Assembly: GCF_943181405.1 (NCBI RefSeq)
Contig: NZ_CALPBY010000006.1
Coordinates: forward strand, 365,043-429,042
Reading direction: 5' to 3'
DNA: 64,000 nucleotides
Source: Cellulosimicrobium sp. Marseille-Q4280
Lineage (GTDB): Bacteria; Actinomycetota; Actinomycetes; Actinomycetales; Cellulomonadaceae
In this document: in pieces, positions 1 through 64,000 of the stretch
Position numbering within the stretch: position 1 is the first letter of the stretch
Layout of the letters: every line of letters starts with the position of its first letter
Notes under the pieces: generated by a model
What the model saw: only the letters and a program-made list of their open reading frames with translations
The model's database searches: none
Told to the model about the DNA's origin: nothing
Made by a program: the position numbers and the translations under genes

Positions 1-306
1 GATCGCGGTGACCGTGGTCCCCATGCCCGCGAGCTCGGGGTCGGACACACTGCGCTCGACGAGGTCCTGGCGCGCGTGGTCGATCGACTGCTCGAGCTCG
101 GTCAGCGCGTCGTCGGACCCGTGCGACTCGCCGTCGAGGTGCGCGAGCGCGGCGATCGCGATGGACGACGCGACGTCGCCCCCCGCGTGACCGCCCATGC
201 CGTCGGCGACGACGAGGAGGTGCGGTCCCGCGTACCCCGAGTCCTGGTTGTTCGAGCGCACGAGCCCGACGTCGGAGCGCGCGGCGTAGCGCAGGGCGAT
301 GTTCAC
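1..306 (-). CDS. pstP: PP2C-family serine/threonine protein phosphatase (N-terminal part, runs off left edge)
   Basis: The reverse strand from a GTG at 306 encodes a PP2C-type metal-dependent phosphatase. About 102 residues are present and the rest lies beyond base 1. The N-terminus reads YAARSDVGLVRSNNQDSG, followed by LLVVADGMGGHAGG; the D-G-M-G-G-H motif supplies metal-binding aspartate and glycine. Family knowledge: in actinobacteria this enzyme removes phosphate from substrates of the PknA/PknB kinases and sits in the fhaA-fhaB-pstP-rodA-pbpA-pknA-pknB cluster controlling cell-wall growth. The start lies 6 bp after the fhaB stop, so co-transcription is expected. That the missing downstream genes are rodA, pbpA and the kinases is inference. 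Confidence 0.92.
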   Translation of the reverse strand, partial: MNIALRYAARSDVGLVRSNNQDSGYAGPHLLVVADGMGGHAGGDVASSIAIAALAHLDGESHGSDDALTELEQSIDHARQDLVERSVSDPELAGMGTTVTAI

Positions 307-312
307 TGCGGG

Positions 313-819
313 CTACCTCTGCAGCTCGACGACGGACTGACCGATCCGCACGTGCGTCCCCGGACCGAGGGGCATCACCTGGGTGATGCGCTGGTCGTCG
401 ACGTAGGTGCCGTTCGTGGAACCCAGGTCCTCGACGAACCAGGAGCCGTGCTGGGGGAAGATCCGGGCGTGCCGCGACGACGAGTAGTCGTCGTCGAGGA
501 CGAGCGTGCAGCTCGGCGCACGGCCGATGAGGATCGACGACGTGGTGAGCGGGACCGTCGTCCCGCGCAGCGGGCCTGCCGTGACGACGAGCCGGGACGG
601 GCCGGCCGGCGCGGAAGGCCGGGCGGGCTCGGGGGCTGCGGGTGCGCCGGTGGCGGCCGGAGGCGCGGGGCGAGCGCCGGCGTCGGACTTCTTCCCGCGG
701 CGCGGGGTGATCTTGGTGCCGTACAGGTCCCGACGCAGCACCCCGATCGCGGAGAGCACGAACACCCAGAGCAGCACCAGGTAGCCCAGCCGGAGCAGGG
801 TGAACGTGAGGTCGGTCAT
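313..819 (-). CDS. fhaB: FHA-domain protein with N-terminal membrane anchor (FhaB/FipA type)
   Basis: This 168-residue protein starts at ATG 819; the frame is open further upstream but that part is low-complexity shadow. Residues about 5-27 form one hydrophobic segment. A basic, Pro/Ala-rich linker follows. Residues about 78-165 are a forkhead-associated domain with the phosphothreonine-binding signatures ILIGRAPSC, SSSRHARI and LGSTNGTYVDD. Family knowledge: FhaB binds phosphothreonines made by PknA/PknB and links them to septation and peptidoglycan assembly at the membrane. It lies 10 bp after fhaA and 6 bp before the phosphatase, the usual gene order. The identification is secure; the exact partners in this organism are not shown by sequence. 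Confidence 0.93.
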   Translation of the reverse strand: MTDLTFTLLRLGYLVLLWVFVLSAIGVLRRDLYGTKITPRRGKKSDAGARPAPPAATGAPAAPEPARPSAPAGPSRLVVTAGPLRGTTVPLTTSSILIGRAPSCTLVLDDDYSSSRHARIFPQHGSWFVEDLGSTNGTYVDDQRITQVMPLGPGTHVRIGQSVVELQR

Positions 820-829
820 GCGGGCCGGA

Positions 830-1537
830 TCACCACTCCTCGTTGTCGGACGCGCCGGTCCAGAACATGATGCGGGTACGGCCGATGGTGAGGGAGTTGC
901 CGTCGAGCAGGGTCGCCGCCGGGACCTGGTGGCCCTCGACGAACAGCCCGTTCGTCGAGCCCATGTCGGACGCGATGACACCCTCCGGGGTCACACGAAT
1001 CTCGAGGTGCCGGCGCGAGACGCCCGGGTCGTCGACCACGATGTCGGCCTCCGACCCGCGCCCGATCACCGTCACGGGGCCCGTCAGGAGGTAGCGCTGG
1101 CCGTCGATGTCGACGAGAGGGTGCCGCGTGCTCGGCGACGCCGAGGTCGCGGGTGCGACGTTCCCGCGCACGCTCGCCGACCGCAGCTGGAAGCGCCCGA
1201 CATCGAGCACGTCGTTCTGCTCGAAGCTCACGCTCACCGGGCCGACGAACGCGTAGTGCTGCGACGCCGCGTACTGCGTGACGTTCGACGCCAGCTCGTC
1301 GGCGAGCGTCTCCGCGCCCCACCCCTCGACCTGGCCGAAGTCGTCCACCGACAGCTCGATGGTGAACTCGTTGGGCACGACCGTGCGGTCACGGTCCACG
1401 ACGGCGGCGCGGTCGTCGACCTCCCGGCGCAGCGCGCTCGCCAGCTCGACCGGCTTGACCTCGCTGCGCCCGACCTTGGAGAACGCGTTGTTCACGACGC
1501 GCTCCACGCCCTTCTCGAAGCGGTCCAGGACTCCCAT
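830..1537 (-). CDS. fhaA: DUF3662/FHA-domain protein FhaA
   Basis: This 235-residue protein starts at ATG 1537 behind a perfect GGAGGAGGT ribosome binding site, which rejects the longer frame from 1567. The N-terminal half (MGVLDRFEKG onward, about 1-130) is the DUF3662 domain typical of FhaA, including VKPVELASALRREVDDRA. The C-terminal half (about 145-233) is an FHA domain with VIGRGSEADIVV, SRRHLEI and MGSTNGLFVEGH. Family knowledge: FhaA binds phosphorylated kinase targets including the MurJ-like flippase and restrains peptidoglycan synthesis. It is first in an operon with fhaB and the phosphatase. In many actinobacteria this operon lies near the replication origin, so the window may be origin-proximal; that is inference. 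Confidence 0.94.
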   Translation of the reverse strand: MGVLDRFEKGVERVVNNAFSKVGRSEVKPVELASALRREVDDRAAVVDRDRTVVPNEFTIELSVDDFGQVEGWGAETLADELASNVTQYAASQHYAFVGPVSVSFEQNDVLDVGRFQLRSASVRGNVAPATSASPSTRHPLVDIDGQRYLLTGPVTVIGRGSEADIVVDDPGVSRRHLEIRVTPEGVIASDMGSTNGLFVEGHQVPAATLLDGNSLTIGRTRIMFWTGASDNEEW

Positions 1538-1953
1538 GCCACCTCCTCCCGTTCGTCGCTCGCTCACGTCCGTGCTGCTGACGAGCCTGCTGATCTCTTC
1601 GGCGGCCCGACTGCTGGTCCGGCTGCTGGTCCGCCTGCGGACCCGCGTCCAGGCAGACTACCTAGATCGTATCGACCACGTCTGCGGCGTCGGCCCGTTT
1701 CGCCGGGAGAATCCGGGACGGATGTGGCGCGTTCGTGGCGGACGATGTGAACGTCGGGCAGGCGCGCTCGCGCGGCGCGCGTCGCCCCTGGGTGCCGAGC
1801 ACGACCTGGAGGTCGTCGAGCGGCCCGGGACGACGGTGATGTCGTGCTCGACGGCGCGTGGGGTCGTGGTCGGCGAGCAGCGGCTGCGGTGGCTCCCGGC
1901 TCGACGGCGCGATTTCCGGGGGAACGCCTGGTCCTGCTAGTCTTCTGCGGCAC
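1538..1953. other. Gene-free stretch between fhaA and tRNA-Leu
   Basis: These 416 bases separate the leftward fha operon from the rightward tRNA gene. Both promoters must lie here. A TAGTCT hexamer at 1938-1943, about 10 bases before the tRNA 5' end, is a plausible -10 for the tRNA. No convincing -10/-35 pair was found for fhaA. The open frames crossing this stretch on both strands have shadow-like Arg/Gly/Pro-rich composition and no ribosome binding site. Confidence 0.6.
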
Positions 1954-2036
1954 GCGCGAGTGGCGGAATGGCAGACGCGCTGGCTTCAGGTGCCAGTGTC
2001 CGAAAGGGCGTGGGGGTTCAAGTCCCCCCTCGCGCA
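1954..2036 (+). tRNA. leuT: tRNA-Leu (anticodon CAG)
   Basis: This is a complete 83-nt class II tRNA. The acceptor arms GCGCGAG (1954-1960) and CTCGCGC (2029-2035) pair fully, with discriminator A at 2036. The anticodon stem CTGGC/GCCAG encloses TTCAGGT, giving CAG at 1987-1989. There is a short variable arm and a canonical T-arm GGGGG-TTCAAGT-CCCCC. CCA is not encoded. It decodes CUG, the dominant leucine codon in GC-rich genomes. Confidence 0.97.
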
Positions 2037-2076
2037 CGTGGAGAGGGTTTCGACTTCTGAGTCGGAAGACCTTCGG

Positions 2077-2110
2077 AAAGTCCCGGTCAGGTGATCCTGA
2101 CCGGGACTTT
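2077..2110. terminator. Bidirectional hairpin terminator between tRNA-Leu and hydrolase operon
   Basis: A perfect 14-bp stem (AAAGTCCCGGTCAG at 2077-2090 pairing with CTGACCGGGACTTT at 2097-2110) has a 6-nt loop. The A/T ends give short T runs on both strands. It lies 40 bp after the tRNA and 18 bp beyond the stop of the convergent hydrolase, so it can serve both. Confidence 0.85.
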
Positions 2111-2128
2111 CTGCGTTCGACGAGACGA

Positions 2129-2848
2129 CTACCTGGACAGGTGGGCGACCGCCTCGGTGATCAGGTCGGCCACCGCACCGGGCTGCGACACCATGACCGA
2201 GTGGGACGCGCCGGGGATCTCCGTGATCGAGACGGCGCCGGCACGCTCGGCCATGAACCGCAGGCCCTCGACGGGGATGTTCTTGTCGGCGTCACCAAAG
2301 ATGAACCACGACGGGAGCGACCTCCACGCAGGGGTCTGCGCTGGCTGCGGCTCCCCGAGGGCGAAGTCCCGGATCGGGCGCTGCGTGCGGGCCTGGACCG
2401 CGGCGTCGGCGGCCGGGACGTCGGCGGCGAACTGGCCGGGGAAGAGGTCCCGGTCCACGACCAGGTCGTGGGTCCCGTCACCGAGCGGGTACGGGCGCAC
2501 CGTCTCGCCGAGGGTGCTCCCGGGGAACCGGCCGGTCAGCTCGAGCGCGTTCTCGCCGTGGTCGGGGGCGAACGCCGCGACATAGACGAGACCGACGACG
2601 GCAGGGTTGTCCACGGCCGCCTCGGTGATGACCGCGCCGCCGTAGGAGTGGCCGACGAGGAGGACCGGGCCGCCGATCCCCTCGACGGCCCGTCGCACGT
2701 TCTCCGCGTCGGTGGTGACGCTGCGCAGCGGGTTCGGCGTGGCGACGGCGGCCACCCCGGCGTCGGTGAGCCGGGGGATCACACCGGACCAGCTGGCCGA
2801 CTCGGCGAACGCGCCGTGGACCAGGACGACGGTGATCGCTTCAGACAT
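2129..2848 (-). CDS. Alpha/beta hydrolase (EstC/salicylate-esterase-like)
   Basis: This 239-residue soluble protein starts at ATG 2848 behind GAAGGAG. An alternative ATG at 2878 overlaps the RidA stop as ATGA. The fold signatures are VVLVHGAFAES (oxyanion loop), the nucleophile elbow LVGHSYGGAV with Ser68, a late acid in FGDADKNIP (about 187-190), and the catalytic His in GASHSVM (about 216). No signal peptide is visible. It is the third gene of a tight operon with RidA and a second hydrolase. Related proteins hydrolyse small esters; the real substrate is unknown. A cap insertion before the acid residue is consistent with the plant methyl-esterase/HNL-like branch. Confidence 0.85.
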   Translation of the reverse strand: MSEAITVVLVHGAFAESASWSGVIPRLTDAGVAAVATPNPLRSVTTDAENVRRAVEGIGGPVLLVGHSYGGAVITEAAVDNPAVVGLVYVAAFAPDHGENALELTGRFPGSTLGETVRPYPLGDGTHDLVVDRDLFPGQFAADVPAADAAVQARTQRPIRDFALGEPQPAQTPAWRSLPSWFIFGDADKNIPVEGLRFMAERAGAVSITEIPGASHSVMVSQPGAVADLITEAVAHLSR

Positions 2849-2874
2849 TCTCGATGCTCCTTCGTGGGTGGGGG

Positions 2875-3339
2875 TCATGCGAACTCGACGATCAGCTCGA
2901 CCTCGACGGGCGAGTCCAACGGCAGGGCGGCGACGCCGACCGCGCTCCGCGCGTGCACCCCGGCGTCCCCGAAGATGGCGCCGAGCACCTCGGACGCCCC
3001 GTCGAGCACGCCGGGCTGGCCGGTGAAGGCCGGGTCGGACGCCACGAACCCGACCACCTTCACGACGCGCGTGACGCGGTCGAGCGTGCCCAGCACCTCC
3101 TCGACGGCCGAGAGGGCGTTGAGCGCGCTGGTGCGTGCGCAGTCGGCGGCGACCTCGGGGCTGACCTCGGCGCCGACCTTCCCGGTGACGGGGAGCCTCC
3201 CGTCGACGAGAGGCAGCTGGCCGGCCGTGAGGACGAGGTTGCCGCTGACGACCGCGGGCACGTAGACGCCGGCGGGCGCCGGCGACCGGTGCGGGATCGT
3301 GATGCCGAGGTCCGCGAGGCGCGCGTTCACGTGCGGCAT
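2875..3339 (-). CDS. RidA (YjgF/YER057c/UK114) family protein
   Basis: This 154-residue protein carries RidA-fold signatures: VVSGNLVLTAGQLPLVDG near residues 31-47, NALSAVEEVLGTLDRVTRVVKVVGFV in the middle, and HARSAVGVAALPLDSPVEVELIVEF at the end. Arg131 matches the active-site arginine of archetypal RidA. Family knowledge: RidA enzymes hydrolyse reactive enamine/imine intermediates released by PLP enzymes; longer relatives act in catabolic clusters. The start ATG 3339 shares one base with the stop of the upstream hydrolase (TGATG), so translation is coupled. It is slightly longer than E. coli RidA (128), with the extra length at the N-terminus. The imine substrate cannot be told from the sequence. 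Confidence 0.88.
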   Translation of the reverse strand: MPHVNARLADLGITIPHRSPAPAGVYVPAVVSGNLVLTAGQLPLVDGRLPVTGKVGAEVSPEVAADCARTSALNALSAVEEVLGTLDRVTRVVKVVGFVASDPAFTGQPGVLDGASEVLGAIFGDAGVHARSAVGVAALPLDSPVEVELIVEFA

Positions 3340-4160
3340 CAGCGGGCCAGGAACTCGAGGATGTCGGCGCCGAGCGCCTTCCGGAAGTCGCCGTAGACGC
3401 CGTGCGGCGCTCCCGGGTAGACCTTCAGGGTGCCGTGCTTCACGAGCTCGGCGGAGCGGAGCGCCGCGGCACCGATCGGCACGATCTGGTCGTCGTCGCC
3501 GTGCGCGATGAGGATCGGCACGTCGAGGGCCTTGAGGTCCTCGGTGAAGTCGGTCTCGGAGAAGGCCTTCACGCAGTCGTACGCGGCCGACAGGTTCACC
3601 AGCATGCCCTGCCGCCAGAAGTCGTCCTTCGCGCCCTGGGAGACGTTCGCTCCCTCGCGGTTGGCTCCGAAGAACGGCTCCGCGAGGTCCTGGTAGAACT
3701 GCGAGGCGTCGTTCAGCACGCCGGCACGGATGTCGTCGAACACACTGATCGGCAGCCCGCCGGGGTTCTCCCCGGTCTGGACCATGAGCGGGGGCACGGC
3801 ACCCACCGTGACCACGCGGGAGACCCGACCGGCGCCGTGCTGCGCGGCGTAGCGCACCACCTCGCCCCCACCGGTCGAGTGACCGACCACGACGAGGTCA
3901 CGGAGGTCGAGGGCCTCCACCAGCTCCGCGAGGTCGCGCGCGTACGTGTCCATGTCGTTGCCCGTGGACGTCTTCGAGGAGCGGCCGTGACCGCGCCGGT
4001 CGTGCGCGATGGCCTGGTAGCCCGCGTCCGCGAGCAGCTTGAGCTCGACCTGCCAGGCGTCCGAGCTCAGCGGCCAGCCGTGGCTGAACAGGACCGGCTG
4101 GCCCGATCCCTGGGTCGTGAAGTAGATCTCGGTACCGTCGGACGTCGTGATGTAGGGCAT
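3339..4160 (-). CDS. Alpha/beta hydrolase of the non-haem chloroperoxidase/esterase family
   Basis: The 273-residue reading starts at ATG 4160 (MPYITTSDGTEIYF) behind GAGGA; the frame upstream is shadow. Signatures of cofactor-free haloperoxidases/aryl esterases are present: PVLFSHGWPLSSDAW, HDRRGHGRSS, nucleophile Ser95 in VVGHSTGGGEVVRY, an acid in LIAHGDDDQIVP, and His in YPGAPHGVYG. Family knowledge: these enzymes are esterases that can also form peracids. No signal peptide, so cytoplasmic. It is the first gene of the hydrolase-RidA-hydrolase operon, divergent from an NB-ARC regulator 119 bp away that is a good candidate regulator. A small-molecule or lactone detoxification role is inference. 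Confidence 0.88.
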   Translation of the reverse strand: MPYITTSDGTEIYFTTQGSGQPVLFSHGWPLSSDAWQVELKLLADAGYQAIAHDRRGHGRSSKTSTGNDMDTYARDLAELVEALDLRDLVVVGHSTGGGEVVRYAAQHGAGRVSRVVTVGAVPPLMVQTGENPGGLPISVFDDIRAGVLNDASQFYQDLAEPFFGANREGANVSQGAKDDFWRQGMLVNLSAAYDCVKAFSETDFTEDLKALDVPILIAHGDDDQIVPIGAAALRSAELVKHGTLKVYPGAPHGVYGDFRKALGADILEFLAR

Positions 4161-4220
4161 GAAATATCCTCTGCTGCTGATGATGTCGTCCCGGCTGATG
4201 GGCCGGACGTGGGGTCTGCG

Positions 4221-4234
4221 CCCGCTCGAGCGGG
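4221..4234. promoter_or_regulatory. 14-bp palindrome in the divergent hydrolase/regulator intergenic region
   Basis: CCCGCTCGAGCGGG is perfectly self-complementary and lies midway in the 119-bp gap between the hydrolase operon and the NB-ARC regulator gene. It is a candidate operator for the adjacent regulator. No protein-binding evidence exists in the sequence beyond symmetry and position. Confidence 0.4.
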
Positions 4235-4279
4235 GCCGCGGGCGAACGCCTGTCCCCACCTCACCGCCGTCGCGGCCGG

Positions 4280-6640
4280 GTGACCAGGCAGAAAGCAGGC
4301 AGAAATGGGAAGTCACCTCCGGTGAACCGCCCCCCCACGCTCGGCGAGCAGCTCCGTCGCCTGCGGACGTCGGCCGACCTCACCCTCGAGGCGCTCGCCG
4401 AACGCTCGGGGGTGAGCGTGCGGACGATCGGCGACGTCGAGCGCGGCGTCAGCGTCGCGCCGCACCGTCGGACCGTCGACGCGCTCGCCCGTGGTCTCCG
4501 GCTCGGCTCCGCGGACCGCGAGGCGCTGCTGCGCGAGTCGCGGGCCCGACGAGCCGTCCCCGCGCAGGGGCCACGCGCCTCGGCGGTCGCGCCGCACCGG
4601 GTCTGGGACTTCAGCGGCCGGGAGCGCGAGATCTCCGAGATCACGTCGTTCCTCACCCCGTCCGGAGAGGGCCGCGTTGCACCGGTCGTGATCTGCGGGC
4701 TGGCGGGGATCGGCAAGACCACGACAGCGCTCGAGGCGATCCACCGCCTCGAGCCTTCCCGGCGTCCGGTCCTGTTCCTCGACCTCGACGGCCTGAGCTC
4801 GTCTCCCCTGACCCCGATCCAGGTCGTCGGCGCGCTGCTCCGTCAGGTCCCCGGTCTCGGTGAGGCGGTGCCCAGAACCCTCGACGACGCCGTGCTCAGG
4901 TGGCGTGCCGTGACCGCCGAGACGTCGGTGACCGTCCTGCTGGACAACGCCGACTCGGAACGGCAGGTCCGGCCCGTTCTCACGCTCCACGCCGACAGCG
5001 CGGTCGTCGTCACGTCGCGGCGCGCCCTCGCCGGGTTGGAAGGGGTGCGTCGGATCACGCTCGGTCCCCTCAGGCCGGAGGAGAGCGTCGAGCTCCTGGC
5101 GAAGATCATCCCCGCGGATCAGCGTGAGGTCGGTGACCTGCGCGAGCTCGCGGAGCTCTCCAGCCACGTCCCGCTGGCGATGCGGATCGCGGGGAACCGG
5201 ATCGCCAGCACGCCGGCTGTCCACGCGGGCGACTTCTCGGCGCGGATCAGGTCCGCGGAGAACCGCTTCCGGATGCTGGTGGCCGGCGACCTGGCGGTCG
5301 AGGCAGCCTTCACGTTGTCCTACGAAGACCTCGAGCCGGCGGTCGCGACGCTGTTCCGCGCGATCTCCGTGCTCGACGCCGGAACGTTCGACGCCCGGAT
5401 CGCCGCCGCGACCCTCGCGTCCCCCGTGAGCCCCGGTGAGGTCGAGGACTGGCTGGACGAGCTGACCGACCTCGGCCTGCTGGAGGCCCGTGGTGGCAAC
5501 CGGTACCACCTCCACGACCTGGTCCGCCTGTTCGCCGCCTCGCGACGGGTCGCTGCCGACGCGGAGGCCGCCGACGCCGACGGTGCCGCCGAGGCGACGC
5601 AGGCGCGGCGCGACCGGTTGCGGCACTGGCTGCTCGGGAGTCTCGAGCGTGCCGGTGCCTGGTTCGAACCGGAGCGGTCGCCGGCGGGAGCCGGGCCCGC
5701 CGGCGTGACGTTCGCCGACGCGGAGGCGGCCGACGCGTGGATCCGCCTCGAGGAGCATCACTGGTGGCCGGCGATGCAGGCGGCGGCGAAGGCCGGCGAG
5801 CACACCCTGGTGGTCGACGTGGCCGACGCGATGCACTGGTTCTCGGAGCTCTGGGCGGAGTGGGGGCACTGGACGGAGTTCTTCGGCCTCGCGGTGGACT
5901 CGGCGCGCGCCCTCGGGGACGAGCGCCTCGAGGCCATGCACCTGGGCTACCTCGTGTGGGCCACCGTCGTCGAGTCGTCGGACCGCGTGGAAGGGCTCCG
6001 GCTCGCGCGGCGCGCGGTCACCGCCGCCGAGGCGTCGGAGGACCACCAGCAGCTGGGCTGGGCGAACTTCTACCTCAGCTGGATGCTCAAGGAGAACGGG
6101 CTCGACGGGAGCCTCGAGGCCTGTCGCACCGCACTGCTGCAGTTCGGTCTCGCCGGCGACAGCGAGGGCACGACGAGCGCCGCGTCCCTCCTCGGCGACC
6201 TCGCGCGGGCGACGGGTCACCACCAGCTCGCGCTCGACGAGTACCGTGCCGCGTACGACCAGGTGCATGCCGGGGCGCCGGTCTTCACGCGGGCCATGAC
6301 GCTCCTGGTCAGCACCCTGCACTACCGGATGTCCGAGGCGCTCGTGGCGCTCGACCGGCCTGCCGAGGCGATCGACGCGGCCGACCGCGCGATCGCCATC
6401 GCGGAGGAGGTGCGGGGACTCACCCTCGTCCGGATGTCCCTGCGGTCACGCGCGATCGCGCACCTCTCGACGGGCGACGGGCGACAGGCCCGGGCGGACA
6501 TCGAGCGCGCTCTCGAAGGGCTCGACGTGACGTCGACCACCGGGGTGAACACGGCGTTCCGGGACACCCTGCTCCCGCTGCTGGACGAGGCCGCTCGGCT
6601 GTCCGGAAGCAGCGGGACGTCGTCCGTCCGCTCCCGCTGA
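4280..6640 (+). CDS. XRE-HTH / NB-ARC ATPase / TPR transcriptional regulator (STAND type)
   Basis: This 786-residue STAND-class protein has an XRE helix-turn-helix at about 19-75 (LGEQLRRLRTSADLTLEALA). An NB-ARC ATPase at about 115-400 carries a P-loop CGLAGIGKTTTALEA near 139 and a Walker-B-like TVLLDNAD near 220. A winged-helix relay includes YHLHDLVRLFA. Alpha-helical repeats of the TPR type occupy about 500-770 (for example LDEYRAAYDQVHAG, AIDAADRAIAIAEEV). Family knowledge: such proteins bind ATP/ADP, oligomerise on sensing a ligand through the repeats, and activate nearby genes. GTG 4280 is used; GTG 4322 is an equally possible start behind GGGAAG and would fit the short N-termini of XRE proteins. 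It is divergent from the hydrolase-RidA operon, its likely target (inference). Confidence 0.87.
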   Translation: MTRQKAGRNGKSPPVNRPPTLGEQLRRLRTSADLTLEALAERSGVSVRTIGDVERGVSVAPHRRTVDALARGLRLGSADREALLRESRARRAVPAQGPRASAVAPHRVWDFSGREREISEITSFLTPSGEGRVAPVVICGLAGIGKTTTALEAIHRLEPSRRPVLFLDLDGLSSSPLTPIQVVGALLRQVPGLGEAVPRTLDDAVLRWRAVTAETSVTVLLDNADSERQVRPVLTLHADSAVVVTSRRALAGLEGVRRITLGPLRPEESVELLAKIIPADQREVGDLRELAELSSHVPLAMRIAGNRIASTPAVHAGDFSARIRSAENRFRMLVAGDLAVEAAFTLSYEDLEPAVATLFRAISVLDAGTFDARIAAATLASPVSPGEVEDWLDELTDLGLLEARGGNRYHLHDLVRLFAASRRVAADAEAADADGAAEATQARRDRLRHWLLGSLERAGAWFEPERSPAGAGPAGVTFADAEAADAWIRLEEHHWWPAMQAAAKAGEHTLVVDVADAMHWFSELWAEWGHWTEFFGLAVDSARALGDERLEAMHLGYLVWATVVESSDRVEGLRLARRAVTAAEASEDHQQLGWANFYLSWMLKENGLDGSLEACRTALLQFGLAGDSEGTTSAASLLGDLARATGHHQLALDEYRAAYDQVHAGAPVFTRAMTLLVSTLHYRMSEALVALDRPAEAIDAADRAIAIAEEVRGLTLVRMSLRSRAIAHLSTGDGRQARADIERALEGLDVTSTTGVNTAFRDTLLPLLDEAARLSGSSGTSSVRSR

Positions 6641-6660
6641 CGGCTGCTCCGCCGGCTCGG

Positions 6661-6710
6661 TCCGGGACTCCGAGAGGCCGCGAGCGGCAAAGTTCTCGGA
6701 TCGTCCCGGA
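6661..6710 (+). terminator. Hairpin after the NB-ARC regulator
   Basis: TCCGGGAC plus TCCGAGA (6661-6675) pair with TCTCGGA and GTCCCGGA (6694-6710), giving a 15-bp stem with one 2-nt bulge. No T-run follows, as is common for actinobacterial terminators. It separates the regulator gene from the pectate lyase promoter. Confidence 0.55.
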
Positions 6711-6730
6711 TGTGGTCAAAAAACTCGGGG

Positions 6731-6774
6731 TTGCGCCTGAGAAACCGGTCTCTTAGTATCGAGAAACCGGTTAC
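6731..6774 (+). promoter_or_regulatory. Pectate lyase promoter with two LacI-type operators
   Basis: A -35 TTGCGC (6731-6736) and -10 TAGTAT (6754-6759) are 17 bp apart. The near-palindrome GAGAAACCGGTCTC (6739-6752) fills the spacer, and GAGAAACCGGTTAC (6761-6774) lies immediately downstream of the -10. Both centre on AACCGGT(T), the core of many LacI/GalR-family operators, and are 22 bp apart, about two helical turns. Repressor binding would block RNA polymerase directly. The regulator itself is not seen in this neighbourhood. Confidence 0.72.
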
Positions 6775-6779
6775 CCGTC

Positions 6780-7009
6780 CTCCTCCGGGTCTCCATGGGT
6801 GTGCCCGCTCCGACGGCGGAGCGGGCACTGCCCAGGACGACTCGTGCTCGTCGAGGGGACGTGAGAGCGAGCTCGACGACCGTCCGCACAGGAGCGGACG
6901 ACGTCGGCGCCGGTGCGCACGGGTCAGCCAGACCTGTCGGCGGAGCACCACGGCACCAACAGCATCAACAGAACTGCCCCGATTTTCGATGACGAAAGGT
7001 GAGGCAACG
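6780..7009 (+). promoter_or_regulatory. Long structured 5' leader of the pectate lyase gene
   Basis: If transcription starts near 6766, the leader is about 245 nt. It contains three successive inverted repeats: a perfect 12-bp hairpin (6801-6812 with 6817-6828, loop ACGG), an 8-bp pair TCGTCGAG/CTCGACGA (6848-6855 with 6872-6879), and a 7-bp hairpin CGTCCGC/GCGGACG (6881-6887 with 6894-6900). It ends with the ribosome binding site AAAGGTGAGG before ATG 7010. No known riboswitch was recognised, and no gene is supported here. Confidence 0.45.
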
Positions 7010-9718
7010 ATGAGACGACCAGTCGCACGACGACTCGTCGCGGCGGGGGCCGCGATGTCCCTCGCAGCAGCCATGGGCGTGACCGCCCTGGCGACGACGG
7101 CCACCGCAGCCGTGACCGGGAGCCCGACGGGCTACGCGACCCAGAACGGAGGGACCACCGGCGGCGCCGGCGGCCAGACCGTGCGGGCCACGACGGGGAC
7201 GCAGATCCACGCGGCCCTGTGCAACCGGGCCAGCGACGACACCCCGATCACGATCCAGGTCGAGGGCACGATCAACCACGGCAACACCGCCAAGGTCTCG
7301 GGCGACAGCTGCAACACCGCAGCAGGCGTCATCGAGCTCAAGCAGATCAGCAACGTCACGATCGTCGGCGTGGGCAGCGGCGCCACGTTCGACCAGCTCG
7401 GCATCCACATCCGTGAGGCCAGCAACATCATCATCCAGAACGTGACGGTCAAGAACGTCAAGAAGTCGGGCTCCCCGACCTCCAACGGCGGCGACGCGAT
7501 CGGCATGGAGAGCGGCGTCCGCAACGTGTGGGTCGACCACGTCACACTCGAGGCGTCGGGCGGCGAGTCCGAGGGCTTCGACGGCCTCTTCGACATGAAG
7601 GCCGGCGTGCAGTACGTGACGTTGTCCTACAGCATCCTGCGCAACTCCGGGCGTGGTGGCCTCATCGGCTCGAGCGAGAGCGACACCTCGAACGGCTTCG
7701 TGACGTTCCACCACAACAAGTACGAGAACCTCGACTCGCGCACCCCGCTGCTGCGCGGCGGGATCGCCCACATCTACAACAACCACTACGTCCAGCTCAA
7801 CGAGTCGGGCATCAACTCGCGCGCCGGGGCGAAGGCCAAGGTGGAGAACAACTACTTCGAGGACTCGAAGGACGTCCTCGGCACGTTCTACACGGACCAG
7901 AAGGGCACGTGGCAGGTCGCGGGCAACGTCTTCGACAACATCACGTGGTCGACCCCCGGCGGCGACATCCAGCCGGCCGGCCCGAACGTGACGTCGACGA
8001 CGAGCGTCTCGATCCCCTACTCGTACACGATGGACGGCGCGAGCTGCGTCCCGGCCCTCGTGAACCAGACGGCCGGCGCGAACAAGGGCCTCAAGGTCTC
8101 CGACGGCTCGTGCACGCCGCAGAACCCGGACCCGACGGACCCGACGGACCCGACGGAGCCCACGGACCCCACCGACCCGACGGAGCCCACGGACCCGACC
8201 GACCCGCCGGAGCCGAGCGCCGAGACGATCTACGTCGCGCCGAACGGCAGCGCGAGCGCGGCCGGCACGCTGGCCGCGCCGACGACTCTCGTCGCCGCGA
8301 TCGACCGCGTCGCCTCCGGCGGCGAGATCTTCCTGCGGGGCGGGACCTACAACCTGTCGCAGACCGTCACGATCGAGCCGGGCAACGACGGCACGTCGGG
8401 CAACCGCACGCTCCTGTCGGCCTACCCCGGCGAGCGGCCGGTGCTGAACTTCTCGGCCCAGGCCGAGGACCCCGCGAACCGCGGTCTAGCGATCGGCGGC
8501 GACTGGTGGCACGTGTACGGGATCGTCGTCGAGCACGCGGGTGACAACGGGATCCTCCTCGGTGGCAACAACAACGTCATCGAGCGTGTCGTGACGCGCC
8601 ACAACCACGACACCGGCCTGCAGCTGTCCCGCCTCGTCGCGGGTGCGCCGTCGAGCGAGTGGCCGTCGAACAACCTCATCGTCTCGAGCGAGTCGCACGA
8701 CAACGTCGACTCCGACGGCGAGGACGCGGACGGCTTCGCGGCCAAGCTCACGTCCGGCCCGGGCAACGTGTTCCGCAACACCGTCGCCCACAACAACATC
8801 GACGACGGCTGGGACCTGTACACCAAGTCCGACACCGGGCCCATCGGCGCCGTGACGATCGAGAGCTCCCTCGCCTACGAGAACGGCACGCTGTCCAACG
8901 GCGGCCAGGCCGGCAACGGCGACCGCAACGGCTTCAAGCTCGGTGGCGAGGACATCAAGGTCAACCACGTCGTGCGGAACTCGTTCGCCGTGGACAACGG
9001 CAAGCACGGCTTCACCTACAACTCCAACCCGGGCTCGATCACCATGAGCGGGAACGTGGCCGTCGGCAACGAGGAGCGGAACTTCAGCTTCGACGCGGGC
9101 ACCCACCGCTACAGCGGGAACGTGTCGTGCGACTCCGGGTCGAACGACAAGACCGTCGGCACGGACGCGGGCGGGAACTCGTTCTACAGCGGGTCGAACG
9201 GCTCCGCGTGCGGTGCCTACGACGGCGCGCTCGGCTGGTCGTTCGCGGCCGACGGCACGCTGCGCGTCACGTTCGGCGGCGAGCCGACGAACCCGACCGA
9301 CCCGACGGATCCCACGGACCCGACGGACCCGACCGAGCCCACCGACCCGCCGTCGGGCACGAACCTGAGCATCGGAGCGGGCGCGGACGGCTCGAGCAAG
9401 GCCAGCGGGACGAGCTACGGGAACGCGATCGACGGTGACGCCAGCACCTACTGGTCGCCGAGCGGCTCCACGGGCACGATCTCGGTCAAGTGGGGAACGG
9501 CGAAGACCGTGTCGTCGGTCGTCATCCGCACGGCCTCGGGCGGCGGCACGCTCGGTGCCTGGCGGCTCGTGAACAACGACACGGGTGCGGTCCTCAAGAC
9601 CGGCTCGGGCGCGGGGACGGTCACGTTCCCGGCGACGTCGACGAAGAAGATCAACCTCGTGATCACGAGCGCGTCGGGCACGCCGCGCATCGCCGAGCTC
9701 GAGACCTACGCCGGGTAG
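7010..9718 (+). CDS. Secreted multidomain pectate lyase (PL1 + PL9-like + discoidin/F5/8C)
   Basis: This 902-residue exported enzyme starts at ATG 7010 behind AAAGGTGAGG. Residues 1-34 are a signal peptide (RR near the N-terminus, cleavage after TATAA). Residues about 41-370 are a family 1 pectate lyase with VWVDHVTLEASGG, the FHHNKYENLDSRTPLLRGG block holding the catalytic arginine, and IYNNHY. A Thr-Asp-Pro linker (373-403) leads to a second right-handed beta-helix (about 404-760) matching PL9 lyases: ADGFAAKLTSGPGN, NIDDGWDLYTK and NGFKLGGED with the likely catalytic lysine. A second TDP linker precedes a discoidin-type domain (782-902) that probably binds sugar. Family knowledge: both lyases cleave polygalacturonate by beta-elimination using calcium. 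Regulation is probably by a LacI-type repressor. Confidence 0.93.
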   Translation: MRRPVARRLVAAGAAMSLAAAMGVTALATTATAAVTGSPTGYATQNGGTTGGAGGQTVRATTGTQIHAALCNRASDDTPITIQVEGTINHGNTAKVSGDSCNTAAGVIELKQISNVTIVGVGSGATFDQLGIHIREASNIIIQNVTVKNVKKSGSPTSNGGDAIGMESGVRNVWVDHVTLEASGGESEGFDGLFDMKAGVQYVTLSYSILRNSGRGGLIGSSESDTSNGFVTFHHNKYENLDSRTPLLRGGIAHIYNNHYVQLNESGINSRAGAKAKVENNYFEDSKDVLGTFYTDQKGTWQVAGNVFDNITWSTPGGDIQPAGPNVTSTTSVSIPYSYTMDGASCVPALVNQTAGANKGLKVSDGSCTPQNPDPTDPTDPTEPTDPTDPTEPTDPTDPPEPSAETIYVAPNGSASAAGTLAAPTTLVAAIDRVASGGEIFLRGGTYNLSQTVTIEPGNDGTSGNRTLLSAYPGERPVLNFSAQAEDPANRGLAIGGDWWHVYGIVVEHAGDNGILLGGNNNVIERVVTRHNHDTGLQLSRLVAGAPSSEWPSNNLIVSSESHDNVDSDGEDADGFAAKLTSGPGNVFRNTVAHNNIDDGWDLYTKSDTGPIGAVTIESSLAYENGTLSNGGQAGNGDRNGFKLGGEDIKVNHVVRNSFAVDNGKHGFTYNSNPGSITMSGNVAVGNEERNFSFDAGTHRYSGNVSCDSGSNDKTVGTDAGGNSFYSGSNGSACGAYDGALGWSFAADGTLRVTFGGEPTNPTDPTDPTDPTDPTEPTDPPSGTNLSIGAGADGSSKASGTSYGNAIDGDASTYWSPSGSTGTISVKWGTAKTVSSVVIRTASGGGTLGAWRLVNNDTGAVLKTGSGAGTVTFPATSTKKINLVITSASGTPRIAELETYAG
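8129..8215 (+). repeat. In-gene Pro-Thr-Asp linker repeat 1
   Basis: Reiterated 9-bp units of the type gac-ccg-acg encode a (PTDPTDPTEPTDP)n linker between the PL1 and PL9-like domains. The tandem DNA repeats are prone to length changes but keep frame in 9-bp steps. Confidence 0.85.
9281..9352 (+). repeat. In-gene Pro-Thr-Asp linker repeat 2
   Basis: A second copy of the same type of 9-bp tandem repeat encodes the linker between the PL9-like domain and the C-terminal discoidin domain. Its similarity to the repeat at 8129-8215 offers a site for in-gene recombination that could delete the PL9-like domain in frame. Confidence 0.85.
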
Positions 9719-9738
9719 CCGGCCAGGTCGTCCCGCGC

Positions 9739-9781
9739 AGGGGCGGGGTCGCGGGCCGTCACGGCCCCCGGCCCCGCCCCT
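9739..9781. terminator. Strong GC hairpin between convergent pectate lyase and papain-fold genes
   Basis: AGGGGCGGGG (9739-9748) pairs with CCCCGCCCCT (9772-9781). A nested GGGCCGT/ACGGCCC hairpin lies inside. It is 21 bp past the lyase stop and can also end the leftward transcript from the gene at 9862. Confidence 0.75.
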
Positions 9782-9861
9782 CCGCACGTCCGGCCCGGTG
9801 CGACCGAGGCGGTGCCGGACGCGCGACTCGGGCGTCCGGTGCCCGACGGCGCCCGGGACGG

Positions 9862-10455
9862 TCAGGCGAGCGCGCGCGTCCCGGTCGGGGCGAACGTCAG
9901 CGCGGGTGCCGTCGGGACCCCGCCCGGACGGTGCCGCGCCGCATACTCCTTGAGGTCGCCACGGAAGACGACCTCGCCGGGGAGGTCCAGCAGCATCTGC
10001 GGTCGCACCTGCCAGCGAGCGACCCCGAGGTCGCACACGCCCGCACCGTGGAGCACGTGGTAGACGAACTCGGAGCACACGAAGCGCGTGTCGTCCTCCG
10101 AGCCGCGCCCGGTCAGCACGCTGACGAGCCCGGTCTTCTTGTACGAGTAGGCGTGCGAGTCCAGGAGGAACTCGCTGATCCGGGCGCAGACCACCGCGTG
10201 CTGGTCCGGGGTCACCGGGATCTCGAGCACGAGCCCGGGCACGACGTCCATGCCGCGGTAGAGCCCGTCGTCGAGCCGTTCCCGCTTGAAGCACCCCACG
10301 AACGGGTTGTTCGCGCGCCGTCGCGCGAAGCTGAACATGAGGTCGAGCCCTGGGTCGAGGGCGAGGGAGGCGTGCGTGAACTCGTCGCGCGTCGCCAGGG
10401 CGATCGTCCGGGACAGGACGGTGCGGCTCCGCGACAGCACGAGGTAGATGTTCAC
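9862..10455 (-). CDS. Predicted permuted papain-fold (YiiX/NlpC-like) hydrolase
   Basis: The product is 197 residues from GTG 10455; a longer reading from ATG 10488 exists but neither start has a Shine-Dalgarno sequence. The order of conserved segments, an early His in DEFTHASLALD and a late Cys in RFVCSEFVYHVL, is the circularly permuted arrangement of YiiX/YaeF-like NlpC/P60-superfamily enzymes. Family knowledge: these cleave amide or ester bonds in lipids or peptides. No signal peptide or membrane segment is seen. TAGTGT seven bases upstream of GTG 10455 suggests a leaderless transcript. It is monocistronic between opposing neighbours. Fold assignment is moderately sure; substrate unknown. 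Confidence 0.7.
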   Translation of the reverse strand: MNIYLVLSRSRTVLSRTIALATRDEFTHASLALDPGLDLMFSFARRRANNPFVGCFKRERLDDGLYRGMDVVPGLVLEIPVTPDQHAVVCARISEFLLDSHAYSYKKTGLVSVLTGRGSEDDTRFVCSEFVYHVLHGAGVCDLGVARWQVRPQMLLDLPGEVVFRGDLKEYAARHRPGGVPTAPALTFAPTGTRALA

Positions 10456-10569
10456 GCCGCAGACACTACGTCTAATCCGGGTGGACATCTACACGTTCGT
10501 CCGGTCTGACGTGCGTGGACGGTCGACGCGGGGTATAAGCGCGCGGCGGGCGTCCTGCGCAGGTCGTCC

Positions 10570-12048
10570 TCACGACGCCGCGAACGGGTCGGGCGTGAGC
10601 GTGTACTTCGTCTGGAGGTACTCGTGGATGCCCTCGGCGCCGCCTTCACGGCCGAGCCCGGACTGCTTCCAGCCGCCGAAGGGTGCGGCGGCGTTCGACA
10701 CGACGCCGACGTTGAGGCCCATCATCCCGGTCTGCAGGCGCTCGATCATGCGCTGCCCGCGGGCGAGGTCCTGCGTGAAGACGTAGGACACGAGACCGTA
10801 CTCCGTGTCGTTGGCGAGGCGGACGGCCTCGTCCTCGTCGTCGAACGGGACGATCGCGAGGACCGGTCCGAAGATCTCCTCGCGCAGGATCGCGCTGCCG
10901 GGTGCGACGTCGCTCAGCACGGTCGCCGCGAAGAACGACCCCGGCCGGTCGAGCGCCGTCCCGCCGGTGCGCAGCATCGCGCCGCGCTCGACGGCGTCGC
11001 GCACGAGCGCGGTCGCCGACGCGACGGCGCGGTCGTCGATGAGCGGGCCGATCGTCACGCCGTCCTCGGTGCCCCGCCCGGTGCGGAACGCCTGCACGCG
11101 CTCGGTGACGCGGCGCGCGAACTCCTCCGCGACCGACCGGTGCACGACGAACCGGTTGGCCGCCGTGCACGCCTGCCCGATGTTGCGGAACTTCGCCGCG
11201 ATCGCGCCGTCGACGGCCTTGTCGAGGTCGGCGTCGTCGAACACGACGAACGGTGCGTTCCCGCCGAGCTCCATCGAGGTGCGCAGGACCCCGCCCGCGG
11301 CCTGCTCGAGGAGCTTCCGACCGACGGGCGTGGAGCCAGTGAAGGACAGCTTGCGCAGGCGCGGGTCGCGGAGGATCGCCTCCGAGACCGGGCCGGTGCG
11401 CGACGTCGTGACGACGTTGACGACGCCGGCCGGCAGCCCCGCGTCCTCGAGGATCCGTGCGAGGAAGAGGGTCGTCAGAGGCGTGAGGCCTGCGGGCTTG
11501 ACGACGACGGTGCACCCGGCCGCGAGCGCCGGCGCGATCTTGCGCGTGGCCATGGCGAGCGGGAAGTTCCACGGCGTGATCAGGAAGCACGGCCCGACGG
11601 GATGCTGAGAGACGACCATGCGCCCCGTCCCCTCGGGGTTCGGACCGTAGCGGCCCTGGACCCGCGGCGCCTCCTCGCTGAACCAGCGCAGGAACTCAGC
11701 CCCGTAGGCGACCTCGCCACGCGCCTCGGCCAGCGGCTTGCCCATCTCCAGCGTCATGAGGAGCGCGAGGTCCTCCGCACGCTCCTGGACCAGGTCGAAC
11801 GCGCGCCGCAGGATCTCGGCACGCTGCCGCGGGGGCGTCGCCGACCACGTCGGGAACGCGTCGCACGCGGCGTCGAGCGCCGCGACGCCGTCGGCCACGG
11901 TCGCGTCCGCGACGTCCTTGATCCGCTCGCCAGTCGCGGGGTCGTGGACCGCCAGGGTCGTTCCGTCGGCGGCCGGGCGCCAGCGCCCTCCGACGAACAG
12001 GGCGTCGGGCACGGTGGCCAGCAGCGCGGTCTCGCGGGTGTCGGTCAT
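10570..12048 (-). CDS. gabD: NAD(P)-dependent succinate-semialdehyde dehydrogenase
   Basis: This 492-residue aldehyde dehydrogenase starts at ATG 12048 behind AAGGAG. It oxidises succinate semialdehyde to succinate at the end of the GABA shunt. Signatures include the cofactor-binding ITPWNFPLAM and VVKPAGLTPLT, the general base Glu in SMELGGNAPF (about 261), the nucleophile Cys in NIGQACTAANR (about 294), and EEIFGPVLAI near the C-terminus. GQACTAANRF is the form found in SSADH rather than generic aldehyde dehydrogenases. Length matches the family (480-490). It is a single gene behind a perfect CATACCG/CGGTATG operator, so probably repressed by a TetR/GntR-type protein encoded elsewhere. No GABA transaminase is adjacent. 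Confidence 0.9.
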   Translation of the reverse strand: MTDTRETALLATVPDALFVGGRWRPAADGTTLAVHDPATGERIKDVADATVADGVAALDAACDAFPTWSATPPRQRAEILRRAFDLVQERAEDLALLMTLEMGKPLAEARGEVAYGAEFLRWFSEEAPRVQGRYGPNPEGTGRMVVSQHPVGPCFLITPWNFPLAMATRKIAPALAAGCTVVVKPAGLTPLTTLFLARILEDAGLPAGVVNVVTTSRTGPVSEAILRDPRLRKLSFTGSTPVGRKLLEQAAGGVLRTSMELGGNAPFVVFDDADLDKAVDGAIAAKFRNIGQACTAANRFVVHRSVAEEFARRVTERVQAFRTGRGTEDGVTIGPLIDDRAVASATALVRDAVERGAMLRTGGTALDRPGSFFAATVLSDVAPGSAILREEIFGPVLAIVPFDDEDEAVRLANDTEYGLVSYVFTQDLARGQRMIERLQTGMMGLNVGVVSNAAAPFGGWKQSGLGREGGAEGIHEYLQTKYTLTPDPFAAS

Positions 12049-12087
12049 GGGACTCCTTCGTCCGGCGGCTGAGAGGTCGGCAGCGAG

Positions 12088-12103
12088 CATACCGTGCGGT
12101 ATG
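12088..12103. promoter_or_regulatory. Palindromic operator over the gabD promoter
   Basis: CATACCG-TG-CGGTATG has perfect 7-bp arms around a 2-bp centre, 40 bp upstream of the gabD start. On the minus strand TATGCT (12091-12086), a plausible -10, overlaps it. The symmetry resembles TetR-family operators. The regulator gene is not in this window. Confidence 0.6.
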
Positions 12104-12178
12104 TCGCGTCGGTCTGCCAGACGAGGCCGCTCGCCGGAGGGGGCCGCTCGCCGGATGGAGCCGGACGATGACGGGCCC

Positions 12179-13453
12179 TCACTGCGGGGCGTCGAGCTCC
12201 TCGAGCTCCTCGAGCTCCGTGACGAGCCTGCTGTGCTCGGCGTCGTGGCGGATCGCGGCACCGAGCACGGACGCCGCGCGGGCGTAGGCGGGGTCATCGA
12301 GCACGCGTCGCACCGACCGCGCGATGCGGTCGGCGGACGACCGTCGCGAGATCGCGACGCCCGCGCCGCGCAGCGTGACGCGCACCGCGTTGTCGGCCTG
12401 GTCGCGGCCGTGCGGGAGCACCACGACGGGGCGCCCCGCTGCGAGGGCCTTGACCAGCGTGCCGTGCCCGCCGTGCGTGACGACGAGCGCGGCGCCGGGC
12501 AGCACCGCGTGGTGCGGCGCGGACGCGACGACGGCGACGTTCGCCGCACCCGGCACCGCCCCGGGCGCCAGGCTCTGCCCGGTCGTGACGATGCCGCGAA
12601 CGGGCAGCATCGCGAGCGCGTCGACGATGCGACCGAGCAGCGCGGCCTGGTCCTGGAACGTCGACGACAGCGCGACGTTGACGAGCGGGTCGTCGCCGGG
12701 CGGAGGGGCCCACGGGGCGTCGTCGGCCCACGACGGGTCGTCGAGCACGGGCCCGACGTACCGCGCGTTCGCCGGGAGCGGGCCGGGCAGGTCGAACGCG
12801 GGGCTCGTCAGGACGAGGTGGCGGCGCGCGGCGCTCATCTGCTCCCACGAGTGCGTCAGCGGGCCGAGCCCGAGGCGGGCGCGCAGCCCGTTCAGCCCGT
12901 CGAGCGTGTACCGGTCGAACACGCGCGACGACAGGCTCGTCACGGCGCGGTCGCGGGCGCGCCCGAGAGGTCCGCGCGCGGGCCGCAGTCCTGCCCCGAA
13001 GGGCGTGCGCCCCGGCGTGGGCAGGGCGTAGACGTTGGGGATCAGCACGTCGAACGGGATGCCGCGCGACTCCGCCGCGACCATCGCGCCGAACGTGAAG
13101 ACGGACGTGACGACGAGGTCCGGTCGCTCGCGGTCGATCTCCTCGAGGACGTCGTGGGCGACGGCGGGCGCGGGCCCGGCGATGACGAGCTCGCCCATGT
13201 CCCGGGCCTGCGCGAGGAGACCGCGCGCCTCCCAGTCCTTGAGCGGGTCGTTCGCCGGGTCGCGGTCGGGGCGGTTCGGCGCGCGGCGCCACGGGACGAG
13301 CGTCGCGCCCGTCGCGCGCACCTCGGGCGCCATCGAGTCCTCGCCCAGCACGCGCACGTGGTGCCCGCGCTCCACGAGCCGACGCGCGGCCCCCAGCTCG
13401 GGCGGTACCGTCCCGCCGCCGTCGGTCAGGGCGAAGAGGTAGGTGTGCGGCAT
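12179..13453 (-). CDS. MGT/UGT-type glycosyltransferase (GT1)
   Basis: This 424-residue protein has the GT-B layout of family 1 glycosyltransferases. An N-terminal acceptor domain begins TYLFALTDGGGTVPPELGAARRLVERGHHVRVLG. The C-terminal nucleotide-sugar domain contains NVALSSTFQDQ, VVTHGGHGTLVKALAAGRPVVVLPHGRDQADNAVR (the HGG-H-G and D-Q positions bind the donor) and VLDDPAYARAA. Family knowledge: bacterial relatives (OleD, YjiC) glucosylate macrolides, flavonoids and other small hydrophobic acceptors. No membrane segment. The start at ATG 13453 has only a weak GGACGGGG upstream. It stands alone, so no pathway can be read from context; antibiotic inactivation or xenobiotic glycosylation is inference. 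Confidence 0.85.
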   Translation of the reverse strand: MPHTYLFALTDGGGTVPPELGAARRLVERGHHVRVLGEDSMAPEVRATGATLVPWRRAPNRPDRDPANDPLKDWEARGLLAQARDMGELVIAGPAPAVAHDVLEEIDRERPDLVVTSVFTFGAMVAAESRGIPFDVLIPNVYALPTPGRTPFGAGLRPARGPLGRARDRAVTSLSSRVFDRYTLDGLNGLRARLGLGPLTHSWEQMSAARRHLVLTSPAFDLPGPLPANARYVGPVLDDPSWADDAPWAPPPGDDPLVNVALSSTFQDQAALLGRIVDALAMLPVRGIVTTGQSLAPGAVPGAANVAVVASAPHHAVLPGAALVVTHGGHGTLVKALAAGRPVVVLPHGRDQADNAVRVTLRGAGVAISRRSSADRIARSVRRVLDDPAYARAASVLGAAIRHDAEHSRLVTELEELEELDAPQ

Positions 13454-13536
13454 CGGCGCCCCGTCCAGGAGTGCGTGCAGCCGTCGAGGGCTGCTGTCTC
13501 GCGGTCCTCACGGTACGCGGCAGCGCGCCGGACCGC

Positions 13537-13902
13537 TCAGCCGACGAGGTGCGAGCCGGGGACGGAGAGACGCACGACGCCGTCCTCGACGGCGGCGATG
13601 TCCTCGGCCGCCGCATACCGGTTGCCGCTGAGGAACCCGGCGCCGTCGATCCGCACGTAGCCCAGGCGCTGCAGGCGCTCCCGGTCCGTGTCGGCGATGC
13701 CCTCGCCCGTCGTCACGGCGTCCATCACCGCGCCGAGGAGGTCGTCGAGACCGCCCCGGTCCTCCGGGCCGTTGTCGTCGAGGCCGGCGTCGCCCGTGCG
13801 GACGTCCTCCACGGTGCCGACGTCCTCGCCGGCGCTGTCCACCACCCGCAGCCCGGGGTAGACGTCCGCGATCGGCCCGGGGTTGCTCGTCGGCACGCTC
13901 AT
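13537..13902 (-). CDS. PRC-barrel/DUF2171-like small protein
   Basis: This 121-residue acidic protein starts at ATG 13902 behind AGGAG. The first 45 residues, including ADVYPGLRVVDSAGEDVGTVEDV, match the beta-strand pattern of PRC-barrel domains (the motif where a valine-asparagine/aspartate precedes G-x-V). The second half, with RLGYVRIDGAGFLSGNRYAAAEDIAAVEDGVVRLSV, also resembles the DUF2171 part. Family knowledge: PRC-barrels are small protein-interaction modules; actinobacterial DUF2171 proteins are often stress-induced but have no defined activity. A leftward gene 83 bp before the glycosyltransferase start. Confidence 0.72.
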   Translation of the reverse strand: MSVPTSNPGPIADVYPGLRVVDSAGEDVGTVEDVRTGDAGLDDNGPEDRGGLDDLLGAVMDAVTTGEGIADTDRERLQRLGYVRIDGAGFLSGNRYAAAEDIAAVEDGVVRLSVPGSHLVG

Positions 13903-14051
13903 CGTTGCTCCTGTCGTCGCCGGGCGGTGTCGCCCGCGTCCACTCTCACCGCCGCCGCGCCGCACGCAACCGCTCCTGGCGCTCGTGTCACGCGGACCTC
14001 CCCCGCGACTCCCTTCCTGACGAGGACACATCGTCCGGATCGAGGGTCGTC

Positions 14052-15083
14052 ATGGACGTCGACACGGTGCAGGTGGGGGCGGGCGCGCGAGCGCGCCGGC
14101 CCTGGTACGACAGGGAACCGCCGTGGGTGGTCCGCGAAGTCCTCATGGCCCTCCTGCTCGCCGTGCTGGCGATCCTCGTGGCGGCGTTCCTCGACGACCG
14201 TCGGTCGACGCACGAGCAGGCGCTCGACGACGCGCGGGCGGAGCGGGCCGAGCAGCTCGAGACCGAGCGGGCGACCCAGGCGACGCGCCTCGAGAACCTT
14301 CGCTTCGTGCGCGAGCAGTCCGTGTCGGCGACCGACGGCGCGATGCCGTTCGCGACCCTCGACCTCTCCGGCGCCGACCTGGTCGAGCTCGACCTCGCGC
14401 GCGCCGTCTTCTCGGACGCCGATCTGGACGGGGCGAACCTCTCGGGCTCCGACCTCGCCGGCGTCGGCCTCGCTCGGGCCTCGCTCGTCGACGCGGGGCT
14501 GCGTGACGTCCATGCTCCGGAAGGCTTCCTCTCCGGTGCGGTGCTGCGCGGCGCGGACCTGACCGGGGCAGACCTCACCAACGCCATCGCGTTCGGCGCC
14601 GACCTCCGCGAGGCACGGCTGATGTTCGTCGATCTCTCCGGTGCGACGCTCGAGGGCGCGGACCTGCGGGACGCGAACCTCCGGGCGACGTTCCTCCCCG
14701 AGGAGGGCGAGAGCGATCCCCCGCCGGAGGCGCCGCCGCCGGAGACGTTCGACCTGCACGACGTCAGCTTGCAGGACGCAGACCTGCGCGGTGCGGACCT
14801 GCGGGGCACAGATCTCCGCGGATCGGACCTGACCGGTGCGAGGCTCGACGGCGCGGACCTCACCGACACCTGCTGGGCCGAGGAGGACGACGCGCGCACG
14901 CCGCACTTCGACGAGACCACCGCCTGGCCCGACGGCGTCGTCGCGCCGCCCACGGACCCGACGTGGTGCCGGGAGCTGCCGACGGACTACGCCGTCCCCC
15001 CGTACGGGACCTGGCAGCCGCTCGGACCGACTCCGGGGGCGTTGCCTGACGACGGGACGGTCGTAGGCTCGCAGGATGGGTGA
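14052..15083 (+). CDS. Membrane-anchored pentapeptide-repeat protein
   Basis: This 343-residue protein starts at ATG 14052. Residues about 25-46 form one transmembrane helix (EVLMALLLAVLAILVAAFL). A charged helix follows (47-85, HEQALDDARAERAEQLETERATQ split by Arg/Glu heptads) that looks like a coiled coil. From about 99 to 275 come A(D/N)LxG-type pentapeptide repeats (ADLVELDLARA, GADLTGADLTNA, ADLRGADLRGTDLRG), which fold as a right-handed quadrilateral beta-helix. An acidic proline-rich break near residues 218-234 interrupts the coil. The last 65 residues are non-repetitive. No function is assigned; pentapeptide proteins range from gyrase mimics to scaffolds. It overlaps the next gene by 8 bp. 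Confidence 0.85.
   Translation: MDVDTVQVGAGARARRPWYDREPPWVVREVLMALLLAVLAILVAAFLDDRRSTHEQALDDARAERAEQLETERATQATRLENLRFVREQSVSATDGAMPFATLDLSGADLVELDLARAVFSDADLDGANLSGSDLAGVGLARASLVDAGLRDVHAPEGFLSGAVLRGADLTGADLTNAIAFGADLREARLMFVDLSGATLEGADLRDANLRATFLPEEGESDPPPEAPPPETFDLHDVSLQDADLRGADLRGTDLRGSDLTGARLDGADLTDTCWAEEDDARTPHFDETTAWPDGVVAPPTDPTWCRELPTDYAVPPYGTWQPLGPTPGALPDDGTVVGSQDG
15064..15069 (+). promoter_or_regulatory. Leaderless-type -10 for the squalene-cyclase-like gene
   Basis: TAGGCT is followed by six bases and then ATG 15076; TTGCCT at 15042-15047 is a possible -35. No good Shine-Dalgarno sequence precedes the start. Confidence 0.5.
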
Positions 15084-16050
15084 CGACGATCTCACCTCCT
15101 GGCTGCTCGACGCCGACCCGGCGCTGCGGTGGCAGGTCGAGCGCGACCTGGTCCGCGCGCCGTCGGACGTGTGGGAGGCGACGAGATCCCGCGTGGCGAC
15201 CGAGGGTCTCGGCGCGCGGCTGCTCGCGCACCAGGACCCCGACGGCCGGTGGGCGGGCGGCGCGTACTTCCCGGGGAGCTCGGCCGCGACCGACGCGGAG
15301 GGCCGGGCCGAGGAGGGCCAGCCGTGGACCGCGACGACGTGGTCGCTCAACGCGCTGCGGGAGTGGGGGCTCGACCCCGCGGTCCTGCAGGCCCGCCGTA
15401 CTCCAGAGCTCCTGGCCGAGAGCTGCCGCTGGGAGTACGACGACCTGCCGTACTGGGACGGCGAGGTCGACTGGTGCATCAACGGGTACACGCTCGCGAA
15501 CGGCGCGTGGCTCGGCGTCGACGTCTCGGGCCTGCGGCGTCGGATCATCGACGGGCGCCTGGACGACGGCGGCTGGAACTGCGAGTGGGTCGCGGGCGCC
15601 ACGGTCTCCTCGTTCCACTCGACGCTCAACACGCTGCGGGGGCTGCTCGCGTACGAGGAGCTCACGGGGAGCGACGACGAGGTCCGCGCCGCGCGCGCCA
15701 CGGGCGAGGACTACCTGCTGCGGCGGCACCTGCTCCACCGCCTCTCCACGGGCGAGCCCGTCGGTGACTGGGCGACGCGGTTCGCCTACCCGTTCCGCTG
15801 GTACTACAGCGTGCTCCACGCGACCGACTACTTCCGCCGCGCCTCGACCGTCGACGGGACGCCGCCCGACCCCCGCCTGGCCGAGGCCGTCGAGGTCGTG
15901 CGCGAGCGACGCCGGCCCGACGGCACGTGGCTCCAGGAGCACCGGCACCCGGGGCAGGTCTGGTTCGAGATCGACGTCCCGCCCGGCGAGCCGTCGAGGT
16001 GGCTGACGCTCTACGCGACACTCGTCCTCCGGTGGTGGGACGGTCGCTGA
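15076..16050 (+). CDS. Squalene-cyclase/prenyltransferase-like alpha-toroid protein
   Basis: This 324-residue soluble protein starts at ATG 15076. It contains repeated (QDPDGRWAGG, DDGGWNCEW, RPDGTWLQE)-type QW-like motifs and regularly spaced helices (TTWSLNALREWGL, TLNTLRGLLAYEEL). This is the alpha-alpha barrel of squalene cyclases and prenyltransferase beta subunits. It lacks the DxDD acid motif of true squalene-hopene cyclases, so catalytic cyclisation is unlikely. Family knowledge: short stand-alone members are widespread in actinobacteria and uncharacterised. It overlaps the pentapeptide-repeat gene by 8 bp yet has its own leaderless-type promoter. Function unknown. Confidence 0.8.
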   Translation: MGDDDLTSWLLDADPALRWQVERDLVRAPSDVWEATRSRVATEGLGARLLAHQDPDGRWAGGAYFPGSSAATDAEGRAEEGQPWTATTWSLNALREWGLDPAVLQARRTPELLAESCRWEYDDLPYWDGEVDWCINGYTLANGAWLGVDVSGLRRRIIDGRLDDGGWNCEWVAGATVSSFHSTLNTLRGLLAYEELTGSDDEVRAARATGEDYLLRRHLLHRLSTGEPVGDWATRFAYPFRWYYSVLHATDYFRRASTVDGTPPDPRLAEAVEVVRERRRPDGTWLQEHRHPGQVWFEIDVPPGEPSRWLTLYATLVLRWWDGR

Positions 16051-16091
16051 GAGCGGCCCACGCGGGCGACGTCACACCTCGATCTCCTACC

Positions 16092-16130
16092 CCTAGACCT
16101 GCTAGGCTATTGAGCCCTAGCAGTCCTAGG
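16092..16130. promoter_or_regulatory. Twin CCTAG-N5-CTAGG operators upstream of the PadR regulator
   Basis: CCTAG-acctg-CTAGG (16092-16106) and CCTAG-cagtc-CTAGG (16116-16130) are two copies of one inverted repeat, centres 24 bp apart. The second ends just before the AAGGAGG ribosome binding site of the PadR gene at 16148. The inner half-sites also form TGCTAGG-N9-CCTAGCA. Autoregulation by the PadR protein is the simplest reading. Confidence 0.7.
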
Positions 16131-16147
16131 TATGAAGGAGGCGCCCC

Positions 16148-16522
16148 GTGCGCATCGACAAGGACCTGGTCGCGGCGTCGGCCACCCCGCTCGTGCTCGG
16201 CATCCTCGCGGAGGGCGAGTCCTACGGGTACGCGATCCTCAAGCGCGTCGACGAGCTGTCCGACGGCCGGATGCAGTGGACCGACGGCATGCTCTACCCG
16301 CTGCTGCACCGGCTCGAGCGCCTCGGCCACGTGGAGGCGTCGTGGGGCGTGTCCGACGTCGGTCGCCGCCGCAAGCACTACGCGATCACGGCCTCGGGCC
16401 GCGAGGCGCTCGCGGAGCGGCAGGACCAGTGGGTCGTCGTCGCCGACGCGCTCCAGCGCGTGTGGCAGGCGGCGCAGCCGGACCCCGCACGACCGCCGCG
16501 CCTCGCGGACGGGTGGGCCTGA
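16148..16522 (+). CDS. PadR-family transcriptional regulator
   Basis: This 124-residue winged-helix protein starts at GTG 16148 behind a strong GAAGGAGG. The PadR domain covers about 1-85: PLVLGILAEGESYGYAILKRV, then DGMLYPLLHRLERLGHVEASW and RRRKHYAITASGREAL, matching the recognition helix and wing. A short C-terminal helix provides the dimer arm of subfamily-2 PadR proteins. Family knowledge: such regulators repress an adjacent membrane protein or exporter until a ligand binds. Its stop overlaps the start of the next gene (TGATG), so both are co-translated. Twin operators upstream support autoregulation. Confidence 0.93.
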   Translation: MRIDKDLVAASATPLVLGILAEGESYGYAILKRVDELSDGRMQWTDGMLYPLLHRLERLGHVEASWGVSDVGRRRKHYAITASGREALAERQDQWVVVADALQRVWQAAQPDPARPPRLADGWA

Positions 16523-17880
16523 TGGCACCCACGACGGCCGGGCCGCACGCCGAGCTGGAGGCGCAGATCGACCAGTGGCGCGGCTACGTGCGCCGTCGTG
16601 AGGCCATCTCGTCGGCGGACGTCGACGAGATGGAGGACCACCTGCGCGAGCGCGTCGAGGACCTGCGTGCCACCGGGCTCGACGACGAGGAGGCGTTCCT
16701 CGTCGCCGTGAAGCGCATGGGCGACCTCGACGCCGTCTCGCGCGAGTTCGCTCGCGAGCACTCCGACCGGCTGTGGAAGCAGCTCGTCCTCGTGCGCGAG
16801 GAGCCGGCGGACGGCACGCGGTCGTGGCGCGAGCTCGCGGTCGTCCTCGCGCTGGCCGTGGGTGCGGGGGTCGCGGTCAGGACGGCGACGTCGCTGGTCG
16901 GGGACGAGTGGGTGCTCCTGCGCAACGTCGCCCTGCTGGTCTTCCCGTTCCTCGCCGGCTACTTCGCCTGGAAGCGGCGGCTCACGTGGCAGGTGGGGCT
17001 GACGCTGCTCGTGCCGTTCGTCGTGCTGGCCGTCGTGCTCAACGCGTACCCGTTCGTCCCGGGCGGGTCCACCGAGATCATCGCGGCGATCCACACGCCG
17101 GTCGTGCTGTGGGCGCTCGTCGGCGTCGCGTACGTCGGCGGACGATGGCGGTCCGACGCGCGGCGCATGGACTTCGCGCGGTTCACCGGCGAGCTCGCGG
17201 TGTACTTCACGCTCCTCGCGCTCGGCGGGGGAGTGCTCGTCGGGCTCACGGCCGGCGTGTTCTCGCTCGCCGACGTCGATCTCGAGCCGTACCTCGAGGA
17301 CTGGATCCTGCCGTTCTGCGTCCCTGGCGCGCTCGTCGTCGCGGCATGGCTCGTGGAGGCCAAGCAGAACGTCGTCGAGAACATCGCACCCGTTCTCACG
17401 CGCGTGTTCACGCCGCTGACCGTCGTCATGCTCGTCGCGCTGTTCGCCGTGCTCGCCACGTCGGGGAACCTCGCCGACGTCGACCGCGACCTGCTCATCC
17501 TCATGGACGCGATCCTCGTGCTCGTCGTGTGCCTGCTGCTGTACTCGGTCTCGGCCCGCGACCCGCTCGCGCCGCCGACGCTCTTCGACGGACTGCAGCT
17601 CGCGCTCGTCGTCGGGGCGCTCGCGGTCGACGCCATCGCGCTGACGGCCATGCTCACGCGCATCGCCGAGTTCGGCGTCAGCCCCAACAAGGCCGTCGCG
17701 CTCGGGCTCAACCTGCTGCTGCTCGTCCACCTCGTCGGGTCGGCCGTCCTCATGGTCCGGTTCCTGAGGCACCGGCCGTTCGACGCGCTCGTGCGCTGGC
17801 AGACCCGGTTCCTGCCGGTCTACGCGGTGTGGGCGGCCGCCGTCGTGATCGTGGTCCCGCCGGTGTTCGGCTTCGTCTGA
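16522..17880 (+). CDS. Permease-prefix-domain multi-spanning membrane protein
   Basis: This 452-residue protein starts at ATG 16522, overlapping the PadR stop. Residues about 10-85 form the soluble permease-prefix/DUF1700-like helical domain (EMEDHLRERVEDLRATGLDDEEAFLVAVKRMG read in two halves). About eleven hydrophobic segments follow from 110 to 450, for example VVLALAVGAGVAV and LLVPFVVLAVVL, interrupted by DVDLEPYLEDW. Family knowledge: the prefix domain is commonly paired with PadR regulators, and the regulator-plus-membrane-protein pair responds to membrane or antimicrobial stress. No transporter signature is recognised in the membrane part. Confidence 0.83.
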   Translation: MAPTTAGPHAELEAQIDQWRGYVRRREAISSADVDEMEDHLRERVEDLRATGLDDEEAFLVAVKRMGDLDAVSREFAREHSDRLWKQLVLVREEPADGTRSWRELAVVLALAVGAGVAVRTATSLVGDEWVLLRNVALLVFPFLAGYFAWKRRLTWQVGLTLLVPFVVLAVVLNAYPFVPGGSTEIIAAIHTPVVLWALVGVAYVGGRWRSDARRMDFARFTGELAVYFTLLALGGGVLVGLTAGVFSLADVDLEPYLEDWILPFCVPGALVVAAWLVEAKQNVVENIAPVLTRVFTPLTVVMLVALFAVLATSGNLADVDRDLLILMDAILVLVVCLLLYSVSARDPLAPPTLFDGLQLALVVGALAVDAIALTAMLTRIAEFGVSPNKAVALGLNLLLLVHLVGSAVLMVRFLRHRPFDALVRWQTRFLPVYAVWAAAVVIVVPPVFGFV

Positions 17881-17896
17881 GCGGGGGACCTTCACC

Positions 17897-17958
17897 TGCC
17901 GAACCCCGGTTTGCGCGCCGATCGAGCCTGCGATCGACGCATGACCCGGGGTTCGGCA
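17897..17958. terminator. Inverted repeat between convergent membrane-protein and iron-import operons
   Basis: TGCCGAACCCCGG (17897-17909) pairs perfectly with CCGGGGTTCGGCA (17946-17958) across a 36-nt loop holding two CGATCG half-sites. It lies between two convergent genes and probably ends both transcripts. Confidence 0.65.
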
Positions 17959-18002
17959 CGCCACCCCAGGCCAGCGCGTGCCGGTCCCGACGGCGGGCGT
18001 CG

Positions 18003-18887
18003 TCAGGCCCGGCGCGGCCGCGCCTCCGGGACGACGAGCGGCGTCCCGGTGACCGGGTCGTCGATGATGCGGCAGGGCAGCCCGAAGACCTCCTCGACCA
18101 GGGCGGCCGTCACGACGTCTCCCGGCGCGCCCTCGGCGACGACCGCACCGTCCTTCATCGCGATGAGGTGCGTCGCGTACCGGCACGCGTGGTTGAGGTC
18201 GTGGAGCACCGCCACGAGCGTGTTGCCGCGGTCGCGGTTGAGGTCGGTGCACAGCTCGAGCAGCTCGACCTGGTGCGCGATGTCGAGGAACGTCGTCGGC
18301 TCGTCGAGCAGCAGGATCGGGGTCTCCTGCGCGAGGACCATCGCGACCCAGACGCGCTGGCGCTGCCCGCCCGAGAGCTCGTCGACGAGCCGGCCCGACA
18401 GCTCGGTGACGCCCGTGGCAGCCATCGCCTCGACGACCGCGGCCTCGTCCTCGCGCGACCACTGCCGCAGGAGCTTCTGGTGCGGGTACCGGCCGCGCGC
18501 GACGAGGTCCGCGACGGTGATGCCCTCGGGCGCGATCGACGTCTGCGGCAGCAGGCCGAGGCGGCGCGCGACCTCCTTCGCCGGGATCGACGAGATGGTC
18601 CGGCCGTCGAGCACCACCTGGCCCTGCGACGGCTTGAGCAGGCGCGACAGCGCGCGCAGGAGCGTCGACTTGCCGCACGCGTTCGGTCCGACGATCACCG
18701 TGAACGACCCGTCGGGGATCGTCACGTCGAGGTCCGTGGAGATGACGCGGTCGTCGTAGCCGAGCGTCACGCCGTCGGCGTGCAGGCGGTCGGCCGGCGG
18801 GACGTCCGCGGTCGTGCCCGACGGCGCGTCCCGGGTCCCGAGGTCGGCGTCGCCGTCGACCAGGTCGGCGGAGGTCGTGGCGCTCAC
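18003..18887 (-). CDS. fepC: Iron-siderophore ABC transporter ATP-binding protein
   Basis: This 294-residue ATPase starts at GTG 18887 behind GGAAGGA; an ATG at 18950 overlapping the upstream stop is an alternative that adds 21 residues. Signatures: Walker A VGPNACGKSTLL, Q-loop LLPQTS, ABC signature DELSGGQRQRVWVAM, Walker B ILLLDEPTTFLDI, H-loop VLHDLN. The NACGKST form of the P-loop and HDLNHACRYA are typical of FecE/FepC siderophore importers. It energises the FepD-FepG permease pair. It is third in an operon under an iron box. No substrate-binding lipoprotein is encoded beside it. Confidence 0.93.
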   Translation of the reverse strand: MSATTSADLVDGDADLGTRDAPSGTTADVPPADRLHADGVTLGYDDRVISTDLDVTIPDGSFTVIVGPNACGKSTLLRALSRLLKPSQGQVVLDGRTISSIPAKEVARRLGLLPQTSIAPEGITVADLVARGRYPHQKLLRQWSREDEAAVVEAMAATGVTELSGRLVDELSGGQRQRVWVAMVLAQETPILLLDEPTTFLDIAHQVELLELCTDLNRDRGNTLVAVLHDLNHACRYATHLIAMKDGAVVAEGAPGDVVTAALVEEVFGLPCRIIDDPVTGTPLVVPEARPRRA

Positions 18888-18946
18888 GGGTGTCCTTCCA
18901 CGTCGGGGGATCTGTCGGGAGAGCTGGCGGTCGAGCGGTCGGCGGC

Positions 18947-20047
18947 TCATCGGCGGGCCTCTCGCACGAGGAGCCACACGAGGTACGCGCCGCCGACGCT
19001 CACGGTGACCACGCCGACGGGGAGCTGGGTCGGCGCGAACGCGCGCTGTGCGACGAGGTCGCTCGCGGCGAGCAGGACGGCGCCCATCGCCGCGGCGGGC
19101 AGGATGCGGACGCCCGCGCTGCCCGTGAGTCGGCGCGCGAGCTGCGGCGCGGCGAGCGCGACGAACGCGATGGGCCCGGCGGCCGCGGTGGCGAGCGCGG
19201 TGAGGGCGACGCCCAGCAGGACCAGGGCGAGGCGCACCCGTTCGCCGCGCAGGCCGAGCGCCGTGGCGGCGTCGTCGCCGAGCTCGAGCATCGCCATGCG
19301 CGGCGCGAGCCACACGAGCGGGAGGGCGATGACCACGGCGAGCACGCACGCGGGCGCCGCCTGCGCCCAGGTGGTCCCGTTGAGCGACCCCGCGCCCCAG
19401 ACGGCGGCGGCCATCGCGGTCTCGAGGTCCGCCTTGAGGATGAGCCACGTGTTGAGCGACGCGAGCATCGCCGACACCGCGATGCCGACGATGATGAGCC
19501 GGAAGCCTTGGACCCCGCGCCGGTACGCGAGCACGTAGACCACCGCGGCGGTGGCGATCCCGCCGAGCAGCGCGCCGCCCGCGACGGACGTGTACCCGCT
19601 CCCGAGCACGGTCATGACGACGAGCGCGCCCGTGTACGCGCCCGTGTTGAAGCCGATGATGTCGGGGCTGCCCAGGGGGTTGCGCGTGAGCGACTGGAAG
19701 ATCGCGCCGCTCGCCCCGAGGCACGCCCCGAGCACGAGCGCCAGGAGGGCTCGCGGGAGCCGCCACTCGACGACGACCATCTGGACGGGGCCGTCCGAGC
19801 CGCCGACGAGCGCACCGAGCACCTGAGCGACGGTCAGCGGGTAGTCGCCCGTCATGAGCGCGACCACCCCGATGGCGAGCGCGACGACCAGCAGGCCCAG
19901 GCACACGGCGATCGTGCGCAGGTCGAGCCGCTGGCTCAGGCGGCCGCCGAACCCGCGCACGACGCGGGTCGGGCGTCCGAAGTCGACGCGGGCGCCGTCG
20001 TCGGGCGGGACCGACGGCGTACCTCGTACCGGTGCCGGGGCGCTCAC
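18947..20047 (-). CDS. fepG: FecCD-family siderophore permease (second subunit)
   Basis: This 366-residue polytopic protein starts at GTG 20047, overlapping the fepD stop (GTGA). After a 40-residue cytoplasmic leader come about ten transmembrane segments in BtuC/FecCD order. Landmarks are the coupling-region motif SLTRNPLGSPDIIGFNTGAYTGA read in two parts, WGAGSLNGTTW, and GPIAFVALAAPQLARRLTGS near the ATPase-contact loop. Family knowledge: it pairs with FepD to form the channel for ferric siderophores. The initial 30 residues are Pro/Arg-rich and probably disordered. Confidence 0.92.
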   Translation of the reverse strand: MSAPAPVRGTPSVPPDDGARVDFGRPTRVVRGFGGRLSQRLDLRTIAVCLGLLVVALAIGVVALMTGDYPLTVAQVLGALVGGSDGPVQMVVVEWRLPRALLALVLGACLGASGAIFQSLTRNPLGSPDIIGFNTGAYTGALVVMTVLGSGYTSVAGGALLGGIATAAVVYVLAYRRGVQGFRLIIVGIAVSAMLASLNTWLILKADLETAMAAAVWGAGSLNGTTWAQAAPACVLAVVIALPLVWLAPRMAMLELGDDAATALGLRGERVRLALVLLGVALTALATAAAGPIAFVALAAPQLARRLTGSAGVRILPAAAMGAVLLAASDLVAQRAFAPTQLPVGVVTVSVGGAYLVWLLVREARR

Positions 20048-21168
20048 AGCCCGCTCGCCTTCGCGCGGCGCACGAGCGCGATGAGCACGGGGGCGCCGAC
20101 GAACGCGGTGACGACGCCGACCTGGACCTCGCCGGGGGTCGCGACGACACGGCCGATGACGTCGGAGACGAGGAGGAGGACGGGTGCGAGCACCGCGGAG
20201 TACGGGATGATCCACCGCTGGTCGGGACCGACCGTCCAGCGCGCGACGTGCGGCACCATGAGCCCGACGAACGCGATCGGACCCGCCACGGCCGTCGCCG
20301 CGCCGCACAGGAGCGTCACGGAGATGCCGACCAGCACGCGCGTGCGCCCGACGTGCGCTCCGAGCGAGCTCGCGAGGTCGTCGCCGAGGGCGACGGCGTT
20401 GAGCGGTCGCGCGACGAGGAGCGCGAGCACCAGGCCGACGACGACGAACGGCGCGATCGTCCCCGCCATCTCCATGGTCCGACCCGCGAGCGAGCCCGCG
20501 GTCCAGAACCGCATGCGGTCGAACACGGTGGGGTCGAGGAGCATGATCCCCTGCGAGATCCCGCCGAGCACGGCGGCGAGCGCGACGCCGGCGAGCGTGA
20601 GCCGCACCGGGGTCGCTCCCCCACGCCCCTGCGAGCCGATCGCGTAGACCGCGACCGTCGCGAGGATCGCGCCGAGGAACGCGAACCAGACGAACGACGA
20701 CATGTCGGTGATCCCGAGGAGCGCGACCGCGAGCACGACCACGAACGCGGCGCCCGCATTGACGCCCAGGATCCCGGGGTCCGCCAGGGGGTTGCGGGTC
20801 ATCGCCTGGATGAGCGCCCCCGCGACGCCGAGCGCCGCGCCCACGAGGAGCCCGACGACCGTGCGCGGCAGGCGCAGGTCGCGCACGATCACGTGGTCCG
20901 CGGACCCGTCGTACGCGGTGAGCGCGTCCCAGACCGTCGAGGTCGGGACGGCCTTCGACCCGACGACCAGGCTGAGCACGACCGCGCCGACGAGCACGAC
21001 GACCGCGACGAGGAGGCCGAGTCCGCGGGCGGCGTTGCTGCGGGCGAGGCCCGGCGCGGGGCGGTCGTCGGGTGCGTACGACGTCACGTGAGGGGGCGGG
21101 CCGACCGTGCCGGACGCGTCGCGCGGCGTGGGGACGCGCGGCGCACGGGTGTCGGCGGACGGGGACAT
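20044..21168 (-). CDS. fepD: FecCD-family siderophore permease (first subunit)
   Basis: This 374-residue membrane protein starts at ATG 21168, after a leader of about 75 nt that begins inside an iron box. About 50 polar residues precede ten predicted transmembrane segments. FecCD hallmarks are IQAMTRNPLADPGILGVNAG (ATPase coupling), FWTAGSLAGRTM and GPIAFVGLMVPHVARW. The TRNPLADPGxLG motif is nearly invariant in siderophore importers. First gene of fepD-fepG-fepC with 4-bp overlap to fepG. Iron-repressed expression through a DtxR/IdeR-type protein is strongly suggested by the operator at 21233-21251. Confidence 0.93.
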   Translation of the reverse strand: MSPSADTRAPRVPTPRDASGTVGPPPHVTSYAPDDRPAPGLARSNAARGLGLLVAVVVLVGAVVLSLVVGSKAVPTSTVWDALTAYDGSADHVIVRDLRLPRTVVGLLVGAALGVAGALIQAMTRNPLADPGILGVNAGAAFVVVLAVALLGITDMSSFVWFAFLGAILATVAVYAIGSQGRGGATPVRLTLAGVALAAVLGGISQGIMLLDPTVFDRMRFWTAGSLAGRTMEMAGTIAPFVVVGLVLALLVARPLNAVALGDDLASSLGAHVGRTRVLVGISVTLLCGAATAVAGPIAFVGLMVPHVARWTVGPDQRWIIPYSAVLAPVLLLVSDVIGRVVATPGEVQVGVVTAFVGAPVLIALVRRAKASGL

Positions 21169-21232
21169 GCGGCTCTCAGGATCTGCTCGGCGGAACCGGG
21201 CCGGCTGGCCCGCCCGGTCGCACCCTCAGGGC

Positions 21233-21251
21233 GAAGGTCAGCCTCACCTTA
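21233..21251 (-). promoter_or_regulatory. DtxR/IdeR-type iron box over the fepDGC promoter
   Basis: On the minus strand TAAGGTGAGGCTGACCTTC matches the DtxR/IdeR consensus TTAGGTTAGGCTAACCTAA at most positions. TAAGGT at its 5' end (21251-21246) can be the -10, with TTGCCG at 21276-21271 as a distant -35. Iron-loaded repressor would block initiation. Confidence 0.85.
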
Positions 21252-21337
21252 TTTCACCGACCAGTGCTCTCGGCAAACCGCCTGACGGCGGGCCCGCGGT
21301 CTCGGGTCGCCCCGCCCGGGTGTGCGAGAGTGACGGC

Positions 21338-21934
21338 ATGACCCGTCACGTCCCCGTCGCCGCCGACCACGTCGTCACCGTGGACGACGAGGGCCGCCGC
21401 ACCGGAACCTTCGAGCGCTCCGCCGTCCACACGACGGAGACGCCCCTCCACCTGGCCTTCTCCTGCTACGTGCTCGACGACGCCGGTCGCCTCCTGCTCA
21501 CACGCCGTGCGCTCGCGAAGCGCACGTGGCCCGGCGTATGGACCAACTCGTTCTGCGGCCACCCGCGCTGGACGGAGACGACCGAGGAGTCGATCACCCG
21601 CCACGCGCAGCACGAGCTCGGGCTGCAGGTCACCGACCTCGAGGTCGCCGTCCCCGGCTTCCGGTACCGCGCGGTCGACGCGTCCGGCGTGGTCGAGAAC
21701 GAGATCTGCCCCGTCTACACGGCGCGCGCCCAGGGCGGCGTCGACCCGAACCCCGACGAGGTCATGGAGCTCGCGTGGGCCGAACCGGGCGACGTCGTGC
21801 GCGCCGTGGACGCCACGCCCTGGGCGTTCAGCCCGTGGATGGTCCTGCAGGTCGCGGCGCTGCGCACCGCTGCCGGCACGGGCGACGGCCCGACGGCGCA
21901 GCTCGCCGCCGCGCTCGGGTCACCGACGGCCTGA
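21338..21934 (+). CDS. idi: Type I isopentenyl-diphosphate delta-isomerase
   Basis: This 198-residue Nudix-fold enzyme interconverts IPP and DMAPP for isoprenoid synthesis. Starting at ATG 21338, it shows the metal/active-site segments LTRRALAKRTWPGVWTNSFCGHP (catalytic Cys in NSFCGHP) and ESITRHAQHELGL, then VVENEICPVYTA (active-site Glu in NEICPV) and WAFSPWMVLQ, all diagnostic of type I Idi. Length matches E. coli Idi (182). GAGAGT six bases before the ATG is a weak leaderless-type -10. It is alone between the iron-import operon and the WXG cassette; no other isoprenoid gene is adjacent. Confidence 0.95.
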   Translation: MTRHVPVAADHVVTVDDEGRRTGTFERSAVHTTETPLHLAFSCYVLDDAGRLLLTRRALAKRTWPGVWTNSFCGHPRWTETTEESITRHAQHELGLQVTDLEVAVPGFRYRAVDASGVVENEICPVYTARAQGGVDPNPDEVMELAWAEPGDVVRAVDATPWAFSPWMVLQVAALRTAAGTGDGPTAQLAAALGSPTA

Positions 21935-21984
21935 CGGGACCGCGGAGCGACGCACCGCCGCCACCGCCGGGCGACGGTCCGCGG

Positions 21985-22770
21985 CTACCGGGCTGGCTGC
22001 GAGCGCCGCGCGCGCGGGCCGCGCATCCACTCGGGGATCGCGAGGCGGTCCGCGCCGTCGGGCGACACCTCGACCGGACGCGGCGGCAGGGCGAGCGCCT
22101 CGACGTCCTGCGCGCCGGGCACTCCGGCCGCCCGCATGGTCTCGCCGAGCGCGCGGACGAGCGCCTCCTGCCGGCGCGGGTCGCGCGCGGAGAACATCCA
22201 CAGGTCGGCGCTCTGCGCCGTCGCGAGCGACACGGGCTCGCGACGGGCGGCGGCACGGCGTGCCAGGACGGGGCTGACCCCGACGAACGTCACGCACCGG
22301 CGCGACCACAGCACCGTGCGCGAGGCGCCCGACACGCCCCGGTCGGCGAGCAGCAGCCCCGTCGTGCGCTGGTTGCCGACGACCGCCCGCACCGTGCGCG
22401 GGTCGATCGCCGTGAACGGCAGGACGGCAGGGCGCAGGAGCGGCGCGAACGAGCCGACGAGGATCCCGTGGTCGAGCACCACGAGCTTCTCCGACGCGAG
22501 GAACCACAGGGCCAGGGCCGCGAGGGCCGCGAACGCCGGCAGCAGCACCGCGACGGACGACGGCGCGGCGTTGCCCACGAGCGACGGCCCTGCCGAGAAC
22601 ACGAGCACGATCAGCACGAGGACCGTCCACGCAGGCCCGTTGAGCGTCGCGGCGGACACGTGGCGCACCTCGCCGAGACCCGACGCCGCGGCGAGGTGAC
22701 GGACCTTGGCTGTCGCGCGGTCGCCGGTCGGCCGGGGAGCACCTGGGCGCGCGCCGGGGACGGCCGTCAT
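21985..22770 (-). CDS. Two-TM protein of the WXG100-type cassette
   Basis: This 261-residue protein starts at ATG 22770, overlapping the previous stop as ATGA. After a polar N-terminus (1-45) two transmembrane segments follow (WTVLVLIVLVFSAGPSLVG and VAVLLPAFAALAALALWFL). A long cytoplasmic domain (about 90-261) contains KLVVLDHGILVGSFAPLLRPAVLPFTAIDP, split by strands that resemble a PH-like YcxB/DUF fold, and ends DRLAIPEWMRGPRARRSQ. No known family is recognised with confidence. Its gene is third in a translationally coupled row with the WXG protein, so it may be a membrane partner of that protein; this is inference. Confidence 0.75.
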   Translation of the reverse strand: MTAVPGARPGAPRPTGDRATAKVRHLAAASGLGEVRHVSAATLNGPAWTVLVLIVLVFSAGPSLVGNAAPSSVAVLLPAFAALAALALWFLASEKLVVLDHGILVGSFAPLLRPAVLPFTAIDPRTVRAVVGNQRTTGLLLADRGVSGASRTVLWSRRCVTFVGVSPVLARRAAARREPVSLATAQSADLWMFSARDPRRQEALVRALGETMRAAGVPGAQDVEALALPPRPVEVSPDGADRLAIPEWMRGPRARRSQPAR

Positions 22771-23588
22771 CGGCCCAGCAGCTCGAGCGGGAGACGGCGG
22801 ACCGTCGCGGCACCCACCTCGGACAGCGTGAGCGTCACGGGTGCGCCGTCGGCTCCGTGCTCCTCGCCGCGCACGACGTACACACCGTCCGGTGTCGCGT
22901 AGACGCTGACCTGGACGAGCACGTCCGATCCGGCCCGGACGCCCGCGAGCGTCGTCACGGCGACCGCGTCGGAGATCTCCGGCAGGGTCGGGGCCTGCGC
23001 CGTGAACTCCTCCACGGTGAAGGTCTGCGACCGTCCGTCGAGGACGGCCTTCGTCGCGGGGTCGAGGAAGACCGCGAGACGCCCGGCGAGGTCCGCGAGC
23101 GGGTAGACGCTGAACGCGTGGTGCCCGCTCGGCGCGACCTCCTCCTCGAGCACACGGTCGTCCTCGTGGAGGTACACGTACACCCAGTGCTTGCCGAGCG
23201 CCGTCGTGCGCTCCGCGGAGAGGATCGCGTTCGCGGTGCGCCGGAGCACGAGCGGCCCCGTGACCTCGGGCGCGGCCTCTATGCCGACCTGCGGGTCGCC
23301 GTCGGGGCCGGGGTCGGCGGCGCCGTCCGACGGGACGACGAGACCGCGCGCGAGGAGCGAGCGCAGCGCGACCCGCCCGACGAGCGCGCGGTCCGCGCCC
23401 TCCTGGGCGTCGAGCCACGGGAGGGCGACGAGCTGCTCGTGGTGGAGGCCGTCGAGGATCGTCACCTCTTCGTCGGTGAGCGTGACGAGGTGCGTCACCT
23501 CGCCCGCGGTGGAGCGTGCGAGCGTCTGCTCGGCCGCGGCGATGTCGCTGACGGACCACCGCATGTGCTGCTCGGTCTGCTCGGTCAC
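22767..23588 (-). CDS. Unrecognised acidic protein of the WXG100-type cassette (EspG-like position)
   Basis: This 273-residue soluble protein is read from GTG 23588 (GTGA overlap with the WXG gene) behind GGAGGG; ATG at residue 9 is an alternative. No signal peptide or membrane helix is present. The sequence alternates helices and strands (LPWLDAQEGADRALVGRVALRSLLARGLVV, then ALGKHWVYVYLHEDDRVLEEEV). Size, acidity and place beside a WXG protein recall EspG-type chaperones of ESX systems, but no motif proves it. The repeated strands near the C-terminus (DVLVQVSVYATPDGVYVVRGEE) fit such a fold. Assignment stays open. Confidence 0.75.
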   Translation of the reverse strand: MTEQTEQHMRWSVSDIAAAEQTLARSTAGEVTHLVTLTDEEVTILDGLHHEQLVALPWLDAQEGADRALVGRVALRSLLARGLVVPSDGAADPGPDGDPQVGIEAAPEVTGPLVLRRTANAILSAERTTALGKHWVYVYLHEDDRVLEEEVAPSGHHAFSVYPLADLAGRLAVFLDPATKAVLDGRSQTFTVEEFTAQAPTLPEISDAVAVTTLAGVRAGSDVLVQVSVYATPDGVYVVRGEEHGADGAPVTLTLSEVGAATVRRLPLELLGR

Positions 23589-24592
23589 GAGAAGAGCCCT
23601 CCGACGAAGTCACCGGCGGCGGAGAGCCCGTCGCCGACCGCGTCCCCGACGTCGGACGCGACGTCCCCGATGGTATCGACCGCGTCGCCCGCGAAGTCCT
23701 GAACGTTCTCCCACCCGTCCGCGAGGTACGGACCCGGGTTGGTGGCGAAGCCGGAGATCGCATCCCAGTTGTCGACGACGAGGTTGCCGAGGGCCCATGC
23801 GCCCGCGACGACGCCGGCCCCGACCACGATCCCGATGCCCACGGGGTTGGTGAGCAGGCCGGCCATCATGAGCATGGTCCCCGCGCCACCGATGACGGAC
23901 ACGCCACCCATCACGCGGTCCACGCCGCCGCGCACGCCGTCGTACTCGGACGCGAACATCTGCTGGAAGCCGCCGATCACGCCGAACGCGCCGCCGACGC
24001 CGCCCAGGAGCCGGCCCGCGGTACCGAGCCCGCCGAGCATGCCCATCGCGTCGTCGAGCACCATGCCGCGCGCGAAGACCGAGGCGCTCGCCGCGGCGTC
24101 GGACACGTCCGCGAGGCGGCTCGCCTGGAGGAACCCGTTGAGGGCGGTGCCGACCTTCCAGCCCTTCATGCCGGCGAGCACGAGCGACACGCCACCCCAC
24201 GCGACCTGCCCGACGTCCCAGATCGAGCCCTGCAGGCCCGGCGCGCCGCCCCCGAGGGGGCCGCCGCCGGGGCCGGTCGGGATGCCCGGCGAGGGGACGC
24301 CCGGCGACGGGATCGAGCCACCCTCGGTGCTCGTGTCGTGCTGCTGCTGCGCGTTGCGGAGCACGGCCTGCGACGCGTCCGCGAGCGTCTGGCTCACCCC
24401 GCGCAGGAGCGCCATCGACGTCCCGGACCAGTCGCTGCGGAACTGCGACGCGTCGTCCCCCTGCCAGCGCGTGGAGGACTCGACCAGCGACGACACCTGG
24501 GCCGTCGTCGAGCTCAGCTGCTCCGACGCGGACTGCAGCGACTGCGCGAGGCTGCGCAGCTGGTTGACGTCGGCTCCCCAGAAACCGCTCAC
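23585..24592 (-). CDS. WXG100-domain protein with glycine-rich hydrophobic C-terminal domain
   Basis: This 335-residue protein starts at GTG 24592 behind GAGGA. The first 90 residues are a helical hairpin of the WXG100/ESAT-6 type: NQLRSLAQSLQSASEQL, turn WQG at 43-45, then DASQFRSDWSGTSMALL. A Pro/Gly linker (about 95-122) leads to a glycine- and alanine-rich hydrophobic domain (125-300) with several membrane-compatible stretches (GTMLMMAGLLTNPVGIGIVV). It ends in an amphipathic tail with repeated DVASDVGDAVGDG. Family knowledge: WXG hairpins route proteins to type VII secretion, and long versions carry effector domains. No EccC-type ATPase or immunity-like gene is obvious nearby. The C-terminal domain is unassigned. 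Confidence 0.82.
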   Translation of the reverse strand: MSGFWGADVNQLRSLAQSLQSASEQLSSTTAQVSSLVESSTRWQGDDASQFRSDWSGTSMALLRGVSQTLADASQAVLRNAQQQHDTSTEGGSIPSPGVPSPGIPTGPGGGPLGGGAPGLQGSIWDVGQVAWGGVSLVLAGMKGWKVGTALNGFLQASRLADVSDAAASASVFARGMVLDDAMGMLGGLGTAGRLLGGVGGAFGVIGGFQQMFASEYDGVRGGVDRVMGGVSVIGGAGTMLMMAGLLTNPVGIGIVVGAGVVAGAWALGNLVVDNWDAISGFATNPGPYLADGWENVQDFAGDAVDTIGDVASDVGDAVGDGLSAAGDFVGGLFS

Positions 24593-24770
24593 GTCGTCCG
24601 TCCTCTCTCGCCCGCCGTGCCGGGACGGCACGCGCTCCGGGAGGCTATCGCGCTGCGTCGGGCCGTGGCGACGGGGAGAGGTCCCCATCCCCGCCCGCAC
24701 CGGCAGTCGCGTGGTGCACGCCTCGCGCCGCCTCCGGGCGCCTCCCAGGCGCGCGGGGCACAATCGCTGC

Positions 24771-25592
24771 ATGTCCGACGCGGTCCCCGAGCGCCCTGCC
24801 CCACCCGCCCGCGACGCGTCCTTCGAGGCCCACGTCGCGTGGGCCCGTTCCGTGCCGGTAGTCGGGTCCGACCTGTCCGCGGTGGACGGACGGGTCGTCG
24901 AGGACCCGCTCCCGTGGGACTACGCCGCGCTCGCGCGCGAGCTCGTGGCGAGCGACCGCGGGCCCGTCCTCGACCTGGGCACCGGGGGCGGCGAGGTGCT
25001 CGCGTCGCTCGCACCGTTCCCCGCCGGGTCGGCCGCGACCGAGGGCTGGGCGCCGAACCTGCCGCTGGCGCGACGTCGGCTCGCGCCGCTGGGCGTGGAG
25101 GTCCGCGCCGTCGAGGGGGGCGAGGACCAGGTGCTGCCGTTCTTCGACGGCCAGTTCGCCGTCGTGCTGGACCGCCACGAGGAGTTCGACCCGGACGAGG
25201 TGCGCCGGGTCCTGGAGCCCGGCGGCGTGTTCCTCACGCAGCAGGTCGACACGCGCGACGGGATCCGCCTGTGCACGGCGCTCGGCGTCGAGCCCGCGTG
25301 GGACCCCGACTCGGTGACGCTCGACGGCGCGGTCGAGGTGCTGCGCGACGCGGGTCTCGTGGTCGACGTCGCACGCGAGCACGGCGGGCTGCGCCGTTTC
25401 CGGGACCTCGGGTCGCTGCTCCGGTACCTGCGCGTCGTCGCGTGGCAGGTCCCCGACCTCGCGAGCCTGTCGCCCGCGGCGGTCGCCCGGTTCGAGGCGC
25501 CGCTGCGCGCCCTGCACCTGCACTTCGCGGCGGGTCACGAGTTCGTCGACGAGGCGCCGCGCTTCCTCGTCGTCGCGCGCCGCGCGTACTGA
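24771..25592 (+). CDS. SAM-dependent class I methyltransferase
   Basis: This 273-residue protein starts at ATG 24771 with CACAAT six bases upstream (leaderless type). The Rossmann methyltransferase core has motif I VLDLGTGGGEVLASLAP (about 68-84), an acidic loop after strand 2, motif II FFDGQFAVVLDRHEEF, and motif III VLEPGGVFLTQQVD. Family knowledge: this arrangement binds S-adenosylmethionine. The C-terminal half carries the substrate-binding additions (LRRFRDLGSLLRYLRVVAWQV). Substrate is unknown; its neighbours give no clue. The gene is monocistronic and convergent with the next gene to the right. Confidence 0.87.
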   Translation: MSDAVPERPAPPARDASFEAHVAWARSVPVVGSDLSAVDGRVVEDPLPWDYAALARELVASDRGPVLDLGTGGGEVLASLAPFPAGSAATEGWAPNLPLARRRLAPLGVEVRAVEGGEDQVLPFFDGQFAVVLDRHEEFDPDEVRRVLEPGGVFLTQQVDTRDGIRLCTALGVEPAWDPDSVTLDGAVEVLRDAGLVVDVAREHGGLRRFRDLGSLLRYLRVVAWQVPDLASLSPAAVARFEAPLRALHLHFAAGHEFVDEAPRFLVVARRAY

Positions 25593-25923
25593 CAGCGGGC
25601 ACGGAAAGGCCCGCGGGCCGGAGAGATGACCTCCCCTGTCGTGCTGGACGAGGGCACGACGCCCGCGGGCCCCGGTGGTCGCGTGGTACTCGCTCGCCGT
25701 CGGGAACCTCCCTTCGGGAGGTCCCGCCCGGTTCACGGGCTCACCGCATCCGGTCCGTCAGTCGAATCGGTTGCGCGACGACTAGCGCGCAACCACCTCA
25801 CGAGTCCGAAGAGTCTTCACTTCTCGGATCACCTCCTTTCGCGTGTACGACGACGGTACGTCCGACCGCGCGGACCGCGCCAGAGGTTTTCGCGCACGGA
25901 GAAGAACCCCCGTGACCACGTCC
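25593..25923. other. Gene-free, highly structured intergenic region between convergent genes
   Basis: This 331-bp stretch holds a chain of inverted repeats: the palindrome GGCCCGCGGGCC (25608-25619), GTCGTGC/GCACGAC (25638-25644 with 25654-25660), a bulged stem GGGAACCTCCC/GGGAGGTCCC (25702-25725), CCCG/CGGG (25727-25739), and GGTTGCGCG/CGCGCAACC (25769-25777 with 25786-25794). On the minus strand these follow a 12-codon frame with an unusually perfect Shine-Dalgarno sequence. Part surely terminates the two flanking convergent genes; the rest could be a small RNA. No known RNA family was recognised. Confidence 0.5.
25782..25820 (-). CDS. Possible 12-codon mini-ORF behind a 14-base perfect Shine-Dalgarno
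   Basis: On the minus strand AAAGGAGGTGATCC (25839-25826) is the exact complement of the 16S rRNA 3' tail. Six bases later (11 after the GGAGG core) GTG 25820 opens a frame VKTLRTREVVAR ending in TAG at 25782. The stop lies in a 9-bp hairpin. The strength of the ribosome binding site is the only evidence for translation; the peptide matches nothing I recognise. It could be a leader or a regulatory decoy for ribosomes. Confidence 0.35.
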   Translation of the reverse strand: MKTLRTREVVAR

Positions 25924-26829
25924 TCAGCGGCGCAGGTGCGCCCACTCGTCGGGGTAGTCGTCGAGCCAGCCGGCGAACGAGCGTGCCGGGCGCTCGGTGA
26001 AGCGCCGCACGGTGTCGCTGACCCGCGCGAGGTCGCCCGCGGCGATGGCGGTGTACGACGACACCCACCCGTCGACCTCGAACGGCGGCGCGCCGTACCC
26101 CGCACGCGACGCGTAGGCCTCCTCGACCGTCTCGGGGTGGTACGTGATCTCCCGTCCCGAGGCGGCCGAGAGCAGCGCCGCGACCTCGGTGAGCGTCAGG
26201 GCCTCGGGGCCGGTGAGGTCGTAGACGGCGTCGTCGTGCCGGTGCGGGCGCTCGTCGAGGAGCACGGCGGTCGCCACGTCGGCGATGTCGTCGTGCGACA
26301 CCGAGGCCACGCGGCCGTCCCCCGCCGGACCGCGGATGACGCCGTCGTCCCCGACCATGAGCGCGAGGCCGCGGTGGTACAGGTTGTCGCGCAGGAACGT
26401 GTGGCGCAGCCCGGTCCCCCGGACGTACTCCTCGGTGTGCCAGTGGTCGCGCGCGAACGTGAACACGGCGTCCGGGGCGGCACCGACGAACGAGACGTAG
26501 ACGAGCCGCCCGACGCCCGCGACGATCGCCGCGTCGACGGCGGCCCGGTGCGTGGCGACCCGGTCCGCGTCCTCGCGCGCGGACACGAGGAACACCGTGT
26601 CGCAGCCCGTGAACGCCCGGACCATCGCAGGCGTGTCGGTGTAGTCCTCGACGACCGCGACGTCGGACTCGGGCAGCGGGTCGTCGCCGAGGTTCGGCGC
26701 GCGCGCGGGGTCTCGTACGACGAGCCGCTGCGGCGCACCCTCGGCCGCGAGCCGGAACGCGAGCTTCGAGCCGAGCAGGCCGCTCGCACCGGTCACCGCG
26801 ATGCGCCCGGATCCCGCCCTGATGGTCAT
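25924..26829 (-). CDS. NmrA-like NAD(P)-binding short-chain reductase
   Basis: This 301-residue protein has the atypical-SDR/NmrA fold. The nucleotide-binding loop is RIAVTGASGLLGSKLAFRL (GASGLLG at about 15-21), followed by VVEDYTDTPAMVRAF and VYVSFVGAAPDAVFTFARDHWHTEEYVRGTGLRHTFLR, typical of the QOR2/azoreductase-like branch in which the classical YxxxK is replaced. Family knowledge: these bind NADPH and act as redox sensors or quinone reductases. Start ATG 26829 has TACCGT six bases upstream and no ribosome binding site, so it may be leaderless. Single gene, downstream of ppk2 on the same strand with a 48-bp gap. Confidence 0.87.
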   Translation of the reverse strand: MTIRAGSGRIAVTGASGLLGSKLAFRLAAEGAPQRLVVRDPARAPNLGDDPLPESDVAVVEDYTDTPAMVRAFTGCDTVFLVSAREDADRVATHRAAVDAAIVAGVGRLVYVSFVGAAPDAVFTFARDHWHTEEYVRGTGLRHTFLRDNLYHRGLALMVGDDGVIRGPAGDGRVASVSHDDIADVATAVLLDERPHRHDDAVYDLTGPEALTLTEVAALLSAASGREITYHPETVEEAYASRAGYGAPPFEVDGWVSSYTAIAAGDLARVSDTVRRFTERPARSFAGWLDDYPDEWAHLRR

Positions 26830-26835
26830 GCGTCC

Positions 26836-26841
26836 ACGGTA
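26836..26841 (-). promoter_or_regulatory. Leaderless-type -10 for the NmrA-like gene
   Basis: On the minus strand TACCGT is followed by six bases (GGACGC) and ATG 26829. No Shine-Dalgarno sequence is present. Confidence 0.5.
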
Positions 26842-26877
26842 GGTGCGACCCCGCGCCGGTGCGCGACGAGCCGGACG

Positions 26878-27786
26878 CTACTCGTCGGCCGGCTCGTTCT
26901 TCCTCCGGATGACGAGGAGCGGGTCGGGTGTCCCGACGACGGCGTGGTCCTTGCCGTCGTAGTCGAACCGGGTGAGGAAGTGGCGCATCGCGTTGATCCG
27001 CGCCCGCTTCTTGTCGTTGGACCGGATGATCGTCCACGGCGCGTACCGCTTGTCGGTGCTCCGGAACATCTCCTCCTTGGCCGCCGTGTAGTCCTCCCAG
27101 CGGTCCAGCGAGGCCAGGTCCATCGGGGACAGCTTCCACCGCCGCACGGGGTCCAGCTGGCGGATCGCGAACCGCGTGCGCTGCTCGGTGCGGGACACGG
27201 AGAACCACAGCTTGGTCACGTGGATGCCGGAGTCGACGAGCATCCGCTCGAACGCGGGCGCCTGCGTCATGAAGGTCCGGTACTCCTCGTCGGTGCAGAA
27301 GCCCATCACGCGCTCGACGCCCGCGCGGTTGTACCAGGAGCGGTCGAACATCACGATCTCGCCCGCCGTCGGCAGGTGCTGGACGTAGCGCTGGAAGTAC
27401 CACTGGCCGCGTTCGCGGTCGCTCGGCTTGGAGAGGGCGACCACGCGCGCGGTGCGCGGGTTGAGGTGCTCCGTGAACCGCTTGATCGTCCCGCCCTTGC
27501 CCGCCGCGTCACGGCCCTCGAAGAGGATGATCGCGCGCCGGTCGTTGTCCTCGAGCCAGTACTGGAACTTGAGCAGCTCGACCTGGAGCCGGTACTTCTC
27601 GAGCTCGTACTCGTCCCGGTCCATGAGCGACTCGTACGGGTACCCCTCCTGCCACGTGTAGACCGGGTTCCCCTCGGGGTCGACGAGGTCCGGGTCGGGC
27701 GAGTGCCCGTCGCGGACCGTGTAGCCGCGGTCCCGCAGGAACTCGATGTACTCGCGCAGGTCGTTCGGGGGGTTCACGACGGTCAT
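26878..27786 (-). CDS. ppk2: Polyphosphate kinase 2
   Basis: This 302-residue enzyme starts at ATG 27786 behind GAGGAGA. It transfers phosphate between polyphosphate and nucleotides. PPK2 hallmarks are the P-loop ILFEGRDAAGKGGTIKRFTE (Walker A at 91-100), the arginine-rich lid PSDRERGQWYFQRYV, Walker B FDRSWYNRAGVERVMGF (147-163) and RRWKLSPMDLASLDRWEDY. One domain and about 300 residues fit class I PPK2, which mainly phosphorylates nucleoside diphosphates. Class cannot be fixed without alignment. Soluble and cytoplasmic. Its divergent neighbour is a low-molecular-weight phosphatase with its own promoter. Confidence 0.93.
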   Translation of the reverse strand: MTVVNPPNDLREYIEFLRDRGYTVRDGHSPDPDLVDPEGNPVYTWQEGYPYESLMDRDEYELEKYRLQVELLKFQYWLEDNDRRAIILFEGRDAAGKGGTIKRFTEHLNPRTARVVALSKPSDRERGQWYFQRYVQHLPTAGEIVMFDRSWYNRAGVERVMGFCTDEEYRTFMTQAPAFERMLVDSGIHVTKLWFSVSRTEQRTRFAIRQLDPVRRWKLSPMDLASLDRWEDYTAAKEEMFRSTDKRYAPWTIIRSNDKKRARINAMRHFLTRFDYDGKDHAVVGTPDPLLVIRRKNEPADE

Positions 27787-27904
27787 GCAGGTCTCCTCGG
27801 TGCTCGACGGGTTCGCCCCGCAGGTCCAACCTGCTTCCTCCGGCGCGCTGGCGCCACCGGGCGCTCCCGGCAGCGGACGCGGCTGCGGCGGGCAGAATGA
27901 TGGC

Positions 27905-28450
27905 ATGCCCGAGCCATACCGTGTCATGACCGTCTGCACCGGCAACATCTGCCGCTCACCGATGGCCGAGATCGTGCTCCGCGACCGCCTCGAGGCGGCT
28001 GGGCTCGGCGACCGGGTCGTGGTGGACTCGACGGGGGTGAGCGACGAGGAGCGCGGGAACCCGATCGACCGCCGGGCGCGGACCGTCCTCCTCGAGCACG
28101 GGTATGCCGTCGACGGCACGCACCGCGCACGTCAGGTCCGGCCCGACGACCTCGCGTCGCGCGACCTCGTCCTCGCGATGACGGCGCAGCACGCGCGGGC
28201 GCTCCGCCGCCTCGTCGAGGGTCGGCGCGGCCCCGGGCAGCGCCCCGGCATCCAGGACCTCGCCGACCGCCTGCGGATGTACCGGTCGTTCGACCCGGCC
28301 GCGCCGCACGTCGAACCGGGTGGGACGGAGTCGGTCCTCGACATCGCCGACCCCTGGTACGGCGGGGCGCAGGACTTCGAGGACTGCCTTGCGGAGGTCG
28401 AGGCGGCCGCGGACGGCATCGTCGAGCACGTGCGCGCCGCGCTCCGCTGA
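27905..28450 (+). CDS. Low-molecular-weight protein-tyrosine phosphatase
   Basis: This 181-residue enzyme starts at ATG 27905 with CAGAAT six bases upstream and no ribosome binding site. The active-site loop VCTGNICRSPMAE has nucleophile Cys11 and Arg17, and the general acid is Asp149 in DIADPWYGG. Family knowledge: LMW-PTPs hydrolyse phosphotyrosine; secreted homologues (PtpA) are virulence factors, but no export signal is seen here. Slightly longer than the usual 155-165 residues because of an insertion around 104-118 (VEGRRGPGQRPG). No tyrosine kinase is adjacent. Confidence 0.92.
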   Translation: MPEPYRVMTVCTGNICRSPMAEIVLRDRLEAAGLGDRVVVDSTGVSDEERGNPIDRRARTVLLEHGYAVDGTHRARQVRPDDLASRDLVLAMTAQHARALRRLVEGRRGPGQRPGIQDLADRLRMYRSFDPAAPHVEPGGTESVLDIADPWYGGAQDFEDCLAEVEAAADGIVEHVRAALR

Positions 28451-28470
28451 CCGGGGACACGCTGTGGGCG

Positions 28471-28512
28471 GGAGATGGGCCCGGTCCCGCGGTCGGAACC
28501 GGGCCCATCTCC
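28471..28512. terminator. Bidirectional terminator between phosphatase and NCS2 permease
   Basis: A perfect 15-bp stem pairs GGAGATGGGCCCGGT (28471-28485) with ACCGGGCCCATCTCC (28498-28512) around a 12-nt loop. It lies between two convergent genes, ending 9 bp before the permease stop. Confidence 0.85.
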
Positions 28513-28521
28513 CCCACGACG

Positions 28522-29970
28522 TCAGCGGTCGGGCGTACCCGGCTGCGGCTCGCCCGACGGCGCGGAGGTCGCCTCCTCGTACGTCGTGACCGCGGGGGCC
28601 GGGCCGCGCAACGCGTCGTGCGGCGCGAGCTCCTGCTCGTCCTGCCGCGACCCGTCCCGGGAGGCACGGAGCTGGTCGCCGTTGAGCAGCAGGTTGAGCA
28701 GGATCGCGCAGATCGCGCCCGAGCTGATGCCCGAGTCGAAGATCAGCCGGAACCACTGCGGGAACTCCGCGTAGATCTCGGGCTTCACGGTCGGCAGGAG
28801 CGCGACGCCGAGCGAGACGGCCACGACGAGGATGTTCTTGTTCGTGAACGTCACCTTGGTCAGGGACCGGATGCCCGACGCCGCGACCATGCCGAACAGC
28901 GCGACGCCCGCGCCGCCGAGCACCGCGCTCGGCACGCCCTCGACGACCGCGCCGACCTTCGGGACGAGACCGAGCACGACGAGGATGCCGCCCGCCATCG
29001 TCGCGACGTAGCGCGACTTGACGTTCGTCAGGCTCACGAGGCCGACGTTCTGCGCGAACGCCGTGTACGGGAACGTGTTGAACGCGCCGCCGATCACGGT
29101 CGAGAGGCCGTCGGCGCGCAGGCCGTCCGCGAGGCGCCTCTTCGTCACCGGCTTCTCGACGATCTCGCCGACGGCGATCATGTCGCCCGTCGTCTCGGTC
29201 ATGATGACGAGCCCGACGACGAGCATCGAGAGGACCGCCGCGAGGGGGAACGTCGGGAGGCCGAAGTGGAACGGCGTGACGAGAGCGAACCAGCCCGCGT
29301 CGCCGACGCCCGACCAGTCGACCTTGCCCATCGGCAGCGCGACGAGCGTGCCGAGCGCGAGGCCCAGCAGGACCGACACGCGCGCGAGCGCGGGCGGCGC
29401 GAACCGCTCGACGAGCACGACGAACAGCAGCGTCCCCGCGGCGAGCGCGAGGTCCGACGGCGCCGCGCTCTCGCCCTGGGCGGTGATCCAGCCCGCGGCG
29501 ACGTCCATGAGGGTCACGCCGATGATGAGGATGACCGTCCCGGTGACGATCGGCGGGAAGAACCTGAGGAGCGCGGAGAAGAACGGCGCGACGAGGATCA
29601 TGAAGAGCCCGCACGCGATCGTCGCGCCGAACACCGCCGTGATGTCGTACGTCGTGCCGATCGTGATCATCGGCCCGACGGCCGCGAACGTCACGCCCTG
29701 CATGAGCGGGAGCCGGACGCCGAACCGCCAGAAGCCGATCGACTGGATGATCGACGCGATGCCCGCGACGAACAGGTCGGCGCTGATGAGGAACGCGAGG
29801 TCCTCCGGCGAGTAGCCGAGCGCCCCGCCCACGATGAGCGGTACGGCGACCGCGCCGGCGTACATCGCCAGGACGTGCTGCAGCCCGAGCGGGAAGAGCC
29901 GTGCGAGCCGCGGCACCTCGTCGACGGGATCCGTGGTGCGCTCCGTGTCGCGCGCGGTCGCCTGGGTCAT
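28522..29970 (-). CDS. NCS2-family purine/uracil permease
   Basis: This 482-residue transporter starts at ATG 29970 behind GAGGAAGGG. About twelve or more transmembrane segments with NCS2 signatures are visible: GLQHVLAMYAGAVAVPLIVG near residue 30, GVTFAAVGPMITIG, the substrate-site VIMTETTGDMIAVGEIV, and GGAFNTFPYTAFAQNVGLVSLTNVKSRYV (QNVGL is the purine/xanthine form) read in two parts. Family knowledge: NCS2 proteins import xanthine, uric acid or uracil with protons. The QN-G-L-x-x-x-T pattern favours the xanthine/urate branch. A charged C-terminal tail of about 45 residues is cytoplasmic. Confidence 0.92.
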   Translation of the reverse strand: MTQATARDTERTTDPVDEVPRLARLFPLGLQHVLAMYAGAVAVPLIVGGALGYSPEDLAFLISADLFVAGIASIIQSIGFWRFGVRLPLMQGVTFAAVGPMITIGTTYDITAVFGATIACGLFMILVAPFFSALLRFFPPIVTGTVILIIGVTLMDVAAGWITAQGESAAPSDLALAAGTLLFVVLVERFAPPALARVSVLLGLALGTLVALPMGKVDWSGVGDAGWFALVTPFHFGLPTFPLAAVLSMLVVGLVIMTETTGDMIAVGEIVEKPVTKRRLADGLRADGLSTVIGGAFNTFPYTAFAQNVGLVSLTNVKSRYVATMAGGILVVLGLVPKVGAVVEGVPSAVLGGAGVALFGMVAASGIRSLTKVTFTNKNILVVAVSLGVALLPTVKPEIYAEFPQWFRLIFDSGISSGAICAILLNLLLNGDQLRASRDGSRQDEQELAPHDALRGPAPAVTTYEEATSAPSGEPQPGTPDR

Positions 29971-30047
29971 GGGCAGCCCTTCCTCGTCCGGTCGGCGGCC
30001 GGAGGCCGCCGTCGACCGCACGCTAGGGCCGGGCCGTCACCGCACGG

Positions 30048-31289
30048 TCACCGCCGCGTTTCCGCGGTGTGACGGGCCTGGCGGCGTCGCTCCCGCCCCC
30101 GTGCTCGTCCGCGTGCCCGTCCCCGCACGTGCCCGACGACGTCCCCCGCGGTCCGCGCGACCCGGCGGCCCCAGCCGTGCAGGGCGCGCACGAGGCGACG
30201 CGGCCCGTGCCCGCTGGACGCGCCGTCGTCCACGGACCCTGCGCCGGGCTGCTCGGGACCCGGCGCGGGGGCCTCGTCGTCGGTCGGCGGGACCGGGGCC
30301 GGGAGGTACGCCGTGAGCCACTGCGCGAGGCGCCCGTACGCGAGCGCACGCACCGGGCGGGCGGAGAGCACGACGTCGTGCAGCGCGCCGTCGATGCGCG
30401 CGACGGTCACGAGGTCGCCCAGCTGGACGGACCGCTGCGCGACGCCGTCCACGTCGATCGCCGTGTCGGTGTGCATCATCTCCGGTGCCCAGCGGGGCGC
30501 GAGCGTGCTGCGCGTGGACAGCAGGACGAGGACGGGCACCCCGATGCCGAGGCCGCGCGCGATCTGCTGGTGGCCGTGGAAGACGGCGCTCAGCCACGCG
30601 GGCGTCGTCCGGAACCCGTGCTGCGGCCGCCACGCGAGGTCGTACGTCCACTCGCCGTCGAAGTCCTTGCTCACGGTCCGCGTGTAGAAACCGAGGTCGA
30701 CGTTCGGCAGCGGCCGGGTCGGGGTGAGGCGCGCGCGGGCGCCCATCACGGGCTCGAGCAGCAGGCGGCCGACCTCACGCGTCTGGAACTCCAGCCACGG
30801 GCTGTTGAGCACGACGGCCGACGCCCGCCCCGGGTGGTGCGCCGCCCACAGGCTGAGCGTGAGCCCGCCCGTGGAGTGGCCCATGAGGACGAGGCGGCGA
30901 CGGCTCGTGCGCCGGACGCCGTGACCGATCGCGTCCAGGGCCGCCTCGACGTCCTCGTCGTACGTGGCGAGGTCCGTGACGTACCCGGGCGTCTGGCCGG
31001 GGCGCAGCGAGCGGCCGTACTTGCGCAGGTCGAGCGCGTGGAACCGGGCGCCGCGGGCCTCCCAGAACTCGGCGAGCTCGGTCTGGAAGAAGTAGTCGGA
31101 CCAGCCGTGGACGTAGAGGACGTCGAGGTAGGGCTCGGGACCGCCCGCGGTGCCGGCGACCGGCTCGCCCTCGCCCGCCCGACGGCGCCGCACGAGCGTG
31201 GCGACCACGTCGCCCTCGTCGTCGGGCGCGAGGGGCAGCGTGAGCTGCTCGTAGTCGTCGCCCAGGACGTCGGGCTCCCAGCCGGCCAT
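30048..31289 (-). CDS. Alpha/beta hydrolase (serine aminopeptidase/monoglyceride-lipase-like)
   Basis: This 413-residue protein has VLYVHGWSDYFFQTELAEFW, ALDLRKYGRSLRPGQ and the nucleophile elbow LVLMGHSTGGLTLSLWAA (Ser at about 140), as in the lysophospholipase/Hydrolase_4 branch. The candidate His is in IDGALHDVVLSARP. A basic C-terminal extension of about 75 residues (VGHVRGRARGRARGRERRRQ) is unusual and may bind nucleic acid, phospholipid or the membrane surface. No signal peptide. TAGGGT six bases before ATG 31289 indicates a leaderless promoter whose TAG doubles as the stop codon of the upstream DUF1992 gene. Substrate unknown. Confidence 0.86.
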   Translation of the reverse strand: MAGWEPDVLGDDYEQLTLPLAPDDEGDVVATLVRRRRAGEGEPVAGTAGGPEPYLDVLYVHGWSDYFFQTELAEFWEARGARFHALDLRKYGRSLRPGQTPGYVTDLATYDEDVEAALDAIGHGVRRTSRRRLVLMGHSTGGLTLSLWAAHHPGRASAVVLNSPWLEFQTREVGRLLLEPVMGARARLTPTRPLPNVDLGFYTRTVSKDFDGEWTYDLAWRPQHGFRTTPAWLSAVFHGHQQIARGLGIGVPVLVLLSTRSTLAPRWAPEMMHTDTAIDVDGVAQRSVQLGDLVTVARIDGALHDVVLSARPVRALAYGRLAQWLTAYLPAPVPPTDDEAPAPGPEQPGAGSVDDGASSGHGPRRLVRALHGWGRRVARTAGDVVGHVRGRARGRARGRERRRQARHTAETRR

Positions 31290-31295
31290 GCACCG

Positions 31296-31301
31296 ACCCT
31301 A
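31296..31301 (-). promoter_or_regulatory. Leaderless-type -10 overlapping the DUF1992 stop codon
   Basis: On the minus strand TAGGGT begins with the TAG that ends the DUF1992 gene and is followed by six bases and ATG 31289. It would let the hydrolase be transcribed independently. Confidence 0.5.
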
Positions 31302-31901
31302 GGAGCGGCGTCCTCCGGGCGCTCGCCGAGCCCGCCACCGCGCGACCTCGGCCTCGACGTCGCGCGTCGGCGTCACGACGGGCGGTCCGCCGAGGAGCTG
31401 GCGGCGGGCGTCGACGACGCGCGCGTTGAAGTCCGCGAGGAGGTCGCGCACGGTCTGCTCGTCGAGCTCCTGGTCGAGGCGGTCGTCGAGGCCACGGTCC
31501 TCGGCCTTGAGCAGCATCGCGGGCGGCCCCAGCCCGGTGAGCTGCTCGCGCTCGATGACGCTCTTGAGCCACCAGTCCGGGTCGTGGCGGCCCGTCAGGC
31601 CGGGGATGGGCTTGCCCGCGAGCGGCAGGTCGTCGAACTCGCCGCGTCGGATCGCCTGGTCGATCACGACGTCGACGTAGCGTGCGCGGTCCTCCGGTCG
31701 GACCCGGCGCGGGGTGCGGACGGTCTCGGCGTCGTCGGTCCCGGTGTCGTCGACCCCGGCGTCACGGACGGGGAGGCTCGCGTCGTCCGACGTCCCCGCT
31801 GCGGCCTCGGCGTCCTCCCGTTGGACCTCGCGGTCCACGCGGTACTGCGCGGCGCGGCGGACCGGGTCGTCGTCGGGCACTCTCCGTCGTCTGCGGAACA
31901 C
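31299..31901 (-). CDS. DUF1992 (DNAJC28-like) domain protein
   Basis: This 200-residue protein starts at GTG 31901 behind AGGAGG. The core from about 72 to 150 is the DUF1992 domain: VVIDQAIRRGEFDDLPLAGKPI, then DPDWWLKSVIEREQL and PPAMLLKAEDRGLDDRL. The GEFDDLPGxGKP-type motif is invariant in this family, which extends to human DNAJC28. The flanking N-terminal region (10-70) is acidic and low-complexity. Biochemical role is unknown for the family. No J-domain is present here. Gene order with the hydrolase downstream (9-bp gap) may be coincidental because that gene seems to have its own promoter. Confidence 0.88.
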   Translation of the reverse strand: MFRRRRRVPDDDPVRRAAQYRVDREVQREDAEAAAGTSDDASLPVRDAGVDDTGTDDAETVRTPRRVRPEDRARYVDVVIDQAIRRGEFDDLPLAGKPIPGLTGRHDPDWWLKSVIEREQLTGLGPPAMLLKAEDRGLDDRLDQELDEQTVRDLLADFNARVVDARRQLLGGPPVVTPTRDVEAEVARWRARRAPGGRRS

Positions 31902-31981
31902 GGTGCGCCTCCTGTCGCATCGCTCGGTGCTTCGTCTCGGTACCAGCCTAGGCAGAGCGTCCGCGGCGGCATGATGGGGGC

Positions 31982-33223
31982 ATGTCCGGGTCGATGAAGG
32001 TCTCGCGGCGCTCGCACGTGCCGCCGTTCGCCGTCATGCAGGTGCTGGCCGAGGCGAACCGCCTCCGGGACGCGGGGGCGTCGGTGCTCAACCTGTGCGC
32101 CGGCGAGCCCGCGACCGGGGCGTCGGACGTCGTGCGCCGCCGCGCGATCGAGCTCCTCGAGAGCGGCGACCTCGGGTACACCGAGGCGCTCGGCGTCCCC
32201 GCGCTGCGGCACGCCATCGCCGAGCACTACGGCCGCTGGTACGACGTCGAGGTGGACCCGGCGCGCGTCGCGGTGACGACGGGGTCGTCGGGCGGCTTCC
32301 TGCTCGCATTCCTCGCGGCGTTCGACGTCGGTGACCGCGTCGCGCTCGCCCGGCCCGGCTACCCGGCGTACAAGAACATCCTCGCCGCGCTCGGGTGCGA
32401 GGTGGTCGAGCTCGACTGCGGGCCGGAGACGCGCTACCAGCCGACCGTGTCGCAGCTCATGGAGGCGTACTACGGCGGGGGTCTCGACGGTCTGGTGCTC
32501 GCGAGCCCGGCGAACCCGACGGGCACGATGATCCGGCCGGACGAGCTCGCGGCGGTGGCCGCGTGGTGCACCGACCACGACGTGCGGCTGGTGAGCGACG
32601 AGATCTACCACGGCATCGTGTACGACGAGGGCTCCTCCTCTCGTACATCGGCGCCCCTGGCGTCCCGGGGCGGTTCGGCGATCGGCGGCGGGTCGCCGAC
32701 GGCGGCCCGGTACACGCGCGACGGCGCCGTCGTCGTGAGCTCGTTCTCGAAGTACTGGGCGATGACGGGCTGGCGTCTGGGGTGGCTCGTGCTGCCCGAC
32801 GAGCTCGTCGGACCGGTCGACGCCCTCGCGGGCAACGTCGCGCTGTCGCCGCCCGCGCTCGCGCAGCACGCCGGGGTCGCGGCTTTCTCGCCCGAGGGCT
32901 ACGCCGCCGCGGAGGAGAACGTCGCGCGATACGCGGCGTCGCGCGACCTCGTCCTGTCGCGCCTCGACGACCTCGGCTGGTCGCGCGTCGCCCCCGCCGA
33001 CGGCGCGTTCTACGTCTACGCCGACGTGTCCGGCGACGGCATGGACTCCGTGACCTGGTGCGAGCGGCTCCTGGCGGAGGCAGGGGTCGCGCTCACGCCG
33101 GGCACCGACTTCGACGGCGTGCACGGGAGGGACTGGGTCCGGCTCTCCTTCGCAGCGGCGCCCACGACGGTCGCCGAGGCCGTCGAGCGAGTCGTCGCGT
33201 GGCGTGCCACCCTGCAGCGGTGA
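31982..33223 (+). CDS. PLP-dependent class I/II aminotransferase
   Basis: This 413-residue enzyme starts at ATG 31982 with CATGAT six bases upstream. Fold type I features: VLNLCAGEPATGASDVV, YTEALGVPALRHAIA, substrate/cofactor residues in LARPGYPAYKN, LASPANPTGTM, LVSDEIYHGIVYD, the PLP lysine in SSFSKYWAMTGWRLGW (about residue 257) and a C-terminal arginine in WVRLSFAAAP. An insertion of about 26 residues (EGSSSRTSAPLASRGG onward, 218-243) rich in Ser/Gly sits just before the PLP-lysine strand and is unlike typical members. Amino-acid specificity cannot be read. It overlaps the nuclease gene by 4 bp (GTGA). Confidence 0.9.
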   Translation: MSGSMKVSRRSHVPPFAVMQVLAEANRLRDAGASVLNLCAGEPATGASDVVRRRAIELLESGDLGYTEALGVPALRHAIAEHYGRWYDVEVDPARVAVTTGSSGGFLLAFLAAFDVGDRVALARPGYPAYKNILAALGCEVVELDCGPETRYQPTVSQLMEAYYGGGLDGLVLASPANPTGTMIRPDELAAVAAWCTDHDVRLVSDEIYHGIVYDEGSSSRTSAPLASRGGSAIGGGSPTAARYTRDGAVVVSSFSKYWAMTGWRLGWLVLPDELVGPVDALAGNVALSPPALAQHAGVAAFSPEGYAAAEENVARYAASRDLVLSRLDDLGWSRVAPADGAFYVYADVSGDGMDSVTWCERLLAEAGVALTPGTDFDGVHGRDWVRLSFAAAPTTVAEAVERVVAWRATLQR

Positions 33224-34173
33224 CGCCCCCGCGACACCCCACGCCCCCGCCGACCGCCACGGCTGCGCCGACCGCCACGGCTGCGCCGAGCGCGACGGCT
33301 GCGCCGAGACCGACGGCGCTGCCCCCGCGCGCACCCGGGACGCTCCGCCTCGCGACCTTCAACACCCTGCACGGTGCCGCGCTCGACGGGACGGTCGACG
33401 TCGAGCGGTTCGCGCGCGCCGTCGCCGCCCTGGACGCCGACGTCCTCGCGCTCCAGGAGGTCGAGCGCGACTCGCCGCGCTCGCACCGGGCCGACCTCGT
33501 CGCCGTCGCCGCCGAGGTGCTGGGCGCCGAGCACCACCACCTGTCCCCCACGCTGCGTGGCGTGTCCGGCGCCTGGGCACCCGCAGGTCGACCGGGCCGC
33601 GGTGCCCGGCGGATGCCCGGGGTCGCGTCGTTCGGGATCGGCCTCGTGAGCCGGTACCCCGTCGACCGGTGGCTGCGCCTCGAGCTCGACCGCATGCCGT
33701 GGCGCTCCCGGGTGCGGCGCCGCGACGCCGTCCCGGGCGCTCGTCGGCTCGTCCCCTTCCGGGTGGTCCCGGACGAGCCGCGGGCGGCGCTCGCCGGGGC
33801 GGTGCGCACTCCGTGGGGCACGCTGACCGTCGTCACGACGCACACGACGTCGCGACCGGAGTTCACGGCCGACCAGTTCCGGTCGTTCGTGCGTGCGTGC
33901 GCGCCGCTCCCCCGGCCGCTCCTCGTGCTCGGCGACCTCAACCTCCGGGCGCCCGAGCCCACCGAGCTCAGCGGGTGGAGCACGCTCGCGCACGGGCTCA
34001 CGCACCCGGTCGACCACCCGGTGCGGCAGATCGACCACGTGCTCGCCCACACCGGTCCCGGCTGCCCGGTCGTGCGGCCGGTCGGTCCCGCGGTGGCCGT
34101 GGACACGGGGCTGTCGGACCATCGCGCGCTCGTCGTGGACGTCGTCGTCGACCAGAAGGGTGTGCCGGACTGA
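33220..34173 (+). CDS. Endonuclease/exonuclease/phosphatase (EEP) family protein
   Basis: This 317-residue protein is read from GTG 33220, overlapping the aminotransferase stop. After a Pro/Ala/Thr-rich stretch (about 1-35) encoded by 18-bp tandem repeats, the EEP fold appears: LRLATFNTLHGAALDG, the metal ligand Glu in DVLALQEVERDSPRSH, VVTTHTTSRPEF, GDLNLRAPEP with the catalytic Asp/Asn, and LSDHRALVVDV with the terminal Asp-His. Family knowledge: such Mg-dependent enzymes cut phosphodiesters in DNA, lipids or nucleotides. No signal peptide, so probably intracellular. Substrate open. The N-terminal repeat could be a flexible tether. Confidence 0.87.
   Translation: MTPPRHPTPPPTATAAPTATAAPSATAAPRPTALPPRAPGTLRLATFNTLHGAALDGTVDVERFARAVAALDADVLALQEVERDSPRSHRADLVAVAAEVLGAEHHHLSPTLRGVSGAWAPAGRPGRGARRMPGVASFGIGLVSRYPVDRWLRLELDRMPWRSRVRRRDAVPGARRLVPFRVVPDEPRAALAGAVRTPWGTLTVVTTHTTSRPEFTADQFRSFVRACAPLPRPLLVLGDLNLRAPEPTELSGWSTLAHGLTHPVDHPVRQIDHVLAHTGPGCPVVRPVGPAVAVDTGLSDHRALVVDVVVDQKGVPD
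33249..33302 (+). repeat. Three 18-bp tandem repeats at the start of the EEP gene
   Basis: Units of GCCGACCGCCACGGCTGC at 33249-33266 and 33267-33284, with a near-copy at 33285-33302, encode P-T-A-T-A-A type peptides. The repeats keep frame in 6-codon steps and can vary in number. Confidence 0.8.
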
Positions 34174-34254
34174 GGTGCCCGCGCGCCGTCGGCCCGCCGG
34201 GCTCGGCCGCTGCTTCCCGGGCGGTGAGGCCAGGCGTCTCCTACCGTGTGCGGT

Positions 34255-36414
34255 GTGCATCACGTCACACGAGCTCTCGCTGGCTGCGCCACGCTCCTCC
34301 TCGTGCTGCTCGCGGCGCTCGTCCCCACGACGTCGGCGGGCGCCGTGACGACGGCGGGCTGGGCGGACTGGCAGCCGCTCACCGGCTCGGCGGGCGGATG
34401 GACGACGACGATGCAGCTCCCGGCCGGCGGCTTCCCCGCCGCGACCGTGACCTCGGACTCACGCGGCGGGCAGGTCGGCGTCCAGTCGGGCGCGAGCAGC
34501 TGGCTGAGCACCGCGACCCCACCGGGTGCGGTGTTCGGGTCCAGCCAGGGGCAGGGGTACCTCAACCTGCGGCCGCGTGCGGACAACGCCACCTCGCCGT
34601 CCACCACGACCTACACGTTCGAGCGGCCCACGCCGTCGGGCGGATGGGCGTTCGTCCTGGGTGACATCGACGCCGACCGGGCCGTCGTGATCGCGCGCGG
34701 CGAGGGCGGCGAGCTCCTCACGGGCGCCGAGCTCGGCTGGCAGGGCGGGTTCAACTACTGCGCGGTGACCCCCGGGCCGTCGTGCACGGGCAGCGCGACC
34801 GACGTCGCGACGTGGGACCCGGTCACCGGCGAGGTGATCGGGAACGCGGCCGGCACCGACACGTCCGGCGCGGCAGGCTGGTTCCGGCCCACCGTCCCCG
34901 TCACCAGCCTGACGGTCTTCTTCTTCCAGCGGTCGGGCCTCCCCGTCTACCAGACGTGGTTCGCGTCGCTGGCGCGCGACATCACGGGCGTCGTCGACCT
35001 CGTCGACGCCGAGGGCGCCCCCACCGGCTCGGTGGTCCCGGGCGCCACCCTCACGCTCTTCGGCCCGGACGGGACGGCGCTCGCGACGACGACGTCCGCC
35101 GCCGACGGGACCTACTCCTTCCTCGGCTACACCGCCGCGGACGGGTATGCGGTCGAGCTGACCTCCCTGCCCGCGGCGGGCGGCGACTTCCCGTTCGGCC
35201 TCGTCCCCTCCGGGTCCCCGACGGTGACGGGCGTCGACCTCTCCGAGACCGACGCGACCGGCGTCGACCTCGCGGCGCGCGAGATCCGGCCCATCGCGGT
35301 GAGCGGGACCGTCCTGTCCGACGACGGCACGCCCGTCCCCGGAGTCACCGTCACCCTGACGCCGGCGGGCGGGGGCGCGCCGCTCACGGCGGTCACGAAC
35401 TCCCAGGGCGGGTACGTGATCGACGACGTGGCGTGGGACGTCGAGGCCGGTCAGCCGCTCGAGTACGCGTTCGCGCTCACCGACCTGGCGGAGGGATACA
35501 CGGTGACGACGACGCCGCCGGCGATCACGGTGGAGGTGGGCGAGGAGGCACCCAGCACGGGCAACGACTTCGTCGTCCAGTCGCCGCCGTCGCTGTCGGG
35601 GGCGGTCACGGCGGGCGGTGCGCCGGTCGCGGGCGCCGTCGTGTCGGTCGCCGGTCCGGGCGGCACGGTCACGGTCCCGACCGCGGCCGACGGCACCTAC
35701 GCGACCGACCTCCTCCCACCGGGCGAGTACACGGTGAGCGTCGAGGTCCCGTTCGGCTACACGGCCGACGGCCCCACGACGCAGACGGTGACGGTCGCGG
35801 CGGAGGACGTCACGGACGTCGACTTCGCGCTCGCGCGGCCGGGCGCGGTCGGCGGCGTGGTCACCGACGACGAGGGCGTCCCGGTGCCCGGAGCGACCGT
35901 GACGGTCGACGGACCGGGCGGCCCGGTCGATCTCGTGACCGATGCAGGCGGCACCTACTTCCTCGGCGACCTCGCCCCCGGCGACTACTCGATCGTCCTC
36001 GCGGTGCCCGACGGCTACACCGCGTCGTCCACGGAGCGGCAGACGACGCTGAGCGCCGCCGGCGAGAGCCGACTCGACCAGGACTTCTCGCTCGCGCAGG
36101 TCGTCCCGCCCGAGCCGACGGACCCGCCCGGGCCGACGGACCCGCCCGGGCCGACGGACCCACCCGGACAGACGGGGCCGCCCGGACAGACTGGGCCGGG
36201 CGGCACACCGGGCGGCGGAACGTCCGGCACCGGCGGCGGTGACGAGAGCGGGGGCCCGCTCGCCGCGACCGGAGCGACGACGTCGCCGTTCCTCGCGGCG
36301 GCGCTCGGACTGGTCGTGGTCGGCGGCGTGCTCGCAGCGACCGCCCGGCGACGCGCTCGCGCGGTGGCGGCGGTGGCACCCGTAGCCGGGACACCGGCAC
36401 GGTCCGACCGCTGA
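34255..36414 (+). CDS. Cell-wall-anchored Cna-B/SdrD-repeat surface protein (LAATG sorting signal)
   Basis: This 719-residue exported protein starts at GTG 34255 (GTG 34246 is possible). A signal peptide (about 1-29, core LAGCATLLLVLLAALVP) is followed by a beta-rich domain (30-240) containing NYCAVTPGPSCTGSATD. Four or more Cna-B-like or carboxypeptidase-regulatory-like repeats follow (for example VSGTVLSDDGTPVPGVTVTL, VGGVVTDDEGVPVPGATVTV). A PTDPPG linker (about 620-665), the sorting motif LAATG (about 670), a hydrophobic helix and an Arg tail complete it. Family knowledge: LAxTG is the target of class E sortases in actinobacteria. No sortase is encoded here. Probable surface stalk or adhesin. 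Confidence 0.88.
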   Translation: MHHVTRALAGCATLLLVLLAALVPTTSAGAVTTAGWADWQPLTGSAGGWTTTMQLPAGGFPAATVTSDSRGGQVGVQSGASSWLSTATPPGAVFGSSQGQGYLNLRPRADNATSPSTTTYTFERPTPSGGWAFVLGDIDADRAVVIARGEGGELLTGAELGWQGGFNYCAVTPGPSCTGSATDVATWDPVTGEVIGNAAGTDTSGAAGWFRPTVPVTSLTVFFFQRSGLPVYQTWFASLARDITGVVDLVDAEGAPTGSVVPGATLTLFGPDGTALATTTSAADGTYSFLGYTAADGYAVELTSLPAAGGDFPFGLVPSGSPTVTGVDLSETDATGVDLAAREIRPIAVSGTVLSDDGTPVPGVTVTLTPAGGGAPLTAVTNSQGGYVIDDVAWDVEAGQPLEYAFALTDLAEGYTVTTTPPAITVEVGEEAPSTGNDFVVQSPPSLSGAVTAGGAPVAGAVVSVAGPGGTVTVPTAADGTYATDLLPPGEYTVSVEVPFGYTADGPTTQTVTVAAEDVTDVDFALARPGAVGGVVTDDEGVPVPGATVTVDGPGGPVDLVTDAGGTYFLGDLAPGDYSIVLAVPDGYTASSTERQTTLSAAGESRLDQDFSLAQVVPPEPTDPPGPTDPPGPTDPPGQTGPPGQTGPGGTPGGGTSGTGGGDESGGPLAATGATTSPFLAAALGLVVVGGVLAATARRRARAVAAVAPVAGTPARSDR

Positions 36415-36508
36415 CGGCGCGGGCCGTCGGGCGCCGCGCACTCCGCGCACCCCGCGGCCATGGTCGATACGCTCCGACCAAGGGCGTCGACGGCGAAGGA
36501 GCGGTCCG

Positions 36509-36937
36509 ATGGTTCCGGAGATCAACTACTGGGCGGTCCTGGCCGCCACGGTGTCGAGCATGCTCGTGGGATCGGTCTGGTACACGCCGAAGGTGTTCGG
36601 GACCTACTGGACGCGCGTCGCGAAGGTTGAACCGTCCGGGGAGGGCCGGGACGCCGTCGTGCCGATCGTGGTCACCCTCGTCGTGAGCTTCGTGACCGCC
36701 TGGGTGCTCGCGGGCGCGACCTACCTGGCGTGGTCGTTCTACGGCGGCGGCTACCTGGGCAACGCGGTGCTGACGGCCCTCGTGCTCTGGGCAGGGTTCA
36801 CGGCCGCGCGGTTCGTCACGCACGACGCGTTCGAGGGCCGGCCCGTGGGGCTGACCGTGCTCAACTGCGCGCACGAGCTCGTGACGCTCCTGGTCATGGG
36901 CCTGCTGATCGGCCTCGTCCCACCGGGCGGCGTCTGA
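36509..36937 (+). CDS. DUF1761 membrane protein
   Basis: This 142-residue protein starts at ATG 36509 behind GAAGGAG. Four transmembrane segments are predicted (NYWAVLAATVSSMLVGSVWY; VVTLVVSFVTAWVLAGATYL; NAVLTALVLWAGFTAARFV; LVTLLVMGLLIGLV). The pattern SMLVGSVWYTPKVFGTYW followed by FTAARFVTHDAFEGRP is characteristic of DUF1761. Function is unknown for the family. It stands alone between the surface protein and a convergent small membrane protein. Confidence 0.87.
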   Translation: MVPEINYWAVLAATVSSMLVGSVWYTPKVFGTYWTRVAKVEPSGEGRDAVVPIVVTLVVSFVTAWVLAGATYLAWSFYGGGYLGNAVLTALVLWAGFTAARFVTHDAFEGRPVGLTVLNCAHELVTLLVMGLLIGLVPPGGV

Positions 36938-36998
36938 CACCCGCCGTGTCGCGGCGAGCGACGCACTCGCGGCCGGTGTTCAGCGCTCGACGCCGTCG

Positions 36999-37307
36999 TC
37001 AGGCGGCGAGCTCGACCTCGTCCGGCACCGCGACCGGCGCCACGACCCGGCGGCGTCGGGCGCGGACGATGAGCACGACGGCCTGGACGCCGATGACGAT
37101 CCACACGAGGTTCGCGAAGACGGACGGCCACACGCCGTTGGCCGCCGCGACGAGGCCCATGAGACCGGCGGCGGTGAGGTTGGTGAGCTGGAACGGCGCG
37201 GACGACGCGGCCCAGCGGCCGCGGGTGACCTGCGCGTAGGCGACGACGCCGGCGGCGGCGCCGATCCAACCGAGGAACATGACGAAGGTGTCGAGGGTGA
37301 TGGGCAC
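36999..37307 (-). CDS. CBU_0592-like small membrane protein
   Basis: This 102-residue protein starts at GTG 37307 behind GGAG; the longer frame to 37454 is Pro/Ser-rich shadow. Three transmembrane helices are visible: TFVMFLGWIGAAAGVVAYAQV, LTAAGLMGLVAAANGVWP and SVFANLVWIVIGVQAVVLIV. The layout, with RGRWAASSAPFQLTNL between helices 1 and 2, fits the CBU_0592 membrane domain. Family function is unknown. It is divergent from the LysR gene, so the LysR protein may control it (inference). Confidence 0.8.
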   Translation of the reverse strand: MPITLDTFVMFLGWIGAAAGVVAYAQVTRGRWAASSAPFQLTNLTAAGLMGLVAAANGVWPSVFANLVWIVIGVQAVVLIVRARRRRVVAPVAVPDEVELAA

Positions 37308-37410
37308 AGCAGACTCCGGCGACGAGGAGGTGGGTGGAGGGGGTTCCGCGACGCTGCGGTGGCTGTGCGCTCCGGGCTCGTGGCTGGTGGCGCGGGTGGT
37401 GCGAAGCTCT

Positions 37411-37448
37411 GGCGCCGACCCGTAAGGAGGAGGAAACCGATCGGCGCC
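37411..37448. promoter_or_regulatory. Inverted repeat in the LysR/CBU_0592 divergent region
   Basis: GGCGCCGA (37411-37418) is matched by TCGGCGCC (37441-37448). The 22-bp interval contains an AAGGAGGAGG purine run. It lies about 100 bp from the CBU_0592-like start and 73 bp from the LysR start, a plausible LysR-family binding site. Confidence 0.4.
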
Positions 37449-37508
37449 GTGCACCAGTGTGGAGCGGATTCTCGTTCAGCACAATCGAACGTTGCTGGAC
37501 CAGCCGTT

Positions 37509-37514
37509 TAGTAT
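37509..37514 (+). promoter_or_regulatory. Leaderless-type -10 for the LysR regulator gene
   Basis: TAGTAT, a near-consensus -10, is followed by exactly six bases (CGCTAC) and ATG 37521. TCGAAC at 37485-37490 is a possible -35 (18-bp spacer). Confidence 0.6.
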
Positions 37515-37520
37515 CGCTAC

Positions 37521-38441
37521 ATGGCGACGGACCCACGCAGACTTGCCTTCCTCCTTGCCGTGCACCGGGGTGGAGGTGTGCTCGCGGCCGCGGACCTGCT
37601 AGGAGTCACCCCCTCCGCGGTCTCGCAGCAGATCCAGCGGCTCGAGGCCGAGGAGGGCGTCCTCGTGCTCGACCGCGGCCCTCGCGGCGTGACCCTCACA
37701 CCGGCCGGGCGCGTGCTCGCCGACGTCGCCGAGCGCATCGAGACCGAGCTCGTCGAGGCGCGCAAGGAGCTCGCCGCCCTGGGTGACGAGGTCGCGGGTC
37801 GGGTCGCCGTGGGCGCCTTCCAGTCCGCGATCCGCGCGGTCGTCGCCCCCGTCGCGGCACGGCTCGCCGAGACGTCGCCCGGGATCGACCTCGCCGTGCA
37901 GGAACGCGAGCCCGCCGAGGCGCTGCGCCTCCTGCGCGCCGGCGAGCTCGACGTCGTCCTCCTCGAGCGCGACTTCGAGGCGGCGGAGGCACCCGCGCCG
38001 CGCGGCACGCACGAGGTCGTCCTGCTCGAGGAGCCCTGGCGCCTCGTCGTCCCGGCGTCGATGCCCACGCCTGCTCGGCTCGACGACGTGCGCGACGCCG
38101 TCTGGCTCGGCCCGCAGCCCGACACCGCCGCGGCGCGCGCGCTGCGCCGCCTCTCCCAGGGCCTCGGCGGCACCCTGCGGACGCAGCACCTCTACTACGA
38201 CTTCGACGTCGCGCTCTCGCTCGTCGCCGTCGGTCTCGGCGTGGCGATGCTCCCGGCGCTCGCGGTCGAGGGCGGCGCGTCCGACGAGGTGCCCGACGGC
38301 GTCACGGTCGTCGGTCTCCCGGGTCTCGGTTCGCGCCGGCTCGTCGCGCGGCACCGCGCCACCCGGCACGAGCCGCGGCCGGTCGTCAGCGCGGTGCTCG
38401 ACGAGATGGTCGACGCCGCGGCGGAGATCTCCTTCGCGTGA
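37521..38441 (+). CDS. LysR-family transcriptional regulator
   Basis: This 306-residue protein starts at ATG 37521. The N-terminal winged helix-turn-helix (about 1-62) has RRLAFLLAVHRGGGVLAAADLLGVTPSAVSQQIQRLEAEEG (read in halves) and RGVTLTPAGRVLADVAERI. A linker helix is followed by a periplasmic-binding-like effector domain (90-295) with GRVAVGAFQSAIRAVVAPV. Family knowledge: LysR proteins bind a T-N11-A site in a divergent promoter and respond to a small ligand. Divergent from the CBU_0592-like gene. Its last 56 bp overlap, on the opposite strand, the end of the next gene. The regulated pathway is unknown. Confidence 0.93.
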   Translation: MATDPRRLAFLLAVHRGGGVLAAADLLGVTPSAVSQQIQRLEAEEGVLVLDRGPRGVTLTPAGRVLADVAERIETELVEARKELAALGDEVAGRVAVGAFQSAIRAVVAPVAARLAETSPGIDLAVQEREPAEALRLLRAGELDVVLLERDFEAAEAPAPRGTHEVVLLEEPWRLVVPASMPTPARLDDVRDAVWLGPQPDTAAARALRRLSQGLGGTLRTQHLYYDFDVALSLVAVGLGVAMLPALAVEGGASDEVPDGVTVVGLPGLGSRRLVARHRATRHEPRPVVSAVLDEMVDAAAEISFA

Positions 38442-39552
38442 CTCGTGGCGAGGACTTCCCGACGGCGTAGCTTCCGGGCCAGTCGTACGGATCGTGAGGG
38501 TTCTTCCGGTGGTAGAGATCGATTCCAAGGCGTGCGAGTGCACGTCCGGGCCCGAGTCCGTAGCTCGCCGCGGCCAGCGATCCCCAGACGAACGCCCGGA
38601 CGATCACGATCGCCCACCCTCCCATGCCGTTCACCTCGCTGATGAGCACGACGATGAAGAGAACCGCTACCCCCGAGGTGACGACCAGGCCGAGGAGACG
38701 ATGCCCGAGGAGGACAGCCGCGGCCACGCCCAGAGATGCGGACATGAGCACGCCAAGGTCCAGGACTGTCAGCAGGTTCACGGCGAGGAATCGCGACTCG
38801 AGCGTCAGCCACGCATCACTGCCTGCTACCAGGACGACAAGGACTGCCGCGTCGAGTCCGACCCGGCCTCGCGCTGACGTGCGAGCAAGACGGATACGTG
38901 CAGCACGCCGTCGCTGGCCCTGGTCTACCCGGAGCTGGTGCCGGTGCCGATCCAGATCGGGATGGGGCTCGTCGGGCTGAATCACGATGATGCTGACGGC
39001 GACAGCGAAGATCAGTGCAGCCACAGTGACCGGCCACTGGGAAGGTTCGCGCGCGCTGAGCAGTCCGAAGATGACGAGCACCGCGACGAGCAGCCAGCAG
39101 GCGAACGAGAGCCCGAGGCGCGAGAGATCCTCGATCGCGAGCGCCCATGACTCCTTTGTCGGGTCCGTCGTACCGGCCCGCACCTTGCGACCGACGGCGT
39201 GCGCGGCGATCTCGACTCCACCGACGCCCAGCAGCGAGACGACGGCGATCTTGATCGCCACGTCGACGAAGCTGACCGACACGTCACGGGCCGGTACGGC
39301 GAGCGCCTCGAGGAAGTCCGTGGACAACGGGTCGACCCCTGGCGAGCGGATCAGCGCGACGAGCACATAGACCGCGACCGCGAGGAGTGGCACGAACGCA
39401 ACGAGCCGGACGAAGGTCCTCCGGGCTTCGACGAACGCCCGTCGGGACGCCTTCTCGCGGCAGTCGCCGCATCGAGGTGCCAAGGACTCGATCCAGTAGG
39501 GTCCGACGTTCCGCCTTCTCCGCTGTCCACCAAAGCAGTGGTGCGCACTCAT
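38386..39552 (-). CDS. Unrecognised polytopic membrane protein with CxxC N-terminal segment
   Basis: This 388-residue product starts at ATG 39552 behind a GGGGG-type site. The N-terminus has Cys6 and a CGDC pair (29-32), possibly a metal knuckle. Six or seven hydrophobic segments follow, including VRLVAFVPLLAVAVYVLVALI, IKIAVVSLLGVGGVEIAAHAV, LSFACWLLVAVLVIFGLL, VTVAALIFAVAVSIIVI and VTSGVAVLFIVVLISEV. A charged loop (EPHPDLDRHRHQLRVDQGQ) interrupts them. Codon use looks less GC-biased than its neighbours, which hints at a separate origin. Its 3' end overlaps the lysR 3' end by 56 bp, tail to tail. No family recognised; function unknown. Confidence 0.72.
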   Translation of the reverse strand: MSAHHCFGGQRRRRNVGPYWIESLAPRCGDCREKASRRAFVEARRTFVRLVAFVPLLAVAVYVLVALIRSPGVDPLSTDFLEALAVPARDVSVSFVDVAIKIAVVSLLGVGGVEIAAHAVGRKVRAGTTDPTKESWALAIEDLSRLGLSFACWLLVAVLVIFGLLSAREPSQWPVTVAALIFAVAVSIIVIQPDEPHPDLDRHRHQLRVDQGQRRRAARIRLARTSARGRVGLDAAVLVVLVAGSDAWLTLESRFLAVNLLTVLDLGVLMSASLGVAAAVLLGHRLLGLVVTSGVAVLFIVVLISEVNGMGGWAIVIVRAFVWGSLAAASYGLGPGRALARLGIDLYHRKNPHDPYDWPGSYAVGKSSPRVTRRRSPPRRRPSRRAPR

Positions 39553-39633
39553 CAGTCCCCCTGGTTGCCTCGTGCACTGCGACCTGTCGTCCGACGCTGG
39601 CATCGTCACGCGACCCTGTGACAGCGCCGGCCG

Positions 39634-39639
39634 TACGCT
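39634..39639 (+). promoter_or_regulatory. Leaderless-type -10 for the MDH-ACT gene
   Basis: TACGCT is followed by six bases (GCCGGG) and ATG 39646. No separate Shine-Dalgarno sequence is evident. Confidence 0.5.
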
Positions 39640-39645
39640 GCCGGG

Positions 39646-41061
39646 ATGGACGTAGCGGTGATCGGCGCGACGGGGGACGTCGGGCGCCAGGTGTGCACGC
39701 AGCTCGTCGAGCGGCGCGTCCTGCCGCCGACGTCGCGCCTCCAGCTCGTCGGACGGCGCGACGGCTCGTCGGCGCGCGCGGTGCACGGCCTGCGGGCCGA
39801 TCTCGTCGACGCCTACGACGAGCACGCGCCTCTGCTCGACGTCGCGCACTCCCCTGCCGACGTCGTGGCCGACGTGATCGTCGTCGCCGCAGGTCTCACG
39901 GCTCCGGCACGTGCCGGAGCGGACCCGGACCGCCGCCTGCTCGCGGCGACGAACCTGGCCGTCCTCGCCGAGCACGCCGACGCGATCGCGCGGCACGGGT
40001 CGGGGCACGAGGTCGTGCTCGTCGTGACGAACCCCGTCGAGCTCGGCGTCGCCGTCATGGCCGGACGACTCGGGCGGCACCGGGTGCTCGGGATGGGTGC
40101 GTGGCTCGACACCCTGCGGTTCCGCCGCGAGATCGCGGTCGAGCTCGGGGTGCGGCGGCACCGCGTCGGGGGCTTCGTCGGAGGGCAGCACGGCGAGGAC
40201 GCCGTCCCGCTGTGGTCGACCGTCCGTGTGAGCGGCCTCGACCTCGACGAGCGTCGTCGCGCCGTGGCGGCCCTGCGCCGGGGACGGTCGCTCGACGTCC
40301 TGCCCGACGAGATCGCCGCGGCGAAGCGCGAGCTCGCGACCGTCGCCGCGCAGGACATCGGCGCGGCGTTCGACCTCATCGACTCGTGGCCTGCCGACCT
40401 GCGGACGGTCACCCGGCCGTGGATGACCCACCAGTCCGGGGCCAAGACCCCGGCAGGGACGGCGAGCGCGACGGTCGACCTCGTGGAGACGCTCCTCGAC
40501 GGGCGCGAGATCGTCGTCGCCGGCCAGGTCGCCCTCGACGGCGAGGTCTCGACCGGTGCCGCGGTCGATCCGTTCCGGGGCGTCCTCGGCGTTCCGCTCG
40601 TGCTCGGACCGGAGGGCTGGACGCGCGTCCTCCTCGATCCCCTGCCCGACGACGAGGCGCGCCGCCTCGCCGAGGCGGCGGACGGCGTCGGGCACATGCT
40701 CGCCGCCGTCACAGGACGCCCGGCGGGCCCGGCCGATCCCACCGAGCCCGCCGTGCGGTCCGCACCGCGGACCGGCGAGCGCGCGGCGGCCGAGGTCGAC
40801 TGGGTCGCGACCGTGCACGGCGACGACCGGCCCGGGACGCTCACCGCGCTCACCGGCGTGTTCTCCACGCGCGGCGTGAGCTTCGACTCGCTCGCGACAC
40901 GGCCGGCCGTCGACGGCGGCCGGGTCGGTCGCATCGACGTCACCTTCAGCGCGACGGAGCGCCGCACGCGCGCGCTCGAGCGGGCGGTGGGCCGGCTGGC
41001 CACGGTGAAGTCCGTCGTCGTGCAGCGCGCGGCGATCTCACAGCACGCCGGCCGTGGCTGA
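39646..41061 (+). CDS. Lactate/malate dehydrogenase-like protein fused to a C-terminal ACT domain
   Basis: This 471-residue protein starts at ATG 39646. Residues 1-315 follow the LDH/MDH fold: nucleotide loop VAVIGATGDVGRQV (GATGDVG at 7-13), VIVVAAGLTAPAR, VVLVVTNPVELGVAVMAG, GMGAWLDTLRFRREIA, and the catalytic His in GGFVGGQHGEDAVPLW (about 182). Residues about 385-465 form an ACT domain like that of IlvH: DWVATVHGDDRPGTLTALTGVFSTRGVSFDSLA. ACT domains bind amino acids and regulate enzymes, but I know of no standard MDH with one. The catalytic loop RxxxR of true MDHs is not obvious, so activity may differ. Monocistronic. Confidence 0.83.
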   Translation: MDVAVIGATGDVGRQVCTQLVERRVLPPTSRLQLVGRRDGSSARAVHGLRADLVDAYDEHAPLLDVAHSPADVVADVIVVAAGLTAPARAGADPDRRLLAATNLAVLAEHADAIARHGSGHEVVLVVTNPVELGVAVMAGRLGRHRVLGMGAWLDTLRFRREIAVELGVRRHRVGGFVGGQHGEDAVPLWSTVRVSGLDLDERRRAVAALRRGRSLDVLPDEIAAAKRELATVAAQDIGAAFDLIDSWPADLRTVTRPWMTHQSGAKTPAGTASATVDLVETLLDGREIVVAGQVALDGEVSTGAAVDPFRGVLGVPLVLGPEGWTRVLLDPLPDDEARRLAEAADGVGHMLAAVTGRPAGPADPTEPAVRSAPRTGERAAAEVDWVATVHGDDRPGTLTALTGVFSTRGVSFDSLATRPAVDGGRVGRIDVTFSATERRTRALERAVGRLATVKSVVVQRAAISQHAGRG

Positions 41062-41182
41062 GCGAAGACCGTAACGAGACCGCGCGGACGGGGACACGCC
41101 GGGGTAACGCCCCGCGCCTAGCGTCGGGAGCGCCGCACGACGCGGCAGGCCAACGCCGACCTCTCCCCCGGAGCCGTGCCCC

Positions 41183-42067
41183 ATGTCCTACGTCAAGCCC
41201 GCCGAGCTCGTCCCGACCCTCGTCGAGGCCGGCGCGAACAAGGTCCTGCTCTCCACGCGCGACACGCTGATCCGCTCCACGATGGGCGGCGCGATCCTCG
41301 CGATCGCCGCCGCGTTCGCGGTCACCGTGACGGTGACGACGGGGCAGGCGATCCTCGGTGCGATCCTCTTCCCCGTCGGCTTCATCATGCTGTACCTGCT
41401 CGGGTACGACCTGCTCACGGGCATGTTCGTGCTCGGGCCGCTCGCGTGGCTCGACAAGCGCCCGGGCGTCACGCTGCGGGGCGTCCTCCGCAACGGGGGT
41501 CTCGTGTTCGTCGGCAACTTCATCGGCGCGTTCGCGGTCGCGGTGATGATGGCGATCGTCGTGACGTACGGGTTCGACACACCGCCGAACGAGGTCGGTC
41601 AGGCCATCGGCCACATCGGCGAGGGACGCACCGTCGGGTACGCGGAGCACGGGGCGTCGGGCATGCTGACGTTGTTCGTGCGCGGCATGCTGTGCAACTG
41701 GATGGTGTCGATGGGCGTCATCGGCGCGATGGTCGCGAAGGACGTCCCGGGCAAGGCGATCGCCATGTGGATGCCCGTCATGCTCTTCTTCTTCATGGCG
41801 TTCGAGCACTCGATCGTCAACATGTTCCTCTTCCCGTCCGGCCTGCTGCTCGGCGGGCAGTTCACGATCATGGACTACCTCGTCTGGAACGAGATCCCCA
41901 CCGTGCTCGGCAACCTCGTCGGCGGGCTCCTCCTGACGGGCCTGCCCCTCTACTACACGCACGGGCGGCAGAAGGCGCGCGGGGGAGCCGACGCCGCGCC
42001 CGCCGCGCCGGTCGCACCGGTCGCGGGGCCGACGCCGGAGCGTGAGCTGGTCTCCGAGCCCGCCTGA
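41183..42067 (+). CDS. Formate/nitrite transporter (FNT family channel)
   Basis: This 294-residue membrane protein has six transmembrane helices and the FNT pentamer-channel signatures. The first is STRDTLIRSTMGGAILAIAAAF. The conserved helix pair is AEHGASGMLTLFVRGMLCNWMVSMGV read in halves (RGxLCNWxV). The pore histidine is in FMAFEHSIVNMFLFP, and NEIPTVLGNLVGG marks the last helix. Family knowledge: FocA, NirC and HSC move formate, nitrite or hydrosulfide; the selectivity cannot be assigned from these motifs. A TAGCGT hexamer at 41118-41123 fits a -10 about 60 bp upstream. No formate or nitrite enzyme is adjacent. Confidence 0.92.
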   Translation: MSYVKPAELVPTLVEAGANKVLLSTRDTLIRSTMGGAILAIAAAFAVTVTVTTGQAILGAILFPVGFIMLYLLGYDLLTGMFVLGPLAWLDKRPGVTLRGVLRNGGLVFVGNFIGAFAVAVMMAIVVTYGFDTPPNEVGQAIGHIGEGRTVGYAEHGASGMLTLFVRGMLCNWMVSMGVIGAMVAKDVPGKAIAMWMPVMLFFFMAFEHSIVNMFLFPSGLLLGGQFTIMDYLVWNEIPTVLGNLVGGLLLTGLPLYYTHGRQKARGGADAAPAAPVAPVAGPTPERELVSEPA

Positions 42068-42096
42068 CGGACCGCGAGGGCTGCGCCCGCTTCGGC

Positions 42097-42486
42097 TCAG
42101 CGGGCCCGTGTCCCGCCCCGACGTGTCCCGGCGGTGGTGGCCCGCACCGCACGGGTCCCGACCACGGCGCCCGCGACGGTGAGCCCCAGGGTCACCGTGG
42201 TGGCGACGAGGGTGACCACGAGCTCGGCTCCCTCCCCGTCGACGAGGAACAGCACCGGCGCCGCGGCGACCAGCACCCAGCCGGCCGCCTCGCTCAGCGG
42301 GCGGGCCGCCCGGTGCGCCGTCCGCCACGCGTCGTCGCTCGCGAGGGTCGTGGCGGTGCGGATCCCGGCGACCTGGTTGCGTCCGACGCGTCCGCTCGCC
42401 GTCGCCCGGGCGCACCAGACGAGCAGGATCCCCGCTCCGGCGAGGACGAGCAGGAGGACCACGTCGACGATCGTGTCGGAGGGCAT
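42097..42486 (-). CDS. SdpI/YhfL-family membrane protein
   Basis: This 129-residue protein starts at ATG 42486 behind AGGGTGA; GTG 42495 is an alternative. Three or four hydrophobic segments are present (VDVVLLLVLAGAGILLVWCA; EAAGWVLVAAAPVLFLV; LVVTLVATTVTLGLTVAGAVV). The conserved SdpI-type motif NQVAGIRTATTLASDDAWRTAHRAARPLS is present in two parts (IRT.TT..SD.AW..AHR). Family knowledge: SdpI of Bacillus gives immunity to the SDP toxin, but most homologues have unknown roles. It is convergent with the FNT gene and divergent from the glycine riboswitch. Confidence 0.82.
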   Translation of the reverse strand: MPSDTIVDVVLLLVLAGAGILLVWCARATASGRVGRNQVAGIRTATTLASDDAWRTAHRAARPLSEAAGWVLVAAAPVLFLVDGEGAELVVTLVATTVTLGLTVAGAVVGTRAVRATTAGTRRGGTRAR

Positions 42487-42621
42487 GGCGATCACCCTGC
42501 CAGACGCGCGACCCGAGACGGTCTGCGCCGGGGGCGCTGCCGGTACGATGGCCTCACAACTTCATGCTTCAGCGGTAGCGCTGCGCCCGTCGTCGACGGA
42601 CAGTGCTGCCGTGCCGCCCGA

Positions 42622-42840
42622 ACCACGACGGGAGAGCCCGGACGGTCCACGTGACCGCCGGCGCCGAAGGAGCAATTTCCTCCCCGGGAATCTCTCAGGC
42701 CCACGTACCGTCGCGGCGAGGCAACTCTGGAAAGCGGCCGCTCGACGTCGGGACCCGGCGACGCGCGGCCCACCGACGGTGCAAGCCGGCGCGCCCCGGC
42801 CCTCGTGAGGGCATGGCGGACCGGCAAAACTCTCAGGTCG
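42622..42840 (+). promoter_or_regulatory. Tandem glycine riboswitch
   Basis: Two consecutive glycine aptamers precede gcvP. Aptamer 1 runs from about 42625 (GACGGGAGAGCCCGG) through GCCGAAGGAGCAA (42663-42675) to TCTCTCAGGCCC (42691-42702). Aptamer 2 starts near 42717 (CGAGGCAACTCTGGAAAGC), passes GACGGTGCAAGCCGG and ends with GCAAAACTCTCAGG (42824-42837). The GGAGAG, CCGAAGG-GCAA and ACTCTCAGG elements are diagnostic. Glycine binding should turn on the downstream cleavage system. Confidence 0.95.
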
Positions 42841-42866
42841 ACGCGTGCGTCCGATGACAGAGCGGG

Positions 42867-42905
42867 GAGGGACCCCTCGTCGTCCCCCGCCACCGGAGGT
42901 CCCTC
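42867..42905 (+). promoter_or_regulatory. Putative expression platform sequestering the gcvP ribosome binding site
   Basis: GAGGGACC (42867-42874) is complementary to GGTCCCTC (42898-42905), which contains the end of the GGAGGT Shine-Dalgarno and abuts GTG 42906. This stem would hide the ribosome binding site, so the riboswitch may act on translation. Confidence 0.6.
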
Positions 42906-45851
<2,946 letters not shown>

Positions 45852-45873
45852 CGCGACCAGGAAGGACCACACG

Positions 45874-47103
45874 ATGACGGAGCAGTCGACCGAGCAGGCA
45901 GCCGCAGGGGAGCCGGACCGGTTCAGCCCGCTGCACGACGAGCACGTCGCCCTCGGGGCGAGCCTCACGAGCTTCGGCGGGTGGCAGATGCCGCTGCGGT
46001 ACACGTCGGACCTCGCCGAGCACCGCGCGGTGCGCGAGGCGGCCGGGTTGTTCGACCTCTCGCACATGGGCGAGATCCACGTCACCGGCCCGCAGGCCGC
46101 GGCGGCGCTCGACCACGCGCTCGTCGGTAACCTCACCGCGGTCGCGCCCGGGCGTGCCCGGTACACGATGATCTGCGCCGAGGACGGCTCGGTGCTCGAC
46201 GACCTCGTCGTGTACCGCCTCGCCGCGGAGCAGTTCCTCGTCGTCGCGAACGCAGGCAACGCACCGCTCGTGGCACGCGAGCTCGTCGCGCGCGCCGAAG
46301 GCTTCGACGCGGTCGTGACGGACCGGGGGAGCGAGACGGCGCTCGTCGCGGTGCAGGGTCCGCGTGCCGAGGCGATCGTCGCCGGCCTCGTCGACGCGAG
46401 CGGTGCGACCGGTGGCCAGGACGATCCTGTACAGACGATCCCCTCGATGAAGTACTACGCGTCGGCGTCCGTCGCGCTGACCGTGGAGGACGGCACCGTC
46501 GACGCGCTCGTCGCCCGCACGGGGTACACGGGGGAGGACGGCTTCGAGCTGTTCGTCCCCGCCGACCGCGCGGCGGCGCTGTGGCGCACCCTCCTCGCCG
46601 CCGGCGTGCCGCACGGGCTCGTGCCGGCGGGGCTGTCCGCGCGCGACTCGCTCCGGCTCGAGGCCGGGATGCCGCTGTACGGGCACGAGCTCGACACGAC
46701 GACGACGCCCTACGAGGCGGGGCTCGGGCGGGTCGTGAAGCTCGAGAAGGCGGACGTGACACGGTCCGACGGGTCCACGGTCCCGTTCGTCGGCCGGGAC
46801 GCCCTCGCCGCGCGCAAGGTCTCGCCGCCGGCGCGCGTCCTCGTCGGTCTGAAGGGCCTCGGACGCCGGCCGGCGCGCGCCGGGTACGGCGTCGTGCTGC
46901 CCGCGGCCGGGGAAGAGCCGCGACGGATCGGCACCGTCACGTCGGGGGCGCCGTCGCCCACGCTCGGGTACCCCATCGCCATGGCGTACGTGAGCCCCGA
47001 GCTCGCGGCCGAGGGCACGGAGCTCGCGGTCGACGTCCGCGGGCGCGCCGAGCCCGTGGTGGTCGTGCCGCTCCCGTTCTACCGTCGTCCTCAGCAGTCC
47101 TGA
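45874..47103 (+). CDS. gcvT: Aminomethyltransferase, T-protein
   Basis: This 409-residue enzyme starts at ATG 45874 behind GGAAGGA, 22 bp after gcvP. It transfers the methylene carbon from the H-protein to tetrahydrofolate, releasing ammonia. Signatures: [35 protein letters not shown] in two parts, the folate-binding Asp in [33 protein letters not shown], and the C-terminal barrel [21 protein letters not shown]. About 40 residues longer than E. coli GcvT because of an N-terminal extension and an insert at [15 protein letters not shown]-like residues (about 179-192). Confidence 0.96.
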
Positions 47104-47134
47104 CCACCGTCGCCACCCGCCCGAAGGAGTCCCC

Positions 47135-47512
47135 ATGACCGACGCCCAGTTCCCGTCGCACCTGCAGTACACCGCCGAGCACGAGTGGATCGACGGGTCC
47201 GAGCCGGCCGTCGTCGGCATCACCTCGACCGCCGCGGAGGCGCTCGGCGACATCGTCTACCTCGAGCTGCCCGAGGTCGGCGCCGAGGTCACGGCCGGCA
47301 GCGTCGTGGGCGAGGTCGAGTCCACGAAGTCGGTCTCGGAGCTCTTCTCGCCGGTGACGGGGACCGTCACCGAGGTCAACCAGGCCGCGATCGACGACCC
47401 GGCCGTCGTCAACTCCGACCCGTACACCGACGGTTGGCTCTTCAAGGTCGACGTCACCGCGACGGGCGACCTCCTCTCGGCGGACGCCTACGAGGCGCTC
47501 GTCGCCGGCTGA
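47135..47512 (+). CDS. gcvH: Glycine cleavage system H protein
   Basis: This 125-residue lipoyl carrier starts at ATG 47135 behind a GAAGGAG-type site. The lipoylation lysine is Lys65 in [17 protein letters not shown], with the preceding EHEWI and [10 protein letters not shown] strands. It shuttles the aminomethyl group between P-, T- and L-proteins. Third gene of the operon; the L-protein (dihydrolipoyl dehydrogenase) is not here and is probably shared. A strong terminator follows. Confidence 0.97.
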
Positions 47513-47528
47513 CCGGCCACGACACCTG

Positions 47529-47566
47529 ACGGGGCACCCCGGGCGAGTTCGCCCGGGGTGCCCCGT
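47529..47566 (+). terminator. Terminator of the gcvPTH operon
   Basis: An 18-bp perfect stem (ACGGGGCACCCCGGGCGA at 47529-47546 with its complement at 47549-47566) has a 2-nt loop, 17 bp after the gcvH stop. Very GC-rich, without a T-run, as typical in this genome. Confidence 0.85.
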
Positions 47567-47738
47567 GCGTTCACCGGGAGGTGCCCTGTCGGAAAGGTCC
47601 GTGCCGGACCGTGGACGACGGCGTCCGGTCCGGCCCGAGCGGCCGGTCACGAGACGTCACGGCGAAAACCTTCACATGTCTCCCATGGCGTGAAAGTGTT
47701 CGCCATACGACGACAGGACCGACCGGAGGACCTCAGCG

Positions 47739-50700
47739 ATGACGCTCGACACCGTGCCGAGACCGGCACCCGCCCACCGAACGGCCCGGGACCGGGCGAC
47801 GCGGCTCGCCGGGGCGCTCGTCGCCGCCGGCCTGGTGACGACGGGCCTCGCGGTGCCGGCGTCGGCAGCCCCCGGCGGGGTGGCCGCGGGGACTCTCACC
47901 CGACCGGCACCCACCGCCGCGTGGCCGGCACCACGCGAGCTCGCGCTCGACGACGCGGGCGACGCCCTCGTCACCGACGTGGAGCAGCGGACGATCGCGC
48001 CGGGGCTCGAGCAGACGAGCTTCACGCGCCTCGGCCCGGACGGGTGGCTGAGCGGCGAGGTGCTCGTCGCCGAGCTCGGCTCGGACGACGTGCGCGTGGG
48101 GTACCTCGGCCCGGACGCGGTGGCCGGGAGCGCGACCGTCAGCGAGATGGCCGCGTCACGCGGCGCCGTCGCCGCGGTGAACGGCGACTTCTTCGACATC
48201 AACAGCTCCGGTGCGCCGCTGGGCACCGCCGTGGACGACGGCACCCTCCTGTCCTCGGCGGTGTCCGGTCGCGAGCGCTCCGCGGTCATCGGCTCCGACG
48301 GGCTCGGACGCCTGGCCGAGCTGTTCCTCGAGGGGAGCGTGAGCGTCGGTGCGGGGCAGACCGCGCACCCGGTCGCCGGCCTCAACGTCACGGCCGTCCA
48401 GGCGGGAGGGGTCGCCGTCTTCGACAGCGCGTGGGGTGCTCACACCCGCACGCGCGTCCTCGCGGCGGGGGAGCAGGGCGTCGAGGTGCTCGTGAGCCCC
48501 GACGGGACGGCGACCTCCGTCGGCACGCCCGGGAGCGGCCGGCTCGACGAGGGCGTGCGCGCCGTCGTCGCACGGCCGGGCGCGGCGGCGGACGCCCTCG
48601 CGACGGTCGCCCCCGGCGACCCGGTGACTCTCGAGTACGGCCTGCGCGCGGACGCGGGCGACGTCGCCGTCGCGGTCGGTGGCGACCAGGGCGACTGGCT
48701 CCTCGAGGACGGCGAGCCGACCTCCTGGGAGGGCGGGCACTCGCTGGTCCGGCACCCCCGCACGGCGATCGGCTTCAGCGAGGACGGCGCGACCGCCTAC
48801 CTCGTGGTCGTCGACGGGCGCCAGTCGCACAGCACCGGCATGACGCTGCCCGAGCTCGGCGAGCTCCTGGGCCAGCTCGGCGCCGACGACGCGATCAACC
48901 TCGACGGCGGCGGGTCGAGCCAGATGAACGCGCGCCTGCCCGGCGACGCGTCGACGACGGTCCTCAACTCCCCGGCCGACGGCACCGAGCGCCGCGACGC
49001 GAACGGTCTCGGACTGTTCGTCGCGGGCGGCTCGGGCGTCGCGAGCGCCTTCGCCGTGGCCCCGGCGCTCACGGCCGACGACGCCGACCGGGTGTTCCCC
49101 GGGCTGCACCGGACGCTGACCGCCAGGGCGTACGACGAGGTCGGGTCGCCCGTCGAGGCCGGGCCGTCCGCCTGGGCGAGCACCGACGACGCGGTCGCGG
49201 ACGCCACCGACGGCACGGTGACCGGCGTCGCACCGGGCACCGCCACCGTCACCGCCGTCGGTGGCCCCGACGGCACGGCGACCGGCAGCCAGGAGCTGCG
49301 GGTCCTCGGGCCGCTGGTCCGCGTGGCCGTCGACGAGCCGGTCGTCAGCCTCGCCGACGCCGGGTCGACCGCGACGCTCACCCTCACGGGGTACGACGCC
49401 GACGGGTACTCCGCCCCGATCGAGTCGCGCGACGTCGTCGTCAGCGGGGGAGAGGGCGTCGTCGCGCTCGAGCCGGGTACGTCCGGCACGTTCACGGTCC
49501 GCGGCACCGCGCCGTCGGGGGCCGCGACGCTCGACCTCGCCGTCGGGGAGCACCGGGCCCAGGTGGCGGTCGCCGTCTCCCTCGAGCAGGTTCCGGTGGC
49601 CGACTTCGCGGACGCCGCGACGTGGAAGGCCGCGAACGACCGTGCCCCCGGCGGCGGCGTCGCTCCCGCCGAGGGTCACGACGGCGCGCCCGGCCTGCGC
49701 CTCACCTACGACTTCACGCAGTCCACGGCGACGCGCGGCCAGTACGCCGTCGTCCCGGAGGCGACCCGCGAGATCGCGGGGCAGCCGCAGCGGCTGACGA
49801 TGTGGGTCGACGGCGACGCGAGCGGCGCGTGGCTGCGCCTGCAGGTCCAGCAGGGCAACGGTGTGACGACGCAGCTCGACGGGCCGAACGTCTCGTGGGA
49901 GGGCTGGCAGCAGGCCACCTTCGCCGTCCCCGCAGGCGTCGACTTCCCGCTGCGCCTGCAGCGCGTGCGCGTGCTCGAGACGCGCGCGTCCGCGCAGTAC
50001 GCGGGTGCGATGACGATCAGCGACCTGCGGGCGCACGTCCCGCCGGCCGTCGAGACGCCGCCGGCAGGCCGCGTCGAGGACGACGTCGTCGTCGCGGAGA
50101 ACGCCACCGACGCGTCCCCGCTCCGCGTCGCCGTGATGTCCGACGCGCAGTTCGTCGCACGGTCGCCGGAGTCGGGGGCGGTGGAGGGCGCGCGCCGCAC
50201 GCTCCGGGAGATCGTCGCGTCCCGGCCGGACGTGCTCGTCGTCAACGGCGACCTGGTCGACGAGGCGTCGCCCGCCGACTTCGACCTCGCGCGCGAGATC
50301 CTCGACGACGAGCTCGGCGGGACCGACCTGCCCTGGTACTACGTCCCCGGCAACCACGAGGTGATGGGCGGCTCGATCGACAACTTCGTCGACGAGTTCG
50401 GCGACACCACGCACCACCTCGACGTCGACGGCACACGCCTCGTGCTGCTCGACACCGCGGCCGGCACGCTCAACGCCGACCACGCCCAGCTCCGGATGCT
50501 GCGCGAGCAGCTCGACGCCGCGGTGACGGACGACGCGGTGACAGGCGTCGTCGTCGTGGCGCACCACCCCGTCGACGACCCGCTGCCCACGAAGGCGAGC
50601 CAGCTCGTCGACCGGCTCGAGGCGGACGTCGTGCGCGGCTGGCTCGAGGACTTCCGCGAGACGTCGGGCAAGTCGGTCGCGAGCGTCGGCTCGCACGTCG

Positions 50701-51785
50701 GCGTCTTCCACGCGAAGACCGAGGACGGCGTGCCGTACGTCGTCAACGGCAACTCCGGCAAGAGCCCCGCGAGCACGCCCGACGACGGTGGTTTCACGGG
50801 CTGGACGATGCTCGGGATCGACCCCGCACAGGGCCGGTGGTCCGATCCGTCCGGAGGGGTGCCCGAGGGACCGGGAGCCGGGTGGCTCGCCGTCGAGGTC
50901 AACGCTCGCGCGGACGCCGTGGAGGTCGCGGGTCCCGCCGAGCTGGCCGTCGGCGCGTCGGGTGCGGTGAGCGCGACCGTGAACCAGGACGACGACCGCG
51001 TGGTCCCGGTCGCCTGGCCCGTCTCGGCGGCCTGGGGCGGGACGGACGGCGTCTTCGTCGGTGCTGCGCAGGACGCGCCGCGCGGGACGGTGGTCGCGCT
51101 GGACCCGGTCTCCCACGAGGTCACGGCCGTCGCACCAGGACGGGCGACGCTGACGGTCGAGGTGAACGACGTCGTCGGGACGCTCGACGTGCTCGTCCCG
51201 GCCGGGAAGCCGGGGCAGGCGCGGATCGCCGACGACAACGGCTGGGACACGGGCCTGCGGGACGGCGACTACGCCGTCATGGTCGACCTGTGGTGGGGCG
51301 AGAACGCGACGACGCTGCGGCTGTACGAGGACGGCGAGCTGGTCAGCACGCAGCCGCTCGTCCACGGCGGCACGCGGGCGCAGCGGTTCGCCGTCCCGGT
51401 CACGGGCCGGACGAACGGTGCGTACACCTACACGTGCGAGCTCGAGAACGCCGTGGGGGTCACCCCGTGCGCCGGCGCGCACACCGTCCTGGTGGCGGAC
51501 GCGAACCCCGGCACGCCGGACCTGTCGCACGACAACCACGACCGCGACGGCGACTACACCGTCACGGTGAACAAGTGGTGGGGCACGCAGGCCACCGGGT
51601 ACGTGCTGTACGAGGGCGGGGTCGAGATCGACCGGCAGGAGCTCGTGCCGGGCGAGGGCGGGGCCGCGCAGGCGGCGTCGACCGTCCTCACGGGCAAGGC
51701 CCCCGGCCGCTACACCTACGTCGCCGTGCTGACCAACGCCGCGGGGGAGACACGGAGCAGGGAGGTCACCGTCACGGTGCGGTGA
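47739..51785 (+). CDS. Secreted phosphodiester glycosidase + metallophosphoesterase multidomain protein
   Basis: This 1348-residue exported protein starts at ATG 47739 behind CGGAGGA. A signal peptide (1-44, cleavage after ASA) is followed by a phosphodiester glycosidase (NAGPA-like) domain at about 130-430 with AAVNGDFFDINSSGAPLG and AINLDGGGSSQMNARL. A Big-2-like domain (440-525) and a beta-sandwich carbohydrate-binding-like region (620-770) lead to a calcineurin-like metallophosphoesterase at 797-1010: VMSDAQF, VVNGDLVDE, YVPGNHEVM, VVVAHHPVDD, GSHVGVFHA. Another Big-like domain and two C-terminal (GDYxVxVxxWWG)-type repeats end it. Family knowledge: NAGPA removes GlcNAc from phosphodiesters, leaving a phosphate. 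A joint role on sugar-phosphate polymers such as teichoic acid is inference. Confidence 0.9.
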   Translation: MTLDTVPRPAPAHRTARDRATRLAGALVAAGLVTTGLAVPASAAPGGVAAGTLTRPAPTAAWPAPRELALDDAGDALVTDVEQRTIAPGLEQTSFTRLGPDGWLSGEVLVAELGSDDVRVGYLGPDAVAGSATVSEMAASRGAVAAVNGDFFDINSSGAPLGTAVDDGTLLSSAVSGRERSAVIGSDGLGRLAELFLEGSVSVGAGQTAHPVAGLNVTAVQAGGVAVFDSAWGAHTRTRVLAAGEQGVEVLVSPDGTATSVGTPGSGRLDEGVRAVVARPGAAADALATVAPGDPVTLEYGLRADAGDVAVAVGGDQGDWLLEDGEPTSWEGGHSLVRHPRTAIGFSEDGATAYLVVVDGRQSHSTGMTLPELGELLGQLGADDAINLDGGGSSQMNARLPGDASTTVLNSPADGTERRDANGLGLFVAGGSGVASAFAVAPALTADDADRVFPGLHRTLTARAYDEVGSPVEAGPSAWASTDDAVADATDGTVTGVAPGTATVTAVGGPDGTATGSQELRVLGPLVRVAVDEPVVSLADAGSTATLTLTGYDADGYSAPIESRDVVVSGGEGVVALEPGTSGTFTVRGTAPSGAATLDLAVGEHRAQVAVAVSLEQVPVADFADAATWKAANDRAPGGGVAPAEGHDGAPGLRLTYDFTQSTATRGQYAVVPEATREIAGQPQRLTMWVDGDASGAWLRLQVQQGNGVTTQLDGPNVSWEGWQQATFAVPAGVDFPLRLQRVRVLETRASAQYAGAMTISDLRAHVPPAVETPPAGRVEDDVVVAENATDASPLRVAVMSDAQFVARSPESGAVEGARRTLREIVASRPDVLVVNGDLVDEASPADFDLAREILDDELGGTDLPWYYVPGNHEVMGGSIDNFVDEFGDTTHHLDVDGTRLVLLDTAAGTLNADHAQLRMLREQLDAAVTDDAVTGVVVVAHHPVDDPLPTKASQLVDRLEADVVRGWLEDFRETSGKSVASVGSHVGVFHAKTEDGVPYVVNGNSGKSPASTPDDGGFTGWTMLGIDPAQGRWSDPSGGVPEGPGAGWLAVEVNARADAVEVAGPAELAVGASGAVSATVNQDDDRVVPVAWPVSAAWGGTDGVFVGAAQDAPRGTVVALDPVSHEVTAVAPGRATLTVEVNDVVGTLDVLVPAGKPGQARIADDNGWDTGLRDGDYAVMVDLWWGENATTLRLYEDGELVSTQPLVHGGTRAQRFAVPVTGRTNGAYTYTCELENAVGVTPCAGAHTVLVADANPGTPDLSHDNHDRDGDYTVTVNKWWGTQATGYVLYEGGVEIDRQELVPGEGGAAQAASTVLTGKAPGRYTYVAVLTNAAGETRSREVTVTVR

Positions 51786-51794
51786 CGCTCGTCC

Positions 51795-51827
51795 GCGCCG
51801 CGGGCGACCCGAGGTCGCCCGCGGCGC
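51795..51827. terminator. Terminator between convergent secreted enzyme and acetyltransferase genes
   Basis: GCGCCGCGGGCGACC (51795-51809) pairs perfectly with GGTCGCCCGCGGCGC (51813-51827) around a 3-nt loop (CGA). It starts 9 bp after the stop at 51785 and ends 16 bp before the convergent stop. Confidence 0.85.
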
Positions 51828-51843
51828 CGCGTCGGCGGCACCG

Positions 51844-52386
51844 TCAGTGGAACGTGGTGGCGTAGTACGACTGCTGGTCGACCGTCTCGACGGTGACGTC
51901 CTGGTTGCGCTCGAGGTGGCGCCGGAGGTTGTCCGCGAAGCGCAGGGAGTCGTCGTTGAAGCGCGAGACGTCGTACGCGCACACCACGCGGTGCTCGGCG
52001 AGGTGCGCGACCAGGGCATCGATCATGTCCATGAACGTCCGCGTCGCGCGACGGCCCGGGTGGGCGAGCGTGAAGCCGATGTACCAGACGGCACCGCGCG
52101 CCGCGTGCTCGGGGTAGCGCGCGGCGAAGAACTCGGGGCTGACCCAGGGCACGGCAGCGAGGTCGGTCGCGAGCGTCGTCATGCCCACCGCCTCGCCCTG
52201 ACCGTCGTGCGCGAGGAGCTTCAGGACGCGCGGGTCCTCCATCTCCTCCACGAACTCCTCGTGGTGCAGCACGTGCCGCGCCGCGGCACGCGTCCGCAAC
52301 GGCTCGAACGCCTCGAGGTACAGGCGCCAGAACCGCTCCGCGACGTCGTCCGTGACCGTGGTCTCGAACGTCACGTCAGCGCGCAT
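51844..52386 (-). CDS. GNAT-superfamily N-acetyltransferase
   Basis: This 180-residue protein starts at ATG 52386 behind GGAGG, overlapping the arginine decarboxylase stop by 11 bp. The acetyltransferase core is suggested by the opening helix VAERFWRLYLEAFEPLRTRAAARH, the central strands VGMTTLATDLAAVPWVSPEFF, and the acetyl-CoA segment YIGFTLAHPGRRATRTFMDMIDALVAHL, in which HPGRRATRT takes the Q/RxxGxG/A position. No specific substrate is signalled. Because it follows an arginine decarboxylase, agmatine or another polyamine is a reasonable guess (inference). Third gene of the kinase-decarboxylase-acetyltransferase operon. Confidence 0.78.
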   Translation of the reverse strand: MRADVTFETTVTDDVAERFWRLYLEAFEPLRTRAAARHVLHHEEFVEEMEDPRVLKLLAHDGQGEAVGMTTLATDLAAVPWVSPEFFAARYPEHAARGAVWYIGFTLAHPGRRATRTFMDMIDALVAHLAEHRVVCAYDVSRFNDDSLRFADNLRRHLERNQDVTVETVDQQSYYATTFH

Positions 52387-52882
52387 CGCCGGCCTCCTCC
52401 CAGCCCGCCCGGCGGAACGTCGCCACGACGACGGCCGCCACCGGCAGCGTCTCGCAGGTGATGCCGACGAGGTGGCGACCGGCCTCGTGGTACGTCCCGC
52501 CGCGGGTGGCGGAGAGGTCCTCGAGGCTGTGCGTGAGGTCCGTCTCGACCTGCTCGTGCGACGGGCCCTCGTGCTCGACGAACAGCCCGGCGCCGCTCCC
52601 GTCGTCCCGCAGGGACCAGGCCACGCCTGCCCACGCCTCGTGCCCGGGGAGCTGCGCGTGGGCCTCCGCGTACACGCAGTACAGGGCGTCGCCGTGCGCT
52701 CCGACCAGCTGGTCGGCACCGGCGACCTCCAGCACCCGGCTGCCCGGCGGGACGACCGAGCTGAGACGCACGAGGTTGTAGTCGGCCACCCCGGCGGCCA
52801 TGAGCGCGGCGTCGAAGGCGGCCAGGGTGGTCCGGCCGGTACCGGCGCCGGAGCTCACACGGATGGTCAGTGCGTCGGTCAT
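52376..52882 (-). CDS. pdaD: Pyruvoyl-dependent arginine decarboxylase
   Basis: This 168-residue protein starts at ATG 52882, whose ATGA overlaps the kinase stop. It matches PvlArgDC: NLVRLSSVVPPGSRVLEV contains the Ser41-Ser42 pair where self-cleavage creates the pyruvoyl group. Further matches are GDALYCVYAEAHAQLPGHEAWAGVAWSL and the active-site glutamate in GLFVEHEGPSHEQVE. Family knowledge: the enzyme converts arginine to agmatine without PLP, as in archaea and chlamydiae, and acts as a trimer of alpha-beta units. It may serve polyamine synthesis, acid resistance or signalling. Coupling to a histidine kinase gene is unusual. Confidence 0.88.
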   Translation of the reverse strand: MTDALTIRVSSGAGTGRTTLAAFDAALMAAGVADYNLVRLSSVVPPGSRVLEVAGADQLVGAHGDALYCVYAEAHAQLPGHEAWAGVAWSLRDDGSGAGLFVEHEGPSHEQVETDLTHSLEDLSATRGGTYHEAGRHLVGITCETLPVAAVVVATFRRAGWEEAGDAR

Positions 52883-55845
52883 GGGGTCCTCTGGGTCGGG
52901 GCCGGGGGGACGTCGACGTGGACACGGGGCGTGAGCCCCGAGGCGGCGTCGAGAAGGTCGAGCACGGGCCGGAGGATGGTCTCCGGTGCGGCCCGACCCT
53001 TGGTCAGGAACACGGTGGGGCCCGGGCCGAGGTCGGCACGCTCGTCGGAGCCCAGCTCGGAGCCGCTGTACACGACGACGGGCAGCCGGCGGAGCCTGCC
53101 GTCCCGACGGAGCGCCGCGACGAGGTCCTTGCCCGTGCCGTCGGGCAGGGCGAGGTCGAGCACGATGAGGTCGGGGTCGTCCGCGCGGGTCAGGGCGTCC
53201 CGGGCCTCGGCGACCGACGCCACCTGCGTCACGACGAGCCCACCGCTCTCGAGGACGGTGGCGAGCACGGTGCGCAGGTCGTCGTCGTCCTCCACGACGA
53301 GGACGCGGCCGTGGTGGGGACGCAGCCTGATGACGTCGTGCACCGTCTGCGCGAGCCGGGCCGGGTCGACCGGCTTGACGAGCCAGCCGTCCGCGAGCAC
53401 TGCGACCTCGCGCGCCTCCGTCGGACGCGTCCCCGACACGACGACGACGGGCACGTCCGCGGTCGCGGCGGTGCGACGCAGCCGGCCGAGCACCTCGGTC
53501 CCGTCGGTGCCCGGCATGGCGAGGTCGAGGACGAGCGCGGCGGGGTGCTCCTCCTCGACGAGCGCGACCGCCTCGTCGCCGTCCGTCACCCCGACGACGT
53601 CGTACCCGCGCGCCTCGAGGACCTCGCGCAGGACGTCGACCACGTACGGGTCGTCGTCGACGACGACGACCCGCGGCGTCGGCAGCCCGAGGTCGTCTGC
53701 CGTGTCGCCCCGCATCGCACGACCGTCCGCCACCGTCCCCGAGCCCTCCGGGTCGGGGGGCCGGACCCGGGACGCCTGGCTCGCCACACGCGGGACGGTG
53801 AGACGAAAGCTGGAGCCCGTCCCCTCGCCGTCGCTCACGGCCCACATGCGACCGCTGTGACGCTCCACGATGCTGCGCGCGATCGCGAGGCCCAGCCCGG
53901 TCCCTCCGCGCTCCCGGGCGTCAGAGGCGTCGACCTGCTCGAACCGACGGAACACGGTCTCCAGCTTGTCCGGCGGGATGCCACGCCCCTCGTCGTCGAC
54001 GCGCAGCTCGACCATCTCGCCGACCGCGACCGAGGACACGCGGACCGTCCCGCCGCCGGGGGAGAACTTCACCGCGTTGCTGAGGAGGTTCGTCAGGGTC
54101 TGGACGATGCGCTCCCCGTCGGCGTGCACCACCTCCGGCCCCGTGCCGGAGGTGTCGAGGAGGACACCCGCGTCGTGCGCGAGGATCGTGACCTGCTCGA
54201 CCGCGGCGGCGACGAGCTCGTCCACCGGGTGGTCCGCCAGCTCGAGCGACGTCGTCCCGGCGTCCATGCGCTCGACGTCGAGGATGTCGTCGACGAGCCG
54301 GTTGAGGCGCTCGCTGCTGGCGAGGGCGATGTGGACCATGCGTGACGCCTGTGCCGGGTCCCCGTCGAGGATGCCGCTCTCGAGCAGGCCGAGCGCGCCG
54401 CGGATGGACGTGAGGGGCGTACGGAGCTCGTGGCTGACGACCGAGACGAACTCGTCCTTGATGCGTTCGACCTCGCGTCGCTCCGCGACGTCGCGGAAGA
54501 CGACCACCGCGCCCCGGATCGTCCCGTCGTCGCGCAGCGGGCTGGCGGTCACCTCGACCGGGACGTCCTTGCCGTCCAGGCGGCGGTACACGTCCAGCTC
54601 AGCCGTGGCCGTGACGCCGTCACGCACGGCCTCCGTGATGTAGCAGCGCTCGACCGGGTACGCCGTGCCGTCCTCGGCAGGTGCGTGGAACGTCGTGTGG
54701 GCCTCGCGCCCCACGAGGTCCGCGGCCGACGCCCCGAGCGTGCGTGCTCCGGCGGCGTTGACGAACGTGACCCGGCCGGACGCGTCGACGCCGTAGATGC
54801 CGTCCGCGACCGACTCGAGCGTGCGCTCGCGCTCGCTCGCGAGCGAGCGAAGCTGCGCCGTGCGCTCCTCCACGCGTCGCTCGAGCCCGTGCCGGAGCGA
54901 CTCGTTGTCCACGACCACGAGGATCTGGCGCGCGACCACGGCCACGAGCACCGCGACCCACAGGACGTTGGCGATCGCCGGGATCGTGTCGTCCGCCTGG
55001 GCGACGCGGACGAGCGCCGCGGCGAGGAAGAGGAGGAAGGTCACTGCCGTGCCGAGGACGGCCGAACCCTCGGCGCGCCGGTCGGCGACCGGGCTTCCCG
55101 ACGCCGCGGGATGCCGTGCGGCGAGGGCGATGGCGAGGTAGCCGCCCACCCATGCCACGTCGACGGGGCTGCCGAACGCGAACTCGCCGCCCGCAGAGAG
55201 GAGGGCGAACGCGACGTCCGCGACGGCGTAGAGGACGAAGCCGCTGCCCACGAGCACCAACGGCACGCGCTCGGACGCGCTCGAACGGGTCATGACGAGC
55301 ACGGCGAGGGTGGCGAGCAGCGCGTCGACGACCGGGAGGGCGTACGCCGTGACGGAGGGCGCGGTCCGCCACGACTCGCCCTCGAGCACGACCGCGAACA
55401 CCGCGATGTAGAGGACCGACCCGCCCACGACCACGCTGTCGAACAGCATGCGGACGATCTCCTGCCCGCGGGGGCGCACCGTCGGGAACAGCGCGAGGCC
55501 GACGATCCCCAGGCAGAGGGCTGCGATGTAGGCGACGTCCCCGGTCGTCGGGTCGCCGACGACCGCCGCGTAGACGTTGCCGAGCAGACCCACCACGCCG
55601 CCGAGGGAGAGGAGGCCCCAGGCCCGGCGTCGGCGTCCCGTCGACCGCGACGCGCGCCAGCCGCAGCTCACTGCGGCGACCACCCCGGCCGCGGCGATCG
55701 AGGCGCGGGAGATCTCCTCGCGCACCGCCTGGTCGAGCGGGCTGGCGAGCAGCACCACGAGGCCGAGCACCCCGACGCCCGCCACCCAGGACCAGCGGAC
55801 GAAGCTCTCCCAGGCTCGCGCCGCCGCGCGCTGCCCCTCCTGCAT
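52879..55845 (-). CDS. Hybrid sensor histidine kinase with two C-terminal receiver domains
   Basis: This 988-residue protein starts at ATG 55845, six bases after TACGCT (leaderless type). Residues about 20-330 carry nine or ten transmembrane helices forming a membrane sensor, with no large periplasmic loop. A short coiled coil leads to a PAS domain (about 345-450; ESVADGIYGVDASGRVTFVNAAG in part). Then come HisKA with SVVSHELRTPLTSIRG (His about 472) and HATPase with NLLSNAVKFSPGGG, DDEGRGIPPDKLETVF, GGTGLGLAIARSIVE. REC1 (about 722-835) has VVVVDDDPYVV, LVLDLAMPGTDG, LVKPVDP. REC2 (845-960) has VLVVEDDDDLR and LIVLDLALPDG. Family knowledge: hybrid kinases feed Hpt proteins. A stand-alone Hpt and REC lie divergent. 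Translationally coupled to the arginine decarboxylase. Confidence 0.93.
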   Translation of the reverse strand: MQEGQRAAARAWESFVRWSWVAGVGVLGLVVLLASPLDQAVREEISRASIAAAGVVAAVSCGWRASRSTGRRRRAWGLLSLGGVVGLLGNVYAAVVGDPTTGDVAYIAALCLGIVGLALFPTVRPRGQEIVRMLFDSVVVGGSVLYIAVFAVVLEGESWRTAPSVTAYALPVVDALLATLAVLVMTRSSASERVPLVLVGSGFVLYAVADVAFALLSAGGEFAFGSPVDVAWVGGYLAIALAARHPAASGSPVADRRAEGSAVLGTAVTFLLFLAAALVRVAQADDTIPAIANVLWVAVLVAVVARQILVVVDNESLRHGLERRVEERTAQLRSLASERERTLESVADGIYGVDASGRVTFVNAAGARTLGASAADLVGREAHTTFHAPAEDGTAYPVERCYITEAVRDGVTATAELDVYRRLDGKDVPVEVTASPLRDDGTIRGAVVVFRDVAERREVERIKDEFVSVVSHELRTPLTSIRGALGLLESGILDGDPAQASRMVHIALASSERLNRLVDDILDVERMDAGTTSLELADHPVDELVAAAVEQVTILAHDAGVLLDTSGTGPEVVHADGERIVQTLTNLLSNAVKFSPGGGTVRVSSVAVGEMVELRVDDEGRGIPPDKLETVFRRFEQVDASDARERGGTGLGLAIARSIVERHSGRMWAVSDGEGTGSSFRLTVPRVASQASRVRPPDPEGSGTVADGRAMRGDTADDLGLPTPRVVVVDDDPYVVDVLREVLEARGYDVVGVTDGDEAVALVEEEHPAALVLDLAMPGTDGTEVLGRLRRTAATADVPVVVVSGTRPTEAREVAVLADGWLVKPVDPARLAQTVHDVIRLRPHHGRVLVVEDDDDLRTVLATVLESGGLVVTQVASVAEARDALTRADDPDLIVLDLALPDGTGKDLVAALRRDGRLRRLPVVVYSGSELGSDERADLGPGPTVFLTKGRAAPETILRPVLDLLDAASGLTPRVHVDVPPAPTQRTP

Positions 55846-55851
55846 GCGACG

Positions 55852-55857
55852 AGCGTA
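55852..55857 (-). promoter_or_regulatory. Leaderless-type -10 for the hybrid kinase operon
   Basis: On the minus strand TACGCT is followed by six bases (CGTCGC) and ATG 55845. The divergent receiver gene starts about 100 bp to the right. Confidence 0.5.
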
Positions 55858-55954
55858 GGTGAAGGGTGACGTGCTCGCCGTCCGGCGGCGACCGGCGCCG
55901 CGCTGGGTTACGGTCGATCGGGCGGCGACGAGCGAGCGGACGGGGACGGCACAG

Positions 55955-56341
55955 GTGGTAGCAGGGGGCCGACGCGTGGTGGTCATCGACGACGACGCGT
56001 CCATCCGCGAGGTCGCGGCGCTCGCGCTCACCGCGGTCGGCGGGCACGAGGTGCACACCGCCGGCGACGGTGCGGAGGGGATGGCGGTCGCGCGCGAGGT
56101 CCGCCCGGACGTGATCCTCCTCGACGTGATGATGCCGACGGTCGACGGCCCGGCGGTGCTCGCCCGGATTCGGGCGGACGACCGGCTGCGCGACGTGCCG
56201 GTCGTGTTCCTCACGGCGAAGGTCGGCACGCAGGACATCTCCCGGCTCGACGGGCTCGGCGCAGCGGCCGTCCTCACGAAGCCGTTCGATCCCCTGACCC
56301 TTCCCGACCGGCTCGCCGAGGTCCTCGGGTGGGCGCGTTGA
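55955..56341 (+). CDS. Stand-alone response-regulator receiver domain protein
   Basis: A single REC domain of 128 residues is read from GTG 55955; the frame is open to GTG 55859 but the extra part lacks domain features. Motifs: VVVIDDDASIREVAALAL (acidic pair), phosphoacceptor Asp in VILLDVMMPTVDG, Thr in VVFLTAKVG and Lys in VLTKPFDPL. There is no output domain, so it acts by protein contact or phosphate transfer, CheY/Spo0F-like. It overlaps the Hpt gene by 13 bp and is divergent from the hybrid kinase; a shared phosphorelay is likely. Confidence 0.92.
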   Translation: MVAGGRRVVVIDDDASIREVAALALTAVGGHEVHTAGDGAEGMAVAREVRPDVILLDVMMPTVDGPAVLARIRADDRLRDVPVVFLTAKVGTQDISRLDGLGAAAVLTKPFDPLTLPDRLAEVLGWAR

Positions 56342-56667
56342 CGCCTGGCGACCGGCCCGACCCCGCCCCGGGGTTCGACGACGCGCTCGCCCTGCTCTCC
56401 GACCGCGCCCGGCAGCGCAACGCCGCGCGCGCGGCCCGGCTGCTCGAGCTGCTCGACGCGGGAGGGGCCCCGGAACCCGGCGCCCGCGCCGAGGCCGTGC
56501 AGCTCTGCCACGCGCTCGCGGGCTCGGCCGGGACGTTCGGCGACGAGGCGCTCACGGACGCCGCCCGGCACCTGGAGGACGTGCTCCGCGCGGAGGACGA
56601 CTCCCGGACACCCGACGCCCTGGAGCGCCTGCGCAGGGCCGCCCGGCCCGGTGGCGCGGGAAACTGA
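56329..56667 (+). CDS. Hpt (histidine phosphotransfer) domain protein
   Basis: This 112-residue protein starts at GTG 56329 behind GAGG and overlaps the receiver gene. It is helical, with the Hpt signature QLCHALAGSAGTFGDEALTDAARHLEDVL: the phospho-accepting His at about residue 68 within H-x-L-x-G-S-A-G-T-F-G. Family knowledge: Hpt domains pass phosphate between receivers; stand-alone ones connect hybrid kinases with distant regulators. Its location next to a receiver and a hybrid kinase argues for a four-step relay. Confidence 0.9.
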   Translation: MGALTPGDRPDPAPGFDDALALLSDRARQRNAARAARLLELLDAGGAPEPGARAEAVQLCHALAGSAGTFGDEALTDAARHLEDVLRAEDDSRTPDALERLRRAARPGGAGN

Positions 56668-56776
56668 GCAAATCCTGAGCATCCGTTGGGCTTCGGGGCG
56701 CAGGTCCTTGAGGTAGCTCGGGGAGCGTGGGTCCTGCCTCGGGGGACCGCCCCGACGGTCCACGAGGGGGAGACTC

Positions 56777-57079
56777 ATGTTCCACACCAGCACGCACCCG
56801 GCCCCAGCGCTCGACGGGCGCCCCGGCGACGAGACCGGCGCCGTCCGGCCGCAGGTCCCGACGCCGACCTACCTGTCGTCGGGCCCGCGCCCGACGGTCG
56901 ACGCCGCGATGGCGGCGCTCAGCGACGTGCTCGAGCGGACGCTCCAGGAGGACCTCGCACAGGGGATGGTCCCGACCGTCGAGCACCTTGCGGTCGACGT
57001 CGTGACCGAGGACCGGCACGTCGGGGGCTCCCACGTCGCCGTCGCTCTCGTCCTTCTGTCCTTCCGCCGCGCGGCCTGA
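56777..57079 (+). CDS. Conserved-looking 100-residue orphan protein of the phosphorelay locus
   Basis: The frame starts at ATG 56777 behind GAGGGGGAG and reads MFHTSTHPAPALDG. The first 40 residues are Pro/Thr-rich and probably disordered. From 40 to 98 lies an amphipathic helix (TVDAAMAALSDVLERTLQEDLAQG) and strands (VEHLAVDVVTEDRHVGG, HVAVALVLLSFRRAA). No family recognised. A good ribosome binding site and codon use support a real gene. Its place between the Hpt and the HTH genes suggests a link to the relay (inference). Confidence 0.72.
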   Translation: MFHTSTHPAPALDGRPGDETGAVRPQVPTPTYLSSGPRPTVDAAMAALSDVLERTLQEDLAQGMVPTVEHLAVDVVTEDRHVGGSHVAVALVLLSFRRAA

Positions 57080-57130
57080 CCTGCGACGACGCATGTCGGC
57101 GGCCCTGCGCGGCCGCCCTGGGAGAGACCT

Positions 57131-57180
57131 CAGGACGAACGTCCTGAACGAAGGGTGAAAACACGCGTCATGAACATGAC
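57131..57180. promoter_or_regulatory. Two AA-centred inverted repeats upstream of the LuxR-type HTH gene
   Basis: CAGGACG-AA-CGTCCTG (57131-57146) and GTCATG-AA-CATGAC (57167-57180) are both perfect inverted repeats with an AA centre, 35 bp apart. They lie 80-130 bp before ATG 57260. Candidate autoregulatory sites for the HTH protein. Confidence 0.45.
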
Positions 57181-57259
57181 CTTCGCCCGTCTCTTCCAGT
57201 AGCACCACACCGGATCCGTCAGGGGTGTTGGCGTGACCGGAAAAAATCTGGAGGAGAAC

Positions 57260-57514
57260 ATGAGCACCATCGAGCTGGTCCGCCCGTCGGCGTTCCCGCT
57301 GGCTGCCTCGCCGCAGCCCATCGCACCGCTGACCCGCCGCGAGCGCGTCGTCCTGTCGAACCTGTCCGAGGACGTGACCCTCGAGCAGATCGCCACCAAG
57401 CTCTTCGTCACCCGCAACACCGTCAAGTCGCAGGTGCGCAGCCTCTACCGCAAGCTCGGCGTCTCGACGCGTGCGGAGGCCGTGGCCTGGGCCCGCGCCG
57501 CCGGCCTGCGCTGA
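57260..57514 (+). CDS. LuxR-type helix-turn-helix protein (DNA-binding domain only)
   Basis: This 84-residue protein starts at ATG 57260 behind GGAGGAG. Residues about 25-84 are a GerE/LuxR HTH: PLTRRERVVLSNLSEDVTLEQIATKLFVTRNTVKSQVRSLYRKLGVSTRAEAV, read in parts (L-T-x-R-E, T-x-x-x-I-A-x-x-L, S/T-x-x-T-V-K). There is no sensor or receiver domain, so it works with a partner or is controlled by its own level. In the phosphorelay locus, it may be the output regulator acting with the stand-alone receiver (inference). Confidence 0.9.
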   Translation: MSTIELVRPSAFPLAASPQPIAPLTRRERVVLSNLSEDVTLEQIATKLFVTRNTVKSQVRSLYRKLGVSTRAEAVAWARAAGLR

Positions 57515-57576
57515 GGCGAGGTCGTGCGTCACGTGCGTGCCACCGGCACGACACGCCGACGTGCGACACTCCGCCT

Positions 57577-58005
57577 ATGACACTGCGCAGACTCGTCGTG
57601 GCGGCGGCGATCGTCGACGACCTCGCCGCGCCGCGCCTGCTCCTGGCTGCGCGCCGGTCACGCCCGGCGCATCTCGCGGGACGGTGGGAGTTCCCCGGCG
57701 GCAAGGTCGACCCGGGGGAGACGCCCGAGGAGGCGCTGCACCGTGAGCTCCGCGAGGAGCTCGGCGTGCGTGTGGAGCTCGGTGACGAGGTCGTCGGGCC
57801 GGAGCACGGGACCTGGGTCATCACGGACCGCCACGTCATGCGGCTGTGGTTCGCGCGCGTCGTCGACGGCGAACCGGAGCCGCTCGTCGAGCACGACGAC
57901 CTCGCCTGGCTCGAGCCGGGGGAGTGGCACGCCGTGGAGTGGCTCGACGGCGACGTGCCCATCGTCGAGGAGCTCACGCGACAGGTCGCGTCGGAAGCCG
58001 TCTGA
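57577..58005 (+). CDS. mutT: Nudix (deoxy)nucleotide pyrophosphohydrolase, MutT-like
   Basis: This 142-residue protein starts at ATG 57577, six bases after GACACT (weak leaderless -10). The Nudix box GKVDPGETPEEALHRELREELGV is complete in its G-x5-E-x7-RE-x2-EE-x-G pattern (read as GKVDPGETPE then ALHRELREELGV). GRWEFPGGKVDPGE is typical of MutT/CTP pyrophosphohydrolases that cleanse oxidised nucleotides. Soluble and small. Its end overlaps the convergent P-loop gene by 32 bp. MutT versus another Nudix specificity is not certain. Confidence 0.85.
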   Translation: MTLRRLVVAAAIVDDLAAPRLLLAARRSRPAHLAGRWEFPGGKVDPGETPEEALHRELREELGVRVELGDEVVGPEHGTWVITDRHVMRLWFARVVDGEPEPLVEHDDLAWLEPGEWHAVEWLDGDVPIVEELTRQVASEAV

Positions 58006-58561
58006 CCCAGCGATCGACCTCCCGCCTCGAGCGCAGCCGGACGAGCGCGACGTGCGGGGCGTCCCGGGCCACGCGCTCGGGAAGGTCGCGGTACTTGTGC
58101 CGCGTGACCCACGCCCAGCGGACGATGTTCTCCTCGGGCGGCTGGAGGACGGAGCGCCAGAGGGGCGGCTCCACATTGCCGTTCCACAGCACCTCGCGTC
58201 GGACCGAGCGTCGTACCGTCCGGCCGAGCACCTGACGCATCGTCGCGCTCGTCGGCAGGTCCAGCCAGACGAGGAGCTCGACCCGGGCGAGGATCAGCGG
58301 TCGCGCCGTGGAGTACTGCCACTCGGTGACGAACGTGTCCTGCGCGAGGAGTGCGCGGACGTCGTCGAGAAACTCGGGCCGCGGGACCCAGCCGGGCCCG
58401 TGGTAGAGCCCGTCGATGTCGGTGTGCGGCACGCCGAGCCGCTGCGAGAGCCGGCCCGCGAGCGTCGTCTTGCCCGACCCGGACACCCCGGCCACGGTGA
58501 TCCGGCGCGGTGCGTGGCCGAGGTGCGCGACGACGTCGTCGTCCGGTCCGAGAAGAGGCAC
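57974..58561 (-). CDS. P-loop adenylate-kinase-like (FlaR/topology-modulation) protein
   Basis: This 195-residue protein starts at GTG 58561, six bases after TAGTTT. A Walker A motif RITVAGVSGSGKTTLAGRL (GVSGSGKT at about 25-32) is followed by PHTDIDGLYHGPGWVPRPEF, an Asp in VTEWQYSTARPLILARVELLVWLDLP, and a lid with RRSVRREVLWNGNVEPPLW. Family knowledge: this is the AAA/adenylate-kinase-like group annotated as topology modulation or FlaR protein, probably a small-molecule kinase; the substrate is unknown. The 3' end overlaps the Nudix gene tail to tail by 32 bp. Confidence 0.84.
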   Translation of the reverse strand: MPLLGPDDDVVAHLGHAPRRITVAGVSGSGKTTLAGRLSQRLGVPHTDIDGLYHGPGWVPRPEFLDDVRALLAQDTFVTEWQYSTARPLILARVELLVWLDLPTSATMRQVLGRTVRRSVRREVLWNGNVEPPLWRSVLQPPEENIVRWAWVTRHKYRDLPERVARDAPHVALVRLRSRREVDRWVRRLPTRPVA

Positions 58562-58567
58562 CCGCGG

Positions 58568-58573
58568 AAACTA
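58568..58573 (-). promoter_or_regulatory. Leaderless-type -10 for the P-loop protein gene
   Basis: On the minus strand TAGTTT is followed by six bases (CCGCGG) and GTG 58561. The large hairpin lies directly upstream. Confidence 0.5.
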
Positions 58574-58574
58574 C

Positions 58575-58652
58575 CCCACCCGCCGAGTGCTGGGTATGTG
58601 TCGTCACGGTGGGCTCTCGACGACAGATACCCAGCACTCGGCGGCAGGTGGG
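58575..58652. repeat. Large near-perfect intergenic inverted repeat
   Basis: Arms of about 31 bp pair around a 13-nt loop (58606-58618). The inner 25 bp (58581-58605 with 58619-58643, containing CGAGTGCTGGGTAT) has one mismatch; the outer CCCACC/GGTGGG pairs after a 3-nt bulge. It abuts the stop of the beta-helix gene and directly precedes the promoter of the P-loop gene. It may be a terminator, an operator or a mobile repeat unit. Confidence 0.8.
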
Positions 58653-60602
58653 TCAGCCGACCGGCTGGACCCAGGGCGACGGCGCCGGGGGAGCGACGAC
58701 CGGCGGGCGGTCGGTGCAGCTCGGTGCGCTCGGCACGAACCGGCCGAGCCAGTTCACGGTCCCGGTCTCCCACGGGCTGAGCGACGTGCCGTCGTTCCCG
58801 CCGAGGTCGGTCAGCGTGAACTCGGTGCCGCCCGCCGGGAAGTTGAACGACCCGCAGTTGTTCACGCCCGCCCAGCCGACGTTGCGCGCGTCGACGTTCT
58901 CGAACGACGCGCCGCCCCGGACGCGGGCGCTGACCACGGACGTCCCCGTCCCGTCCACCCGCACGTCCTCGAAGGCCACGCCCTCGATCGCGACCTGGTC
59001 CTTCACGCCCCAGTCGGACACGAGCATGATCGCGTTGTAGGTGCTGTCGAGGTAGTGGTCGCCGGTCACGCGGACGTCCGCGTCGATGTCGCGGTCGAGC
59101 GCGTAGAACCAGATCGCGCCGAGCCCCACGTTCCAGTTGAGCTCGTACGTCCCGGCGCGCACCGCGGTGTTGTCGGTGAAGTCGAGGGTGCCCGTGAACG
59201 GTTCCGCGCCGAAGCGTGACCCGACGTGGAGCCCGCTGCCCTCGCGCACCGGGTCGGCGACGAGGTTGGCCCGCACGGTGTTGTCCGTGCCCCCGTAGAC
59301 CGCGATGCCGTTCGCGAGGGTGTTCGACTGGACCGTGTTGCGCTCGAGCACGTTGCCCGTGTTCGAGAGCTTCTCGGACCACATGGCGAGGCCGTCGTCC
59401 CCGGTGTTCCGGATGAAGTTGCCCCGGACGACGGAGTCGGTCACGCCGCCGTGGAAGTTGAGCGCGTCGGCGATCTGGTCCACGACCACGTTCTCCTCGA
59501 CGACGAGGTTCTCCATCGGCCCGTCGAACCACAGCCCGACCTTGGTGTGCTGGATGTACAGCCCGGAGACCGACGAGTCGCTCAGCGCGCCGCCGACCCC
59601 GTTGACCTGGTCGGTGTCGATCCGTTCGCGCACGTCACCGACGATCGCGAAGTCGCGCAGGTGCACGTCGCGGCTGCCCCCCTCGTCCGCGTACCGCCCG
59701 TAGAACCCGACGCCCGTGTGCACGGACCCGTCCTCGGCCGGCTCGTCCAGCGCGACCTCGCTGCCGCGGAAGACGGTGTACCAGCTCCCGGCGCCCTGGA
59801 TCGTCACGTCGTCGACCACCACGTGCCGGTTCACCCGGTAGACGCCCGGCGGGACGTAAACCTCGAGGTCGCGCTTCTTCGCCCACGCGATCGTCCGGTC
59901 GAGCGCGTCGGCGGAGTCGCGGCGGCCCGTGGGGTCGGCGCCGAAGAGCAGCGCGTTGGCCGCGCGGAGACGGATCGTCGGGGGAGCGACCTTCTCCGAG
60001 TCGAGCAGGTCGATCACCGTCCAGGCAGCGTTGCTGCCGGCGGGCATCGTGAGCCGGATCGTCTCGCCGGCCTTCGCCGTCCGACCGAGCAGCAGGCGCT
60101 GCTCGTCGTAGAACTTCATGGGCCGGAACGGGGTGTCGAACGTCGGGACGGGCGTCGTCTGCGACGGGACGCACGCGCACTCCGTGACCCACCAGTCGGG
60201 CTGCAGGAGGCCGGCGGTCGGGTCGTTCGTGAACGGGTACTGGTTGTACAGGTAGGAGTACTCGGACGTGAGCGTCATGCGGCGGTCGACGCCGACCTTC
60301 TTCCCCTGGCGCAGCACCGAGACGTCGAGCGGTGCGCGGATCCCCCCGCCCTCGGGCGCGTCCGGGAGCGCGTAGCGCACGGTGATCCCGTTCGCGGCGG
60401 CGGGCAGCGTGAACTCGACGTGCTGGCCCGCGGTGAGCCGGACCGCCGACCGCCCGGACGCCTCGGCCTCGATCGTGTAGGCGTCGCGCCCCGGGCCGAT
60501 CACGGTGCCCGTCGTCACGGCGTTCTCGGCCTCCTGCTCGACGAACGGCACGTCCGCGCCGCGTCCCTCGACGAGGGCGGGGTCGAGGGCGGCGCGCGTC
60601 AC
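58653..60602 (-). CDS. Right-handed beta-helix glycosidase with N-terminal CBM35-like module (GH87-like), cut off from its signal peptide
   Basis: The 649-residue frame begins at GTG 60602. Residues about 10-130 form a CBM35-like beta-sandwich (DAYTIEAEASGRSAVRLTAGQHVEF read in parts). Residues 215-600 are a right-handed beta-helix starting with FGADPTGRRDSADALDR and VYVPPGVYRVNRHVVVDD. The stretch NFHGGVTDSVVRGNFIRNTGDDGLAMWSE resembles the catalytic DD-G-L-A-M-W-S region of GH87 mycodextranases/alpha-1,3-glucanases. An export signal is expected, but it lies in another frame (60599-60802). A 1-nt deletion, real or a sequence error, seems to have split the gene. GH87 assignment is by motif memory only. 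Confidence 0.8.
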   Translation of the reverse strand: MTRAALDPALVEGRGADVPFVEQEAENAVTTGTVIGPGRDAYTIEAEASGRSAVRLTAGQHVEFTLPAAANGITVRYALPDAPEGGGIRAPLDVSVLRQGKKVGVDRRMTLTSEYSYLYNQYPFTNDPTAGLLQPDWWVTECACVPSQTTPVPTFDTPFRPMKFYDEQRLLLGRTAKAGETIRLTMPAGSNAAWTVIDLLDSEKVAPPTIRLRAANALLFGADPTGRRDSADALDRTIAWAKKRDLEVYVPPGVYRVNRHVVVDDVTIQGAGSWYTVFRGSEVALDEPAEDGSVHTGVGFYGRYADEGGSRDVHLRDFAIVGDVRERIDTDQVNGVGGALSDSSVSGLYIQHTKVGLWFDGPMENLVVEENVVVDQIADALNFHGGVTDSVVRGNFIRNTGDDGLAMWSEKLSNTGNVLERNTVQSNTLANGIAVYGGTDNTVRANLVADPVREGSGLHVGSRFGAEPFTGTLDFTDNTAVRAGTYELNWNVGLGAIWFYALDRDIDADVRVTGDHYLDSTYNAIMLVSDWGVKDQVAIEGVAFEDVRVDGTGTSVVSARVRGGASFENVDARNVGWAGVNNCGSFNFPAGGTEFTLTDLGGNDGTSLSPWETGTVNWLGRFVPSAPSCTDRPPVVAPPAPSPWVQPVG

Positions 60603-60802
60603 CGGGGTCGGGGCAGGCGGGTGGGCCGCGCCTGGGCGAGCGCCGCCGACGCGGTGCCGGCCACGAGCGTGAGCGCGACGGCCGCTGCGGCCGCCGCCGT
60701 CGCGAGGTGGCCGCGCCGAGCGCGAGCCGCGTGTGCCGAGCGAGGTGCGGGTCCTGCGCGGCGAGAGGGTGCGTTGCCGGGGTGGAAGATGCTGCGAATC
60801 AT
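60599..60802 (-). pseudogene. Signal-peptide fragment of the beta-helix glycosidase (frameshifted)
   Basis: This 67-residue frame starts at ATG 60802: basic residues, then a hydrophobic core (LATAAAAAAVALTLVAG) and a cleavage site near TASAALAQ, then TGA at 60599. The stop overlaps GTG 60602 of the enzyme frame. Reading the enzyme frame upstream gives GAAHPPAPTPVTRAALDP, a natural linker after AALAQ, so one base appears to be missing around 60625-60645. Intact, the protein would be about 715 residues and secreted. Confidence 0.75.
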
Positions 60803-60908
60803 CGTCGATCCGTCTCTGTCGGGAGGCGCGGCCTCCGTGCTGCCCGGCGGGCGTGCTGGCCCGCCCGGTCGGCGCGTGGTCGCACCACCGCGCACCGTCG
60901 TCGAGCAG

Positions 60909-60937
60909 ACCCTAGGCCGGTCCGGCAGTCGACACAA
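60909..60937 (-). promoter_or_regulatory. Promoter of the beta-helix glycosidase gene
   Basis: On the minus strand -35 TTGTGT (60937-60932) and -10 TAGGGT (60914-60909) are 17 bp apart. The leader to ATG 60802 would be about 100 nt. Confidence 0.6.
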
Positions 60938-61115
60938 GAGGAGTTGCGACGAGTTTTCATCACGATGTCGACTTCTTGCACTTCTGTCGCCGCGATGGCG
61001 ACAGGGGCACCACTCGTCGTCCGTCGCCGGTCCCGACCTTCGCCGGTGACGACCGTGCCTCGGGGGGCGGACTGCCGACCGGACCGTTCCCCGCGCGGGC
61101 CCACGTCCTGGACAG

Positions 61116-61121
61116 TACGTT
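61116..61121 (+). promoter_or_regulatory. Leaderless-type -10 for the membrane-lipase gene
   Basis: TACGTT is followed by six bases (CACCGC) and GTG 61128. No Shine-Dalgarno sequence is present. Confidence 0.5.
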
Positions 61122-61127
61122 CACCGC

Positions 61128-62951
61128 GTGACCCGCTTCGGTGCGATGCTGCGCGCACGACTGCGCGACGCGGGGGACCGGGTGCCCCCGTGGGTGTCCG
61201 CCCTCCTCGGGACCGTGTGCGTGATCGTCGGTGCGGTCGTGGTGCTGCGGCCGTTCGCATCGCTCGCCCTGCTCGTCGTCGCGGTCGTGGTGGGGTCCGT
61301 CGTGCTCGGCGTCGCGGAGCTCGTCGGCGACCGACCCACGACGGGCGAGGTCGCGGCCTCGGCCTCGAGGTGGTCGCCCGTGCTGCGCGTCGCGCGTGCG
61401 CTCACATTCCTGGCTCTCGCCGCCGCCGTCGCCCTGTGGCCGGGTCCGTCCCTGCTCGTCGTCACGATCCTGGTCGGGATCGGGCTCGTCGTCTCGGGCG
61501 CGCTCGACGTCCTCGAGGGGATGCTCGCGCGGGGCACCGAGCGGTGGACGCTCGTCCTGCTGGGTGTCGCGAGCGCCGTCCTCGGCCTGCTCGCGCTCGC
61601 CTGGCCGGACGTGACCGTGCTCGTCGTCGCGGTCGGCCTGGGCGTCCGCCTCGTCCTCCTCGGGGTACGCCTCGCCGTCAGCGGTGTCCGGCGCTCGCGG
61701 GAGGGCGGCGCCGAGCGCGAGGGCGACGTCGTCGCGGTGCCTGGTGGGTCGCACCGTGCCGGTCTCGCCGGGGCGATCGTGGCGGTCGTTCTCGCGACAG
61801 GCCTCGCCGGCGTGAGCGTCGCGGTCCAGAGCGGCGCACCACACCCGGACGCGTTCTACGACCCCCCGGCCGACGTCCCGTCCGAGCCCGGTCGGCTCCT
61901 GCGCGCCGAGCCGTTCTCGCGCGCCGTCCCCGACGGCTCCACCGCGTGGCGCGTGCTCTACACGACCACGCGCGACGAGGACGAGCCCGCGCTCTCGAGC
62001 GCGATCGTCGTGCTCCCCGACCTGCCCGACGACGCAGCCCCGCCCCCCGTCGTCGCCTGGGCGCACGGGACGACCGGCTTCGCGCGGGGCTGCGCGCCGT
62101 CGGTCCTCGACGAGCCGTTCGAGTCCGGGGCGTTCTACCTGCTCGACGAGGTGCTCGCGCGCGGCTGGGCGCTCGTCGCGCCCGACTACACGGGGCTCGG
62201 GACGGACTCCCCCCACCCGTACCTGATCGGTGAGGGGGAAGGGCGGTCGGTCCTGGACGCCGTCCGCGCGGCGCGCGGCCTCGACGGCGTGGCGCTTGGC
62301 GAGCAGACAGTGGTCTGGGGGCACTCGCAGGGCGGGCACGCCGCCCTGTGGACGGGACAGGTCGCGCCGGAGTACGCCGCCGACGTGCCCCTGGCAGGTG
62401 TCGCCGCGCTCGCCCCCGCGAGCGACCTGCCCGCGCTCGTCGAGCACCTCGAGGCGGTGCCGGGCGGCAGCATCTTCGCCTCGTACGTGGTGGAGGCGTA
62501 CGCCGCCGCCTACCCGGAGGCGGACCCGTACGACGTCGTCCGGCCCGGCGCGCGGATCGTGGTGCACGAGATGGCGACGCGATGCCTCGCGGAGCCGGGC
62601 GCGCTCGTCTCCCTCGCGGAGACGCTCGCCATGGACCAGCCCTTGTGGACGGGCGACCCCACGACCGGCGCGTTCGGGGAGCGTCTCGCGGAGAACGTCC
62701 CGACCGGACGCGTCGCGGCACCGGTGCTCGTCGCCCAGGGAGCGGACGACACGCTCGTCGTGCCGGGCATGCAGGACGCGTACGTCGGCACGCGGTGCGC
62801 TCAGGGCCAGCCCGTGGACTACCGGCGGTACGACGGCGCCGACCACGTGGGTCTGGTCGAGGCGGGTTCGCCGCTCGTCCCGGACCTGCTGCGCTGGACG
62901 GAGGACCGCCTCGCCGGTACCGCGCCGACGCCGACGTGCGGCGTGGGGTGA
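61128..62951 (+). CDS. HdeD/DUF308-like membrane domain fused to a secretory-lipase-type hydrolase
   Basis: This 607-residue protein starts at GTG 61128. Residues about 15-190 hold six hydrophobic helices with the DUF308/HdeD pattern (VSALLGTVCVIVGAVVVLRPF, LLVVTILVGIGLVVSGALDVLEG). A further helix (about 210-235) leads to an extracytoplasmic alpha/beta hydrolase of the LIP/secretory-lipase family (240-600): VVAWAHGTTGFARGCAPS, LVAPDYTGLGTDSPHPYL, nucleophile Ser in VVWGHSQGGHAALW, acid in VAQGADDTLVV, and His in DGADHVGLVEAG. Family knowledge: LIP lipases are normally secreted without a membrane domain, so this is a tethered form. Substrate may be lipids or polyester; not known. Confidence 0.85.
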   Translation: MTRFGAMLRARLRDAGDRVPPWVSALLGTVCVIVGAVVVLRPFASLALLVVAVVVGSVVLGVAELVGDRPTTGEVAASASRWSPVLRVARALTFLALAAAVALWPGPSLLVVTILVGIGLVVSGALDVLEGMLARGTERWTLVLLGVASAVLGLLALAWPDVTVLVVAVGLGVRLVLLGVRLAVSGVRRSREGGAEREGDVVAVPGGSHRAGLAGAIVAVVLATGLAGVSVAVQSGAPHPDAFYDPPADVPSEPGRLLRAEPFSRAVPDGSTAWRVLYTTTRDEDEPALSSAIVVLPDLPDDAAPPPVVAWAHGTTGFARGCAPSVLDEPFESGAFYLLDEVLARGWALVAPDYTGLGTDSPHPYLIGEGEGRSVLDAVRAARGLDGVALGEQTVVWGHSQGGHAALWTGQVAPEYAADVPLAGVAALAPASDLPALVEHLEAVPGGSIFASYVVEAYAAAYPEADPYDVVRPGARIVVHEMATRCLAEPGALVSLAETLAMDQPLWTGDPTTGAFGERLAENVPTGRVAAPVLVAQGADDTLVVPGMQDAYVGTRCAQGQPVDYRRYDGADHVGLVEAGSPLVPDLLRWTEDRLAGTAPTPTCGVG

Positions 62952-62959
62952 GCGCTCGG

Positions 62960-63334
62960 TCAGCCCTCGGACGACTCGGCGTCCGGCCGGGCTGCGTCGG
63001 ACGCGCCCCCGCCGGACCTGGCCGCGTCCGACCGGGCGCGGAGCAGGCTCGCCACGTCCGCGAGCGCGCTGCCGACCGGACGCGGCGCGCGGTCAGGACG
63101 GAGGTACCTCTCGTCGTCGGGCACGGCGCGGACCTCGCGGTCCTCGTCACCGACCCCCTGCGGCGGTTCGTCGACCGCGCGGGCGACCGGACCGCCGTCG
63201 GGCACGGCGCGGGAGCGCCACGCCAGCGTGGCCGCGACGAGCCGCCGGTAGACACCCGCGTCGAGCGGGTCGCGCAACCACGCGTCCGCCGCCTCGGCGA
63301 CGTGCTGCGCGAGCCGCGCCCCCACGTCCGTCAC
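62960..63334 (-). CDS. Hypothetical 124-residue protein
   Basis: The frame starts at GTG 63334 behind an excellent AGGAGGT. Residues 1-45 form helices (TDVGARLAQHVAEAADAWLRDPLDAGVYRRLVAATLAW in two parts). The remainder is charged, Asp/Arg/Pro-rich and probably disordered, ending GGGASDAARPDAESSEG. No recognised domain. The ribosome binding site and codon use support expression. Convergent with the lipase gene with an 8-bp gap. Confidence 0.7.
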   Translation of the reverse strand: MTDVGARLAQHVAEAADAWLRDPLDAGVYRRLVAATLAWRSRAVPDGGPVARAVDEPPQGVGDEDREVRAVPDDERYLRPDRAPRPVGSALADVASLLRARSDAARSGGGASDAARPDAESSEG

Positions 63335-63450
63335 GTCCGTACCTCCTGCTCCGGCCCGGGTCGGTCCCGGGTCCCATCCTCACCCGTGGGGTGCCGACGT
63401 GCTTGCGAGCGCGCGACCGGCGTCGGACCGTGAGGTCGGAGGTGGTCACC

Positions 63451-63873
63451 GTGGCCGAGGGACGTCCCCGGATCGCCCAGGTCGTGCTCGACACGACGGA
63501 CGCACGGGCGCTCGCGGAGTTCTACCGCGAGCTGTTCGGGCTCGAGTACCGGACGGGCGACGACCCGCCACCGCCCGGCGAGCCCGACCCGGCGGGCGCC
63601 GACTGGCTCGTGCTGCGGGCGGCGCCGGGCGGCGTCCAGCTCGCTTTCCAGCAGGTCGAGACGCTCGCCCCGTCGACGTGGCCCGACGCGGACATACCGC
63701 AGCAGCTCCACCTCGACTGCACGGTGCCCGACGTCGCCGAGCTCGACCGCCAGCACGAGCGCGCCCTCGCGCTCGGCGCGCGGCTCCTGCGCGACCGCTC
63801 GCACGACCCCGACGAGCCGCTGCGTGTCTACGCGGACCTCGCAGGTCATCCGTTCTGCCTGTTCGTCGGCTGA
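63451..63873 (+). CDS. VOC-superfamily (glyoxalase/bleomycin-resistance-like) protein
   Basis: This 140-residue protein is read from GTG 63451 behind GGAGGT; GTG 63430 and 63442 are upstream alternatives. Two beta-alpha-beta-beta-beta modules are present: PRIAQVVLDTTDARALAEFYRELFGLEYR and QQLHLDCTVPDVAELDRQHERALALGARLL in parts, with a C-terminal GHPFCLFVG. This is the glyoxalase-like domain-2 layout common in actinobacteria. The metal-binding residues of true glyoxalase I are only partly evident (His in QLHLD). Function undefined; may bind a small hydrophobic ligand. Confidence 0.87.
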   Translation: MAEGRPRIAQVVLDTTDARALAEFYRELFGLEYRTGDDPPPPGEPDPAGADWLVLRAAPGGVQLAFQQVETLAPSTWPDADIPQQLHLDCTVPDVAELDRQHERALALGARLLRDRSHDPDEPLRVYADLAGHPFCLFVG

Positions 63874-63903
63874 ACGCTCCGGCGCCGTCCGGTCGGGGAC
63901 GGT

Positions 63904-64000
63904 CTACGCGGACTTCTCGCGGGGGGTGCGGGTGCGGGTGGTGGCGCGCGGCACGATGGTCGGGTTGACGTTGTCCAGCACGACCTCGCGGGTGATCACG
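63904..64000 (-). CDS. C-terminal end of a gene running off the right edge (possibly LacI-family)
   Basis: Only 31 codons remain, ending in TAG at 63904. They read VITREVVLDNVNPTIVPRATTR and a short basic tail. The hhhPxhhhRxST-like ending recalls the last strand of LacI/GalR regulators (as in LPTRLVVRRST), but this is too short to be sure. The 30-bp gap to the VOC gene contains no terminator. Confidence 0.45.
   Translation of the reverse strand, partial: VITREVVLDNVNPTIVPRATTRTRTPREKSA

Follow-up and report, generated by a model that had tools for sequence, protein, structure and literature searches.

Gene content of the locus

The window analysed here is a stretch of 64,000 nucleotides from Cellulosimicrobium sp. 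Marseille-Q4280 (NZ_CALPBY010000006.1), and the locus under study lies at its positions 51844..57514. Three overlapping genes are found on the minus strand: a 988 amino acid hybrid histidine kinase (52879..55845), recognised by its Pfam domains, acceptor residues and hydrophobic segments, a 168 amino acid pyruvoyl-dependent arginine decarboxylase (PvlArgDC, 52376..52882), and a 180 amino acid protein, here called F1 (51844..52386), which appears remotely GNAT-like when its profile is compared with GNAT proteins of its own genome. The kinase and PvlArgDC genes share the bases ATGA (52879..52882) as start and stop, and the PvlArgDC and F1 genes overlap by 11 bases (52376-52386); by the ORF coordinates both overlaps, proposed in a sequence-only reading of this DNA, are real. 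The plus strand carries a lone receiver (REC, 55955..56341), a lone Hpt protein (56329..56667), a 100 amino acid protein (56777..57079) and a LuxR-type HTH protein of 84 amino acids from the chosen start (57260..57514), the latter confirmed by a GerE match of 49.5 bits. All seven ORFs were found where the sequence-only reading had placed them, and the 100 amino acid protein, to which it had given no family, drew a blank in both Pfam and NCBIfam.

The same reading had proposed the seven genes as one syntenic unit. For comparison we used 80 named loci, the best of 111 obtained by a scan with a PvlArgDC alignment, with many close relatives among them. Within these best 80 of 111, the families of the LuxR-type protein, of the 100 amino acid protein and of the NUDIX protein next after them recur in only five loci besides the window (L074-L077 and L081). 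These five loci belong to Cellulosimicrobium and Oerskovia. Since the LuxR-type and 100 amino acid genes are local, a conserved core of seven genes is rejected, and both are probably neighbours and not core members. The linkage of kinase, PvlArgDC and GNAT-like protein, on the other hand, extends well beyond close relatives in both the genome and the named-locus counts. The earlier interpretation is partly supported; a deeper core, which it had missed, appears from sequence comparison to be F1 together with the membrane sensor domain.

The remark that no described kinase-PvlArgDC system is known agrees with the open-access literature, in which no description of an association of kinase, PvlArgDC and F1 was found, subscription journals being mostly outside the scope of the search; passages of PMC8503589 concern decarboxylase evolution and not this locus. 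No kinase-PvlArgDC fusion was noticed, and in L017 and L018, which were individually checked, the two are separate genes in different frames.

Kinase, receivers and Hpt protein

The kinase is composed of eight hydrophobic segments (on a simple scale), a PAS domain, HisKA, HATPase_c and two REC domains, with the phospho-acceptors H472 (HisKA), D774 (REC1) and D897 (REC2) all present. Its membrane domain spans about residues 1-320, a part covered by no Pfam model. The lone receiver matches PF00072 with 82.3 bits and has its acceptor at D89, numbered from the longest ORF start at 55859; on inspection of the start candidates the gene probably starts at 55955. The lone Hpt protein matches PF01627 with 31.9 bits (cut-off 24.6) and carries the acceptor H61. 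HisKA, HATPase_c, REC and Hpt with their acceptor residues make up the parts of a predicted phosphorelay, as the sequence-only reading had recognised.

Among the best 80 of 111 named loci, 38 have a kinase of this type; a receiver domain adjoins 37 of them (the exception is L086) and an Hpt domain is found at 20. The kinase itself has no visible receiver in six kinase-type loci (L057, L059, L079, L087, L107 and L127). A role in anti-phage defence was considered and rejected, as the PADLOC matches cover only the receiver and ATPase parts of the kinase.

The arginine decarboxylase

PvlArgDC matches PF01862 with 94.1 bits (cut-off 22.7) and the NCBIfam equivalog TIGR00286 with 70.8 bits, which is under the cut-off of 106.95 and makes arginine a likely rather than a certain substrate. 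Residues N36, S41-S42 and E103 align with the solved PvlArgDC chains 1n2m and 2qqd, in agreement with the identity first proposed, and are unchanged in 17/17 aligned rows; we take these positions to be the cleavage serine and the catalytic Asn and Glu of the solved enzymes. The predicted pyruvoyl serine is S42 (codon 52757-52759). The protein probably decarboxylates arginine to agmatine.

Neither agmatinase/arginase (PF00491) nor agmatine deiminase (PF04371) has a match in the window genome; among the 15 genomes searched PF00491 is present in eight and PF04371 in two. Within the window's genus, an arginase-family match is present in four genomes. An ordinary polyamine operon was discarded because the neighbourhood and the absent downstream families do not fit. 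The archaeal polyamine pathway, reportedly described by Graham and colleagues in 2002, likewise uses a PF01862 enzyme with the Ser, Asn and Glu positions conserved; unlike it, the window enzyme is tied to F1 and sensors. By contrast, in the Chloroflexi locus L103 PvlArgDC is followed by an arginase-family gene and a methyltransferase gene.

Agmatine acetylation or a stress role, as suggested by the sequence-only reading, is only one of several readings. Here the kinase would sense acid, arginine or the state of the envelope, PvlArgDC would use up a proton in forming agmatine, and F1 would acetylate agmatine for storage, detoxification or export. The overlapping genes suit such a two-step pathway, and two genes away the Virgisporangium locus L110 encodes an amino acid permease whose C-terminal domain is of GNAT type. 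Agmatine N-acetylation is moreover a real enzyme reaction, known in Drosophila (PMC5647378), though that agmatine N-acetyltransferase is an insect enzyme. The absent agmatinase/arginase and deiminase families tell against this reading, which also leaves F1 unexplained where it stands beside a related sensor domain in loci devoid of PvlArgDC (see below), and we consider it unlikely.

The F1 protein

F1 had been labelled a GNAT acetyltransferase. In direct searches window F1 exceeds the cut-off of no Pfam or NCBIfam family, its only Pfam match being DUF6197, below cut-off; of 39 F1 relatives, three match Acetyltransf_1 (best E 0.0005) and four Acetyltransf_9 (best E 0.075). When the 39-row F1 alignment was compared by hhalign with 19 GNAT proteins of the window genome (out of its 48 PF00583 matches) the result was 81%, against 0.2-0.6% for five unrelated control families; the twelve actinobacterial F1 rows gave 20%, the controls having been run with the 39-row alignment only. 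The label goes beyond what the direct searches show, and F1 would be a remotely GNAT-like protein of an unnamed family.

Comparison with N-acyl amide makers of the GNAT superfamily, to which FeeM (PF21926) and the acyl-homoserine-lactone synthases (PF00765) belong, showed remote similarity only: 50% with two FeeM-type proteins for the 39 rows and 2% for the twelve actinobacterial rows, and 19% and 35%, respectively, with ten acyl-homoserine-lactone synthases. As these two values are accompanied by no PF00765 match among the Pfam matches of all 39 F1 members, F1 as an acyl-homoserine-lactone synthase is unsupported. F99, two GNAT-type proteins from PvlArgDC loci, gave 2% with F1. Neither F1 nor its alignment, when searched against the sequences of solved structures, gave a convincing match, and no plasmid copies of F1 were found at E 0.001.

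The acyl-CoA motif of GNAT proteins is R/QxxGxG/A, its glycines binding acetyl-CoA. By eye, the alignment has none of these glycines in window F1, while some relatives retain a glycine after the arginine. F1 is the best-conserved member of the triad of kinase, PvlArgDC and F1 in nine of ten relatives (the exception is L010). The degenerate motif of the window copy and this conservation both suit a possible role of F1 as protein partner of the sensor, be it that of an adaptor or of an acetyltransferase that modifies the sensor or its target. Agmatine from PvlArgDC would then be an intracellular cue read by F1 or by the sensor, with no diffusible signal.

Conservation of the triad

The distribution of PF01862 is patchy: it is found in 11 of 59 genomes of relatives, window included (5/17 within the genus), in 14 of 396 genomes of the order, from one draw, and in 20 of 396 genomes of the phylum, of which 19 pass the cut-off. 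Kinase, PvlArgDC and F1 occur together in all 11 PvlArgDC genomes among the relatives, window included, and in 12 out of 14 PvlArgDC genomes of the order, the two samples sharing four genomes (G000, G029, G036 and G047). G084 and G126 are the two exceptions: their 1.5 kb flanks of PvlArgDC contain no kinase and no F1, and F1 is on another contig. In G166 the PvlArgDC gene is split across two frames.

The gene caller used was rough: in the window it made the kinase overlong and missed REC and Hpt, and elsewhere it missed F1 (L195-L197, L199, L207 and L212) and fused genes in some further loci. Locus counts were for this reason based on profile searches of stop-to-stop frames. As the profiles, those of the sensor domain included, were built largely from the proteins which they then find, the following counts show position and not independent homology. 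The triad is present in 38 of the best 80 of 111 named loci, and F1 in 61, Saccharibacteria included (L119 and L130 being partial matches). Out of these 61 loci, 50 have a member of the sensor-domain family within 3 kb and six more a kinase within 2.6 kb. In 38 the sensor is a kinase with the membrane domain of the window and in 12 (Nocardia, Antrihabitans, Acidimicrobiia and others) it is a GGDEF protein with a related membrane domain, the GGDEF assignment resting on Pfam for 11, eight of which have EAL as well, and on a profile for L120. The kinase-type loci come from Promicromonosporaceae, Serinibacter, Propionibacteriaceae, Nocardioides and MAGs.

The six loci with a kinase within 2.6 kb belong to Saccharibacteria/Patescibacteria (again among the best 80 of 111). 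Three of four Saccharibacteria kinases scanned have HisKA_7TM (L092, L094 and L108, not L096). The twelve-row actinobacterial F1 profile finds the Saccharibacteria proteins of L094 (E 2.9e-20) and L092 (E 1.8e-18), so that this link is independent of their inclusion in the alignment.

Five F1 loci have no nearby sensor or kinase (L089, L090, L095, L110 and L121). In Klenkia (L089 and L090) and Virgisporangium (L110 and L121) F1 and PvlArgDC stand without such a sensor inside 4.7 kb. L089 and L090 have a GGDEF gene at 4.8 kb, and L095 is on a short contig. A penicillin amidase family protein is encoded after F1-PvlArgDC in both F1-bearing Virgisporangium loci; this family includes the acyl-homoserine-lactone acylases.

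Of the best 80 of 111 named loci, 19 lack F1. In L102, L118 and L132 a GGDEF-EAL protein with the membrane domain is encoded nearby, PvlArgDC being adjoined by a FeeM-type gene (PF21926) in L102 and L132 and by a GNAT-type gene in L118; a kinase of some kind lies at most 5.4 kb away in six others. L102 also has a fatty acid desaturase.

F1 without PvlArgDC

F1 matches were found in 32 of 396 order genomes, among them all 14 with PvlArgDC; the match in G181 is weak and partial. The other 18 have no PvlArgDC match, and agmatine therefore cannot be the general substrate of F1. We retrieved 18 F1 neighbourhoods without an adjacent PvlArgDC, from 16 of these 18 genomes (G067 and G181 were left out) and from two with PvlArgDC elsewhere. 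All 18 encode a GGDEF domain no more than 1.6 kb from F1, and in 17 the neighbour scores best by blastp against the TM-GGDEF-EAL protein from L099 or L114; each of four such neighbours searched in Pfam has both GGDEF and EAL. In three such genomes, 5.0, 3.8 and 8.1 Mb in size, the GGDEF matches amount to 67, 37 and 80, and the chance of a GGDEF domain that near F1 is estimated at 4-5% per genome. Kinship reduces the 18 loci to about three independent families. In the window genome the GGDEF search gave one match only (E 4.4e-16).

That F1 pairs with a sensor even where there is no PvlArgDC favours F1 as the sensor's partner. Against this stand the FeeM-type synthases and the desaturase beside PvlArgDC (L102 and L132) and the penicillin amidase of Virgisporangium, which point to amide chemistry.

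The membrane sensor domain

Homology of the sensor domain was examined by separate profile/profile and single-sequence comparisons and not from locus counts, with a kinase membrane-domain profile made from the window plus 38 loci. At E <0.05 this profile finds 25 of 33 F2 proteins and 4 of 24 control GGDEF proteins, the controls being the best-scoring GGDEF loci of five genomes and not a random draw, reduced from 25 because L225 adjoins F1 in L098. A larger search with the kinase profile, at the stricter E 1e-4, retrieves only L112, L115, L120, L132 and L210 among the GGDEF loci.

In profile/profile comparison the kinase profile matched the order-level GGDEF-EAL profile with 98.1% (E 1.2e-13, 284 columns), the Nocardia/Antrihabitans set with 95.8% and the Acidimicrobiia set with 96.7%, a comparison that favours the neighbours, since they were represented by alignments and each control by its sequence alone. 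When the neighbours, too, were entered as single sequences, 24 of the 31 reached at least 20% against the kinase profile (16 at least 80%), as opposed to one of 22 controls, L218 with 89.5%. The 22 are those of the 24 controls with a GGDEF motif beyond residue 240, which entered the profile and single-sequence comparisons; the 31 neighbours exclude the first F2 genes of L118 and L130, which are not the neighbour and gave no match. The seven neighbours below 20% are L102, L198, L128, L118, L124, L130 and L114. Five of these seven come from PvlArgDC loci of Acidimicrobiia-type MAGs, the other two being L114 and L198. With the GGDEF-type profile the controls L218 and L226, both of G168, gave 97% and 92%, and the other 20 no more than 0.5%. 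By these comparisons the membrane domain of the kinase appears related, unevenly, to that of the GGDEF proteins next to F1 or PvlArgDC.

The matches of L218 and L226, two control proteins of one genome, could also mean that the sensor is a common actinobacterial membrane domain and that the neighbourhoods result from operon drift with no shared function; the close kinship of many relatives agrees with this. The 18/18 order-level loci in three families, the further cases in Nocardia, Acidimicrobiia and Propionibacteriaceae, and the kinase beside F1-PvlArgDC in another phylum speak against drift, which is disfavoured and in our view very improbable.

A quick F1 tree was built from 61 rows, leaving out 17 close Promicromonosporaceae rows, L119 and L130. 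On this tree the three output types require 3 changes (minimum 2; mean after shuffling 22.6) and the presence of PvlArgDC at the locus 2 changes. Nocardia, with GGDEF, falls inside the kinase group with supports of 81-89, under the 95 mark, which makes repeated swapping of outputs likely but not proven. The supports of this tree are moderate, and the Saccharibacteria rows sit on long branches.

A candidate signalling module

The locus appears to belong to an undescribed regulatory module. Its core seems to be F1 with a membrane sensor whose output is interchangeable, either a kinase relay or a c-di-GMP enzyme, and the neighbourhoods of many lineages support PvlArgDC as a frequent third partner that would join this core. 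F1, PvlArgDC and the sensor very probably act together.

As to how they act, we favour, with a probability of roughly 0.35, a self-made signal, in which F1 makes an acyl compound derived from agmatine that is read by the adjacent sensor. PvlArgDC would supply the precursor by decarboxylating arginine to agmatine; F1 would acylate this agmatine or, in the absence of PvlArgDC, some other amine to give a small signal, and this signal would act on the neighbouring sensor at its membrane domain. In the window the kinase might then signal to an output by way of its own receivers and of the lone Hpt and REC proteins, and in other lineages the related membrane domain would drive GGDEF or GGDEF-EAL enzymes. 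The self-made signal is favoured because PvlArgDC could supply the amine, because FeeM-type synthases adjoin PvlArgDC in two F1-less loci, one of them with a desaturase, and because of the penicillin amidase genes in Virgisporangium and the analogy with known pairs of synthase and kinase. The absence of agmatinase/arginase and deiminase matches from the window genome was counted on the same side. Counted against it were the remote GNAT link, the loss of the glycines in window F1, the many F1 genomes without PvlArgDC, the uneven sensor-domain link, the loci L089/L090 and L110/L121 with no near sensor, and the arginase-family matches in the genus. An adaptor role of F1 ranks just below, nearly as likely as the self-made signal.

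If a self-made signal is at work, the locus would represent an actinobacterial signal system in which one receptor domain serves phosphorelay as well as c-di-GMP outputs, and a protein family and a membrane domain, neither of which has a name, would gain a testable role. Should the module alone be correct, the pairing of PvlArgDC with a kinase becomes a genomic association that is conserved and yields predictions about many hypothetical proteins. A more general scheme, which we put forward only tentatively, is a modular N-acyl amine signalling, the F1 product (N-acyl-agmatine where PvlArgDC is present) being read by an unnamed multi-TM receptor with histidine kinase, GGDEF or GGDEF-EAL outputs, and with a parallel HisKA_7TM version in Saccharibacteria.

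In the quorum sensing systems CqsA/CqsS and LqsA/LqsS-LqsR the synthase gene is next to those of a multi-TM sensor kinase and a receiver. The window resembles them in having enzyme genes beside such a kinase and receiver. It differs in that the enzymes are PvlArgDC and a GNAT-like protein, with no partner of the CqsA/LqsA synthase type, and in that the signal is putative; unlike CqsS and LqsS, the sensor has GGDEF or GGDEF-EAL outputs in other lineages.

The window genome and its relatives

The 4.86 Mb genome from which the window is taken yielded a single GGDEF match, and the kinase form of the module is therefore hosted by a genome nearly devoid of c-di-GMP synthases. The window also encodes, on the forward strand (47739-51785), a protein of 1348 amino acids whose domains are of the phosphodiester glycosidase (NAGPA) and calcineurin-like phosphoesterase types. 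In genome G166 (loci L031/L033) the gene for the predicted pyruvoyl-dependent arginine decarboxylase (PvlArgDC) is broken across two frames, yet the kinase and the remotely GNAT-like protein F1 are retained. In the order-level locus L202 (5947-7146) a tandem pair of F1 genes adjoins one TM-GGDEF-EAL-type protein. The record of locus L076, which shares a contig with L008 in genome G011, is named Sphaerisporangium cinnabarinum ATCC 31213; by the draw of relatives it is congeneric with the Cellulosimicrobium genomes, and the name on the record is perhaps wrong.

PvlArgDC neighbourhoods in other bacteria

Eight of the named PvlArgDC loci (best 80 of 111) are from Saccharibacteria (L092-L097, L100 and L108), counting L095 and L096, whose records are labelled merely "bacterium". 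PvlArgDC is adjoined by two receivers in L093-L097 and L108 and by a single one in L100, where the contig ends; no receiver was found close to PvlArgDC in the L092 neighbourhood. An F1 relative is present in six of the eight, with the F1-like domain occurring twice in L094, and some of these Saccharibacteria loci carry an LPG_synthase_C-family protein.

A FeeM-type N-acyl amino acid synthase adjoins PvlArgDC in L102 (7359-10309), together with a fatty acid desaturase and a TM-PAS-GGDEF-EAL protein, and in L132 (1-7539), where a kinase, a response regulator and an ABC-ATPase-like gene were read by eye. In two Virgisporangium loci, L110 (7369-13558) and L121 (7375-14039), F1 and PvlArgDC are followed by a penicillin amidase family gene and by a convergent gene; in L110 the convergent gene encodes an amino acid permease that carries a GNAT domain at its C-terminus.
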